The position numbers were made by a program, and so were the translations under genes. A model generated the notes under the pieces. The model ran no database searches, was not told the origin of the DNA, and was given only the letters and a program-made list of their open reading frames with translations. 64,000 bases of DNA from Tetmemena sp. SeJ-2015 (taxonomy: Eukaryota; Ciliophora; Spirotrichea; Sporadotrichida; Oxytrichidae), in contig JAJKFJ010022590.1 in NCBI GenBank assembly GCA_027382625.1, positions 62,001 through 126,000 of the forward strand. The letters run 5' to 3'. Positions within the stretch are counted from its first letter, which is position 1. Each line of letters begins with the position of its first letter. This document shows, piece after piece, positions 1-64,000 of the stretch.

Positions 1-45
1 GAAGGATTTACCAATTTTTATCAATTATTATTTCATGATTTCTAG

Positions 46-168
46 TGGGCTGATGAAGATGATGACAACGACTCTGAAAAAGAGGGCGGAAACCAATTTA
101 GGGTAAAGGAAATAGATCCCTCCAAGAGATTAGTAAAGTAAAGAGACTGCCAGTGTAATTAATTTTGA
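46..168 (+). CDS. 3' exon of an unknown acidic protein (5' part outside window)
   Basis: A 40-codon open stretch begins right after an AG that looks like an intron 3' end (tttctag at 39-45) and closes on TGA at 166-168. It starts WADEDDDNDSEKEGG and is strongly acidic, then turns basic. One TAG and two TAA codons are inside it, as expected for the Gln code. The family is not recognisable from this fragment. The coding bias and the clean splice-like boundary are the only support; the upstream part lies before base 1. Confidence 0.4.
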
Positions 169-230
169 TTTCTTTATTTATCTACAAAATGAAAATGCCC
201 TCTCCTTCTTTCCACCATTCTTGTGATTAC

Positions 231-565
231 TATAGGATGAATACGAATGGAGAATCGAGGGTTGGTAGAACATAAAATGAATGGTTTTCAGTGTTGATCT
301 CTGGCGGCTCTGATGCGTGGCAGTTTGAATCTTTCTCTATTCTTGGTGGAAATTAATTGAAAAAGCGAATTATTTAAAAGTACACCTTAATTAAATTAAA
401 AACATCAGATTAGCAAAATAAAAGTTTGGAATATTGGAATATTCCAATCTGGGACTCAGATCAGTGCCAATAGATAGAGTTGTCTCAATCAGGGCGTGAT
501 TCATATTCCAATGTTCCAGAGTGATCAGACTCAGAAGTGAGATATAATAAAGGAGGCGTGAGTAT
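231..565 (+). repeat. Left arm of long inverted repeat
   Basis: Begins TATAGGATGAATACG and ends GGCGTGAGTAT. It matches the right arm in reverse complement over its whole length. I noticed one 8-base length difference inside a GGAATATT-type repeat and a single substitution near 518. Confidence 0.85.
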
Positions 566-632
566 AAATAACTTAATTAATTAGTGAGATAGAAGCGATT
601 AAGTTTTTGCTTTATAGAATCCTGCGCGATTG

Positions 633-986
633 TCAGTGGAAGTTGTCCATGCCTACAGAGGTGTAGTCCTGAGTGTTGGTATCAATGAGCTCCTCTCGTT
701 CTTCGCCTATACGAGGCACGCCCCTTCCATTTGCTATCAGCCTCAGCTCAAAGTACCGCGCTAGTTGATCTGCTCTAAGAGGGAAAGCCATCTGAATGTT
801 GTTCTGGTCTCTGAGCATCTCCACGATTCTCACTCTCGCCCAGAGCGCACCTCGGTCCAGGTCACTCATAGGTCGCAAAGGAGTGTCATTGGACGTGATC
901 AGAGTGGAGCAGCCCTCATACCGCTTGCCAGCTTCTCCGTCTTTCACATTAGGCGCAAGTCCTGGGCCCTCCTGGAGGCGCTTCAT
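633..986 (-). CDS. Possible fragment of a superfamily-3-type (viral/Rep-like) helicase
   Basis: 117 codons in the centre of the inverted-repeat element, ending on TGA. It has GC-richer codons than the AT-rich surroundings and no internal TAA/TAG. Residues 31-37 read LITSNDT, like motif C (hydrophobic residues followed by T-S-N) of superfamily-3 helicases in Rep-encoding DNA viruses and related elements. About 15 residues later ALWARVRIVEM resembles the arginine-finger region that follows motif C. No Walker A or B motif is present, so at best this is the C-terminal half of the ATPase. Being the only ORF between the arms suggests a remnant of the element's own replication gene. The assignment rests on short motifs only. 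Confidence 0.4.
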   Translation of the reverse strand: MKRLQEGPGLAPNVKDGEAGKRYEGCSTLITSNDTPLRPMSDLDRGALWARVRIVEMLRDQNNIQMAFPLRADQLARYFELRLIANGRGVPRIGEEREELIDTNTQDYTSVGMDNFH

Positions 987-1056
987 CTTGACTCTACTTT
1001 TTCAACTGGAGAGGATAGGGAAGCAAGCGCCATTGATATTTTTAAATAATAATTGA

Positions 1057-1399
1057 ATACTCACGCCTCCTTTATTATATCTCACTTCTGAGTCTGATCA
1101 CTCTGCAACATTGGAATATGAATCACGCCCTGATTGAGACAACTCTATCTATTGGCACTGATCTGAGTCCCAGATTGGAATATTCCAATATTCCAATATT
1201 CCAAACTTTTATTTTGCTAATCTGATGTTTTTAATTTAATTAAGGTGTACTTTTAAATAATTCGCTTTTTCAATTAATTTCCACCAAGAATAGAGAAAGA
1301 TTCAAACTGCCACGCATCAGAGCCGCCAGAGATCAACACTGAAAACCATTCATTTTATGTTCTACCAACCCTCGATTCTCCATTCGTATTCATCCTATA
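1057..1399 (-). repeat. Right arm of long inverted repeat
   Basis: Reverse complement of 231-565. The 8-base surplus comes from one more copy of a TTCCAATA unit near 1185-1200. Near identity of the arms implies a young element, or arms kept alike by conversion. Confidence 0.85.
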
Positions 1400-1441
1400 A
1401 TAGAATGCTAGTAAAGTTATAATAAATTTGCGGCTTAAAAC

Positions 1442-2228
1442 ATGAGTGCTTAGAAAGGGCAAGAGCCAGAAAAACCCCCTAGAGTGTTGGATTTGCATAA
1501 AGTGAGATAGAGGCAACAACTTAGACCCAGCTTGCCAGACTCCGAAATAGACGAAAAGTATAACGCCAAGACTGTTCAAAATCTCACCTTTGATGAAATT
1601 ATTATCTCAGATTAAACTATCCATTAAAATATTAGTCTCCTAATTCTGTTATATCAAGTACAACAGAGAGAAGCAGAAGGGAACTATGTTTGATAGATCA
1701 TGGAAGGACAGCAACATTGGAGAGCGAGAGTACGAAGATCCAACCATCTCCAAGTGGGATAAGTTCAAAAGTGGCAGATACAGTCTAGGTATTATGATGA
1801 GGAGTTGGGCCAAGAGAATCGCCCTTAAATAAGAGAAGGTCGACTTCCTTAAGAAGTGCATAGAAGAGAAAGACAAATACGAGGAAGAGAAAGATCGCCA
1901 GACTATCAAGCGCACGGAGTTAGTCATGAATTTTAGGTACAACATCAAGCGGTATTCAGTCTTTGCCTTGAGCTTGCTGGTCTGCACGTACACTCTTTTC
2001 AATCCCCGCTATCCAACTCAATTCAAAGTCATCCCTATAGCTTTTTTCGGGGGCATAAACTCCTTCTTCCTCCACGAGATAGGGCTCTTTGGAATCTATA
2101 AAAGAATCGATCATCTCATGCTCATGCTACAAGAGGACGAGGAATCTCAAATTGCCAAGGATACTAAGAAATTTTTAGATGAGTAAAAGGAAAGAGTTAG
2201 GATAAGGGACGAGGCTGGGTTTTCATGA
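1442..2228 (+). CDS. Small membrane protein of unknown function
   Basis: Starts MSAQKGQEPEKPPRVLDLHK and runs to TGA at 2226-2228, with one IES (1607-1655) whose removal fuses TFDEII to KYNREKQKGTMFDRSW in frame. The product is ~240 residues: a charged N-terminal half, a coiled-coil-like stretch (EEKDKYEEEKDRQ), then two hydrophobic segments (around YSVFALSLLVCTYTLF and VIPIAFFGGINSFF), and an acidic/basic tail. The end faces the topoisomerase III 3' end tail-to-tail about 125 bases away. No family recognised; membrane location is inferred from hydrophobicity. Confidence 0.6.
1607..1655. other. IES, 49 nt, pointer TATC
   Basis: TATC at 1603-1606 is repeated at 1652-1655. Deleting the interval and one pointer copy shifts the upstream frame into the long downstream frame without a TGA. 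There is no GT...AG structure, so it is not a conventional intron. Confidence 0.75.
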
Positions 2229-2353
2229 TAAATTTTATTCTTAAAATGAGAAAACTCCCAATCTTTAAATTTAATCTTGTCAGTATGAAATTTGAAGAAT
2301 AAGAAAATATATTTGGAGTTAAATAACTTGCTAAAATAATTATTAAATACTTG

Positions 2354-4635
2354 TCAAGCTTTATTCTTGTTGTTGGGACACTGACTTGTTTTTAAATGAC
2401 GCTTTTTTCCGCATAAGTTGCATCCCCCACCACCTCCAGCTGCTGCAGCTTAAGACTTGGGAGCTACTTTATTCTCCTTGTTTACGTTTTTCCAGTCTTA
2501 CCAATTTTAAGGAGATGGGTTACTCCCATAGGAACCTCCTCCACCTCCTCCTCCTCCGTTGTAATTTTATTTTTGATAGGTGTTATTGTAATTAGTGTTA
2601 TTGCTATTTTGGACATAATTGCCTTTCTTGTCTACTTTCCTTCGCTTTTAGTTGCCTTGGTTATAGTTTTACTGATTTTGTGGCTTTTCATAGTAATAGT
2701 TTGGTATTCCATTTTGATTTCTCTAACTTGCATTTATAAAACACTGATAGATAATTATTTAACTTTAAGAATTGAGTGAGTATGAAATTATAATCAACTT
2801 TACAATTTAAATTGTCGAAGGTGCGCTTGTTAGTAAGACCAAAAGTTGCATCAAGCAGGGTTTTATAAGAAGGGTCGCATCCCTGCATTACACAGAATAT
2901 TCCTGAGGTGTTGTCATCGAAAGAGAGCACCTCTTGCATAGCCTCGTTCACGTACTCAGTCACAAAGTCCAATTTAAACTTTAACACCTTTTACTTCTGC
3001 ATTCGACCACAGTCAACGCAAACTTCCTCAGTCATTTTAAGCTATTCAAGAGCCTTAGGAAGTTACATGGTCATTTTACAGTTTGGATAGCCAGTGCAAG
3101 CGATGAAAAGCTAACCTACTTTGGAAGTTTTCACCTTCAGCTTGCATTTCTTGCATTAAGGACAGGTTGCAAACTCAGTATTTCCTAAATTAAAAGCTGG
3201 ATTCGGATTCTATCCATAGTAATTGGGCTTAGCATCGCCTTTTACTTCTTCAGATTTATCTCCTTTGAAATTCTAAGAGGGGTATCCACCACCACCACCT
3301 TTCCCACCATCCCCTCCATAATCATCTCCATCGTCATTCCCTCCTCCGTTTCCACCGGAGCCACCCTGGTTATCTCTCTTCATTCGATCTGTAAGAAATT
3401 TCTTCATCAAGACAGTTGAATCTCTCACTCTGTTGAAGATCTTTCTCATCTCATTTAAGCAATCTCGTAGTACCTATTCTCGAGCTTTCTCTCCGAAGCT
3501 TATCTGCTTCATATCCTTCTCCATCTGTGCTCTTAGATAGGGCTTATAAAGTTCAATTCCCAAATGCTCATAAGCTTCAACCAGATTCACTCCGATTGGA
3601 GTGGGCAAGAAAGACTATCCTTGCTTAATAACGTAGTGACGCTCTTGGATGTGCTTAATATGCTCGTGTATAGTTGCATCAGTTCCAATTCCGTTTTAGT
3701 CCATTTTTGAAATTAGGTCAGCTTCAGTCAGCAAACTAGGAGCTTTAGTTTCTCCATCTTAAATTTTGAGGTTTTAAGCGGTTACATCAAAGGTTTCTCC
3801 CTTGTTGATAGATGGCAGATAAGTGTCAGTCCATTTTTCATAGTGAAATACTTCCAACCAGTTTTGCTACTCTATTATCAAACCCTTTGCCTAGAACTAC
3901 TCCTAGCCACATTGAACTTGGATTGCTGTCTCAGCGCCAATAGCGTCCTTCGAGATACAGGCAAGAAAGTGTCTTGCTATAAGTTCATAGACTCTCCACT
4001 TATCAAAGCCAAGTTTTTATCTCCCAGCATACTTTACTGGATGAATCGGAGGGTGAGCCTTATCATCCTGCTTGCCATTTCTTGGGCCTCCCCACATAGT
4101 TCCTTCACCGATTCTTGTCGCAAATTCTCCAAAAGCCTCACTCCTTGAAAGCTCCGTACTATATTTCTCAGATTGATGGTAGGGTTAAATGTGTTAGTTT
4201 CAGTTCTTGGATAAGATAGGATACCTCTTTAATACAGCTTTTCCATGATCTCCATGGCCTATGCTGATGCAATCTTCAGCTTTCTAGAGATCAGTTTCTG
4301 CGCTTCTATGGTATTAAGTGGTTGAGGTCTTGCTCTCGTCCTTCTCTGCTTGACTATCTCTTGAACTTTGGCTCTCTAATTATCTAGGCATCTTTCATAG
4401 AGGACGAGGCAAGTCATCTTATCAAAGACTCTTTCCCGTTCCCATTCAAATTTAATCTCCTCTACTTCCTTCGCTCCTGTAGAGGAGTTATTTGTTGGCC
4501 TTGAGAACTTAAGCTGCAAGCTCCAAAACTTTTCAGGCCTAAAGTCTCTTATCTATTTGAAGCGCTCAACCACGAATCCTAAGGTCGGGAATTGACAAGG
4601 CCCGTAACTCAGCACCAGCTGCATCTGCTAGTTTC
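2354..4635 (-). CDS. TOP3A: DNA topoisomerase III, central and C-terminal part (inverted MDSs)
   Basis: Reading leftward from 4635 the frame gives CQFPTLGFVVERF, then the strand-cleavage motif SYPRTET with the catalytic tyrosine. Next come AHPPIHP and LLTEADLI...GIGTDAT, all hallmark type IA topoisomerase III blocks. A Gly/Asp-rich linker follows, then a four-Cys zinc ribbon (CPQCKKC...CTGYPNC) and a second Cys cluster (VCVDCG...CVMQGCD). After an IES at 2563-2815, a poly-Gly stretch leads to a terminal CNLCGKKRH zinc knuckle and TGA at 2354-2356. This matches the alpha-type C terminus. The enzyme relaxes negatively supercoiled DNA and decatenates recombination intermediates in the nucleus. 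This half is inverted relative to the N-terminal half at 4766-5714, so the germline gene is scrambled. Confidence 0.92.
2563..2815. other. IES, 253 nt, pointer TTGT
   Basis: TTGT at 2559-2562 and 2812-2815. Removal joins the minus-strand frame NKRTFD directly to NGGGGGGGG in the topoisomerase III C terminus. The insert is AT-rich and encodes only a fortuitous hydrophobic ORF. Confidence 0.85.
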
Positions 4636-4765
4636 AATAAAATTAAAAGAGGATAAGAGCAATAATGGAAGTAAATATCGAGTAAAAACTAATTTAAATT
4701 CAAATTCAAAGTTTATAAAGCCTAGTGAAATAATAATTTTGATAATAGGGCGTGATAATTTTAAG

Positions 4766-5714
4766 ATGAGGCGAAGAGTAGGTCTGTGCGTGGCTGAGAA
4801 GCCGACTGTTGCAAAGTCAGTATCCGAATTCCTGTCCTAAGGCAGGATGTAAAAGGTAATATCACTCTTTATTTTGCTAATCTTTGACGGCTTTTAGATT
4901 TCCTCGTAAAGCAAATTCAACCCAGTTTTTGAGTTTGAGTACCAGATTGGCTAGACTCAATATTTGCTAAGAGTAACATCGGTAAGAATAATCATGAAAT
5001 AATTTTCCATATCTCAGGTACTGGGGCACTTGATGAATTACAAGTTCCCGGATTCTTGCAAGAACTGGCAGACGACAAATTATGATGAACTCTTTGAAGG
5101 TAAGGAATTAAATATAATAATGACTTATGATTAGTCGGACTTGAGAAATGCGTATTGGATTCAAACATTAATGTGGTGAAGAATGTTCAAGCAGCAGTAG
5201 AGACGCTGACGAGCTAATTCTGTGGCTGGACTGCGACAGAGAAGGAGAGGCCATAGCTTTTGATGTAAGCTTATTCAAAAATTTATAATCATCTCTTTTT
5301 TCTCGTATAGGTGATAGATGTCTGCACTAAGGTGAACAGAGGATTAAGAGTTTCGAGAGCTCATTTTTCCGCTTTAACAAGACAGGATATCGGTAAAAAG
5401 AATATCTCAATTATAATTTCTTATCAGAGAGGGCTGTTCAGAACTTAGTATACCAATAATTTAGTTTATTTTATTGAAAATTAAGTTAAATTATTTGAAG
5501 AATAAGGCCAGATAAAAATCTGAGCGATGCTGTACGCGTAAGGCAAGAGATAGACTTGAGAATAGGAGCCAGCTTCACTCGACTCTAAACATTCAATCCT
5601 ATATACATTTTTTATTTTCTTCCTATTTAATCTTAATAGAGAAATATTAATTTATAATTAATTATATAATGGGGTTTGATTAAACTTTAGAGACATTCTT
5701 ATGGGAAACTAGCA
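4766..5714 (+). CDS. TOP3A: DNA topoisomerase III, N-terminal (Toprim) part
   Basis: Starts MRRRVGLCVAEKPTVAKSVS, the conserved Toprim opening of topoisomerase III, and continues through VTSVLGHLMNYKFP, the acidic LWLDCDREGEAIAFD motif (metal-binding DxD/E), RAHFSALT and RVRQEIDLRIGASFTR. Short GT...AG introns of about 35-46 nt interrupt it (for example 4854-4895, 4980-5016, 5101-5135). The piece ends at a 10-base pointer GAAACTAGCA (5705-5714) whose reverse complement lies at 4626-4635, where the inverted remainder begins. Two single-base frame breaks occur, one just before DELILW and one after RLQT. They look like missing bases, since homology resumes immediately. Confidence 0.88.
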
Positions 5715-5934
5715 ATCTATACTTCCAATTTATTCAAACATTATAACCTATTTCATTTCTTAAAAATAATAAGTCAATATAAACTTAATGCTCAATTCTA
5801 ATATCTAATCATAATTCTATTAACTTTAAATAACTAAAAACAATAAATTTATAGTTAAAAAATTCTTTTAAAAAAATATAATCTTATTACTAATCCTTGA
5901 TTAAAGTGAAAATCATTATAAATATCTAATAAGT

Positions 5935-8930
5935 ATGAACATAATAAAACTAGCTACCTTTTACTTTGCTCTGTAAATAATTGAGTCCTCTACAACAGTA
6001 GAGAGTAAGCCTGTCAAGAATGACCAATGGAAGCCTTTTGACCCAGAGGAAGACTATTTCCAAGGGAAGATGGCCTTTGTGTTTCAACTAAATGAAAATG
6101 GGTCTCTGACACAGCCAAATATGTGGGAAAAGTTCTTCAATAGAGCAAAAAAGAACGACAATATGCTCAAGCAAAAGATGGAATAGCAACTTAAATAAGA
6201 TGAACCAGAAAAGTATATATCAATAAAATAATTGATAGAGCATTATTTGTTATGAAGTATAGAGAATACATATCGAGTGACAGTTACTATTTCAACCTTT
6301 GGTAGAGGTACCAAGTCTATTTCCATATTAAGGGAGCGGTTGAAGAGTCAAGCCTCTCCTTCTTTTCGGAATCAGAGGTAAAGCCTTTCAAAGAATAACT
6401 AAAAGTCACCAACCCGAAGCAGATCTTTTCTCACCAAAAATGGGAGGAAGATGAACTCGCGCCTGTTAAGAATTAACTGGACATTCTCAAGAATTTGCTG
6501 GCTTCTAACAGTAAAGTTCAAAAGATTATGTTCTTAAGTGGAGATTCGATCCCTGCTTATGGTTTCTTGGAGCTCTATTCCATTTTAATTTAAGTTAGGT
6601 TTTTATTATCACAGGATCATGAGTCACGATTACACCATGCTAAATATCTTTGATGTGCCACACACTATTGAAGAATCGACTATGCTACTCAGCTCAGATC
6701 AGTTTGTCATCACTAGAAATCATGCAGAGCATATCATCTTAAAATGAAACATAAGACTGCATATTTTTTTAAAAGTAGATAATCTCAAATGAGTATCAGT
6801 TACTGGAGAATTTAAAGGCTAATCATGCAGGAAAGAGCTTAAACTTCTTGTAGCACAAGTTCATAGTAAACAGCTTGAAGTGGTTAGAAAAACTAGATCA
6901 AATCTTCTCCGAGGGTGAGTTCTTAGACAAAGTGTGGAACACCATAGTTTCACACGAGATTATCAAGAATTCCTAAGTATTTGAGTACAACACAATTTCA
7001 CACAGTGATATCTAAGGTGCCAGAGCAGTGGGCGCACTAATTTATGTTTAACTTTGAGGAAAGTAGCTGAGAGTTGTTAAATAGAAACACAACTAATAGA
7101 TGACACACTTTCGATTTCTTCCTCAAGAAGGGGTTTATTGAACCTCACAGAATTATAGTACAGCCTCGACCTATGACACTTCTTCTCCTCTATCTTTAAA
7201 AGAAGCCAAGGGTGAGCTAAGTCTTTTAAATATTTGTTTAGAGCAAGAGTTGTAAGAATTCAAGGGAAGATTGGGAATTTTCTTGATGGTTGGAGAGCAT
7301 GACTTGCACACTCTCTGGCAGCAATTCTTTCAAAATGTAAACCTACACATTAATCTCTTCTAGATTAGGTTAGTTTAAATATTGAATTTACCAAGCAAAT
7401 TGTACAAGGTATTCTTGTACTCTAAGTTCCCAGTGCCTGAATAAGAGATAGATCACCTTAAAAAGAGCATAAACTTGGAATTAGTAGATTTAAATTTATT
7501 TATAAGACAATGACAGATTGGCCAATAATGGATTCTCGATCCTTGAGGATAAAGCAGAGATGATGAACCGATAACTCAATCTCTTAAAATACGGACTGGA
7601 TGATTACCACAACTACTGCCAGAAGTTTTTGTTCTTAGATTCATAAGTACTGCCTGTATTTGATTTTCTCACCATTTATTCTAAGGTACACTTTTATTTA
7701 CAACACACTCATGTCCAACTCTAGAAGCTACATAGATCTCTCTTACATAAATTAAGAGATACTTGGAGTCAAACCAGAGACTTAAATCACGCAATTCGTA
7801 GATGTTTTTACCCCAGAATAACTCCTCAAATACTAGTCTCTTTTTTTTATAGATCTTTTTATATAATTATAGACTTAATTTTGACTGCTAAGAATTATAA
7901 GAATTAAAACTAATTTTATCAAATTAGACTTTATCTATTGCATCATAATAATTTTTAATGTAGCCTATTTATATTATTATTTCTTTAAAATTGAAATTCT
8001 TTTCGTGGTGAACAGATTCCACAGCTCTGCCTTGGTGAAGCTGAAGTCTCATATGGAGAAATTTTGGAACTACTTCCCTTAGGTAATGCATCCTGAGAAC
8101 TTAATTATCTGGACTACTCTCAATCAGATAGGAGAGAATGAGGAAGTGGAGAACCTATGCCTTGTCTATCACAGCGATGTGCTCTAATCCCTTCGAAAAA
8201 GAGAAGTAGGTGAGTACAAACCAAATCTTTCAAAAGACGATGTGGAGGCAGTCAGACAGAGGAAGTGTCTCTTCATTGGAGGGGTCTCTCACATGACTTT
8301 AGTCCACAAAGGAACCCAGCAAATAATTTGCTTTATTATTTTCGAGAATGCGATGGAAAGGAATGTCGTGAATCCTCGCCCAATCTGTGAAAGTGATTGT
8401 GAAAACACTCTAGTAAATGAAGAAGCAGTCATTCAGAATTACGAAAATGAAACTAAATCTGAGCTATGAAGATAATTAGATTAAAGTTTATTTTAATGTT
8501 CTCTTTAGTGTATAAATGCCAATTTAATTAGCATTTAATTCAAAGCCTAACTTCAAGACTCTTTCTGCTTAGATACAGTTAATGGAGCATGCTCTCAAAG
8601 AAGATTAGAACAAAGAGATATCCAAGTTTGTTTTATTGTCAGATGGTGCATCCCAGTCTATGACTCATTACAAATTCATACATTCGAGGTATTTCTAAAT
8701 GTTTATTATAGATTTTTGAGATGGATTATGATATTCCAGTGTAAGCTATTCACATGAACAACAACTTACCCTTCAACATACACACTAAGCCTAACTTAAA
8801 AAAAACAATATCAAATTCTAGTTAATCTTCTAATCCTATTTCTTTCTTGATGTCACACTCGTAAATGAGAGAGCCTCAAAATATAAATTTCAGATTCGCA
8901 TTTAAAGATACTTCTTATGTAATTACATGA
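5935..8930 (+). CDS. GT14 (core-2/I-branching) glycosyltransferase-like gene 1
   Basis: Opens MNIIKLATFYFALQIIESST, a signal peptide. The GT14 entry motif follows (KMAFVFQLNE...MWEKFF). Later blocks are KIMFLSGDSIPAYGF and the MSHDYTML...ITRNHAEH region. A second, more diverged domain starts GRLGIFLMVGEHDLHTLWQQFF. The TGA at 8467-8469 is not the true end: the TGAG pointer at 8460-8463 recurs at 8717-8720 and leads into the 3' module, whose pieces are permuted (8717-8797, then 8543-8696, then from ~8840). The end near 8930 is a guess. The family transfers GlcNAc from UDP-GlcNAc in the secretory pathway. Activity here is doubtful because the canonical S-C-I-P-L-Y is altered. Confidence 0.7.
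8543..8845. other. Permuted 3' module of GT14 gene 1
   Basis: Protein order is piece k (8717-8797, ends THTKPNF-like), k+1 (8543-8696, KTLSAQIQLMEHAL) and k+2 (from 8841, FLDVTLVNERA). Physical order is k+1, k, k+2. Pointers: TGAG into k, AAGCCTAACTT (8787-8797 = 8543-8553) from k to k+1, and TTTCT (8692-8696 = 8841-8845) from k+1 to k+2. One single-base frame break lies just before CIPVYD at ~8645. Confidence 0.8.
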
Positions 8931-8972
8931 AAACTTTATAAAATATTTAATATACCCTTCTGTTGTTAACAA

Positions 8973-11509
8973 ATGATGAAGCTATTAGGTTTGATACTTG
9001 CTATAACAACACTATATAAGATAAATAATTTTGTCACTATTATTGGTGAGTGTAAATGGTGAGGAAGTATAACTTACGCAGCATAGAGGGAAGCTGGCCT
9101 TTTTGTTCATGATCTATGAGCGCCATCTTAACCCAGAAATATGGAGGGAGTTTTTCAAAGATGCCCCCAAGGATAAGTTCAATTTTATGCACACTTCTGA
9201 TTTTTTATTAAAGTATGTGATCTATTATCATGTGAAGTTTCAAGAGATCGATGAGTTCCCTGAGTAAATATTTTTAATCGGTTTAAATGCGTGGGTTACC
9301 AATCAGAAAGGTCAGCTAAGTAGAGACCGCCCATGGATCTATAGGACTCGTAAGGACAGAAATACAGCTTATGAGAGAAGCAATAGTAGACGAGGATGTG
9401 CAAAAGTTTTTCTTCCTAGAGCTAGAGTTGCATTCCAGTCTATGATTTCAACACTATCTCCATTAATTTACTAATTATTATTCTATGTACGAGAAAGTGA
9501 TGAGTCATCCTCACTCATACGTTGAGATAATTTTCAGAATGCAGATGAGTGGAGGTCGTTTCCCAAGATACGATTACCTACTCAAGACTATGCCAAGAGA
9601 CAACATCTTAAAGCACTCTGCATGGGTGTTGCTTAATAGAAAGCACGGAAAACATTTTGTAGATAACGAGGAGTAGATCATTGAAGCATTCTATAATGCT
9701 CTATAATAAGTTAATTACTTTGTTTCACGAAGGATGCACCTGATAACGTTTACTTCCCTGATGAGGGCATTTTCTCAACCACTATCGCTTAGTAGGGATG
9801 GCTAGATGAGATGGTGAATGCTTGCATCATCCACACCAACTGGTACCACTCTGGCGGTATTTTCCACTACCCTAACCTCACTGCTTTCGACATTCACCAG
9901 TTCAGACTTAAGGGCACCGTTGCGGCAAGGAAGATGTTCCGTGATGTATAAATGGATCAAGATACATAGCTTGCAATTCTTAATAAGATCCCCATGGAAG
10001 AAGTATTATCCTCTAAGTACTACATAAAGCAATCTAAGTATGCCTAGAGAGTTGAGACATATGCTCAATAGTTCACACCTAAGAAAATTCCTCTCATTAA
10101 AGTAGAAGTTCCTGCTAAACTTTAGGGACATTTAAAGAGCTTGAGATCGCTAGCGAGTTAGTTTGAGATTCCCAAGCCACAGCTAAACTTTATATTTTTG
10201 CTTTAAGGGAAAGTTAGCATTCCTCTTCATAGTTAACGAAAAGCAATTTAAAATAGCATAATGGAGCAGAGGCATGGAGCAAGTTCTTCAAAGATATTCC
10301 TTCCGAGTACTTTGAAATATTCGTGATTGTCACTGGACATCAGCCAAATTTTGCCCAGATTTTTAAGATAAAATTTTAATAAATAACTTTAAGAATCTAA
10401 CTTAATAACTATGCTTTGATAATCTATATAAGTTCATGTCTATGACTTCCCTAAGATCTATGATATCATAATGGAGGAGAACTAAAGCTTCCTTGATCTA
10501 TAAATAATTTGGAAATGAGAGAGCTTGGGGAAAATATCAAAAGTACGCTTAACTTTTGGAACTCTTCGACGTTAATCATTTAATCGCACACGAGTCATAA
10601 TTCGTATTGACTAGAGAACACGCGCAGTAATTTGTGCTCCTTAAAGACCATATGTGCAAAATATGGGGATCCTACAAAGATGTCAAGCAGCCTGAGACCG
10701 TCGCAATAGGCACTACACTTGCAAATAGTTAAAAGTATTGTAAATTTTATGATTGCAGCTCTAGATTAGATTAAGAACGTAGAAAACTTGTGCATATCTT
10801 TCCATGATATGTCGCGCCATGAAGACTATAGACAGATCGAGCTAGTAACTAGAGACTATATACCTTAGGCTAAAAAGGATTTTACTAAATTTACTGAGTT
10901 TAAATTTATCATAGACGCAAGAAGAGAGTGTTTATTCCTTTCAGACCTAGGAGTGAATGCAAAGATAGATTCAGAGTCCATGGATTTGATTTTTGGAGTA
11001 TATACCTCAGAGCCTTAAGCCCCAGAATAGAGCCAATAATTGTGAAAAACATTTATTTCCTAATACTTTCAATTTCTTCAACAAATTTGAGATTGAGCAA
11101 CCCTCTCAGCTTAATTGCAGCTTTTGTAAGCGGCTCTAAGTGAAGATCCTCTAGGAGAAATTTAAAAGTTCATTCTCATTAGTGAAAAATGCATTCCTGT
11201 ATTCGACTTTGCAACAATCAAAATAATCTTATTTAAATGGTTTATTTTATATTTTTATTTTATGGAGATTTCGATTAGACATTAAACATAGTAGATTTTG
11301 ACTAAACTTATCCCTTCGATATGAAAGAAAACCCTAATTTCAGAACCCTCTCATCTAAAGAACCCATATTTATTTACATCAAAATTTATTACTTGGATGC
11401 GACTCATCTCAACGAAGAATCATAAAAAAAGAAAAACATCTTTAATTAGTCTTTATTAAAATAAATTGTCTAAAAATAGAGGCACTTTAAATTATAGTTG
11501 GTAAAATGA
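8973..11509 (+). CDS. GT14 (core-2/I-branching) glycosyltransferase-like gene 2
   Basis: Signal-type start MMKLLGLILAITTLYK; then GKLAFLFMIYERHLNPEIW and a SCIPVYDF block. MSHPHSYVEI...SGGRFPRYDYL, ILKHSAWVLLNRKH and the long uninterrupted piece 9750-10240 (FPDEGIFSTTIAQQGWLDEM, IIHTNWYHSGG, RLKGTVAARKMF) follow. A second domain begins GKLAFLFIVNE after a 13-nt IES. The P-D-E and N-W-H/Y positions match family acceptor/catalytic blocks; the first domain is the better conserved. The 3' module is permuted. One frame break sits next to SCIPVYDF. The TGA at 11507-11509 overlaps the next ATG, so the exact end is uncertain. Confidence 0.75.
10193..10205. other. Ultra-short IES, 13 nt, pointer CTTTA
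   Basis: CTTTA at 10188-10192 and 10201-10205. Removal turns PQLNF...out-of-frame into PQLNFKGKLAFLFIVNE, restoring the second domain's entry motif. Confidence 0.8.
10260..10275. other. IES, 16 nt, pointer GCAT
   Basis: GCAT at 10256-10259 and 10272-10275. Removal yields KIAWSKFFKDIPSEYFEIF, matching the W-x-x-F-F block of the paralogs. Confidence 0.8.
11099..11385. other. Permuted 3' module of GT14 gene 2
   Basis: Piece k (~11270-11353, IVDFDQTYPFDM...NFRTLS) lies downstream of k+1 (11099-11224, SAQLQLLQAAL...SEKCIPVFDFATIK). They are linked by the 10-base pointer AACCCTCTCA (11344-11353 = 11099-11108). k+1 joins k+2 (YYLDATHLNEES) through ATCAAAAT (11217-11224 = 11378-11385). All three joins are in frame. 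Confidence 0.85.
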
Positions 11510-14500
11510 TAAATTCAAAGTGTCTTCTGCTTTATCTGATTCTGTTAATTTCACTTAGTCTTATCCATAAATCTCATCAAAAGAGTACCGCGGATCCATT
11601 ATAAGTTAGACATATTAAAAATGACAACTCAGCCGACCCATAAAAGAGTAAAGCAAATGTGAGGTTAAAACCAGAAAAAAGAAAACTGGCATTCCTATTT
11701 ATGCTTTACGACAAGCATCTGAATCCGCAAATGTGGACATCCTTTTTTGAAGAAGCTCCTTTTTATTTCTTTGTTTCCTCAAAACTAATACACTATACTT
11801 TATCATTCAAAGATAGAAGGCGATGAACAACTATTCCCTCTGCAAATAGAATTTATTTTTAAATGGAAGGATTAACAGTGTAGAAGATACCCTACACCGA
11901 AAGCAACTGGGGAGACATGGGAATAGTAAACTATAGGTAGTTAAAATTAGATAATTATTAATTAAAATTCTTGCTTTTACGGATCTACATAAAGCTGATG
12001 AAATTTGCCTTAATGGACTCTGAATTTAAATATGTTTTGAAGTGGAGAAGGTGATTTTCGTGAGCCAGAGTTGCATCCCTCTTTATGATTTCAACAGCCT
12101 GTAAAATAAATATCAATTTATAAATGTATGAAAGGGTATCTACTAATTAAAATTAACTTTCTCTCACTCTATAAATTAAATAGAAAACTTTAATAAATAT
12201 GAGGCTGTTAAACTCTGAATATATATTCGCTATCTTAACAATGCTAGATAAATTAGTTTCAAAATTAAAAGAGAAAACTTTACAATAAATTATTCTACTT
12301 CTTATAGTTCTTTTTTTTTTAAAAAATAATTCCCTTCTCAATCAAAAAATATTTACACTTAAAAAGGGATAATTAAACTTTTTAAGTAAACAAAATTTGA
12401 AACGATTTATAATTCATACATTTCCAGTACATAATGAGTAATGAGTTTTCGATGATGGAAATAGTTCCCTCAGAATAAAGAGTTGAAGGCAGATTCCCAA
12501 GATACAATTTCCTTTTGCAGAAGTTTGAGAGGGAAGAGATTGTGAAGCACTCAAACTGGATGGTGCTAATTAGAAAGTATTGTATTTAAGCATGCCAAGT
12601 ACTTGGTGGAAAATGAATAGCAGATTATACAAACTTATGAAGACTTATTTTAGTAAACACATTTAAATAAAAGACTTGGCAAGAGAAACATAACTAGCTT
12701 ATATTCCAGATGAAACCTTAATTGGAGTCTCTCTTGCGAAGCAGGGCTATCTATTCTGCAAATCATACAAAACAATAAAGATAATTAATAACAATAATTT
12801 CCCAATTTAATGATATTTTAATTAAAAAATAAGGATATTTAAATAGATTATCAAGATTAATTTTTTCACTTTAATTTTAAACTTAACTTTAAATTTGTTT
12901 CGAGAATAAACGAAATCTCTAATACTTTAGTTACTTACTTTAATTCAAATAAATTTAGGAATTTATATCTTAATTTTGAAGAAATAAAATTTATCCTTAT
13001 TTTTAATTTATGAAACTTACACAAATTGGCATAGCGGGAAGATTTATCACTTTAGCAAGTTCTCCATTTTCGATTTAGTTTTATTTATAACAAGCACGAT
13101 TAGGAGGGGCAGTGATTGCTCGTAAGATGATGGAAGATGTTATAATTATTAATTCAAGTATTTAAACCTTATTAATTATAGCATAGATTATATGGTGTAC
13201 CATGTAATTTTCGGAGGAATTCAATTAAACACTTATATTTAATTGCTAATTCCTCTTAAACTGTTTAAGTTTTTATTTTTATAAAATGCATTTTTTCTTT
13301 AAACATAGTTTAGCTTTGCACTAGGCACAAGCTTCTACATAAAGCCTTCATTCTAATCTTTTGAAATAAAGAGTTATCAAAGCACCTACTCACCTCTATT
13401 AAGAGTGAACGCACAGAAGGTGCAAACTATCCTCCAATATATTTATTTAAATACAGAGGCAAAATTGCTTTTCTATTATCAGTCAATGAGTATTCCTCAA
13501 ATTTTACTCATTAAATGTAAATTTATTGTAAATATCTATTTCTAAAGTTTGGTTTAGTGTTTTAATATTATGATACCATCATGATGAAACTGTCTGGCCA
13601 AAGTTTCTTGAGAAAGCGCCCAGAGAGTTCTTCGAGATCTATATAATTAAAAGCCAAAAGACCATTTTTGGAGATGAGTTCAACTTTTATGGAGATTAAG
13701 AAAAATGGTCTTATTAATAAAGAGTGCTGTAATATATTATGCCATTAAAATAAACAATTTTAGTTTAACTTTGCAACAATTTATGAGTCAGTAATGATCT
13801 CAAACAGCAGTTACTTGGATGCTATATTTTAAACGATGAAGCATGTAGTAAAGCTTAAAGGTTAAACTCTCTGCTGGATGTGTTCGCAATTGAAGAACTC
13901 ATATCCCACCATTCTTAGTTAGTTCTTAATAGACAGCATGCACTTATCTATTTTAATCAATAGACTAATTAAGCATAATTTAATAGATATTATTTTATAT
14001 AATAAGCATACAAATTTTCCTATTATTAAACAAATTGATTAGTTAACTTGCTTTGGTGAGTAATGTGAAGATGATTAGCTTGATATGGGATAGATTTTCT
14101 TCTCTGGCTAAACCTGAAACTGTTGTGATTGGCACTACTTTATCAAAGTTGGGGCTTTTGCAAGAGGTAGAGAATATGTGCATATCCTTCCACTATAAAT
14201 ATTTATACTAAATTTCACGACTAACTTGACAAGGATCACTGGAATCAAACCCATACATTTTTTTAGAATAAAAATTTAAATGTCTTTGCTCTCAAATAAA
14301 TGCCTAAGAACATTAAAAATATCCAAATTCTTTTATTGTATTGTCAATCACACAGAAAGAATCTTTAAAAATTAAATGTAATTGTAGATTGAATGACCAA
14401 AGTCAAATAAACAAGGACCTTATAATTGATGCAAAGTAGAGATGCCTATTTCTCTCTGACATTGGATACCAAGCACCCATATCTCAAGAAGCAATAAGAA

Positions 14501-15277
14501 TGATATTCGATGTTCCTAAATTCACCCTACCCTTTCACAATATTAATTTAATACTCAGATAGAAGAGGCAATCAACAATTATGAAAAACCTGCTGCACTT
14601 ATTTGAATACTTCTATTTAATTTACAGTCATTACTCCATGACAAGCTTGCAGCAACAAAGCTAAACATTAATATTTAATCTCTAGCCAGAAAATTAATTC
14701 AAAATTGCATTTATAAAAGCCTAAGTTTATTAATTGTGAAAAGAAATAAATTTAGAACTCTTGTTTCTGCTACCATGCTTAGCTCGTATATAGTTTTTAT
14801 ATGCTATAGATTAAACTAAGATTAGAGTCTTAAATAAAAGGTATTTAATATGGTTATTAACTATGATAAATTAGTTATTAAATTGGCTCTCAGCTTAGCT
14901 GTAATTGCTAGAGGCGGCTCTTTTCGACGACAAAGACGAGTAGATCAAGAAATTCATTATTCTCTCTCAAAAGTGTGTCCCCGTCTTCGACTTCAAACCT
15001 TATCCTATTCAAAATAAAGTAAAAGATATAAAGGAAGATAAAATTAATAAGTTAAATTTGATGGAGACTTTGATCTCACTTTGAAAATAGTTGATTTTGA
15101 CAAGACTTATCCATTTGACTTGAGAGCTAAGCCAAATTTCAAAACACTCTCAGCTTCATTCAATTAAAAATTCTTTAACCACTATTCTATTTGGATGCAA
15201 CATATCTAAACGATGAATAGAAAATATCTTGCCAATTTAATTATTCAAAAGAGGTAAAGAATAAATAAAGAGAATGA
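11506..15277 (+). CDS. GT14 (core-2/I-branching) glycosyltransferase-like gene 3
   Basis: Begins MINSKCLLLYLILLISLSLI (clear signal peptide) and continues RKLAFLFMLYDKHLNPQMW, VIFVSQSCIPLYDF and MSNEFSMMEIV...GRFPRYNFLLQKF, followed by the diverged second domain (KIAFLLSVNEY; VENMCISFH; DAKQRCLFLSD). TGA at 15275-15277. Many long AT-rich inserts occur (for example 12105-12420, 12770-13020). I count these as IESs, though not every pointer could be resolved. The 3' module is permuted as in genes 1, 2 and 4. The SCIPLYDF block is the family's most conserved one, so the first domain may be active in the Golgi/ER lumen. Confidence 0.72.
14887..15180. other. Permuted 3' module of GT14 gene 3
   Basis: Piece k (~15055-15155, IVDFDKTYPFDLRAKPNFKT) is downstream of k+1 (14887-14999, LSAQLQLLEAALFDDKDEQ ... 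CVPVFDFK). The 9-base pointer CTCTCAGCT occurs at the end of k (15147-15155) and the start of k+1 (14887-14895). AACC (14996-14999 = 15177-15180) joins k+1 to k+2, giving FKPLFYLDATYLNDEQ. Confidence 0.88.
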
Positions 15278-15476
15278 ATTTAATACTTCTACGATTTAAA
15301 TGAGAATGTTATTTAAGGATTATATATCAAACAAATGATAAATTTATATCTTTAATTCTTAGATATGCTTGAACATTTCCTTTTAGATAAAGATTGACTA
15401 AGATATTACAAATTAAAGCTTAAAAGAGATAAATAAGCACATACTTTAAATAATAGTATTGTTAATAGGCTGTAAA

Positions 15477-18400
15477 ATGTACTACAAAACCATTTTATCA
15501 ATAGCAATTCTTCTACAGATCTCTAATTTTTAAATCGCTTTTACTGCTACTAAGAATTACGACTTCCAGCGTAAGGTAAAAGTAATAAAGAGCTAAAAGA
15601 ATGAAGAGCTAGCTGGCTAAGAAACTCCTCATGAGACTAAACCCCCTGCTAATTTGGAAACTAAAAACTAGAAGCTAGCATTCTTGTTTATGGTCTATGA
15701 TAAACACCTCAATCCTCAAATGTGGATGACCTTCTTCGAAAATGCTCCCTAGCATAAATACTCTATCATATACCATGCCAGAGAAGATGAGAACGATTAG
15801 TTCCAAGACCAAATATATTTATTTATTATCCACTTTAAATGAGAGGTTTGAATGTCCGAAAAGTGCCTAATGTTCCAAGCAACTGGGGAGATATGGGCTA
15901 AGTAAACTTTCCTAATGAACTCTGCTGGTATTGCAATCTTTTGTAGTTTAAGAGTGTAGATTTAGCTAATGAGGTACGCAGTGGCTGACACAGAAGTATT
16001 TTATTTTTGTGAGATGTTAGAAAGATGATATATGTGAGCTAGAGCTGCATTCCATTATACGACTTTGACTCTCTGTATCAATTTTATAGGGGAATTTTAA
16101 ATTAGGTAGCTTTTATAATATTATTTGCATAGTCATTTTATTCTTAGCTATTAATCTTAATTCCACTTTGAGAATAAATTATTTCGCTATTGAATTCAAG
16201 GGCTTAAATTTAATAAAGAAAAGTTTTTTATCACTAATAAACAAATTTCTTTTAAAATACCTACCAATACGCTTAACCGCTTTGCAATAACTCTAGAATA
16301 TAATATATTATTAAGAGAATTCAAATTAAGAAAAATTATTTAGTAAGAAGCCTTTCTAATCTTAGCGATTATGTTTCATATTTAATCTTTTTCACTATGA
16401 TGCGAGCAAACAGTAAAAATATTGAAATAATTTATAGCAAATTTTAAGTGCGAAAGAATTTGGTGTATGGTTATACGATTATCCATTTATAGTGAAAGCT
16501 CTCCCTAAATTTTAAATTTAATTAGTACGAAAGGATTATGAGTAACGATTTGTCAATGATGGAGATCACACCCAGAGAACAAAGGAGCGGAGGCAGGTTC
16601 CCAAGATACGAATTTCTCCTAGAGAAATTCCACAGAGATGAGATTATGAAGCATGCTAATTGGATGGTACTCATCAGAAAACATCCATTTAAATTTTACA
16701 ATATTTTAATCATTTAAAACTCAATAAATTGATTTATTATGATAACTTCAATTGAAATAAATACATTATTAAATAGGGTGATAATTCAGATTATTTTCAG
16801 AAAAAAGAGAGAGAGAGATGATATTACTTTACTTGCTATATTTTTGTTGTTTAAAGTAAAAATAACTATATGGGGTATGTTATTATAATACATAATTACT
16901 AAAAAATATATCTGATAGAAAAAGAGTATTTATATGTCTAGTGCTTCAAATATTCTCTAGAAGGGATATTGATAATCGTATTTTAGTATTCTAAAGTACA
17001 ATTATTTAAATTATAATTTTTGTAAACATGCGCAGTATTTAGTTGAGAACGAGCCTGACGTGATACAGACTTTTGAAGAACTATTTTTCTATTTTACAGA
17101 ACTTGCTTAATCAAATGTATATAGCCCTGATGAGAGCGTTATTGGCACTTCACTCGCTAGAAAGGGATGGCTATTTTAATAATTTATTATTAAACATACT
17201 AAAATAAAGGCTTAATTTTATCAATAAATGAACTCACTAATTCAATCGTCATTCATTTAATCCTTTTAAATAATAATGCTTATTTAAATAAATTTGAAAT
17301 TTAAAATAAAAATTATATAATTGATTCATGCCAACTGGCATCATGGGTTGCGGCACTTTGATAGATTCACGATATTTGACGTGCAGTCAGCAAGACTCAG
17401 GGGTGCAGTCATTGCTAGGAAGATGTATGAGAATGTCAAGATTCTTTAATAAAATATAATGAAACTATATTTGATTGACAAACTTACTCAGTAGGTTATT
17501 TTTGGATAGTTACCTCTTAAACTTAAATGAGAATGTTGTTTCAAATCATTTTATATTAATTTGATTAATCTAGTTATGGGATCTAATTACTATATCAAGC
17601 CTTCTTATTAGTCCATAGAATTTAATTTTATAATAAAGGTAATTAAGCAAAATAATTTATAAAAAGGAGCAAATATTTTCTCAATTTATTTTTCTATTGC
17701 TTGACCCTTCTATTTAGCCTGTCATTTCACCTTCCACTTCATATAAACTCATTCCTGCCAATTTTCTTTTCCTTTTTTTAAATAAGAAAATACTGAAACT
17801 ATAAGCTTTTAAGTATCACAAAAAAGCAATTACAATATGATTCAGCCAAAATTTAAAGGCAAGCACTCTAGCTATCAGTAGGTAATATATAAAGACCTAT
17901 TTTATTATCCATGGAAATTAAAAGTTATCAGAGCACATTAGAACCAAACACTAACCATAAATAAATTCAAACACAGCAAACACTTTAGCAGTTTTTAAAT
18001 TAGTATAGAGGAAAGATTGCATTCCTACTAGTAGTTAATGAGTATCTAAGTATTTTATTTTAATATCACCATGATGATAAGGTATGGGTTGAGTTTCTCA
18101 AAAGAGCACCACCTGAATTTTATGAGATCTATATCACCAAGACACTTATTTAACATGAGGGTAGCGAATTTAACTTTGATGGAGATGATATTAATTCCTC
18201 TCATATGTAAATTTATTCCGTCTTCGACTTTTCTACAATCTATGAATCAGTAATGATCTCAAACAGTAGCTATTTGGATGCTTAATAGTGGAAATTTAGA
18301 TGAATACTGCAGCAAAGCGGAGAGATTCGCTCCCCTAATGGAGGTCTTTCCCCTCGAAGAAATAATCTCTCACCAAGCTTAGATTGTACTAAACCGATAC

Positions 18401-19350
18401 CACGCTCTTGCTTTAGTCAATTATATGGACGAGATCAGTCGCATTTGGGGCAACTTTTGTGATTTGGCAAAACCTGAAACTGCTGTTATAGGCACCACAC
18501 TCTCAAAGAATTTTTATCTTTAAGCTAGGACTACTTTCAGGGGTTGAGAATATGTGCATTTCTTATCATTAAAGTTTTAATATATTTATCACGACCCATA
18601 GAGCAGTGATACTCATCCTGAGCTAGGAACTCATCACACCAGATTAATTTCTAAGATTTAAAATATCATAGATCACATTATCGATGCGAAACAGAGGTGT
18701 CTTTTCCTGTCAGATGTAGCTTACACATCTTCATTCATGAGCAGAAGCCTTCAACATCATTTTTGAGAATTAGAAGGCAGTTCTTCCCTTCCACAATATC
18801 TGTTTATTTTATAGCTCAGATAGAGGAGTCACTCAACTATAATTGACTGACATTACATAACCAGATTTTTTGATAGTTAGATTCTATAAATAGCTCTTTA
18901 AAAAGTTCACAGATCACAATTTAATTTATCTAAGAAATCATCATTTTCATCTATTCTGATCTTTGCATTAAATAGGAGATGACTTTACTTATTCATTATA
19001 GATAGTCGAACTAAGATTCATTATAGATATACCTCTGCCCAGTTTTAGATTCTAAGGGCTGCTCTTGAAAACGATTTGGAGAATCAAATAACTAAGTTTG
19101 TTATTCTCTCGGAGAAATCCATTCCTGTCTATGATTTTGGACATTGGTATAATAGAATAGTTTTTTAATTGAACTAATTTCAATTTCGACGCAAATTACT
19201 CACTTGACGTGAATATAGTGGACTTTAGCAAAAAAGATCCTATAGATAGTCAAACCATGAAAATAGCTTCTTGGACACTACAACACTAAATGAGAGAGCT
19301 ATCTACTATCAGCATTCATTTCATTATATGTCTAAGAAGAATTAAAAATA
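15477..19350 (+). CDS. GT14 (core-2/I-branching) glycosyltransferase-like gene 4
   Basis: The best-resolved member. Signal peptide MYYKTILSIAILLQI; then KLAFLFMVYDKHLNPQMW, MIYVSQSCIPLYDF, YERIMSNDLSMMEITPREQR, GGRFPRYEFLLEKF, MKHANWMVLIRKHAQYLVEN, SPDESVIGTSLARKGWL, IVIHANWHHGLRHF and RLRGAVIARKMYENV. The second domain is GKIAFLLVVNEY ... VFDFSTIYESVM ... KPETAVIGTTLSK ... VENMCISYH. C-terminal third module SAQFQILRAALE ... FVILSEKSIPVYDF ... FLDTTTLNERA. At least five IESs with clean pointers join these in frame. The third module's MDS order is permuted. The true stop is uncertain because the frame stays open into gene 5's 5' region. Confidence 0.78.
16685..17029. other. IES, 345 nt, pointer AAACAT
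   Basis: AAACAT at 16679-16684 and 17024-17029. Removal restores MVLIRKH-AQYLVENE exactly as in the paralogs. Confidence 0.88.
17174..17226. other. IES, 53 nt, pointer TA
   Basis: TA at 17172-17173 and 17225-17226. The join gives KGWLNELTNSIV, matching GWLDEMVNAC and GWLDAVVNRM in genes 2 and 5. The small MDS that follows is only about 30 nt. Confidence 0.65.
17257..17329. other. IES, 73 nt, pointer ATTCAT
   Basis: ATTCAT at 17251-17256 and 17324-17329. Removal yields NSIVIHANWHHG in frame. Confidence 0.85.
18917..19266. other. Permuted 3' module of GT14 gene 4
   Basis: Pointer chain: CAATTT (18917-18922 = 19181-19186) joins the upstream piece to k (19181-19251). TATAGATAGTC (19241-19251 = 18997-19007) joins k to k+1 (18997-19155). 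AATAG (19151-19155 = 19262-19266) joins k+1 to k+2. The spliced frame reads TDHNFDANYSLDVN ... DPIDSRTKIHYRYTSAQFQ ... HWYNSFLDTTTLNERA without a break. Confidence 0.9.
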
Positions 19351-19379
19351 GAGTAGAGTTTAGTATTTTTTCTTCTAAA

Positions 19380-21962
19380 ATGAACATTTTTTCTTTCTAT
19401 ATCTTAGCCATAATGCTTGCTTCATCATATAATTTACATTTATGGATGCATTAATTTTTAGTAAATCATTCTGCATGGCTCAAGAGGAATCGTAAGAAAG
19501 TGGCAGCCCAACTTTCTTAAAAATATTAAATTTAATTTGCTATTAATTAAATACAGAACGAAGAGTCTCCTCCAATTATAGAGGACTAGAAAGGAGAAAG
19601 CCAATAAGGAAAGCTAGCTTTTCTTTTCATACTCCAAAAATAGGATGGATTGAGGCAGCCCAAGCTTTGGAGAAAACTCTTTGAGGGAGTGGATAATTAT
19701 ATTTTTAACGATCGATATTCTATACTCTACCACACAGAAGAAGAAGTGCAAGAGACTAGCTTTGACACCCAAATTAAATTCATTAGATGCATTCATTTCA
19801 ATTTAAATAATCACAATTTAAATGTCAGACCTAACAAGTCAGAGAGTGTTTGTTCATACTGAAGGAATAGAAGAAGACATTCAAAATTATTAAATTAAAC
19901 AAAAAAAGGCTTTACTTAAAATTGCTTTTAGCTTAATTAAATATTTCATCTTTTATGTGAGGGTTTAATTCATAATTACAGAATAATGCAAGGATTGATG
20001 AGCCAAGCTTTATTTGATAAGACTGTAAATTGATTTCAATTATAGTTTAATCATATCAGGTCAGGAAAGTGGTTTTTGTGAGCGATAGTTGCATTCCGCT
20101 TTATGGATTCTACCAATTAAGTAGGTAAAATTATTAGTAATTGTACGAGAAACTTATGAGCCATGAGTTCTCTATGATGGAGGTGATTCCAAGAGAACAG
20201 GCAAGTGGAGGCCGCTATCCCAGATATGAAGGACTTACTAAAGCTATAAACCGTGAACATATTTTAAAGCATAGCAACTGGATGCTACTTAATTGGTTTA
20301 TTCATTATTTATTATTAATAGGGGACATGCACAATACTTTGTCGACAATGAGAAATAGTTACTAGATGAACAAAATTATTTATCTGTTAATGAATACAAG
20401 GAAATAGTGGATGGAGAGGCATTGATACCTGAAGAAGTCATTTTTGGAACTGAAATATCTAGATTGGGGTGGTTATAATCTATATGTATAATAAAGTATT
20501 TAGAAATAATTTTAGATGCAGTTGTAAATAGAATGGTGACCTATAACAATTGGTACACAGGTGGACTTACTATGTACGGATTGATCACCATCGATGATTA
20601 GAAATTTATAAGTTCAAAATTATCTAACCATTTAAAATTATTTGTAAATTCTTATTTAAAGGGGAAAGATCAGAGAAAAGAATTTTAAGAAAATGTATGC
20701 ATAGTTTTGAGAACTCATTTAATTGCATGAAGCAAAGAGAGGCTAGAGACGATATTATCTGTATTGCTTAAAAATCATTTGCTTACATATTCTCAGGTTA
20801 AATTATTTACTTGTCATGAGTGGCATATTAATTACTCTATGTATTAAACAATAAAGTTATTTAAATGATTTACAGGCCATCAGACTGAAAGGAGCCTCCT
20901 TCTTGCGAATGGTTTCTGAAGATGCTAAGATAGACCACCTGGTTTACGATGTGATTTTTAATGGTTTAGATCTTTCTGTTGCATTAATTTAATTCATTAG
21001 GATGGAAAAGATACATCCAGCCATCCGAAATGTCTACTCTAATAAAAACTTACAAAAGCACCTTCGCTAAAAATAGTGAAGACTTTGATCCCACCTAAAT
21101 CCCTTATTTATATTTACAAGGGCAAGATCGCATTTCTGTTTGTGGTCAATGAATACCATCATAATGGATAGGTGTGGGTTTAATTTTTCAAGGATATCCC
21201 AAAGACTCACTTCCAAATTTACGTTATAAAAACCAGGATCACTCATGGGTAATTTATCTTCAATTTCGAACAAAATAAACGATTGATTAAGATCAGTCAA
21301 GTAAATTTTGTTCTTAGCTATGATTTTGGAGATATATACACCAAACTCACTTACTCTCAAGCTAGCTTCTTGTCCTTATTGCAATTTTTCTATATATATT
21401 TAAATAGAGAGAGCGACAAATAAAGCGCATAGGATAGAATAACTGCTAGAAGCATTCAAGGAAGAGGAAGTAATTCAGCACGAGACTGAGATTGTCCTTT
21501 AAATAGACAACACGTTGTTGCATTATTGCAAAATGAGAGGGAGATTGTTTCTATTTGGGAAAACTTTTGCCACCTTCAAAGGCCCGAAACAGTGCTGATA
21601 GGTACAACCCTCAGCCAACTATATACTAAAAATAAAATTAAACTAGGTTTAATGGAAGGAGTTGAAAATTAGTGTGTTGCTTTAAACAATTTATCTATCT
21701 TCGTTAAAAGTTTAATGCCTTTCATGATGAATCTAACCAAGTAAAATACAGGAACATTTGGCATGTGAGCTAGGATCACGTCATCGATGCTAAACAGAAC
21801 TGCCTATTTCTCTCTGATCTCCCATACCTAGGTGAAGTCAGTGGAGAAGCCACGGATCTCATATTTTAGAATAAAAGGCCAGATATCATCACTCCTCTTT
21901 AGGAAGAACAATTTCAACCAATTATTCCTATAGAGGTATGCTCAGAAGATATATGCCAATGA
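19380..21962 (+). CDS. GT14 (core-2/I-branching) glycosyltransferase-like gene 5, lacking the 3' module
   Basis: MNIFSFYILAIMLASSYN signal peptide, then GKLAFLFILQKQDGLRQPKLW, KVVFVSDSCIPLYGFYQLY, MSHEFSMMEVIPREQASGGR, ILKHSNWMLLNRGHAQYFVD, VIFGTEISRLGWLDAVV, TYNNWYTGG and AIRLKGASFLRMVSE. The second domain follows (GKIAFLFVVNEYHHNGQVW ... RPETVLIGTTLSQ ... GLMEGVENQC ... DAKQNCLFLSDL). TGA at 21960-21962 follows SEDICQ. No copy of the permuted third module is seen, so this member is shorter than genes 1-4. Three short IESs have clear pointers. Confidence 0.77.
20119..20142. other. IES, 24 nt, pointer AATT
   Basis: AATT at 20115-20118 and 20139-20142. The join gives LYGFYQLYEKLMSHEF, equivalent to LYQFYERIMS of gene 4 at the same place. 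Confidence 0.85.
20294..20319. other. IES, 26 nt, pointer TTAAT
   Basis: TTAAT at 20289-20293 and 20315-20319. The join gives NWMLLNRGHAQYF. Gene 4 has its 345-nt IES two codons further on. Confidence 0.85.
20476..20514. other. IES, 39 nt, pointer TTA
   Basis: TTA at 20473-20475 and 20512-20514. The join gives SRLGWLDAVVNRMVTYNNW. Confidence 0.78.
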
Positions 21963-22113
21963 ATATGAATTCTTTTAATTAATTCACTCTAAAAAGAAAT
22001 ATTAGGAGGGAGCTATAAATAATTGCTAGAGAGTTTCATGTAGTTCATAATTTTAAATAACATATTTTATATTTTGATTAATTCAACTTCTTGAAGGTAG
22101 CAAACTAATAGTC

Positions 22114-22331
22114 ACTGTCAGCTCCTTGAGAAAGAATTATTATGACACATAGATATATCCGAATTGCTTGTTATAGCCAGAAGCAAGCACTTCATTTCAT
22201 GTTTTAAAGTTATGTAAAAATAAGATATATCCATAAATAATAAAAAATAATAATATGAAGACTAGTTATTCAGTCAATAGCTATCAAAGATTTGTTGCAT
22301 TTATTCTTATTGTAAAGCAATAAACTTGATG
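22114..22331 (+). other. Probable last MDS of carboxypeptidase gene 1, placed upstream of its start
   Basis: Starts with ACTGT (22114-22118), which also ends the main body of carboxypeptidase 1 (24474-24478). The join reads SIKFTVSSLRKNYYDTQIY followed by NCLLQPEASTS, in frame, and reaches TGA at about 22331. A homologous piece (25094-25263) precedes carboxypeptidase 2. No such piece follows carboxypeptidase 2. This favours a shared permuted order over a simple downstream exon. Confidence 0.65.
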
Positions 22332-22361
22332 AGATAGAGATCTATAATTTTGGAAATTAAA

Positions 22362-24478
22362 ATGGTTTAGTATATCTTGACTACTGTAGCCTTAATTGCT
22401 TTGGCAGGTTAAGCCTACGCTATGCCAGATGTGTTTGGAGATTTGATGAGTAAGTTGAAGGGTCCCAGTCACAAAATCAAAGATTCCGAAAAGGGCAAGC
22501 AATAGAAGAAAGATGAGCCTGTGAGTGACACTCAGAAGTGTACCTCCATTCCTCATTTTTCAGTGACATCCCTACCTTATTGGAAAGATGGAGCTGTGGT
22601 TCCTTGCATGTACGCAGGATTCTTAAACATTCCTGTTGACACTGGCAAGACAAACAACGTCTTCTTCTGGCTCTATAAGAACACAAACACTGTCAAAAGC
22701 CCAGACCTCATCATTTGGCTAGAGGGTGGCCCTGGAACTTCAGCAATAGAATAAAAGATACTCAATATATGAATTAAAAAGTTTACTTTTATTTCTTAAG
22801 ATCAATTTTTAAATTTTAGTAAATAGAGGCTCAATTCATTGGAAATGGCCCTTTGAGAATCTCTAAGACTGGAACCACAAATGACGACTACTCAATCTAC
22901 CCCAACCCTGAAGGTTCATGGTTGGACTCTGCTGATATTCTCTACATTGATCAGCCAGTAGACACCGGATTTTCCTATGGAGATAGAATCCCAACAACTC
23001 TGACTGAGAGCACCACTGAGTTCATGGCTTTCCTCGATGCCTTCATGTTTAATTTCAACGAATACGAGTTCAACACAGAGCAAAGAAGGATCTTCATGTG
23101 TGGCTGGTCATTCGGCGGAAAATATGTTCCTCAGTATGCTCAAGCAATCGATGTCCACAACTCCAACAATCCCACTAGAGTGTATAAGATGGGAGGTATC
23201 CTTATTGGAAACCCACTCGCATCTCCTGCTCTGATGAGAAGCCTTACTCATGCTCCTGCTAAAGCTCTGCATGTTCTGGACGAAAAGAATCTTCAACAAG
23301 TCAACACCCTTATCAAGAATTGTGAGGAGACACTTGCTAACGACTGGGAAAATGCTACTTTAAATACTCTTCGTTTTAAGTTAAAATGGTCTTGAAGTAT
23401 GTGATAAGAATCTTAACTACATCACTGATATCTCAGGCAAGTTGGTGACATTCGACATAAGAAAGTTTGACTACGACTGGAACCCACAAGTTGATCCTTC
23501 TAGAGAATACTTCACCTCTTCAAAGCAGGTACAGGACGTTTACAAGGCTATTCATGTTGATGCTAGCACTAAGACACCTATTTTCATGGATGTTTCTTAA
23601 AATGTAGTCAAGGCTTTCAAGGATATCAAAATGCTCGACTACTCCTACTGGTATGATAAACTCCTAGAGCTCAACTTACCAACTCTATTTTATGCAGGAG
23701 AATTTGATCAAAGAGCAGGACCTGTCTCACTAGATGCATTCTTACAAAATTTTTAGATCACAATATAACCTATAAATGTACCTCAGCTTGCAAAGAGCAA
23801 CATCTGGAATCAAGCGAGACAAATCTACTACATCAAGATCATAATAATTTTATAAAGGACTCAACTGGAAACTTCCAAGTGGAGGCTACTTCAGACAAGA
23901 TGTCGGCAGGAAAGTCACTATCCTCACCGTCCCCAAGGGAGGCCACTTCGTTGCAGGCGACTAGATCCTCGTCTCCAACACCTTCTTCAAGGACATATAG
24001 TCCACAGGGCTGCTCTAGTGCCAGAAAGACAACTACCTCGACTGCTACACCACCCTCATTACTTGCCAGTACATGAACCAGTGCAACGGCAACGGAGTCT
24101 GCGGCAAGTCCGGCTTCTGCCAGTGCGACGACGGCTTCCGCGCCGCCGACTGCTCTGAAAAGGTTGAAGTGAATATAGTAACAAGCAATTCGTGACAAAC
24201 GGAACCCAGTGGATCTACTTCTAGTACAAGAACGGACTTTTCCGCGGCTACGAATTCGAATTGGACATTTCATCTTAACAGCCACTTGACATCTTCATTT
24301 CTCAAAGTGAAAGTGACCCCAATGAATTCACCAATGACCTGGCCTTCAAATAATATTTAGAGCTCTCTAGCAATCACTTCCCATCTCTTGACACTTTCGT
24401 GATGGCTATTAAGGTTAATGGAATCGACTTCTACAACACCCTCTACCACGTCAACGCCCTCTCCATCAAATTTACTGT
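22362..24478 (+). CDS. Secreted serine carboxypeptidase (S10) with EGF-like C-terminal segment, copy 1
   Basis: MVQYILTTVALIALAGQAYA is a signal peptide. The S10 oxyanion block is LIIWLEGGPGTSA, then GNGPLRI and SADILYIDQPVDTGFSYG. The nucleophile elbow is GWSFGGKYVPQYA (Ser in place; the usual E is W). The catalytic Asp is in YAGEFDQRAG and the His in KGGHFVAGDQ, so the triad is complete. It removes C-terminal residues from peptides in a lysosome/food vacuole or outside the cell. After the peptidase domain comes a Cys-rich EGF-like motif (CNGNGVCG...CQCDDGF) and a beta-rich tail (QWIYFQYKNGLFRGYEFE). One base is missing in FQV-GGYFRQDV at ~23879. At least three IESs occur. Confidence 0.9.
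22751..22827. other. IES, 77 nt, pointer AATAGA
   Basis: AATAGA at 22745-22750 and 22822-22827. The join gives GGPGTSAIEAQFIGNGPL. The copy-2 gene has an IES starting at the homologous base. Confidence 0.9.
23366..23387. other. IES, 22 nt, pointer AAAT
   Basis: AAAT at 23362-23365 and 23384-23387. The join gives WENATLNGLEVCDKNLNYI. Confidence 0.87.
23838..23857. other. IES, 20 nt, pointer AAG
   Basis: AAG at 23835-23837 and 23855-23857. The join gives RQIYYIKDSTGNFQV, the same site as in copy 2. Confidence 0.82.
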
Positions 24479-25093
24479 GACCAAGCAAACTCTTTAATAT
24501 AAACGATTATTAAATTAAAATCGATTTATTATTAAACCTATAAATTTTATTCTTGTAAATTGTTATTTTCCATTAATAATTATCTATTTTTTCATTTCGA
24601 TTGTATAGACAACAAACTTTTGAAGTTTACCCTCTTTTTCTTCCTAAAATGGCAAAATTTAAGTTTTTGCGGCATTATTCAAAACTAAAATATTTTCAAA
24701 TAAGATTTGTCTTGGGTTATTCTTAGTTTTTCTTTTCATTCAAATTTATTGCAATAAAAATTCCTCTCTAAATTAAATGAGTATAAAAGTTGTAGATTTA
24801 ATTTTCTTAAACAGACTTTAATTGTAATAATTAAGTCTATTTAAATATAAATCATTTCCTGAATTTCCAAATTCTTAACTATAATGAATTTTGGAATGAC
24901 CTTGTATAAAAAATTTTATGATCTTCAAACTTTATTGTTTAGATTAAATATCTGCTCACTTTTGTTTCTTCTATTGACTACATTTAAATATCTTTTTTAT
25001 ATGATAATTGCATTTTATGTTAAGCTAGAGAGCTTCATGTTTAATTTAAATTATTTTTTAAATGTAGTTCAACTTCTTGAAGTATGATCTGTC
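24479..25093. other. AT-rich spacer between carboxypeptidase copies
   Basis: No supportable gene. The right end (from ~25020) is homologous to ~22030-22113 in front of copy 1 (shared TAGAGAG...TTCATGT and TTCAACTTCTTGAAG), marking the left edge of a ~3-kb tandem duplication. Confidence 0.55.
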
Positions 25094-25263
25094 ACTGTCA
25101 GCACCTTGAGAAGCAATACAATTTATAAAATGAATTGCTTGTTGTATCCTGAAGCTAGCACTTCATCTTATCTATAAATTAAAGAATATTGCAAAACTTT
25201 TAAAAATTAAATGAGAACTGTAATTAAAATAAATTACTATTTATTTTTCTTCCTTTATTTGTG
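25094..25263 (+). other. Probable last MDS of carboxypeptidase gene 2 (or last exon of gene 1)
   Basis: Pointer ACTGT at 25094-25098 equals ACTGT at 28461-28465 (and at 24474-24478). The joined frame reads IKFTVSTLRSNTIYKMNCLL then YPEASTSSYL. Its distance to the downstream ATG (~280 bases) is like that of the copy-1 piece. A TGA closes the frame near 25263. Confidence 0.6.
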
Positions 25264-25370
25264 AAAAACAATTAAATATATAATAAATATGTAAATTAAA
25301 TGACGCATCTTATCTATATGTATCTATTTGAAGATAGAAAGAATAAATAAGATATATTAATCAAATTATT

Positions 25371-28300
25371 ATGGGCTATACTAAGGTGATATTTACAATA
25401 TCATTGCTTGCTCTTGCAACTTCGGTATACTCAATTCAAATCCCGAAAAATTCAAAATATCGTGTAGATAAATCAATTTAATTATTCTTCTCGAATTACA
25501 CAGAATATAATAAACTTAAAGACTGCGAGAATTTAATTTTTTAAGACAAATATGGTTTATCTAAATCTATAATAGCTATTTTATATATTTTCTATCAAAG
25601 AGAATATTCTTTGATAAAACGCATTATCTAAATGATATTTTTATTTGTTTAATGAGGAGATTTATGAATTAGACTTCTTAAATTAATGAAAAATATATAA
25701 TTCAACAATGAAAACGCATAAATTTTAATTTATAAATATTACAAGGCAGTTATATAAGTCTTAATCCTTGTTTTTTTTCTTTAAGGTTGCTGTTAAGCTA
25801 ATGATTTTACTTTATTTTCATTTTTATATGCTATTTAATTTATCCTAAGGGCTTGAAATGCCAGATTTGCTTGGAGATTTGATGAGGAAATTGAAGGGTT
25901 CCAGCCACGATAAAAAAGACTTAAAGAAGGAATAGGCTGCGAGTGACACTCAAAAGTGTACCTCAAATCCGACATTCTCAGTACCCTCACTACCTTACTG
26001 GAAAGATGGAGCTGTGCTGCCTTGCATGTACGCCGGATTCTTAAACATCCCTGTTGGCGGTGGCTTGACTAACAACATCTTCTTCTGGCTCTATAAGAAC
26101 ACAAACACAGTTAAAAGCCCAGATCTTATCATCTGGCTTGATGGAGGCCCAGGTTCCTCTGCAATTTTACTAACTATTTCTTAAAATTGAGGGATAGTTT
26201 GTGGGCAATGGACCTTTAAGAATCTAAAAAACTGGTAATACTGAGGATGACTGGGTAATTTTCCCTAATCCTCAAGGCTCATGGCTCGATAGTGCGACAT
26301 CCTATTTATCGACCAGCCTGTGGACGCTGGATTCTCCTATGGAGATAAAATACCTGACAGAATGACTGAGAGCACAAAAGAGTTCATTGCTTTCCTAGAT
26401 GCCTTCATGTATAACTTCATTGAGTACGAGTACAACATAGAGCTAAGAAGGATTTTCCTCTCTGGTTGGTCTTATGCAGGAAAGTACATTCCTCAGTATG
26501 CTAATGCCATTGATAATCACAACTCGAACAATCCATCTCGTATCTACAAGCTTGGAGGCGTCATGATAGGAGATCCACTCGCCTCCCCTCCAGTTGCGAG
26601 AACAAGAAGCCACACAGTTGCACAAAGTCTCCACATCCTCGATGAAAAGAATCTTCAGTAAGTCAACACTTTGATTAAGAATTGCGAAAATGCTCTTGGC
26701 CATGACTGGGATGATGAGAGTTTACTTTAAACCATCTTCTTTATAATGATGCTGCTGCAATTTGTGATAAGAATCTTGACTACATTACAGCCGTGTCAGG
26801 AAATCTTATAACCTTCGATGCTAGAAAGTTCTAATACGACTGGGATCTTGAGCAAAACCCTCCTCAGGAGTTTTTCCTCGCATCAAATAAGGTGCAAGAT
26901 ATTTACAAAGCACTCCATGTTGATACTAGCCCAAAGAAGCCAGTCTATGTGCCAGTATCGGCAAACGTAGCTGCGGCATTCAAGTACGAAAAGATGTTTG
27001 ATTACTCTTACTGGTACGACAAGCTCATTGAACTAGGAATACCTGTTCTCCTCTATGGAGGTGAATGGGATATCAAATACTTATTAAACAAATTTTATTA
27101 TGCATTAAAATTAAATTGTACTCCCAGTTAGTTAAAATTATAAAGAAAAAAAATTATTTTAAATTTCTGATGATAATAGAGCCCATAAGATCCAAAAATT
27201 AAAATTACATACATAAAATATAAGGCATATTTATTCTATCTCTATTAAAATAACTTCCAATATTTATTAAAGGATCAGAGAAGTGGTGCTAATTCACTAG
27301 AAGTATTCATGCAAAATTTTGATTTAAAATGTCAAGCATTAATATATCTAAAAATTAAATTATAATAGGTGAGTGGTTAAAGCAAGTAATGAAAAAATGT
27401 GAATTTTGTGCCGTTAAAAATTGTAGAATCACTCTCTAATATGTAGCTTGTTTGAAAAAATATTCAAAAATTAATATAAGCTTCTTGTTTAAACATATAA
27501 ACAGCACCCCAAAGCAACAAGATATACCTCGCACACAAGGATCAATACGATATTTCAGTCTCTCAATAATTCAGTTTATAGCCCTGAAATAAGCACTTCC
27601 GCTAAAAAAAGTTCAAAGATCTAGTTCTTAGGCTATATGCAGAATTGAATAGGTAACAAGCATCTAAATTGGAAATAGTTCACAATCATATTTATTTCAT
27701 TTTAATTTAATACATAGAATAATTCTACTTATTATTAAATTCTCAGCTTTAATATAACTTTTTAAAAATGTTCCACAACTGGCAAAGAGTGTCATCTGGG
27801 ATCAGACGAGACAGATCTACTACATCAAGATTATAATTTAATTAAGGATGCAACTGATAACTTCTAAGTCGGAGGTTACTTCAGACAAGATGTAAGCAAG
27901 TAGGTCACCATCCTCACTGTCCCCAAGGGAGGCCATTTCGTTGCAGGAGATCAAATCCTCGTCTCCAATGCCTTCTTCAAGGATATACAAATAAGTGGGT
28001 TGCTTCAGTGCCATAAAGAAAACTACTCCTTGTGTTAAACTTCGCTAATCACTTGCCAGCATATGAATCATTGCAACAATAACGGAGTCTGCGGCAATAC
28101 TGGCCAATGCGTATGTAACAACGGCTTCCGCGCCGCCGACTGCTCTGAAAAGGTTGAAGTGAATATAGTAACAAGCAATTCGTGACTAACGGCACCCAGT
28201 GGATCTACTTCTAGTACAAGAATGGACTTTTCCGCGGCTACGAGTTCGAGATGGACATCTCTTCGCAGCAGCCTCTGGATATCTTCATTTCTCAAAGTGA

Positions 28301-28465
28301 AAGTGACCCCAATCGAATTCACCAACGACCTGGCCTTCAAATAATATATGCTCTCTAGCAATCACTTCCCTTCTCTTGAAACATTCGTGATGGCGGTAAG
28401 GTTAATGGAATCGACTTCTACAACACCCTCTACCACGTCAACGCCCTCTCCATCAAATTTACTGT
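25371..28465 (+). CDS. Secreted serine carboxypeptidase (S10) with EGF-like C-terminal segment, copy 2
   Basis: MGYTKVIFTISLLALATS is a signal peptide on its own MDS, joined by pointer CTTG to EMPDLLGDLMRKLKG. Core motifs are IIWLDGGPGSSAI, FIDQPVDAGFSYG, GWSYAGKYIPQYA (nucleophile Ser), YGGEWDQRSG (Asp, formed only after excision of the 204-nt IES) and KGGHFVAGDQ (His). The EGF-like Cys segment and the YKNGLFRGYEFE tail match copy 1 closely, including several near-identical stretches of DNA at the 3' end (~28080-28480 versus ~24070-24480), a sign of recent duplication or conversion. Single-base differences near 26295, 28190 and 28400 break the frame locally. Confidence 0.88.
25417..25855. 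other. IES, ~439 nt, pointer CTTG
   Basis: CTTG at 25413-25416 and 25852-25855. The join places the signal peptide in frame with EMPDLLGD. An adjacent GCTTG (25406-25410 with 25851-25855) would also keep frame, so the exact left edge is ambiguous by 6 bases. Confidence 0.6.
26167..26188. other. IES, 22 nt, pointer AATT
   Basis: AATT at 26163-26166 and 26185-26188. The join gives GGPGSSAIEGQFVGNGPL. Confidence 0.9.
26728..26738. other. Ultra-short IES, 11 nt, pointer CTT
   Basis: CTT at 26725-26727 and 26736-26738. The join gives DDESLLLYNDAAAICDKNLD in frame, at the site of the 22-nt IES of copy 1. Confidence 0.72.
27072..27275. other. IES, 204 nt, pointer GGAT
   Basis: GGAT at 27068-27071 and 27272-27275. 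The join GGEWDQRSGANSLEVF creates the catalytic-Asp block that copy 1 has as GEFDQRAGPVSLDAF without an IES. Confidence 0.88.
27830..27846. other. IES, 17 nt, pointer AAG
   Basis: AAG at 27827-27829 and 27844-27846. The join gives RQIYYIKDATDNFQVGGYF. Confidence 0.82.
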
Positions 28466-28590
28466 GACTAAATAGCCTTCAATGACCGGTTGATAGCTTT
28501 TGTTAATTTGTAGTTCTCTTAAACACTTTAATCCAAATTAACTCACTATTTATATCTTGTTTGGTGTTGTAAATAAATCTTTGGATATTA

Positions 28591-30435
28591 ATGGACAGCA
28601 AAAACCAGGAATACATAGACCTCAACTAAAGGTATTAATTATCATGATCTAAATTATCTTGGCTTTAGAGATGACTAAGGTGGCCTTGAGGGCCAGCAAA
28701 GCACTGGGGACATGTCTATGACCATGAAATCTCAAACCATGGCTGGTGCTCATTCAGCCAAGTAGTCTTACACCCAATTTGGTAAGATGATGATGACAAG
28801 CTACTACGGTGGCAGCACAGACCCTTCCTTGAAGGCTAAGTTGATGGCAGATGCCAAGCAAGAGAAGGAACAGAAAGACTACAAATGCTCCAATGGAAGC
28901 TTATAGTAAATGAGAGACTGATATTTTTCACTTAGTCGTTTTATTAGAAGCGAGAATAAAGAAATTGCAACTGGAGGAAGAGAAGGCATAGAAGAAGATC
29001 CAAGAAGCCAAGAAGCAGCAGCAGTTCATATCCTAGATGAAGGAGGAGAAAATACGTAAGCAGATGGAGAAGGAGCGTTTCCACTAGGAAATGGCACAGA
29101 GAGAAGAGGAAAACAGACGCAAGATCATTGACGACAGGAACAAGTAGAAGGAGATGCTCATGCGCAGTCAGAATCAGAAGTACGAGACCAACAAGAAAAT
29201 CAGCGAGGAGATCAAGCAGCATAAAAATAGGATCAGGAACACCATAGAGGTAGGAAAGATCACATATCTAGACGAGAAAGCCAAAGCCAACAACTAAGTC
29301 AGGGAGCAGAAACAAAACACCAAGATGTTCAAGGCAACTTAAGAGGGCTAGATGATGCAGAGTGCTCAGTAAGCTTACCACGAGAAGATTGATAAGGCTA
29401 GATAAGAAGCCATAGAGTATGAGAAGAAGATGAAAGAGTGGGCACACAAGCTTATTTTATGAATGGTATTTTAAGAGTTGGAACAGCAAGAACAGTTAAT
29501 GCTTACTAGATTGCAAAAGACTCAGTAGCAACAGCTTTCTGAGTTCGAAAAAATCAGAGCACTTAAACTCTTACAAGGAAGAAGTCCTTCCAAAAGGGAT
29601 GGAGTATATACAGCTGTTGATATGGAAACCAACCCAGATATCTCATCGCCTGATAGAGCTTACATGAATCAAACTTTTGACGCTCATGCTTAGGGCAGCA
29701 GCATCCAGCCTATTGATCAGCAGGCAGTTACATTCACTTCTCCTCAGCCTTAAAAATCAGAGTAAACACTTCAAAAGGTTTAACCACCAAAATAAGCTAA
29801 GACTTAACACCAAGCTCATAAGCCATTGGTGTTGGTTGGTCCTTCAGGCGCTGGCAAGTCCACTCTCACCTAGCACTTGCTGACTGCTTACAAGGGTCTG
29901 TTTGAATTATCAATCTCCAGCACCACTAGACAACCCAGGGCTGGAGAAGAGAACGGTGTACACTACTACTTCATGGCCAGACCTGACTTCGAAAGAGAGA
30001 TAAGTCAAGGAGACTTTATCGAGCATAACGAAGTGCATGGAAATCTCTATGGCACTAATAAGTCAGATATCCTAGAGGCACAGAGCAAAGGAAAGATAGT
30101 TGTCCTTGACATTGATGTGAAAGGAGCTAGAGATAGGTAAAGTTAAAGTGTTATTTTAAGTTTAAGATGTGCGCAAGTCTGGATTGATAGAGTGCAACTA
30201 TGTGCTGGTCACTGTGCCAAGTATTGAGGAATTGAGAAGACGACTAGAAGCCAGAGGCACAGAAACTGAAGAAACTCTCAACAAGAGAGTGGGAAATGCA
30301 GAGCAAGAACTCAAAATGGCAGAGGAGCTTGGCATCTTCTAAAAGACCCTTATCAATGAAACTCAAGAGCAGTTTATTCAAGAAGCAGAGGCTTACATTT
30401 AAAGTCTGTATGGAATCAAGCCACCCACACATTGA
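28591..30435 (+). CDS. Coiled-coil protein with C-terminal guanylate kinase domain
   Basis: Start MDSKNQEYIDLNQ; a 37-nt GT...AG intron (28632-28668) follows. Residues ~80-330 are a long charged coiled coil (EEEKAQKKIQEAKKQQQ and similar). A Pro/Gln-rich linker leads to a guanylate kinase domain: P-loop LVGPSGAGKSTL, SISSTTRQPRAGEENGVHYY (GMP-binding), FIEHNEVHGNLYGT, VVLDIDVKGARD and the lid region RRRLEARGTETEE. It ends GIKPPTH-TGA at 30433-30435. The kinase makes GDP from GMP, and its motifs look intact. The coiled-coil fusion suggests a scaffold or axoneme/cortex-anchored enzyme rather than the small housekeeping form. Two IESs are resolved. One frame join near 29460 (AHKLIL to ELEQQEQ) is not. 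Confidence 0.88.
28904..28946. other. IES, 43 nt, pointer TTA
   Basis: TTA at 28901-28903 and 28944-28946. The join CSNGSLEARIKKLQLEE puts the coiled coil in frame. Confidence 0.65.
30135..30168. other. IES, 34 nt, pointer AGAT
   Basis: AGAT at 30131-30134 and 30165-30168. The join gives DIDVKGARDVRKSGLIECNY, the normal guanylate kinase sequence at this point. Confidence 0.9.
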
Positions 30436-30663
30436 CAACTCAGAATAAGAATTTGAGATAAAACTAGAGGAAGTGTTTTATAGTCAAGTAAATTAATTTA
30501 CTTAGCACTATTCAGTTACCTATTTAATTTATTTGTAAGGAGATTAATCAATCAGATTTTCAACATACTACACGAAGCCTCTCCAACTAATTTGATTTAA
30601 AATATAATTAAGTTATAAAATTCAAGAGGGCAAGACTAAAAGGTTTCCATTCTAAAAACATAT

Positions 30664-31759
30664 ATGCCAGCTCCTCCTAAAAGAGACCAGCCTTCAGGCT
30701 TGGGTCAAGAGTAATTCTTCTTATACACGAGGCTAAATGAAAATGAAACCAAGTCACTTCGAAAGGCCCTAACAAATAAAGATGAGAAGAAGATTCTCTC
30801 AGCAATAAAACTTATTGAGAAATAGATTTCTTGCTATTTAAGAATGCTTAGTATATTTGGGTTACAGACGTAGCCAAGCATGGCTAACCAAGGGAAGGTG
30901 AAAAAGATGGACGTTTTACTTTTAGACTTCCACTCCATAAATTACGAGTTCTGCAAGGAGAATCAGTTTTCAAACGAGAAAGTTTCCACCTTTCTAGCAA
31001 TCATGGACTTCCTTTTCCAGTACATGCTAGAAAAGCAGCTCATTCTCATTTATTCTTTTTGTAATTTGCATTCCTGAAACTGGCTTCAAGATTTTGAAGT
31101 AAATACTCGAGAAACACTCGCTATAACGCCCTCCTTTCTCTATCCTTATTTTCGAGCAGCCTGACATTCAGAAGATTCATAGAACTCTTTATATATAAAA
31201 ATATTTAGATCCTAGCATTTACATTGAAAACTACTTCCGCCACTACAGCCTCTACGAGTTCGCCTTCAAGCCCCGAATGGAGTTAGTTCTGCGCTTCGAG
31301 CCCTTCCTTAATAACCAATTTAACACGGCAGAGCTACCTAAACTAGAGGAGATGCAGCCTGTAGATAAAGATGACGCAGAGAAGTTTAAGGTCTACTTAA
31401 GTCTCTTTAACTAGCAGCTGGATAATCTCCAACTTGATTAAGATCCATTCATTAAAAAGAGTGAAGTTTAGTATTAGTTACATAATAATCCTCTAGGACA
31501 TGGCCTCACTAGCGAGAGGGAAAATCAAAACATGAGATCGACTAAGAACAGCAACTTTGGCCATGATGAAGAAGAAGAGGTCGAGACGGAATAAGTAGAC
31601 TGGAAGAAAGTTGGCAGATAATACAAAGCAGAGGATACAGTTGAGGCAGTGCTTGAAAGGGAAATGAATAGACTGAAAGTTGCTATGGAGGTAAAGATCC
31701 AAGCTCAAGATGTGGAGCTAGAGGAAAAAGTCAATTAGCTTAAGGGTAAGAAGAAATGA
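30664..31759 (+). CDS. Axonemal protein resembling CFAP119 (CCDC189 / C1a-32)
   Basis: MPAPPKRDQPSGLGQEQFFL start. Conserved-looking blocks are DVLLLDFHSINYEFC, KVSTFLAIMDFLF, HSLQRPPFSILIFEQPDIQK and IENYFRHYSLYEFAFKPRME. The RPPFSI...IF and YFRHY-LY-F patterns recall the DUF4464 family of the central-pair C1a complex subunit that helps set ciliary beating. The C-terminal ~90 residues are an acidic coiled coil ending LKGKKK-TGA. ~350 residues is a plausible length. One 28-nt IES. The identification is from memory of the motif pattern and should be confirmed by profile search. Confidence 0.6.
31046..31073. other. IES, 28 nt, pointer CATTC
   Basis: CATTC at 31041-31045 and 31069-31073. The join gives EKQLIPETGFKILKQILEKH in frame. 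Confidence 0.9.
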
Positions 31760-31889
31760 GACTCTTATTTTCTCATAAATTTAAGTTAATTCTACTCCAT
31801 GCTTTTATATTCTCATAGTGTTAGAATAAGTGTTTTAAAGTATAATAAGTCAATTTAACTTACTAAATCGAAGATATACTCTCACGTCC

Positions 31890-34800
31890 ATGTTCATTCA
31901 AACAGCAAGACTGATGTCGTCTAGAGTATTTATAATCACATGCTTATGGACTTATATTGCCTCAGAGATAATCACTACCAATCTATTTATAGAGGCCAAT
32001 GAGATTTAGTAATATAACTCACTCACTCCAGAGCTTAATAACGGCCAACACGATTTCAAATATGAGATGGACTCACCAGAAAACTTACCTTTAATTACTG
32101 ATGAAGAAAAAGTCAATTAGCGCCAAATCAAGTTTGAAAATGGCATCTCTACTCCTTCAAACAAATTTTAGGTGACGTAGGTGAATAATCAGAATTCTAA
32201 TTCAGAATCATCGTAAACATCAGACTTCCAACTTCTGGCAGCATCCCAAACAGCAGTGTAATTCATTAACCAATTCTACTATGGAAATTTAACTCAAAAA
32301 ATACTGAGCTCAGGTATAAGCGATAGAATCTACTGCACACTTACCTCAGATAGCAGTGAATACCAAGTGAATGACGTGGTTTACATCTAGGCTTACTTTT
32401 TCGACGCTTTCACAAGACTCCCTATTCAGTTAGGAGTCAACACAAGCACTTCAACTTTTAATGCAAACCTTGAGATTGAGAGCCCACTTGGTGGAGTCAT
32501 TTTTACTTTCATAGGCTAAATAATCAATTCAACAACACTATTCACATGGAAAATACCCACAAACTCAATAGGAGGTAATTATGTCTTTAGAATATATGGA
32601 AGCAAAATTTAAAATACTACTTTAACGCTCAATCTGCAAGATAGCTCTCAAGATACTCTGTAAGTATCGTGCTCGTTCGGCTAAGATAGCTATATTGCAG
32701 GAGATCTTGTAACTGGAAGCCTTATTGCGACTCGAACTGATGGAAAAGCATTCACAACTGCTCTAATCTTTTCATACTCCATCATCCTAACAGATAAAAC
32801 AAAAATCAACTAGATCAATCAAGCAATGACTAAAAATGGAGTTGGCTATTTTGAATTCACAGTCCCCAAGACTGAGGTGAATATGACCTCGCTTTCGATT
32901 TCTTTCCTTGTGACTTATCAGAAGACATTTTTTGCTCTCTAATAATCTCTGACTCTCATACAACCAACAATGGTGGTTGTAGACTTTGCTCCAGAGTCTG
33001 GAATATTAATGCTCGGACTACAATAAAAAGTGTACTTCTCAATATTCTTAGATCAGAACAGAAATCAACTTCTTTAAACGCAGAAGGCCTCTCTGATTCA
33101 AAGAGATCCTGTAAAGAAGACAGACACTTATCAAATAACTTAGAGTATTGGCTAAGTAGTCTTAGGAAAAGGGTTATTTAGCATCAAACCTTTGTCAGGT
33201 TACCAATATTTCTTAGAGTTCAACCTAACTGGAGCAGACTTGCTGATTAGGAGAGAGATAACTTTTTATAATGGCATGGTATTCGACAATACCACCTAAG
33301 TTCAGTTAACTTTAAACGATAACCCTCGATTTATTGAGTAAAACGGTTTAATTAAGTTCTAAGTAAAAACTACTGCAACTTTCAATGCTAGTGAAATGTA
33401 CATTGTTTATCTTCTTTAAGTTGATAAGGTTTTGTTCTCTCAGTAGATTAACTTCACAAAGAGTGCTCTTCAGAACTTTCAAATAAATGCAAGTACCTTA
33501 CTGATTCCTAACGGTGGCTTTGTTAATATTGTCCTGAAGAGAATCAACTAAACTTTCGTGAATTGGTTCGCAAACAGAAATGTAACTGGATCTAAATTTG
33601 AACTTCCTTTAACCTAATTTTGGCTAGTTAGTAGAGGAGAAGTCAAGGTATACGTGAAGCCTGCTACAACGTTAGCGATTACCACAGTGACAGATAAAAG
33701 CTACTACTTCCCATCATCCTAAATAAAATTCAACATTTCAATAGCAAACTAGAAAGCTACTGATTAAGGGTATTTGGTTGTCCAACTGCTAGATTACCAG
33801 CTTTAATTAACAATAACATGAAATTTTAATTTAAGCTAAGTGATCAAGAGGTGGTCGGGAAATATTTATTCAATCGAGACATAAAGTTCTTGCTAGACAA
33901 CATTTCTTAGAGCGTTCCTCAGATACAGATAGCTTATAAGCAAGCTTTAATTGACAATAATGCTTCAGCTATGGCTATAATAGATACTCTGCTTGGAACT
34001 CAGATTTGGTCATACGATTTAGCATTTTAAACAGTCTCTTTATAAATTTAAATTAGCATCATTACCTGTGATTCAATCTTTACCCCTAAGGACTAATTTG
34101 TCTGTGTCTTTCATTCAAAGAGTTAATCAGTATTTTGCATCTTCATTCTTGAGTTATAAAAATAGTGCTACCTGGGTAGCCTCAAATGCTCTTTTTAGAA
34201 AGATTCACAGAGGCTTGGTACAAAGCAAGCTAGAAACTAATGGCAACTATGGATATTTATCAAATCTAAGAGATGAAGAATTATCTAATGGAGAGTATTC
34301 TGAGTCGCTTCACTTCATAAACAGGTTAAACTTAACTCAAAGCAGTTTAAGCAAGAGCTTTTAACAATCTACATTCTTTAACAAGAGTCTTTATATCGGA
34401 ACTAATGTCTCAAACGCTAAACCTATTTAGCAAACCCTTAACATTTTAGCATTTACCAGTTCAGGTCTCTAGGCTGCTACCTAGCAAGTTATCTCAATCC
34501 TAAATCCAATTGAGACCACTATAATAGGTTCTGATTTTATTGGCGCCTTAGATAAATTAAACTACACTGCAAGAATTTTGAACAGATTTTCTTATGCCTA
34601 AACTTTCACAGCCACCATTTCAACTAATTACAGCTCGTGCTTAGATCTGAGCACAACTTCTCTAAAAGGCACAATTAATGGAACTAAATCTCTGGACTCA
34701 TTCTTTGTAGTTTCTGCCTCCAAAATCTGTCCAATTTACAATCTTGCTCAAATTAACATATCTGTGACCTCTAAGAACACTTCAACTTCTAAGACCAATT

Positions 34801-36674
34801 CAGCTACAGATATTGAAAGCTTTATTGTGAAGGTTATTCCAAATATATATCCAGCTCAAAAAAGTTATTTAGGATCAATAAGCAACATTAATTCAACATC
34901 AAATAGCACTGCATTTAATTTAGGAACTGTTGATAAAACCCAGCTTACATCTGCTATGCTAAGGGTTTACTCTAGCCCTGTTGGGTTCTCTATTGACAGA
35001 CTTACTAATCTTAGCAATCAAGTTCTATTCAGTGTTTTCAGACTTTCGAGACAAAGCATCAATAATCTAACTGGACTAAAATTTAATATTTTTATAACAA
35101 AATAGACTAGTTAATTCTTATCCAAGTTTAATTCAAACAAAATGTTTAGCTTCTTATATCAACCAGATATCATATTCATAGTTCATAGATGAATATGCTA
35201 CTCCACTACTGCAACAATAAAATTTAGATCTGGATACAGAGCTCCTTTTGCTGCTAAATATGATCGAAGCGAGATCTATATCCTATTAGATTCGAGAATC
35301 GGATATCTCTTCCTTGATATCATCAATTCTCTCTAATAGAGCAAGTGGAAAAGTCGGCTTTGATAACTCCGTACTAAGTCAGAGAGCATCATATTTAGGA
35401 TCCAATTACTATAGAATATCAAATGCCTTCATAGCTTGGGTCTTGGTTTAAGCAGGTAGTTCTTCTAAAGTTACTAACGAGGTAGCGGCACTGGTTAAAA
35501 TTGTAGATGCCCAAATCACTACACCAGCAAAGACTTTACTCGCGGAATCTTATCTACTTGCTATGGCTTCTTTGATTTACTACAAGTAAGGAGTAAACGC
35601 CAGTGCCTAAAAATATGCTGACGCTTTAGTTCTTAAAATTTAAAAGGATGGAAGGCAACTAGGAAATATCAGCTCCTACTACTTAAGCTACGACACTAAC
35701 TTTGAAATAGAGGTGACTTCAATGACCCTTCTAGCGTGGCTGAATAACTACAGTCGTTACGGAGCCTCAATAGAAAAGAGTGTATAGTATCTTCTTTCAA
35801 AGGGTGACCAAGTTCTTAACTCAGAAAGCTTTGTGTCATGGATCGCTGAATTTGTATTAAATTTTACGCATTAAAAGCACTCACCCAATACTTCACGCTT
35901 AGATAATTGAATATTGCTTCCGCTACTTTCAACTTAAAGTATTAGACAACAACCTTGAGCACTATGCCATTTAATAACTAAACCTTCTTGTCTCAAACCA
36001 AGGATTTGACCTCAACAATAAATGCATTTACTACAGCCTAATTAGCAAATCTTACTCTCAATACTTCTCTTTCTGGAATTCAAAACACTTACACTGTAAC
36101 TCTTGCTAATAAGACAATCAAGACTATGTACGAGAATTTCACTATCATTTATGAAGTTGATCTTGCTTACGCCAGAAACACCACTCCTAAATCGAAATAA
36201 TTTTATATCGTCTTAAAATGTCTCACTCACAATTACGACACCTAATGTAACCTTAATTGGAAATAGTACTTTGATAAGCAAACCAGTAACTTTCTCAGTA
36301 AGCATCCAAAATGGGTTGCTGTCTAAAAAGCCTTTGGGAGTAACATAATTATCGCTTGCATATTCTTCTTGTTTGAGGCCAAGTGTCACCAATCATTTAA
36401 TTTTATTAAAGCTGTTAATTTCACCAGTCTAAATAATCTAGTTAATAACTCAAAGTTGACTTCTTACTCTATTCCTGACCAAGAGAACACGGGAACTCTA
36501 TAACTCATGGTGCAAACTGTACCTTACAGCCCAATATACACTTTCTCTGTAGACTTCATCCAAACATATTATTTTAAAACGTATCAAGGCAATTGTTCTA
36601 CTAAAAGGCAAAGTAACGTTTAAGTATTATCAAACCCTGAGCTGTAATCATTTACAGAGCTCAAGAACACGTGA
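31890..36674 (+). CDS. Large secreted alpha-2-macroglobulin-like protein
   Basis: Start MFIQTARLMSSRVFIITCLW with a hydrophobic signal/anchor. About 1,570 residues of Ser/Thr/Asn-rich beta-type sequence follow, beginning with the macroglobulin-domain hallmark YQVNDVVYIQAYFFD. The C-terminal third has the alpha-helical thioester-domain features: LTNLSNQVLFSVFRLSRQ, AFIAWVLVQAG, AKTLLAESYLLAMASLIYYK, EIEVTSMTLLAWLNNY and the hallmark FYALKALTQYF. Where the Gly-Cys-x-Glu-Gln thioester would lie I see NLSNQ, so the thioester appears lost. Macroglobulins trap proteases or coat foreign surfaces; in ciliates the role is unknown. Two short IESs lie in the thioester domain. Coding may continue after 36674, where a further open stretch precedes the next gene. 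Confidence 0.78.
35169..35190. other. IES, 22 nt, pointer AGAT
   Basis: AGAT at 35165-35168 and 35187-35190. The join gives SFLYQPDEYATPLLQQQNL and removes an in-frame TGA. Confidence 0.85.
35854..35864. other. Ultra-short IES, 11 nt, pointer AATTT
   Basis: AATTT at 35849-35853 and 35860-35864. Removal of 11 nt gives SWIAEFYALKALTQYF, restoring the conserved LKALTQY block. Confidence 0.85.
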
Positions 36675-36950
36675 TTTATATTTCCTAAACATTGAATTTA
36701 AATGCTTGGGTGGCATTTCAAATAAAGTAAACTATTCTAAAAATTAAGGACATTAATAATTTGCACATAATTTCTGAGGCCAAACCAATTCAAGAAGTTC
36801 ATGCCCAATTAAAGAAGTTGATGTGTTGTTAGCCTGCTTAAATGATAGAGATTGCTTTATAAATAGATTACCAACACTTCAAGTGGCGTTAATACTTAAA
36901 CTTGGCTTAATTTGTGAATTTAATAATCTAATTTCGCTTTTAAAATTGTC

Positions 36951-38206
36951 ATGAGAAAGAGCATCGACATCACAACCGACAGGCATCTTTTTAACTCAGT
37001 GCCTAGTCAAACTAATGAGGGCTCACAAGAGACTGATAATGTAAATCCAAACATTGCGCCCTAAAGAGCTTCAATTCAGAACAAAATCTCTGAGAAAATA
37101 CACCTCGAGCTAAAAAAGGAGGTTATTTTTTTATTTTTTCTATTCTGATCACAGGCATCACTGGTTTTGTGGGTTCTTGGGTTGGAAAATATTTTCTGGC
37201 GAATCTGCTCGACGATTACAAAATCAGAGCTACAGTTCGAGACATTAAAAAGAGTCCACATTTTGAAAACCTTCGCTCTGAGTATGGAAGTAATTTTTTT
37301 CTTATATTTATGAAGCGAGGCTTTCAACCAGATTGAATTTGTAGAGGCAGACTTGAATGACTCATAATCAGTTAAAAATGCAGTTTACGGATGCTCCTAC
37401 GTTATCCACGTAGCTAGCCCCACTTCCGATCCTACTAGCAGGTATTCTAAGTCCTACATGATAAATCTCAATTTTTTATAAATGCAAATAAGACTGGCAC
37501 TAGAGCGATTCTTGAGGCCGCTTTGGAGTACAAAGTCAAGAAAGTAGAAATAATGATCCAATAAATTTATTATCAGTAGTAATTACGTCTAGCCTTGTAG
37601 CGATTATCGCTCACAATCACAAGCACAAGAAAGGAAGTTGATATGTCGTGTACACTGAGGACGACTATGCACCTCCTAAAAATGGTCACCCTTATGTAAT
37701 GGGCAAGATAGTCCAAGAATAGCTTATTCGGGACTTCATACATTATCAGGACACGTAATTAGAAAAGACCAATCATAAAGTTGATATAATTACACTTCTC
37801 CCTTCTTTGATTATTGGACCTACTATAGAGATATAATTAAATAGTCGCACGCAGAGGCGGATATGTGAATGCTGTCTGCAAAGTAGTAATGAGAGAGGTT
37901 TCTTGTATTGCCGAAATAATAGCACCTTTTGTTGACGTGAGGGATGTTGCACTAGCTCATTTAATGGCATTCAAACTCAATAATCTCAAAGAGAAGAGAT
38001 TTATAATATCTCAATAATCATTTTCAACAGTTCATATTGCACATCTACTGAGGTTGGTTCTATTCTCTTAAGGCTATGACGTTACAACTAAAGATTCAAT
38101 TTTTTATTTTAGCTGCTAGCTACTGCATTATATTAAGCTATATTTTTAAATAAAAAAATTTTCATAAATATTATGTTTGCATGCTTAAGTTGAGAAGTCT
38201 CTGTGA
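36951..38206 (+). CDS. Extended short-chain dehydrogenase/reductase (dihydroflavonol-reductase-like)
   Basis: N-terminal extension MRKSIDITTDRHLF, then the NAD(P)-binding Rossmann motif ITGITGFVGSWVGKYFL (GxxGxxG), RATVRDIKKS, EADLNDSQSV, VIHVASPTSD and TSSLVAIIAH (active-site S region). The YVMGKIVQE block is the Y-x-x-x-K catalytic pair, and VDVRDVALAHLMAF follows. Fold and cofactor site are clear; the substrate cannot be told (dihydroflavonol, cinnamoyl-CoA or steroid relatives share these motifs). Five IESs of 16-32 nt each restore frame. An in-frame TGA remains at 37638-37640 (KKGS-stop-YVVYTEDDY), with homology continuing after it. The stop at 38204-38206 is tentative. Confidence 0.82.
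37128..37144. other. IES, 17 nt, pointer TATT
   Basis: TATT at 37124-37127 and 37141-37144. The join KKEVILITGITGFVGSW completes the Rossmann motif. Confidence 0.9.
37291..37315. other. IES, 25 nt, pointer GAAG
   Basis: GAAG at 37287-37290 and 37312-37315. The join gives RSEYGSEAFNQIEFVEADL. Confidence 0.88.
37467..37483. other. IES, 17 nt, pointer ATAAAT
   Basis: ATAAAT at 37461-37466 and 37478-37483. The join gives SYMINANKTGTRAILEAAL, the normal N-x-x-G-T block. Confidence 0.9.
37548..37579. other. IES, 32 nt, pointer AGTAG
   Basis: AGTAG at 37543-37547 and 37575-37579. The join gives EYKVKKVVITSSLVAI. Confidence 0.9.
37829..37844. other. IES, 16 nt, pointer ATAG
   Basis: ATAG at 37825-37828 and 37841-37844. 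The join gives IIGPTIVARRGGYVNAV. Confidence 0.88.
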
Positions 38207-38529
38207 TTCGCAAATTAAGACTACCCTTCCCTTTTTTAATAGTGAAATAATTATTAAATTAGAGATTTAAATTCAAGACATCTTTTTTTGAATAAAAGTC
38301 AGAAGAGCTCTAGACTTGGAGTAATGAGGCTTTTAAACTAAGTTCAATTGTGCAAAACTCTATAAAAGGTTTCTAATCTTCATTTTATAATACTGAATTA
38401 AATAGATGCTATGGTATTTATATATCATTTTCGTAGTGAAATAATAAGATTATTTTGCTAATGATGAAAAATGACTAAATTATTTATCACAAAAGTCAAT
38501 TCTATAGAGGTGAATTTTCTAGGAGTTTT
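38207..38529. other. Spacer without a supportable gene
   Basis: AT-rich, with stops in all frames under the Gln code and no recognisable motif. Probably the 3' flank of the reductase plus germline-limited sequence. Confidence 0.4.
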
Positions 38530-38872
38530 ATGAATGAAGATATGATGGCGTCCCGAATTTGTCATGCCGGTAATTTTTAGCCTATTTAAGATGTAAACGA
38601 CTAAAGGGCCACAGCTGAAACCATGAGATCAGTTTATAGACTGCCTTGATCGGTTTCTTACCTTTCTCACATCTTTATTTGTCTTGAGACATTTTACACT
38701 CAAAGGATTCCTTAACTCCCTTTTAAAAAATAGTGAGATAAGGGCAGAAAATACTTTGTCCAAGGAGCTACTTGGCTTAGACTACTCTAGGGACATTCAA
38801 AAAACTCTTCAAGAAATGGCTTACTCACTCATAGAAAAAGGAGTCATTCCCGATCTAAGAACTTTCAAGTGA
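38530..38872 (+). CDS. Small unknown protein, two pieces
   Basis: The first piece runs from MNEDMMASRICHAGNFQPIQ to a TGA at ~38648. The second frame (FIDCLDRFLTFLTSLF ... MAYSLIEKGVIPDLRTFK) opens at ~38630 and ends on TGA at 38870-38872. The composition is clearly protein-like (Leu-rich amphipathic helices) and less AT-rich than the flanks. A frame change of one base near 38635 is needed to join them, so an IES or an indel is likely. No family recognised. Confidence 0.45.
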
Positions 38873-39035
38873 AAACACTAACAATAAAGCCGCAGTAAAT
38901 TTATTTTTTATTTATGCAATAAGCGACATCAATTAAAGTTAAATGACGCATATTATCAAAGAATTTAAAGTTGATAATATAACCAACTAGCTTCATTATA
39001 TATCTCTAAAATTTATAAACTTCGCGAGTTACCTT

Positions 39036-42000
39036 TCAATTTTCTGCTAATTCTTTTCTTTGAAGACATAAAAAGCAAATTATAAAAAAATTTTAAAATA
39101 AAAAAGCATCATAGTTAATTTTAAAAAGATTTTCATTCCTTTTGAGAAAAGCCCAATGAACTTCTAAAAGTTGAATTGAAAATACTTTATTCTTTCTCTC
39201 CATCAAAGTCTTTGGTGAGCGAAAGAGATTTTATTTTTTAATTATTGTTTGATTTATCCTAGCCAATAGCTTTTTTAAGTCTTTTAATCTTCTTTTATCT
39301 TTACTGTATACTTATTATATACAACTTAATTTTTAATATTTTAAACTCTTGCCCAAATTCTGCAAAGCTTTTATATTTTGAGCCATTTCTTTATCTTTAT
39401 TTCCTATTTCCTCCTCAAACCATGATCCAATATTGTTCTTTTTTATAATTTTAACAGGTTATTTATCTATCTCCTCCATTTCTTGCTCTTTACTGCTTTC
39501 CTCAAATTGAAGATTGGCGAAGTTATTAAGAAAACTCCTCTATTTTTAAGAAAGCCAGTTTTAATTAGTTGTTCTCTCTGAGTTACTTTCACTGACTAAG
39601 AACATCTCATCAGAATAACTTTTGTTTATATTAAGACTTGACTAGTTAACTTAAGTCTGATTAGTTTCATCTAGATAACTTGCTTATTTTACTTGAATAT
39701 CTTATGGATTTTATGTATTTTCTATTTATGATGATTTTTTTGCTCGATCTTTTACTTTCTGAAGCTTCAATTTTTTTATGACTGACTTACAGAAGAATTT
39801 TATTCTTGCAAAGAGCTTCTAGAATGTTTCAGCTAACATCAGGAAACTAAAATACAAACAATAAAAATAAACTGTTTGTAGTAATATTCAGCACCGTCAC
39901 AATTATTTAAATCCAACCGAAGCCGTATTTGATATCAGAATTAATATCTTAATCTGCAAAGACAATCGTGAGATAGATGCATGATAGAATACAACACTCA
40001 TTGAAAATCTCTATCATATTCTGGGATTTGGTCTTAAGGGGTTGAACTACTATTAGAAATACAATCACTGCTACTGTTGTCAGAATCATCAGAATTATTT
40101 AAATCCCTGGAAATTCATCTAGATGAGTCACATAGAAAGCGATCTTTATAATAGATAAAAACAGATAATTTAATGCGTATAGGATTCTTCTAAAGAGCTG
40201 AAGAGGCACATATGATGTAATGAGTTTCTAAGGAACGGTTTTTTCTTTCAAGTTTTCAAAAGCCTCGCCAAGTTTTTACATTCTCAAAGTTTAATAAGGA
40301 GAAATAGGACGAATATAAGCCAAGTATGCTTGCCAGAAGAAAAATATCGATTAATATTTTAAAATACTATACTCAGAAATAGAATACTTAGAGCAGTTAA
40401 CGATCTTTATTTTTCTTTAGTTTATATTTTATCCCGTTCTATCACTGTCAGTTTGCCAATTTAGCTGCAAACCATTAATTTGAATGTGTTGCTTACATAG
40501 GATAATAGTACGATTTTCAAACTAGTACTGAATAAGTGCTGGTTTTTAAATTGATTATTAATTACATTCCTAAATTTTTACTTTACTTTTACTTTACTTT
40601 ACTGAATGTGTTGCTTACTTATTTGAGATTTAGAAAGCAGTCAATACACATGTCGTAATAACCTTCATATATAAGTCTTATTGGTATTGAAAAATACAAG
40701 ACTTTTTGAAGCTTATCAGAAAATTTCCTCAACCTAAACATCAAAGAGAATTTTAATCTTACTAAAATATGTTTCTTGACAACTTTTTCTATATTTGAAT
40801 TTTTCAGAGCGAAGCTGCTTATAAAGATGGGAACTAAACTAACTAAGTAAAGAAGGGTTGAACCAAGATTATTGATTATATTTCTGTCTTAATATCGTAA
40901 AAATAGTTAACGCTTTATATTTAGAAAAATGATTATGCCAAAAGATATCCATTAGTAAGAAATTGTTCGAAGAATCATTTTCTGAAAATGAAAACACACT
41001 TAAGTTGCTTATCATGTTTTGAAATAAGTCAAAGTTAGAAAGATCAATGATTAATGAGTAAAAATAGACTGTGTTTGAAGGAATCGATACGTTTATTAAG
41101 GGTATGTGAATGATAAAAATAATGAGAAATTTTTAGATTAACTGAAAGGTGTTTAGCATATTCCAAAGAAGCTGCAAACTCACTGATCTAAAAATTATGA
41201 TACTCTAAAAAATTACAGAATAATATTAATAGCCAGAGAAGCATATGTCAACGATTTAACTATAGTAGCGAACGAAGATCCATATTCTTTTAGTTCATCA
41301 GTGATTTCTATTTATCTCAAAAATTAAGAAAACTTCTTACGATCTTTATTCATTTGTCTTGGCACTTATTTGGAGGTCTTATACTGATATCTTATGTATA
41401 AATAGTCTATATAAATAATGTACTACCTGGAAATGGTATTTACGAAGTAACCATTTTATATAAATTCAACAGAGATTATATCCTCTAACTAAAACTTAAG
41501 TCAAAAATAAAATTCTTACAGGGGAAGATACTTTTAGAGGGTCATCAAAGTCGCATTGAATTGTAATAGAGAGCTTAGTGAACGAAATAAATTTTAAATT
41601 ATCTTCCACTTAAACTTCAGTTCTTCTGCACCTCCATTTTTGCGATCAATTAAAAAATTTGAAGTTTGATTACTGAATCATTGAAGGTTTAAAATTAGAA
41701 GGGGATTAAAACTGGAGTAGAGAATTATACCACTAATTAAAAAAAAAGGTTTAAAAATTTAATTCTCCATACAATGATATGGATTTGATTCTAGCTGTTA
41801 AGTCCTAAGATATTAGGGAAGAATTTGTTATAATATACTTGTTTTCTGTGTCTGTACGTGGACCAGACCCGTTAAAATATTTTATTATCTATTGGAGGAG
41901 GGAGCGTAACTATAATCTAAACTACTTTTTCATAAATTGGAGACCCTGATATAAATAAAAATATACTGACTAAAGGGAAACAACTCTTATTCTTATCTCA

Positions 42001-44480
42001 AAGTCTCCCACATTTATTTAATATTTTGAACTAGAGGCTCTATAAAAATAACTATTGCAAGATAGCCAGTTTATTAATCGTAGTTGAGAAAGGACCCACT
42101 CTTTCCAATGATTATAGAAATTTAGTAATCTTTATCATTTTGAAAAGCACCAATATCTAACTGTATCACTTAATTGGCTTGGAGCGATACATTTAATAAA
42201 TAAATGCAGTTTAGGAAAGCTAAGACATTTTTTGAACAATTGCGTATACTTATTGTATAATATTAAATATATTGTGAACTCTGAAATTGAACTGCAATGA
42301 CGATACTATTCTACATAACTCCATTTCTGAAAGTTAGAGATAGACTAATTAAGTAAATTCTATCTTAGGACAAGCTTCGATCGCTAGTTTCGATAGTAAT
42401 ATATGTAGGATCAGTTAAACTGAAGCTACCAAATTTAACATATTGTTGCAATATTGTGTCTTAAAATACTACATTCCACTGATATTATTAAAAAATTAGG
42501 CAATATGTAAATTTTTATTCTTGTTTAAAGCAGGTTTTATCAAGAATAAAGGGAGTAAATGAAATTTATTTTGCTCCACTTCCTATAGTGTATTAGATCT
42601 ATTTAAGTTATACCAAGGCTTAAGGACTAGCTTTCATACTTTTCATTTCACAATCTGTGAATTAGAAAGTTAAGGTAGAATCTTGCATTGGACTTGTGTA
42701 CACATGATAAAAACAATTTTGGCAATAATTATATTAAGATTGTTTTATTCTAAAGTAGATTTAGTCTCAAAGCTAAGTACTATTGTTTTTCCTAGATAAG
42801 AAAGAAATATAATTTTATTTTATCTAAATTCAGGCAAGAATATAAAGTAAAGTGATAGCACTTAGTTAGAGTCCAAATTTATGAAGTAGACAAAATTTTT
42901 AATTTAATTTTAACTTGGATCTGATGACTAAAATGTTGATTTTAACTAGCAGCTGCTTGCTAATGAATTTTTGAGGTTCAAAACATGGGAGTCTGATAGA
43001 TCAAAGAATTTCTGAATCAAAGAATTCTCGTAATCAATTGTTATAAATTTAAATTTTATTAAGTTAAAGAATTTGAATTAAGATAATATAACAATAAAAT
43101 AAATTGTGAGAGTAGCAGCACTATTGAATGTTATTATATCATCAATGCAGTCATCGTAAAAACTTATTTCTATCGGTAACTCATACCTTCCTTTGTATTA
43201 ATCATAGACGGTAATTGTTGACGAAAGAGATGATGCTTGTACCGATTAAGTTAAGATATCTATACTCTATGGCGTTCCAGAAACTTACCATTGAAATCCA
43301 TCTAGATTTATAATTAATTATATAAATCATTACTTAAAAATGTGATAAAAATTTATGATATTTAAATTTTCTCCTACAATTATACTTATAACTTAGTCCA
43401 AAATAAAAGAATAAAAATATAATTTTTTTAGACTAACAGTTGCTACTTAATAATTTTATCTTTAACTTGAAGCATGTAAATGGGACATGTAGGAATCGAG
43501 GATTAAAAATTGCTAATTGGAATAGTCATTTAGTCTGCTGTTTTAAATTAAGTTTTAAGCAATCCAATGTTTGCAAGATCTATAGTACTCAAGATTTTAT
43601 TAGCTGACTAGCATGTACTAATTACTTCTTTTTGTAAAATAAAAACTAAAATTACTATCAGCCAAAAATTAGATTCTGCACAAATTGCATCTCCAAAAAG
43701 ACATGCTTTAGACTTAGATTTAAATGTTAATAATAATTTTATTAGAGGTATAATTCTTGGGTTATTCTGTACCTGAGACTGCCACGTAGACATTTTCACC
43801 TATGAAGTTTGGGACAACAGTTTAATCTTATTTTAGTAAGAGCTCCCCAACCAAATATTTTTTAAAGTAGAAAACTTAAGATAGGAATCCGCAAGCAGGA
43901 TCATTTAAAAATAAACTTTTTCATTTGCTTTGAATCTGCTATTGTTAAAAGAAAAAAATATTTAAAGCAAGTTTTAATTACCAAATTTACTAATAAATTG
44001 GAAGGTGCTGGATAAAAATAAAAATCCAACAGCCACATCATATTGAAAGTCAGGAATGTTTATAGGATCAATATTATTATACTAGAGAGATATTCATTTT
44101 TAAATAATTCTGTTTTAAAATGTTAAATGAGAAACATATTTTCATTTTAATGAATGGAGCACTCCAACATCGTAAAAACTTTAATTTATAAACTAGATTC
44201 ACCGAGTAAATTGGTGCTAGATCTTATTTACTGAGAACGAGATATATTTAAATAATTATAAAACGGTTAGCTTATAAGAGAAAGTACAACCACTGCTCAT
44301 CGTACTAGTGATCAAACCATTCTAGAACTTAAAACTTGTTGGCATGTCACTAAAATGCAATAAATATATAAAGATAAATCGAAGCTATCGCTTTAAAGTT
44401 GTCTCGTTCCCCCACTTGACCCACCGCCACCACCACTTTAAGTATTACACGTAATTTACTAAAGAGGTTCCATTTTGTAA
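39036..44480 (-). CDS. Giant multipass membrane protein, gene A (5' end unresolved)
   Basis: Reading leftward from ~44.48 kb: Gly-rich CNTQSGGGGGSSGGTRQ, beta-type extracellular segments (FIGENVYVAVSGTEQ; INIPDFQYDVAVGFLFL), SLQLLWNMLNTFQLI/IHIPLINVSIPSNTVYF and several hydrophobic helices. Then RRILYALNYLFLSIIKIAFY, LIVVQPLKTKSQNMIEIFNE and DIKYGFGWIQIIVTV, and a ~330-residue charged cytoplasmic tail ending RKELAEN-TGA at 39036-39038. Ciliates carry large families of such predicted surface proteins (extracellular repeats, an S-L-Q-L...H-I-P-L signature, polytopic C terminus) of unknown function. One frame break at ~40303 lies in a T-run. The N terminus may lie further right, to ~50 kb. Confidence 0.6.
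40497..40628. other. IES, 132 nt, with a 16-base pointer
   Basis: TGAATGTGTTGCTTAC occurs at 40481-40496 and 40613-40628. In the minus-strand frame the insert carries a TGA. Excision joins CFLNLKQVSNTFKLMVCSQ and keeps frame. The pointer is much longer than the 3-6 bases usual here. Confidence 0.72.
41115..41138. other. IES, 24 nt, pointer GAT
   Basis: GAT at 41112-41114 and 41136-41138. Excision changes FQLI-KFLIIFI-IHIPLIN into FQLIIHIPLIN, matching gene B (VQLIIHIPLIN), which has no insert here. The 24 bases would also translate, so homology rather than frame decides. Confidence 0.65.
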
Positions 44481-47159
44481 ACTAAAAATCTTTAGCAAGT
44501 TTTCTTTGTATACTTGGTTACTGCGAAGTCAGAAATTGCAAAACTACTAAGCACATAAATACCAATTGGGTAGGTAAACTAAGTCGGAGAAATTATAATT
44601 TAAAATACTGGTGATCTGTTGTTGAGGGCAGTCAGTTCCTAATTTAAAAATAAATACTAAATGCACATAGAGAGTCTACGACGCCATGTTTGTAGTACTA
44701 GCTGCAGTTTCTTTAACTACTAGCTTTTATTATAAGTGGAGAGATTTGCTGAGCAGCTGCAAGCTAGGCTAAAATAAATTTAAAAGCTGCTTGTAACCAT
44801 TGAACTGAATTTATGCATTCGAAACAGAAACGATGAATGGATTTGCTTAAAATTATTATCAAACTTTCAAAATATATTTACATATATTTATTAAATATTT
44901 TTTTTACTCTGGAATAACTCTATTTAGTATGCCTTGAATGAAGGTAATGATCAAGATATTTTCTGAAAAAAAATCATATTTTTCTAAATATCTTCTCCTT
45001 TATGGCTTAAAAGGAGGGAAAAATTTAAAGATAAACTCAAAAAGAGTAATCCCGTCTTTATTTTGTTTTATAAAAATTTTAAACTCTTAAAATTTTTAAA
45101 ATGCTTTTAGATTGGAAGTTATTTTTAATTTCTTCTTTATTAAAATTAATTTTAATTTGATTAAAGTCCTTGATGATAAGTTAAGAAGAATAAAAATTAT
45201 AAAATATTTGAAAAATTTAAAAATTTGAGCAATTTTCCTCAATTAAAAACTAAGTAAATTTATTCTCATGCACTCTAATGAGTCCTTAACAATCAGCTGA
45301 TAGAACTCATTTTATTTCTGCTATTTTTTTTTTACCAAATTTATAAAGTCTAAGACTGTAACTTTTGGGCAAGTCTTAAGTAGCAGTATTAATTTGCTAG
45401 GATTTATTGCATTCCATTTATTTTTAACAACATAAAATATGAATTTAACTTTTAGAATGATTTGCAGAAGAATCTTTTACTAATTACACGTAGTAGAATT
45501 TCTCGATCTTATAATTTATATTACGTATGAATATAGGTATTTACTCGAGACATATCGAGTATTATGGCATTATGAAATAATCCGAGACTTAAATAGTTTA
45601 CAACTAGTCTTCAGATAACATGATATCTTGATTGGCATAGGGGTTTACAGTTGGCTGAGGCTTTAATGAAGCACAAGGATTGCGGAGCTGTAGGTTTATA
45701 CTGTAAGTATATAGAATAATTTAATTCATAAATTAATTATTTAAATTAAAATTTTAAATGCTTATTCTTTCAAATATAGACTGCTCAAAATGGCTTATCT
45801 TCTAAAGATGTAAATATAAATTGAGATGATATCTTTCCCTTATCTCACCCTTAATTTTTTCAAAAATTTATAGAGTATTTTAATTTGTTAACGTCATGGG
45901 TTAACACGTAGCATCAGGTCGGTCACACCAGATATGAGCGTGTTTTTGTGGGTGAGAAAAAAGCCTATTATATATATACCCTGGATGGGGCCCTTTATTA
46001 CTTTTCATTTGTTTAAAAAATTGCATAATAAATATTAATTTAATCTTTAGATAAAAAATTCTTTAAAATAAAAATTTGAAAGGAAAATAAAATTAAAGTT
46101 TATTTTTTTTTTCATTAAATCCTTTTTCATTTAAATTTTCTTATTTTATTTGGTGGATATGGGGGACTATATAATCTTTAAAATAAAATCACGTCGATGC
46201 GGTAGTCATTATAAAATATATATTTGTTAGGGATAGATCAGTAGCAGTCAAAATAAGTTTTGGGTTCAAGGGGTCGTCTGCTTAAGAAGTTGAGATTATC
46301 TTTAATTTAATTTATCTTCTTAAGAATTGTGCTCTAGGAAAGCAAAAAATTTTTTATGTTTAAAGCTCAATAGTACTCCCAAGCTCAGTCGCCATAAATA
46401 GTTTATGCTGCCCTTTACTAAAAAGTTTAATTCATATTTTTTTATTCCTTCACAGCAAAAAGAAATGGAGCAAGTTATAATATAAATTATAAAAAAAAGG
46501 GAGCAAAATATTCAAAAAGGAAATTTTTAATTGTTTTAAGTTAAGATTGGAAGTGGGATTTCAACATTAAACAAATAAAATTTTTTATAAATAATTTTAT
46601 AATTAAAAAAAGGCTAAAAGAGCAAATATTTTATCCTTTAAATTTTTGATTTAATAAAAAAATTTTATTAAATTATATTAAAAAGTTCTATAAAACAAGT
46701 TAATTAAAATAGTTTATGAATAAAAACTTGAACTGGTTAAAAAATATTGCAAGTAAATATTTTTTAAAAAAAATAAGCAATATTGGTGGCGCTAACATCT
46801 ACATATTGAAGTAAACTAATCGGAGATACCAAAGAAGGAGTAACTACGTTATCTATTTATAATGTCTTGTATTTAATTTTTTTCTTACCACTGCACCCAT
46901 TGTCAAAAATCAGTTGGAAAATTACATTGAAACTACTATTCTAAAAATTAAAATAAAAATTAAAACCCTATAAAAAAATTTGTAAATAATTCTCTTTTAG
47001 ATAAAATTTACAATTAAAATTTAGAGAATACTGATTTTACAGAAGACTCGAAAAATTATTAAAGAAGACTTTGGGAAATCAATTGAAGTAACAATTAGTA
47101 CGTAATCAACTTATAGAAAAAAATAATTTATAACAGATCCATCGAATCCGTCTATTTTC
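44481..47159. other. AT-rich region, no gene assigned
   Basis: No block of conserved protein motifs in either strand. Long A/T homopolymer runs are frequent. It may be intervening germline-limited DNA within gene A, or a boundary between genes. Confidence 0.35.
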
Positions 47160-47520
47160 TCCTCAATGCCAATACTTGAACATGGTTCCAATAAGTTACC
47201 CTAGGTATTAATTTAAGAATTTATTATTAATTGAGCAGGTGAGGGTGGCTGGCCCGCATTCTTCAGGATCTACTTTTGCTTTTAGCAAGCTATATAAAAA
47301 TTAAAATGAGTATTAGGCTAGATTAAAGTCACTAGGATTGCCCCCATAAGTTACGGTCAAATTATTTTTAATCACTTTGGGGGGAAAGAAACTATATCAA
47401 AGCTAGGTATAGGAGATGGACATTTTACGATCTCCAGAGTTATTTTTGTGGTCCCAGAACGATCCTCTCTTCCAATCACAAATCCAGAGAGATTAATGAT
47501 AAATAATTTTAGGTCATAAA
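47160..47520 (-). CDS. Fragment of an extracellular beta-rich protein (same family as genes A/B?)
   Basis: Minus-strand frames read IINLSGFVIGREDRSGTTKI then LEIVKCPSPIPSFDIVSFPP. After a C6 homopolymer at ~47377, one frame over, they read VIKNNLTVTYGGNPSDFNLA ... ECGPATLTCSIN. Adding one C would join them. Composition (Ser/Thr, paired Cys) suits the extracellular part of gene A or another paralog. No domain is named with certainty. Confidence 0.45.
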
Positions 47521-48639
47521 ATTACTATATAACATGAAATTAAAATCGATAATTGCTTAAAATAATAAAAGGGATTTATAACTTCGTCGCAGTTGAAATG
47601 GCAGATTCACCCCTTATCTGTAGCATGCTCGATAGCTGAGCAAAAATTATTTTTAGTTTCTTCTTTAATTATGTCAGCCCCTTGAAATTTATGTACCTGG
47701 TTCGTTTTAAAAATTGAATTTTTCAATTATTTTTAAATTTTGGATTAAAAAAATTTAAGGATAAAAGTTTTGAATTTTTTTTTTTAATTTAAATTTACAA
47801 ATTTGACCAATTAACTTATTATTTAATTTAAATTTTAATTTAATATCTGATTTAATTCTCTTTTTTATTAATTTTCTAGTAATCTTATGATTTAAAAATA
47901 TGATATAAACTCCTGGAGTAGCTGTAAACTTAAACTCCAAATGCATTAAAATTTTGTTTGATTAAATTGTTTACCAATGTTGGTTATTACTACATCATAT
48001 GTGGTGTAGTCAATTAATTTAATCAAGTTAAAGAGTTAGTGGAGTAAGAGTGGAATCAGTTTATTGAATTGCCTTGTAGATTATTTTGCAATAGGTTGAT
48101 AAATCATTCCCCAGACTATCTTTCTGTATTGTCATTTAACCGAATCTGATTCTATATGAAGTTCCTCCAGTATTACTTAATTTTTAATTAAAAAAATATA
48201 TAAATAAAATTTTAAAATAAGAATAGTCTCGTCAAATTAAAGATAAATAAATTTTCGCTTAAAGGGGGGAACTTAAGAAAATTGTTCAAATTTTTTTACC
48301 GGTCTCAAAAATAGGGGGGCAACTATTTTTTAATTTTCTTTACAAATACCATAAAATTTAGAATCCCTACTTTCCTCAAGAATTGGCTTCAAAAATTAAA
48401 AAAAATTTTTTTGGGTTGTAGAAAAAATTTAAAATTTCTGTAAGTTTTTTTAGAGTTAAGAGATCGGGGTAAGTTAAATAAATTTATTTAAGTTGCAAGT
48501 AAAATATCCCTGAAAATTAAAATAAAGAAGTTCCGAAATTAGAGCTTTCCTCAATCCCAATATAATTAAAAAAAATGTATTTTTCTAAAATAAAATTTTG
48601 TTTATTTATTAGTTATATCTGGAGAGGAAGTAGGTAGTA

Positions 48640-49020
48640 TTTCAAATAAAAGACCAGTACCCTGAAAGTTTTAATTTAAATTTTGAAACAAAAATTTAAA
48701 TTTTTAATCTATTTAATATTTTTTTGAAATTATTAATTTTTAAAAGTTTATAATTTTATTTTAAAAAGGGAAAAAATTAAAAAATTTAAATAATAATTTT
48801 TTAAAATTTTTTTTAAAAATTTTTTAAAATAAAATTTTTAAAAACATACAAAGATTTTAAATTTGTTTTAATTTCCTTTTTAAAAAAAAATGTTTTTTTA
48901 AAAATTTTAAAAGTTTTTTTAAAAAAAAAATTTTGCTTTTAATTATTTTATAAATTTATTGAATATAAATTTTTTTTACTAAATTATTTGAAACTAGCTC
49001 TGAGAAACATAATTTTTTAA
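48640..49020. repeat. Low-complexity A/T homopolymer tract
   Basis: Nearly pure A/T, with many runs of 5-9 identical bases. Similar tracts lie at 57600-57870, 58740-58960, 61130-61640, 62100-62350 and 63330-63540. No coding potential. The texture suggests either germline-limited filler or poorly polished consensus. Confidence 0.7.
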
Positions 49021-50054
49021 AAAAACTTGATAAGGCTCTTACTAATTACCTAAAAGAGACTTTAAGTAATCTTTGCTTTTAGAAATGTATGGGTAAAGAA
49101 TAATCTACTGCTATCCAATCAAAGAGTCTAAAACTATGCTGAGAACTCATTTTAAATTTTTTAAAATTTTTAAAAAATTATATTTTAAATTAAATAAACT
49201 CGACTATCACCTTAGCTATTTGAATAGACACCCACCGTTTAAAAATGATAATTTAAGTTGCCTGCACTATATAATTGACTAGAAAGAAGTTTGCTAAGCC
49301 TAGATAGTATCAGTTAGAAGTTTAAATAATTAATTATTTAGTTCCTATAACACTCCAACTTAATTTTGTAAGTAATTTGGTAAACACTTTATGCTTTCCC
49401 GCATAGGAAACTGCTCGAGGAAAATAAAAATAAACCGATAATATCCCAGAGTAGAATTAACCACTGAACGAAGAGGTATCTTGTAAAGCTAATTTTATAT
49501 CTATTATAAACTTATTAAAAGGTATCTGTGATAGTTTTGGGGTGGCCTTTCCTCGACAATAGAATTTTATAATGATAAAAGTATGTTTATAGGATAATTT
49601 TTGCTCCTTAATCTGATTCTTCCTGTTATAGAGGCCTAGTTTAACACCTAGGGCTCCAAATTTTATGCATAATTCAGTCATCTGCAAGTCAACTGCGCCA
49701 AAATAAAATCTATATTTATGCTATTTTCGCTGCTTTAAAATAAACTTAAAGTGATTTGGTTTTAAAAAAATGTAACATTTTTTTTGTATAAAAAAATTTA
49801 AATAATGATTAAGGGAATAATGCTGCAATTTTTTATCCATCCTTCTTTGGTCTTGTAGCTTAAGCATATTTTTTATACAAAATTTTTTCACTTTTTCAAA
49901 TTTGAACTTTAAGTTTGCTTTACAATAGAGAGAAAATAGCTTAAAATATGGATTTTAATTGGGTGGGTGTAGCTGACCTCTAGCTGACTGAATTATGATT
50001 AAAAAGTTTTAAAGTCTTGGATGTTCGAATACACCTCTATAACTGGAAGAATCA

Positions 50055-50165
50055 AATTTATAAGCTAAAACCATCCTATAAATATACTTTCCCCTCACCC
50101 TCATTCATTATAAAATTAAACCGTATAGGAAAAGCGCCCCCAGTTTTGTATATGTTAGCTATTGA
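50055..50165 (-). CDS. Short coding fragment, extracellular-type
   Basis: The minus frame reads ANIYKTGGAFPIRFNFIMNE then GEGKVYLQDGF before a TGA. It resembles the extracellular beta segments of genes A/B in composition. Possibly the 5' region of gene A, or a separate remnant. Confidence 0.3.
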
Positions 50166-52598
50166 CGATAATCCAAGGACAAGAAAATAAATTATAAACA
50201 GAAGGTCTAAGTTAAGGTCAAATTAGAAAAGAAATTACATATCTCGCCTGAACTACCTGTTACAAGAGAGTGAAGCAAGTTGTTCCTAAGTACACTAGTT
50301 TTTAATTATAGAGAGAATCCTTCCTGAATATTAAACTGAGTATGCTCTAAAAGTTATTAAAGCTCATGTGATGCTTACTTTTAAAAAATTATTAAGTCCG
50401 AATTTAGATTCTCCTATTTATTTATTTTTTTCCAAAGGCCGTCACTTGATTATCATAAACTTAATAACAGGAATTATCCACTTCCAACTTTTGAGTGTAA
50501 AATATTTAAGTATTATTCTGCTCCGCTTAAAGTCATAATAAATTTTTTTCATAGTAACAGATATATCTGGCAAACTAAAGATAATGTTTGAAATTATTAA
50601 GGTTGAAATAATTATATTTAACTTTAATTTTTAAACCTAAATTGCAAAAATAATAGGCAATATTAACTTCTAAATTTATTGTGATTTTTATTTCAAAGCA
50701 AAATCCTTAATAACAATAAAGTAATTCAAATAAGAATAAGTTTTTAATAGTAAGAACTCTTATTAATAAACATCTATTGAGGAGGATTGATTTGTAATTC
50801 GAGATTATAAATGAAGCAGATTTATTTTAATTAAATAAGATATAGATTCTATTAAATTAAGTTTACTATTTGATAATTCATTTATTTTTATAATGCTTAA
50901 TTATTTCAATGAGTAAAAATGAATATTAAAATGAATTTAGCATACATTCAAATCTTGAAATATCTTTCTATAATTTAATTTAAAACTACTAAAATATATA
51001 CAGTCGTATAATTTTTAAAATGGTTTTCTGGACAAATATTTTAGTTTGACTCAAGAAAATAATGAGTTGAAACATTGTGTGGGTGGAAGTAGCTGATAAA
51101 AATCCATAGTTAAAGATCATAGTTGAAGATGCGATTTATAGAAGAATGAGAAAAAAATGCAAAATAAAATATATGATTACTTATAGGCCCTGTGAATTAG
51201 CATAATTAGGGACAAGCGTGCCTTGATATAAAATTAAATACTAATCAGTGTAAGTCACAAACATCCACGAATTATAATTTTAGATAAGATAAATAATTAC
51301 TGGCTTCAATCTAAAACGATTTAAAAAATAAGATATTCCAAAGAATAGCCCTCCAACCGAGTAAGCCATCATGTTTTAGGAAAACTAAGGAACGCTTCTA
51401 AGAGTAAAAATTGAGAGATTCTTTTGTTTTTTTCTCTATTGTAAAATTATTTTTGTACTGAGCCATCCTATCTGAATAGTTTATTAATCATAAAAACAAT
51501 TATATTTAATAGTATAAGTGAATTATAATTTAAAAGTAGGTAGTAATGAGGGAAATAAATAGCTCTTAATTTAAAAAAGAGATAATTAATTTATTAGGAT
51601 ACCACTTTTTAAAAATATTAGTAATTTTTGGCCTTAATATAAACTTGTATTTTAATAGGCAAATTAATAAAATATATTAAGATAAAGAATTTAAATATTT
51701 ATTTATTTTCAAACAAATTTCCTTTAATAGGAGATTAAATTATATAGATCTATATATGTCCTTGCGCATTTGACAATGATTAAGCTATTATTTATTTTAT
51801 CATTGGGAAATATAAGTATATCCTCAAAATAAGTATCGTACTCAAACCTTAAAAATTAATGCAGTCTATAATTTTTGTTGTTAAAGGTTTACTATAATGA
51901 ATATTAAATTGGAGATAAGATATAAAATTTTAGATAAACAAACTTCAGCTACTATTAAATTTTATTTTGCTTTTTCGTTTTCATTTCGTAATGTGATTTC
52001 AATAAATTTGAGTTTTACTTTATAATATTTATAGCTGCCTATTTTAATATGTTTTTATCTTAATATATATCTTTATTTGACTTATAGTAACCCACCCCCA
52101 TTTTACATTGATATTTTAAGGAGTAGTATCGTCTATTTAGAAGAGCATAATCAATGGATAAAAGATGCCACCTGTTGGGGTATCCAAAAAATTATCGTCA
52201 TTTGTCCTCCCTGTAACTACAAACAAAACTAAATTATAAAACATGCTTTCATCTGTATTCATGAATTTCATAATTTGGAACTCTGTCTATCCATCTTTAA
52301 ATTAGTTTTTAATCTTATTTAGTTGAGCCTTGAACGAAGGGAAATTTTGAAAAGCAGTGCAGTGGTGTTAGAGTTGTTTAGCAATTCACTAAATTTTACA
52401 AAAAGAGCAACAATAAGTAAATGAAGATCCTAAAATGAAACTTAAGTGGTGAATTTTACTCAGCTTTAAATAAGACCATTAAACGCAAGGAAGCTATTAT
52501 ACTTTTTAATTCATCATAATATCTTAATTAAAATAGATATTCTAGACATTAATTCATTCTCTCATAGTAGAAGGGTTTCTTTAAAGGAAAAAATATTT
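50166..52598. other. AT-rich region, nothing identified
   Basis: I see no conserved motif, RNA gene or structured repeat. The plus and minus frames are broken by TGA and the composition is that of the IESs. Confidence 0.35.
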
Positions 52599-55500
52599 TC
52601 AGATATACAAAATGATTTTGCTTATAACCATATCTTAGTTGGATAAGGTATAATTCATATTTACAAACAAAATAAATTAAAATACGATCAATTAAATCTA
52701 GTTTAAATTAAATGTAAGATAGTCTTTCAATTAGAGGATTGATAAATCAAGCAATTATAAGAAACTCATTTATCTTTAATTCCCACATGAACTTCTAAAG
52801 AGGAATCTATTTTAGAGTCTTCTATTTTGGCTAATGAAGAATGATGTGGATCTCTGCTAATTAAAGTAAATTAATTTTATGAAGGTCTAAATATTTAGAG
52901 ATATCTTCATTTTTAATGTATATTACTGTATTCTTTTAGAATAGCCTATTAAAGGTAAATTTAATGTAGATAATAAGTGGCCATCCAACCAATATTGCTA
53001 AGATTCTGGCTATAAGGTATCATTAATTTCACTTTCCTCTATTGTACTCATTTTCTTTTCATACTAACTTCTATATTTAGTTTAATCAAAAAATATTAAA
53101 TAGTTGGTCTGCTCGATCTTGCAAATTACTTTTCGTTCTATTTTCTTATTAAATAAGATTATGTCTTTTGAGTGTTATTTTTTTATAATTGTCATTAAAA
53201 ATTAAATTATTTTCATCTTTACTTCTGTCAATATTATACTCTTGTTGATTTTCCTTAATCTTAGGTGGTTTTAGCACATAAATATAAAATCATAATCTCT
53301 TTCTTGATTTTAATTTTGAATATCAAAAGCGGTTTTTTGGTTTTTATAGTCTTTAATCTTTTTAATTTACTTATTTTTGGAAAGATTTTAAGCTTGGAAC
53401 TAAAAACCCATATTTAAATTTTCACTACTATAATCCAGCTAATTTTGACCTTATATTGGATGTTTGATTTTTTGGCAATTTTTATTAAATCTTTTAGCTT
53501 TAATCCCCTTAATCTTTTTGATCGATACAAAGTTTTCTTCTTCTAAATCCTGTGTGGCTTATCCATTAGTCTCATTTATAATGTCCAAAGTTTAGAAATC
53601 GGTGAAAGAATTCTAGTTATATACAGCTCCTTCCTTTATATTCCCTTTATGGATTTCTTTAAGTTAGTTTTGAGTGAGATAATTTTTTCTGTTTAATGAG
53701 TTTTTGAGGAGGGCCTATTGATGCTTCTTTTTTAAGGAAAGACTTTTGAATTTGTTAAACAGATTTGAGAATGAAGAATAAATCAGTAAAGATGTGTTGC
53801 CTAAAATGTTCATGAGAGTCACTCCTATCAAAAGCCAACCTATGTCATACTGCAAATCTTAAAACATAAAATCAAATTAAAAGTTATCACTATCAATGAA
53901 GTCACTTGAAAATGCGAGCTGATGATAAAGACAAATCAAGATGCAAAACTCGTTCAAAATTTCTTGCCAATTAAGCGAAGGACTCTCCATAGGTCGAAAG
54001 TAAATTAAGTACATCAGCATCAAAAGCGATCCCAAAACCATCAGCAAAACTTGAAATGCAGGGTATTCAGCAAGGAATACAACAGTTAACGCAAAAATAA
54101 GAACATTAAAATTAAATGAGTCTTCTTATTATCTGAAGGGGCATGAAAAGAGTGCACATCAAAGTACTAAAGTTGGTATTGGATTTAGTCTTCAATGAGT
54201 CTATGAATTCTCGAAATGGTTTCAAACCAAATTGAAGGATTTGAGGGTTACCTCTCATATTAGACTCATGAAATTTGGCTGTGAAGTAAAATGAAGCAAA
54301 GGTAAAACTAATTCCAATAATGAGTATAGTTATTGCTATCAAGGATCCATATTTTTTTTAAATTAAAATTAGTCACTCTTAGTTGTCCAAATAAGCTAAA
54401 AATGTTAATCTAAAAATCGACTTTAAATACTTACACTATTGATATTTAATAAACTATCAATTATCATATCGAAAAATCCCTCATAGAAAAGTCTAATTAG
54501 AAATGGATACAGAAGTGCAGTTGAGAGCTTCAAATACAGTTTTTAAAATCTAAAGCAATTAAAGATTACTTATCTTACGCGGGGCTTAATGTTCGGATCT
54601 CCTTCAAAATCATAATTATGTTTCATAAACTTATTTGAGTTTATTTAACTAATTTGCATATATTTTTCTTTGTTTAAGGATTAAGTAAAGAGGAAAAAGA
54701 GTAAAAAGATAAATTAGAAAAGAACCTAGATTTAAAATTATTTAGATTGGATACTATATTAGCGTCATCATAGCTTAATAGAGATGTAATTTATTAGAAA
54801 AGAGTGATTGTCTCTACTTTTAAAGATATCCATCATAATGAAGTTGTTGTATACTGGATTTGGAGAAAACTGGAAAATTTGAATTTAAGAAACTAAGTCT
54901 TGAAGAACATCAAAGTTAGATATGTCTATGAACAGACTGTAGAATTTAAATAAAAAGTAAAGAAAAAGATGGCATTAGCTGGAATTGCAAAGTTTATCAA
55001 AGGTATGTGAATTATCAGCTGAACAGTGTTTATTAAATTCCAAAGAAGCTGCAAACTAGTGGCTCTAAAAAGAATGGAATTAAGTTTTATCATTCATAGG
55101 ATCTTCGCTTACAGGACAACATTTAGGAAAAGTGATGAAAGACTTATTGACTGGATCATAGCGCTCATGAGTTTACTATAATCTTCAATCTTATCACTCA
55201 ATCAAAAAAACTAATTTTTATTAGCCATCCTGTCCTATCTGCCTGGGTATAGGAAATCTCATCTAGTAGTTATTCTTATTAAAAAGTTTTAACTGATGAA
55301 TTAGAGAGTGGACAACTCCTGGAAAAAGCCATTTTGAATGATCTTAATTTACAGGAAGTGCTGCATCTACAAAATTTATAAAGAAAGGAAATATAAAGCG
55401 TACTCTAAATAAAAATATAAATGAGATATCCAAGGGGTTAGAAAAGTTTAATTGAAGCGAGTAGCCTTTGCTATAAAAGTCTACTAAATTAAATGAAGAG

Positions 55501-56250
55501 ATAAATATTTTTAATTTTATTAAGGATATATTTATCTCCCATGAGAATTTAATGTTTTATTTAGTTCCATACTTGTCCACTATTTCTACTAATTTAAAAA
55601 ATATAAAATGTGATGTTGTCATTAATTAGTTTGTAAATCTTTGGAGTCATCAATTAAGAGTTAAACTTAATTTAGGTCCGACCCTTCTAATTAAAAATAA
55701 TTTATAGAGACTATAGAACGCCTTAAGAGAGCTTGAGATTAACCTCAAGTTTGTAATAACTTTAGGCTCTTTTTCATTCTATGTTTAATTATTTTACTCT
55801 CCATGTTAGTTTTGTTGCGCTTTGGTTACAATTATTTGGATATCCTTTCTATAAAGAGCAATATTTCTCTTTAAGTCTATAATTTCAAATGAGATTGAGA
55901 ACTTGCCTACATTTATAAGAAGTAAATTTATCTTATTGATTTATTTGTTGGAGCTATGATAAAGTTAGGATATTGACCTCCAATGAAAGCTTTAGCTTCC
56001 CTCAAATAAGATTTTAAGGAATAAAAAGAGCCACTGAAAGGGTGAAGTTACAAGTCTACTTAGTTTCCTACTTAAAAAGAATTATGAAATAATCTTGAAG
56101 TGTGATTAGGCTGGCTAGCTCTTGAGTTTTTTCTAGAAAATAAATAGAAGAAGTGTTTCGACATCATAGTTAGGGTAGAACTTTATTGCCACATAAACTT
56201 ATAGCAAATGATAAGCCCCCTCATATGCAATTTCGTTTAGAGTACCCTTC
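52599..56250 (-). CDS. Giant multipass membrane protein, gene B (paralog of gene A)
   Basis: From ~56.25 kb leftward: GTLNEIAYEGAYHLLQVYVA, Cys-rich CSTSCKLRSF and SLQLLWNLINTVQLIIHIPL followed by INFAIPANAIFFF. Then FDVLQDLVSQIQIFQFSP and helices around KLSTALLYPFLIRLFYEGFF. IAITILIIGISFTFASFYFT, LTVVFLAEYPAFQVLLMVLG, NEFCILICLYHQLAFSSDF and QYDIGWLLIGVTLMNILGN follow. A highly charged Gln-rich tail has no TGA for ~1.1 kb, down to 52599-52601. Residue patterns align with gene A block by block. An unresolved frame change lies near 54115. Role unknown; plasma-membrane location inferred. Confidence 0.62.
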
Positions 56251-59200
56251 GAAATACCATTAAGATAATTATAAAAAGACTATCATTTAACTTAATCAAA
56301 AATTCCATTTATTAATCAGATAGATATTAAAGAAGAGTAAATTTACTTCATTTAAGGGTATATTTTCGAGTTAATTTTCTTTACTGTTATTTAGATTTTA
56401 GATATTGAGATATGCAATTTCAATTAACAAAATCAATATAAATGGAGGGAACTTCATCAGTAATTATTTTAATAAATTGAGAAGAAAAAAATTTTAAATA
56501 AATTTTTAGTAGATTAAATGAAAATAAGATTGATAGAAATTTATTGTCCACTTATTTGCTTCAAATAAGAAGTATCGCCAATATATTGCACTTCAATTTT
56601 AAGAATGTTTTATTCTATTGTTGGCTACTTTGCTATGAATTTCGAAGGATCTAATTAAATATTACTGAAAGTTTTCAATAAAAATAATTAGGAATAAATT
56701 AAAAAATATTTTTAATTATAAATATTTTATCACTTTTAAAATTATGTATGTAATTGAGAGAACACCCATTTTGTTGAATACGTCAAAGAAATTTCGCAAT
56801 CTTGAGAACTTTCTAATTAAAACTCTTGATTGACTTATTTAAAATATAATTGACTTAAGTTGCTTGGTTATTTATTTCACTAGATATTCTAAATAAAAAA
56901 TATTTATTTTAAAAACTAATTTTAGCTTTATTTAGAGATCTCAATACTTAAATTTTCTGAATGTATTAAAATCTCTCTATTTTTATTTTTGTTATTTTAT
57001 TTTTTAGATGCGAAAATGAGCTAATATAATTTATCATAGTTGCAGTTCTTGACAACATTCACTTTTACGGCCCTCTAATAATTATTCCCATTGCCATCTA
57101 CAGCTGATATAAATACAATAACTAATTAATTAGAACTAATTATAAATAACCACGGAAGCATTATGTTTTATATTTTTATATTCCCAATAAAATATTTATA
57201 CGGAGCGAATAAATTTTATAATGACTATTTTATTAGAGAAATTATTAAAAAGGAAAGGGTTTAAAGGCCCATTAACAACCCTAGAGTCAAAAAAGCCTCA
57301 AAAAAAACCCCCCCTTCAATCAATTTATTGAAATAGAAATCTAAATAATTTATTCACATTATTTTATAGAAAAATAAAGCCAATAAATTTAATTCTCACT
57401 CATTTCGAAAATCTAAAAATTAATAGAAAGATAATTCTACAAATTAATTTACTTATTCATTCCTTTAGTTTAGTTTACTTTAATATAAAGTTCTATATTT
57501 TATTAAATGTTTGTAGCGTAATATGTTAATAAGCCACAGTACTTATAATCTTTGAAATAGTTGACTTCTAGATCTAGTTTTTCATCTTATTTAATACTTA
57601 AGGATAAAAATATTTTAAGTTTAAATAAACCTTTTCAAGCAATAGAAAAAAATATATAATTTTTTAAAAAAATTTATTTTTTAAAATTTAAGTAACACAT
57701 AATATTTTTTTTTGATGGGAATATTTTTAAATTTTTAGTTAAAATGTGAAAATTTTAACTTCTTTTAGTTTAGAGAAATTAATTTATTTCCCAACAATTT
57801 ATTAAAATTTTTAAATTTTAAATTTTGTAACTTATTTGCTCCAAAAAATAAAAAAATTTTTAGGGAGCATTAGGCCACTCTATATAATTAAAATAATATT
57901 TTAATTTAATCTATTTAATAAAATTTTAAATTTTGGCTAGTTTAGAAATCTGGCAATGTCTTGGAATGAGGAGTCTTAAATATAAAATAATCTGCAGATT
58001 AGTTTGTAAGATTATATCATCAATTAAAGTTTCAACAATCATGCAGTAAAATTTTAATTCTATTCAAATTATATTTAAAAATAAATTATTCCTAACAAAA
58101 TAGAGACATTTTATAAGAATCTAAAATCAGAGTATCCTTTATTTATTTTTTTTATTATTTTAAAAATTAATTCTAATTTAAAGAATAAGAAATAATTTTT
58201 TGTTTCTTAATAATTTATTTTTATCATAAAAAATGATGAATTTTGCTATTATATTTGATAAAATTGAATTTTTTAATTACTTATCTCTTTTTAAGATAAA
58301 ATATTTTTATACGTTTTAATTTGAGCAGTTTTTGATGGCGATTGACAACACAAAAGTAATATCAGCCTTCTGAAAATCTATAAATATAAGAAAGATATTG
58401 CTTGAATCTCACTAAATTAATAAGCGAAAAGGATAATTATATATTTTCAATAGAGAGATCAGCAGTTACGTCGTAAATTATTTCGCAAGAGTCAAGAGCC
58501 ATTGATTAGTAGGGAATATTTAACCCTGATTGTTACCCAATAAAAATACAAATATTTCCTTTTAGCTATCATCTCGAAATTTGCAATCTTGCTATTCTTT
58601 GTAAATGAACTTAAAGTTTATCTAATTAAAGCAATCTTAGCTAATGTAACTCTCGCTTGAACTTTTAATGGAAAGCGAAAACATATATAAATATATATTT
58701 ATTTATGGAAATGCTCTAACTCTTTCTTCCAATAATGTAAATGAAGGTTTGAAAAAAATTAATTTTAAATCCTATTCAAGCTAAGATAAATAAAAAAATT
58801 CTTTTTAAAATTTTAAAGGAAATTTTTTTAAAAACTCATAAAAAAAATTATCCTCTTTTTATCTATTTTTATAATTCTAAAATTTTACCTAATTTTTTTA
58901 AAATTTATGAATTTTAATTTTAAATACCTTCTTAATTTTTTTAATTAAATTTAATTGTATTCTTTTCTATTCTTTTTTTATCATATCTTTAAATATTTCT
59001 TGGTGAAAAGAAAATATCTAAGCTGCATTTAAATCGGTATCTATCTGACTTATAAAAATATTTTCGTATCCTTGATGGAATTTATTATGTTGCTTATAGG
59101 GTTTGATTATCGCATAGTCTGAAAGTTCATTGCTTTTACAGATATCTTAAGTTAATTAAATGTTTTTGCATCTTCCTCTTTTCTAAAAGTGATTCTCAGC

Positions 59201-60079
59201 ATAGTTTTTAATTTATGATCATAAAAATAAAGTTTTAATTTTTCTATTTCTTCTTCTTCTTCTTTAAATAAATTGACGATTAACTGTCTTGGTCTCTTCG
59301 AATGAAAAATTGATTCCTTATTATACTAAATCTTAATATTTAGGGGTAACCTTCTTCAAACCCTTAATCAATTAAAAATATATCTTATTAAAGCAAATAT
59401 TTAAGCTAATTTTATAAGACAAGTTAGCTCATCTTGAAAACAGAAACTTACGCACATTTATTATATCTTATAACTATTTTCAATTTTCTTTTAAGCCATT
59501 TGCTATATTTATTATGAGTGTTTTCAATAAAATATCCAGAGATTAGAACTGTAAAGTACTTATATTACTTCAGCTCAGATAAAAGTACTATAAATATATA
59601 TTATACTTGTGTAGGGTCAACAGATATTATATACCCAAAAGGTGAAAAAACTTATTTAACTTATAAATATTAAATATAAATTAATATTTGATATATAAAT
59701 ATATCTATATCAATATATATTTAAAAATTAACTTCAGTACCTGCAGACGTTCTAAAATCATTTTCGAATGTATAACTTAACTTCAGATTCAATAATTTAA
59801 AAAAATTAATCAATAAAATTAAAATTTTTTTGCTAAAGATGAATAATAAATAGATGCTCAAAATTTATTTAAAAAAATGTTTTAAAAATTAGAATAAAAA
59901 CAATTCATTCATAACTTTACTTTATCAAAATTAGTAATTTAAATTACAATTGATTATATGTAGTTCCTCAACATCACAAAATATTAGTAATTCAATGAAT
60001 ACCAGGAATTTATTTAGATATATAGAATTAACCATATATTGGCGTAATTTTTCCCTTACACATATTATTTTAGCTCTTC
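56251..60079. other. AT-rich region between gene B body and its probable 5' extracellular part
   Basis: No supportable gene. It contains A/T homopolymer tracts and one A7C7 run at 57301-57314. If 60.1-61.1 kb belongs to gene B, this is largely IES. Confidence 0.35.
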
Positions 60080-61000
60080 TCTAATTCTAAAGGCAGAATA
60101 ATTTGAGCTATTAAATTAATAAATATATTGTATCGACATCAACAGTAGTTTAGATGAGAGAAGCTAACTTTCAATAAAGACAATATCATTTCTTTAATAG
60201 GAAGAGATATTCATACTCCTCTGAATCCCTGAGTTTGATAACCGAAGATATTTTATCTATTAAATTCTTTTTTTATTTAGAATACTATTATCTTATTCTG
60301 AAATTTAAATTCTTACTTTTAAATAATAAATTTTTAAATTAAGTATCTAGGCATGTTGGATCTGCAGAATAGGAAAATATTTGCAAGTTAATTGTTTTCC
60401 CTTCCCAATTGGTAAACTAATTTTAACAATTTAAATTCAAAATTTTTATAAATTTTGAATAACTATTTTATTTTCTCTCTATATTTTTTATTCTTACTTT
60501 GGTAAAGTAAGTGTAAATTTAATTATAATTTAGATATTCTAGGCATGTTGGATCTGCAGAATAGGAAAATATTTCAGCACAGTTAATATTAGTGATTTCT
60601 TCCAAATTGGTAATGTCAATTAAAATATTTGACAACCCTTGAGATAGATTTGCCTGCTTGAGGTGTGTACTGAATACATTTTCTATATGAGTCTACTTGT
60701 ATAGTGATAAGTGTATTAAAATATATATACGTGCATTATCGAAGCAAATCTAAGTTTAGCCATAGCACATCTGAGCGTAAAAGGTTATAGTAGAGGGAGA
60801 GTACTCAAGTGGTATCTCTAATATTATAGTACTGGAGATTGTTGCATCTTACTAGATTTTTACGCCTAAGTTTCCATTTTCAACTAGGCTTGCAGAGTAG
60901 ATGCTATAATAATTGGCCAAGTTTTCTTTACACTCCAACTCAGAATTAATACAAATTTACTATTCATTTTTAGCATAATTTATTTCAGAGTTCGTTATTG
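60080..61000 (-). CDS. Extracellular segment of a membrane protein (probably N-terminal part of gene B)
   Basis: A long minus-strand frame reads YSASLVENGNLGVKIQQDAT, PLEYSPSTITFYAQMCYGQ, THLKQANLSQGLSNILIDI and INCAEIFSYSADPTCLEY. A second copy reads NLQIFSYSADPTCLDT. Evenly spaced Cys and beta-type composition fit the ectodomain of the gene A/B family. The orientation matches gene B. Linkage to it is inferred, not shown. Confidence 0.5.
60346..60382. repeat. 37-base direct repeat, copy 1
   Basis: Identical to 60538-60574 (TCTAGGCATGTTGGATCTGC then AGAATAGGAAAATATTT), 192 bases apart, with weaker similarity in the flanks (TTCTTACTTT upstream; AATTGGTAA downstream). In the minus frame both encode IFSYSADPTCL. 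Confidence 0.85.
60538..60574. repeat. 37-base direct repeat, copy 2
   Basis: Second copy of the 60346-60382 repeat. The similarity beyond the identical core points to a duplicated ~190-base coding unit. Confidence 0.85.
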
Positions 61001-61644
61001 ATAGGACAATTTCTTGGTAAAAATATTCATTCGAAAGACTTGAGGGTTTTATGTAGATTGAAGATGGAGTTGATTCTACTTTTAAAATGCTAAAATTACT
61101 AAATTAATTTATATCATTTTAGCAGGGAAAGATTTAAAAAAGTTAAATTAATTTAATTTAAAAGGGAAAATTTGTTGGGCAAAATTTTGGCCCTTTTCCT
61201 TTCCCTTTTAAAAATAAAAAATTTTCAAAATTTTTAATTTTTTAAAAAATTTTTCATAAATAAAAAAAATTTTAAGGTTTAAAAATTAATAAACGGAATT
61301 AGTTAAGGGGGCTGGAAAATTTTTTTATCCTTTTTTTAAAAATTAAATAAAAATTAATCCTTTGGGGAAGGACCTTTGCTTTTGTTTTGGGGAAGATATT
61401 TCCTTTAATCCTTAAAAATTTTTTTTTAAATTTTTAAATTAAGAAATTAAGTTTAGAAAGGATGATGGGTAATAACAAAAAAATTTTTAAAAATAAAATT
61501 TTTTTAAATTTTTTTAAAAAAATGAAAATAAAAAATATTTATTTAATTAAAGGATATTTTAAAAGATCCCAGTTTTATGAAAGAGGGCCTTATTTAAATA
61601 TAAAAAAAATAAAAAATAAACTAAATTGCTCCTTTTATCTTTAA

Positions 61645-63651
61645 AGATCGGGGGTGAAAAAGGGTTACCAATTCAATTGAGTCTTCCTAAATATAAAATA
61701 TCGAACAGAGATTTTGTATCATCTTCACTAAAAGCCCCAATATAGCCTAATCTAGAATTATAAGTGTAGGAAGGGAGAGCTGAATTCTGCTTCTTAAAAC
61801 TCATAAATAACAAAATAAGTTAAAGTTATAATTAAAAAAATTTCATTAAATCTTTAAAATTCATGATAAAAATAAAAGATAAAAGAAGGCCCAGTTTTCC
61901 ACTTAAATAATTTTCGCATAACTTTACTTTTCGAATTGAGCGTTATGAGAAGTTTATTTCTTTCTTATAGTTGATTTGAGATTTCTTATATTGCGAAAAC
62001 TTTATATCTATAAATAGTGGTAATTTTATTCCTTTAATATAACCTAAGGTATTTTTATACAGCATTAGATTTTGATTTTAAAATGTTAATTGAATAAATA
62101 TTTCTAAATCTAAAAAATATATTTTAATTAAAAAACTGCCAAAAATGTAGCCTTCCTTTTAACAAAAAAAAATTTAAGAAATTTTTTTAAAAAAAATTTG
62201 ATTAAAAACCAAATTTTTTAAGAAAAATCCCAAAAGAGTTTTTATTTTAAAAAAAAAATTTTTTTAATTTTAAAAATTTTAATTTTTTAAAGAATTTCCT
62301 TTTTCCTTTATTTTCATATTTCCTTTTAAAAATTAACCTTAGTTGCAGTAAAAGAAATTATTTCTTTTAAAAAAAAGTATTGAAAACAAAATTTATATTT
62401 TTTACTCTACATATTTTTATTTTTAACTTAAGTCAGGAAAAGAAAAACTCTGCACTGAAATGCTCATAGTGGGCTAAAATACCCAGAGCTCTATTTCTAA
62501 ATAAACCAATATAAATCTTACAAACAACTCCTTAAAATATAAATAATTCCTTGAGTAATATTCACAAGAAAGTAAATCTTTCCACTCTGTTCGATTTATA
62601 TTTAATATAACTTTAGATTGCGTTCATGCAAAACTATACTTATTTTTTATTATCCCTGGAAGGAGCTCCTATAAAGATAATATATAGCATTAAATATCAT
62701 ATTAAAAGATGTAATAAAGGTAAATAGAATATATAAAACGGAGTTAATATGAATGATCAGCGGACTATTTATTCCTGAGAATAATTATCGAAAACTCGTT
62801 ATATCATTCGAATAAATTAATTTAATCACCTTAGATTTTAGAAATTATCATTCTAATTCATAAAAAAGATAGAAATGGCATGTTACTTAAGTCTTTATCT
62901 CAGAAATTATTGCCAACCATTGTTAAGCACTAAATTTAAAACTTTTTATTATATCTCTCAATTCTTCAGATGAATCATTGTAAGAATAATCTCTACTTAT
63001 ATTATTAATTTCTTTAACTGTATTAGATTTCTTCCCTAATTAGTTCATACAACTTTCTTAATGTATTATAATGCAATAATGTACTTAAATGACTTTAATT
63101 AGCTTACTCTATTTTATTAAATTTAATCTTGAAATCTCATTAAATTATACTTCTTCTATTTGAAGAAGAATATCTATTTTCTTGATTGAATATGGGGTTA
63201 TAATTATCCCATAATCTGAATCGTATTTATTAAATTTAACTCAGGAACTAAATGTGCAAATTGTAGCAACCTTAAAACCTAAAAAATATTCAGATATTAG
63301 ATGAAAATATTTTCATAAATATCGAAAAAATTTAAAAAGGCTTTAAAAATTTTAACAGAATTAAATTTGGAAAATTATTATATTTTGTAATTTTTAAATT
63401 TTATTTTAAATTATTTTTAAAAAAATTAATTTGGCTTTAAAAAAAAATTTTTTCAATTTTAAAAAATTTTAAAATTTTAAGCTTAATGAATTGGGGAAAA
63501 TTTAATTTTAATTTTAAAAATTTTTTTTATTAAATTAAATTATAAATATAATTGATAAATCCTAATATAATGTCTTGTACATGTCCTCCAAATACAACCT
63601 CATTTTTAGTAACCCATTCAGTCAAAAAGAACTTTCAGCAAGAGGATCTCT
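61645..63651. other. AT-rich region, nothing identified
   Basis: Low-complexity tracts and short broken frames only. Confidence 0.35.
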
Positions 63652-63972
63652 ATGAATAATGATAGCTCTAGAGACAACTTCCAAGTCTAAGACCTTCAAA
63701 AATGTGGCAGTTTGGAAAATTAATTCCTGGACTACAATATTAGAGCCCACAACATTAAAATATATTATCTGTATCAAGTATGAGTAAGGAATTATCCCAA
63801 CTAGTGGAAATTTTAGTCAGAATATTATTGCTGCTGCCAAAAAGATCTAAATTAAAACTTAATAAATTATAAATCAATTAAAAATGCTCTAATTAAGATA
63901 AATAAAATAATTCAAGCACAAGAATTAAAATGTTAAGATCTAAGGTATAGAGTGCAGAACTATCTGACATGA
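63652..63972 (+). CDS. Unknown small ORF at right edge
   Basis: MNNDSSRDNFQVQDLQKCGS opens the frame. A 27-nt GT...AG interval (63778-63804), if spliced, joins IYYLYQ to WKFQSEYYCCCQKDLNQ, and the frame ends on TGA at 63970-63972. An overlapping frame upstream (MSCTCPPNTTSF ... QQEDLYE) suggests the real start may be at ~63572 with a one-base discrepancy. The CCC cluster and charged helices are not diagnostic. Confidence 0.35.
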
Positions 63973-64000
63973 ATGCCAAGCATTAATCTAAATATTTTAT

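Follow-up and report, generated by a model that had tools for sequence, protein, structure and literature searches.

What does it mean that the same three short pieces lie out of order in front of four neighbouring genes, to which gene does each group belong, and was the order scrambled once or several times? These questions are raised by a 64,000-nucleotide stretch, here called the window, of germline DNA from a hypotrich-type ciliate that decodes TAA and TAG as Gln. Between about 5.9 and 22.0 kb it carries five tandem two-domain GT14-like genes (A to E) arranged head-to-tail. Four of the five, B-E, are each accompanied by three short, displaced MDSs, clustered in the physical order c, b, d2 (8543-8874, 11099-11415, 14887-15219 and 18997-19299). 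The swapped order is identical in all four, as a sequence-only reading of this DNA had observed. That reading counted four paralogs; there are five, and the first is unscrambled at this place. The interpretation preferred here, with a probability of about 0.88, is that B-E are scrambled two-domain GT14 genes, that each cluster would be joined into the following gene, and that the scrambling took place once, before the genes were duplicated.

Gene A (5935-8469, forward strand like all genes and MDSs of the array) was delimited by three-frame reading and protein alignment, and its ATG and TGA ends were verified. The regions of its domain 2 that are homologous to b, c and d follow one another in order (approximately 7500-7870) and provide the unscrambled reference state within the array. 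In gene B, MDS c (8543-8665, pointers AAGCCTAACTT/GTCTATGACT), MDS b (8710-8797, AGATTTTT/AAGCCTAACTT) and MDS d2 (8846-8874, CTTGAT/AAATGAGAGAGC) precede a body that runs from the first ATG to TGA (8973-11045) and in which MDS a ends at 10364, d covers 10438-10497 and e begins at 10513. The corresponding pieces of gene C are c (11099-11218, AACCCTCTCA/ACTTTGCAACAAT), b (11258-11353, TTTTATGGAGATT/AACCCTCTCA) and d2 (11389-11415, TTACTTGGATGC/AACGA), followed by a body at 11506-14606 (a to 13697, d 13768-13822, e from 13832). Gene D has c (14887-14993, CTCTCAGCTT/CCGTCTTCGACTT), b (15057-15156, TTTGATGGAGA/CTCTCAGCTT), d2 (15187-15219, CTATTTGGATGC/GATGAATA) and a body at 15477-18846 (a to 18185, d 18218-18281, e from 18299). 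In gene E, c (18997-19141, TATAGATAGTC/CTATGATTTTGGA), b (19179-19251, TTCAATTTCGA/TATAGATAGTC) and d2 (19264-19299, TAGCTTCTTG/GAGAGAGC) stand before the body at 19380-21962 (a to 21269, d 21318-21372, e from 21407). All displaced MDSs were delimited by pointer pairing, and those of B, C and D are conserved in a second contig, C1036.

Homology and pointers point to a somatic order a-b-c-d-d2-e for B-E, with a, d and e located in the gene body. The germline order c, b, d2 ... a, d, e departs from it, as expected of a scrambled gene. Judging from the sequence, the displaced pieces are internal to the second GT14 domain and not terminal. The joined protein predicted for gene D exceeds the cut-off of the Pfam profile PF02485 (Branch; 23.4 bits) with 98.2 bits (E 7.5e-28). 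Joined domain 2 of B, C, D and E scores 52.8, 42.3, 38.7 and 48.0 bits (E values 5.3e-14, 8.7e-11, 1e-9 and 1.6e-12), and domain 1, tested in genes B and E, 65.6 and 43.9 bits, respectively. Domain 2 of gene A on its own found no match in Pfam. A search of the genome's own contigs with the PF02485 profile (146.2 Mb, 5213 contigs) gave no matches, probably, as a guess, because the pieces are short. The products of B-E are putative two-domain GT14 (Core-2/I-branching-like) proteins with a predicted glycosyltransferase activity.

The displaced MDSs lie 80-257 bases upstream of the first ATG of their own gene, in a flank shared with the previous gene. Each cluster begins only 53-280 bases past the TGA of the upstream gene, and position alone would suggest that it belongs there. 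The sequence-only reading had taken the clusters in this way, as the last three pieces of the first four genes. By their pointers, however, they are assigned as parts of the following gene. When matched junction sites were compared in 41-base windows, the following gene was the sole best partner, by longest exact match, in 12 of 16 cases and was tied in one (d-d2 of gene B, 6 bases). It was not clearly best in the remaining three, all of them d2-e: the site of cluster D shares 11 bases with gene C and 8 with its own gene, that of cluster E 13 bases with gene B and 8 with its own gene, and the pointer of gene C has just 5 bases. The table entry of 8 bases for the latter includes a neighbouring pointer because the windows are 41 bases wide. 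In the comparison with the preceding gene, for which gene A stands outside the table, the 11-base match of cluster D with gene C (TAAACGATGAA) is the sole longer one. A further exact match of 10 bases links cluster B to gene A at a site that is not homologous. At the other matched sites 4-8 bases are shared with the upstream gene, against 10-13 shared by most with the downstream one, gene A already has the region in place, and with the downstream gene all junctions close in frame and the product fits the GT14 domain. That the clusters are 3' ends of A, B, C and D is hardly credible on this evidence, and their assignment to the preceding genes was rejected on the pointer pairing, with the d2-e site of cluster D and gene C as the single exception. 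The claimed succession k+1, k, k+2 stands with respect to the swap; the pieces are not consecutive, since the body MDS d comes between c and d2 in the somatic order. The case is a warning that a displaced cluster in a tandem array is easily credited to the wrong gene.

Across the displaced region, genes C, D and E have open joined frames in the window, and genes B, C and D have them in C1036. A profile built solely from unscrambled domains was used to compare possible orders in genes C, D and E, gene B being left out. The inferred somatic order reached 108.5-119.6 bits, versus 78.3-79.9 bits for the physical order or with the cluster placed last and 57.0-66.3 bits with the cluster omitted.

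Pointers are present at 20 of 20 scrambled junctions and measure 5-13 bases (median 11), compared to 3-6 bases (median 4) for 16 non-scrambled pointers, which were hand-picked from 31 junctions such that the joined peptide fits the paralogs. The longest frame-compatible repeat is at most 6 bases in 29 of these 31. For two non-scrambled pointers of gene C a 3-base repeat (AAG and CAC) was preferred over a longer 5-base candidate. CAC was read by eye and is absent from the four listed candidates; the maximum of 6 is unaffected by these 3-base choices. The greater length of scrambled pointers, claimed beforehand, was thereby borne out. The four b-to-c pointers AAGCCTAACTT, AACCCTCTCA, CTCTCAGCTT and TATAGATAGTC were quoted with their correct sequences and have 11, 10, 10 and 11 bases; the length of 9 given for CTCTCAGCTT needs correction. 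Three of the four d2-e junctions are weak, with own pointers of 5, 8 and 8 bases that are not gene-specific.

Pointer sequences differ among B-E although their positions nearly coincide. Across the four paralogs, each of the five junctions lies at near-homologous codons, with spreads of 3.5, 11.5, 3, 2 and 2.5 alignment columns; the widest is b-c, and the others stay within 2-3.5, in line with the expectation of nearby but shifted codons. Using junction midpoints typed in from the alignment, none of 100,000 rotations was as tight under each of two null models. Erosion was seen directly in the c-d pointer of gene D, whose length is 13 bases in the window but 10 in C1036. With b and c treated as a single block, the arrangement would correspond to the common odd-even pattern (2 and 4 upstream; 1, 3 and 5 in the body), to which a split and swap within that block is added. 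Reduced by hand, the pointer word 2-3-1-2-4-5-1-3-4-5 resolves via a repeat pattern (45) and a return pattern (31..13), one of each.

Among the best candidates scored in searches of the own genome, C3226, C1036 and C3421 were the only contigs matched. C1036 is allele-like and has the same layout for genes B-D. Within these genes, window and C1036 differ at 7 of 723 bases of displaced MDSs (0.97%) and at 27 of 254 bases of the IESs between them (10.6%; Fisher's test, 4.7e-11). Body MDSs differ at 26 of 1039 bases (2.5%; p 0.02 against the displaced MDSs, Fisher's test). The contrast between MDSs and IESs is not uniform, because differences in the a|d and d|e IESs of the body (7 of 215) hardly exceed those in the body MDSs and single cluster IESs range from 0 of 48 to 9 of 41. 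MDS c of gene B is one base shorter inside in the window than in C1036, and frame slips were noted in gene D (near 18740) and gene E (near 21493-21497); the lost base and the slips are base errors or real lesions.

These data bear on the proposal that the clusters are unused relics of decayed neighbour copies and that the bodies alone encode the proteins. Even in the absence of b, c and d2, the bodies reach 57-66 bits against the unscrambled profile, and duplicated MDS debris does occur in the genome, as a copy on contig C3421 shows. Yet the displaced pieces as a group are more conserved than body MDSs or cluster IESs, their frames are intact in C1036, a core part of the GT14 domain, including IPVFDF, would be absent without the cluster, and d and e of gene C would lie in different frames. 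Unused relics are very improbable in view of these points. The joined form of B-E is a prediction built on observed positions, pointers, open frames and selective conservation in C1036.

Domain 2 of B-E has diverged to 39-66% amino-acid identity, and gene A is the most distant paralog (24.5-30.8% with B-E). By far the best reading is that a single scrambling event would have preceded the duplications of B-E, in agreement with the sequence-only reading: five junctions coincide in genes of this divergence, and the distant gene A is unscrambled. That the same three pieces are misplaced in four copies suggests a scrambling that is older than the copies and has persisted while the sequences at its cut points changed. 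The single origin is derived from parsimony and junction homology and not from a resolved phylogeny, and rooting on gene A rests on distance. Paralog trees, the check proposed beforehand, were built from domain proteins whose uncertain short segments in domain 1 had been omitted: domain 1 groups C with D (95/93), the sole supported grouping, and the domain 2 tree lacks resolution. Could B-E have been scrambled independently and converged, or could the order have spread by gene conversion? In favour are the pointer sequences, which are different in each of the four genes, the 11.5-column spread of the b-c site, and the ability of tandem copies to convert one another. Against this, the five junctions coincide far beyond chance, and the same order, side and three pieces recur four times. 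Recent conversion would make displaced parts more alike than bodies, and this was not seen (34-66% versus 36-64% identity among B-E). Both variants are disfavoured by the junction coincidence and this identity comparison, and are quite unlikely. The closest pair is C-D in displaced parts and bodies alike; with the coinciding junction positions, this upholds the earlier claim that pointers have slid and diverged while the topology was kept.

According to the single-scrambling model, an unscrambled ancestor resembling gene A would have undergone one scrambling event, and the scrambled unit of cluster and body would then have passed through at least three tandem duplications. The pointers would afterwards have been eroded by substitution and shifted by sliding over at most about 12 codons, the order remaining the same in all four copies. 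The germline unit of B-E would consist of the cluster c, b, d2 upstream, after which come MDS1 ... a, d, e ... in their proper order. As the somatic genome develops, b, c and d2 would have to be brought to their places (a-b-c-d-d2-e), with pointers of 5-13 bases aligning them; this rearrangement and its guidance by RNA templates are presumed from the analogy of Oxytricha.

How the first scrambling arose is a separate matter; duplication followed by decay could have produced it without conflict with the best explanation. In that case decayed original copies of b+c and d2 would now form the a|d and d|e IESs of the body, and the cluster would stem from partial duplicates; the chances of this are put at about even. 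The odd-even-like layout agrees with it, and flanks beyond the pointers are slightly more alike than reshuffled partners (3' side, p 0.010-0.020 over five flank lengths; 5' side, p 0.0025-0.13). Less favourable are eight direct comparisons between in-place IESs and the MDSs expected at those places (300 shuffles each), the best of which were reached by 18/300 and 46/300 shuffles and the other six by 123/300-300/300. An old duplication-and-decay event would also give a near-chance result in such in-place comparisons.

For Oxytricha and Tetmemena, publications already describe scrambling shared by tandem paralogs, greater pointer length at scrambled junctions, and the sliding of pointers. In Oxytricha trifallax, two tandem paralogous loci with one chord diagram are reported to be 75% alike in nucleotides within a 77-kb duplication and correspond, by MDS number, to the first two entries of its Table 3, Contig20275.0.1 and Contig5288.0 (PMC5940158). 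There, as here, an already scrambled locus was duplicated in tandem and the copies keep their topology (PMC5940158); the present array differs in its four copies, their 39-66% identity in domain 2, its unscrambled member and its differing pointers. Between Oxytricha and Tetmemena orthologs, scrambled pointer positions are described as conserved and most pointer sequences as different, with longer scrambled pointers, pointer sliding and larger families for scrambled genes (PMC9797194). The junction traits are alike, across species in that report (PMC9797194) and among paralogs of one array here. Odd-even genes, for which Gao 2015 proposed duplication and decay (as described in PMC9797194), similarly have alternate pieces split between two germline blocks and longer pointers (PMC9797194); here b and c are swapped in addition, and decayed in-place copies are not convincingly detectable. 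As in the interleaved germline loci reported by PMC5940158, the MDSs of one gene lie beside those of another and away from their own neighbours, but here the cluster occupies the space between two genes, not an IES of the neighbouring one, and the arrangement is found four times. No four-copy scrambled array was found in the literature searched (titles and abstract openings, with most subscription journals outside its scope).

One array holds what several species usually provide: beside an unscrambled paralog there are four scrambled copies that share their five junctions, with pointers at different states of decay and an allele-like contig for three genes. With it, the sliding and erosion of pointers can be measured against the age of the duplications. 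The array also fits the proposed ratchet, by which fixed scrambling is not undone, with its order kept despite domain 2 identities as low as 39% and altered pointer sequences.

Gene E may hold a further step. On contig C3421 its d|e region recurs as a germline-form copy of 196 bases (191983-192176), which starts exactly at the d-d2 pointer, differs from the window at 9 of 196 aligned columns and is in frame where the window copy is out of frame. Scrambling of gene E might be spreading again across contigs, with the C3421 copy supplying MDS e, and the array would then combine an old frozen scramble with a new inter-chromosomal one arising by duplication and damage of the original. This is unlikely; the frame difference more probably comes from a base error in the window, because two other genes here show single frame slips.

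The assembly that contains the window comprises 146.2 Mb in 5213 contigs. Coding blocks in the window are open once TAA and TAG are read as glutamine (table 6) and are broken up by short AT-rich stretches, which identifies it as germline DNA of a hypotrich-type ciliate. Five GT14-like genes lie head-to-tail at about 5.9-22.0 kb of the window, namely A (5935-8469), B (8973-11045), C (11506-14606), D (15477-18846) and E (19380-21962), each with a checked ATG start and TGA end and each encoding two GT14-like domains. The gene D protein, joined by hand, matched Pfam PF02485 (Branch) in two stretches (7.5e-28), as did the joined domain 2 of B (5.3e-14), C (8.7e-11), D (1e-9) and E (1.6e-12). A Pfam search with domain 2 of gene A alone gave no match; this domain aligns over its full length with domain 2 of B-E at 24.5-30.8% identity. 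Inspection by eye suggests that the array is flanked by interrupted topoisomerase III-like and serine carboxypeptidase-like genes (about 4.5-5.5 kb and 22.3-24.2 kb).

The stretches between the genes contain four clusters, each made up of three short coding pieces (8543-8874, 11099-11415, 14887-15219 and 18997-19299). In all four, the first two pieces are swapped and share the pointers (short direct repeats at paired MDS ends) quoted in the sequence-only reading, the third of which is CTCTCAGCTT (10 bases). That reading took the cluster pieces for the last ones of their genes, which is not the case: their place is between MDS a (ending in ...FNFDGD in gene D) and the later pieces of the gene body. 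The somatic order of domain 2 would read a-b-c-d-d2-e, and the germline order is c, b, d2, followed by MDS1 ... a, d, e.

To find the owner of each cluster, exact matches of at least 9 bases were listed between the clusters and the domain 2 regions of all the genes. Eleven of the 16 cluster-to-body pointers are among these matches, at 10-13 bases and all with the gene downstream of the cluster (B 12 and 10; C 13, 13 and 12; D 13, 12 and 11; E 13, 11 and 10). The remaining matches of at least 10 bases comprise two off-junction ones in the same cluster/gene pairs and eight in other pairs, two of the latter at the homologous d2-e site (cluster E/gene B, 13 bases; cluster D/gene C, 11 bases). When matched junction sites were compared, the downstream gene alone gave the longest match in 12 of 16 cases and shared it in one (B d-d2, 6 bases); it had no clear lead at the d2-e sites of genes C, D and E. 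The match list and the matched sites together assign each cluster to its downstream gene; at those three d2-e junctions, the assignment depends chiefly on the reading frame and on d2 being anchored at its other end.

Joined at the pointers, genes C, D and E give a single open frame across the region. Window gene B has a one-base slip in c (8646-8647), where C1036, a second contig of the same assembly, carries one extra base and is open. Further single frame slips occur in otherwise open MDSs of gene D (about 18740) and gene E (about 21493-21497); the slips in B, D and E may be assembly base errors or real lesions. The order was scored against a profile of domains that need no displaced piece (domain 2 of A and domain 1 of B-E). 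Genes C, D and E reached 108.5-119.6 bits in the proposed order, 90.1-95.4 with b and c swapped, 78.3-79.9 in physical order or with the cluster last, and 57.0-66.3 without the displaced pieces.

C1036 (12,222 bases), found by protein search of the same genome, aligns end to end with window 6445-18520 in two pieces at about 95% and may be either the second allele or a recently duplicated copy. It repeats the layout of B-D (and A), which argues against an assembly artefact, and it ends within domain 2 of gene D, before E. Its divergence is also useful to separate MDSs from IESs (the eliminated DNA between MDSs): the nine displaced MDSs of B-D differ at 7/723 positions and the six IESs between them at 27/254 (Fisher 4.7e-11), and among 210 displaced codons four changes are silent and two are replacements, so the displaced pieces, as a group, have been kept as coding sequence. 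The body MDSs a, d and e differ at 26/1039 positions. The contrast is uneven, single cluster IESs ranging from 0/48 to 9/41; no difference occurs in the stretches directly ahead of cluster B (0/74) and cluster C (0/52), and only 7/215 positions differ in the a|d and d|e IESs of the gene bodies taken together.

The sequence-only reading placed the scrambling before the duplications, and this is supported. The midpoints of the five junctions spread over 3.5, 11.5, 3, 2 and 2.5 columns of the protein alignment of B-E, a sum not equalled in 100,000 set rotations or in 100,000 draws of random positions. C and D are the closest pair in both displaced (66%) and body parts (64% and 59%), and the region is in order in gene A. 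Trees supported C-D alone (95/93, domain 1), and rooting on gene A was by distance. The simplest account is that the ancestor of B-E was scrambled once and that the unit then duplicated in tandem. An identical chord diagram has been reported for two tandem Oxytricha paralogs that are 75% alike (PMC5940158), whereas the B-E array has four copies with 39-66% identity in domain 2. Non-scrambled genes are described as keeping MDS junctions after local duplication (PMC4684698), and homologous IES sites in paralogs have been reported for many IESs (PMC10901763). This kind of system is thus already known; new are the copy number, the divergence and the unscrambled member inside the array. A literature search of titles and abstract starts found no four-copy scrambled array of this sort.

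The layout becomes odd-even if b and c are treated as a single block. Under the published duplication-and-decay model (described in PMC9797194), the body IESs a|d and d|e should derive by decay from copies of b+c and d2. Of eight direct comparisons between them, six are at chance, and the best values come from the a|d IES of E (18/300) and that of D (46/300). The sequence adjoining the pointers shows a slight excess of similarity over reshuffled partners across five flank lengths (3' side, p 0.010-0.020; 5' side, 0.0025-0.13), a faint hint of duplication and decay. At older loci the trace is described as lost (PMC9797194), and an old scrambling event would likewise have lost it here.

The scrambled pointers are indeed longer, as the sequence-only reading had it (n=20, 5-13 bases, median 11, versus n=16 non-scrambled, 3-6 bases, median 4; Mann-Whitney 9.5e-7), the 16 having been picked from 31 examined junctions by the fit of the joined peptide to the paralogs. 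The longest frame-compatible repeat is at most 6 bases in 29 of the 31, and the exceptions (7 and 9) lie in long AT-rich gaps. The five pointers measure 8, 11, 10, 6 and 12 bases in B, 13, 10, 13, 12 and 5 in C, 11, 10, 13, 12 and 8 in D, and 11, 11, 13, 10 and 8 in E. Longer scrambled pointers have been reported (PMC9797194), together with larger families for scrambled genes and pointers that slide. Between Oxytricha and Tetmemena, scrambled junctions are described there as better conserved than other junctions, and pointers at conserved positions mostly differ in sequence; the same study proposes scrambling as a ratchet.

The c-d pointer of gene D (window 18218) spans 13 bases in the window against 10 in C1036, one of its copies having changed; here the erosion of a pointer can be seen between two closely similar sequences. 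The d2-e pointer of gene C (11411-11419 / 13832-13840) has 5 bases, AACGA, and past one mismatch the similarity goes on (AACGAAGAA vs AACGATGAA), suggestive of erosion from a longer pointer. At this site, d2 of gene D still has 11 bases in common with e of gene C. Another contig of the assembly (C3421:191983-192176, minus strand) carries window 21363-21558 a second time, as a germline-form copy of 196 bases with 95.4% identity. This copy begins precisely at gene E's d-d2 pointer, is in frame at one place where window gene E is off by two bases, and may be debris or a first step toward a new scramble.
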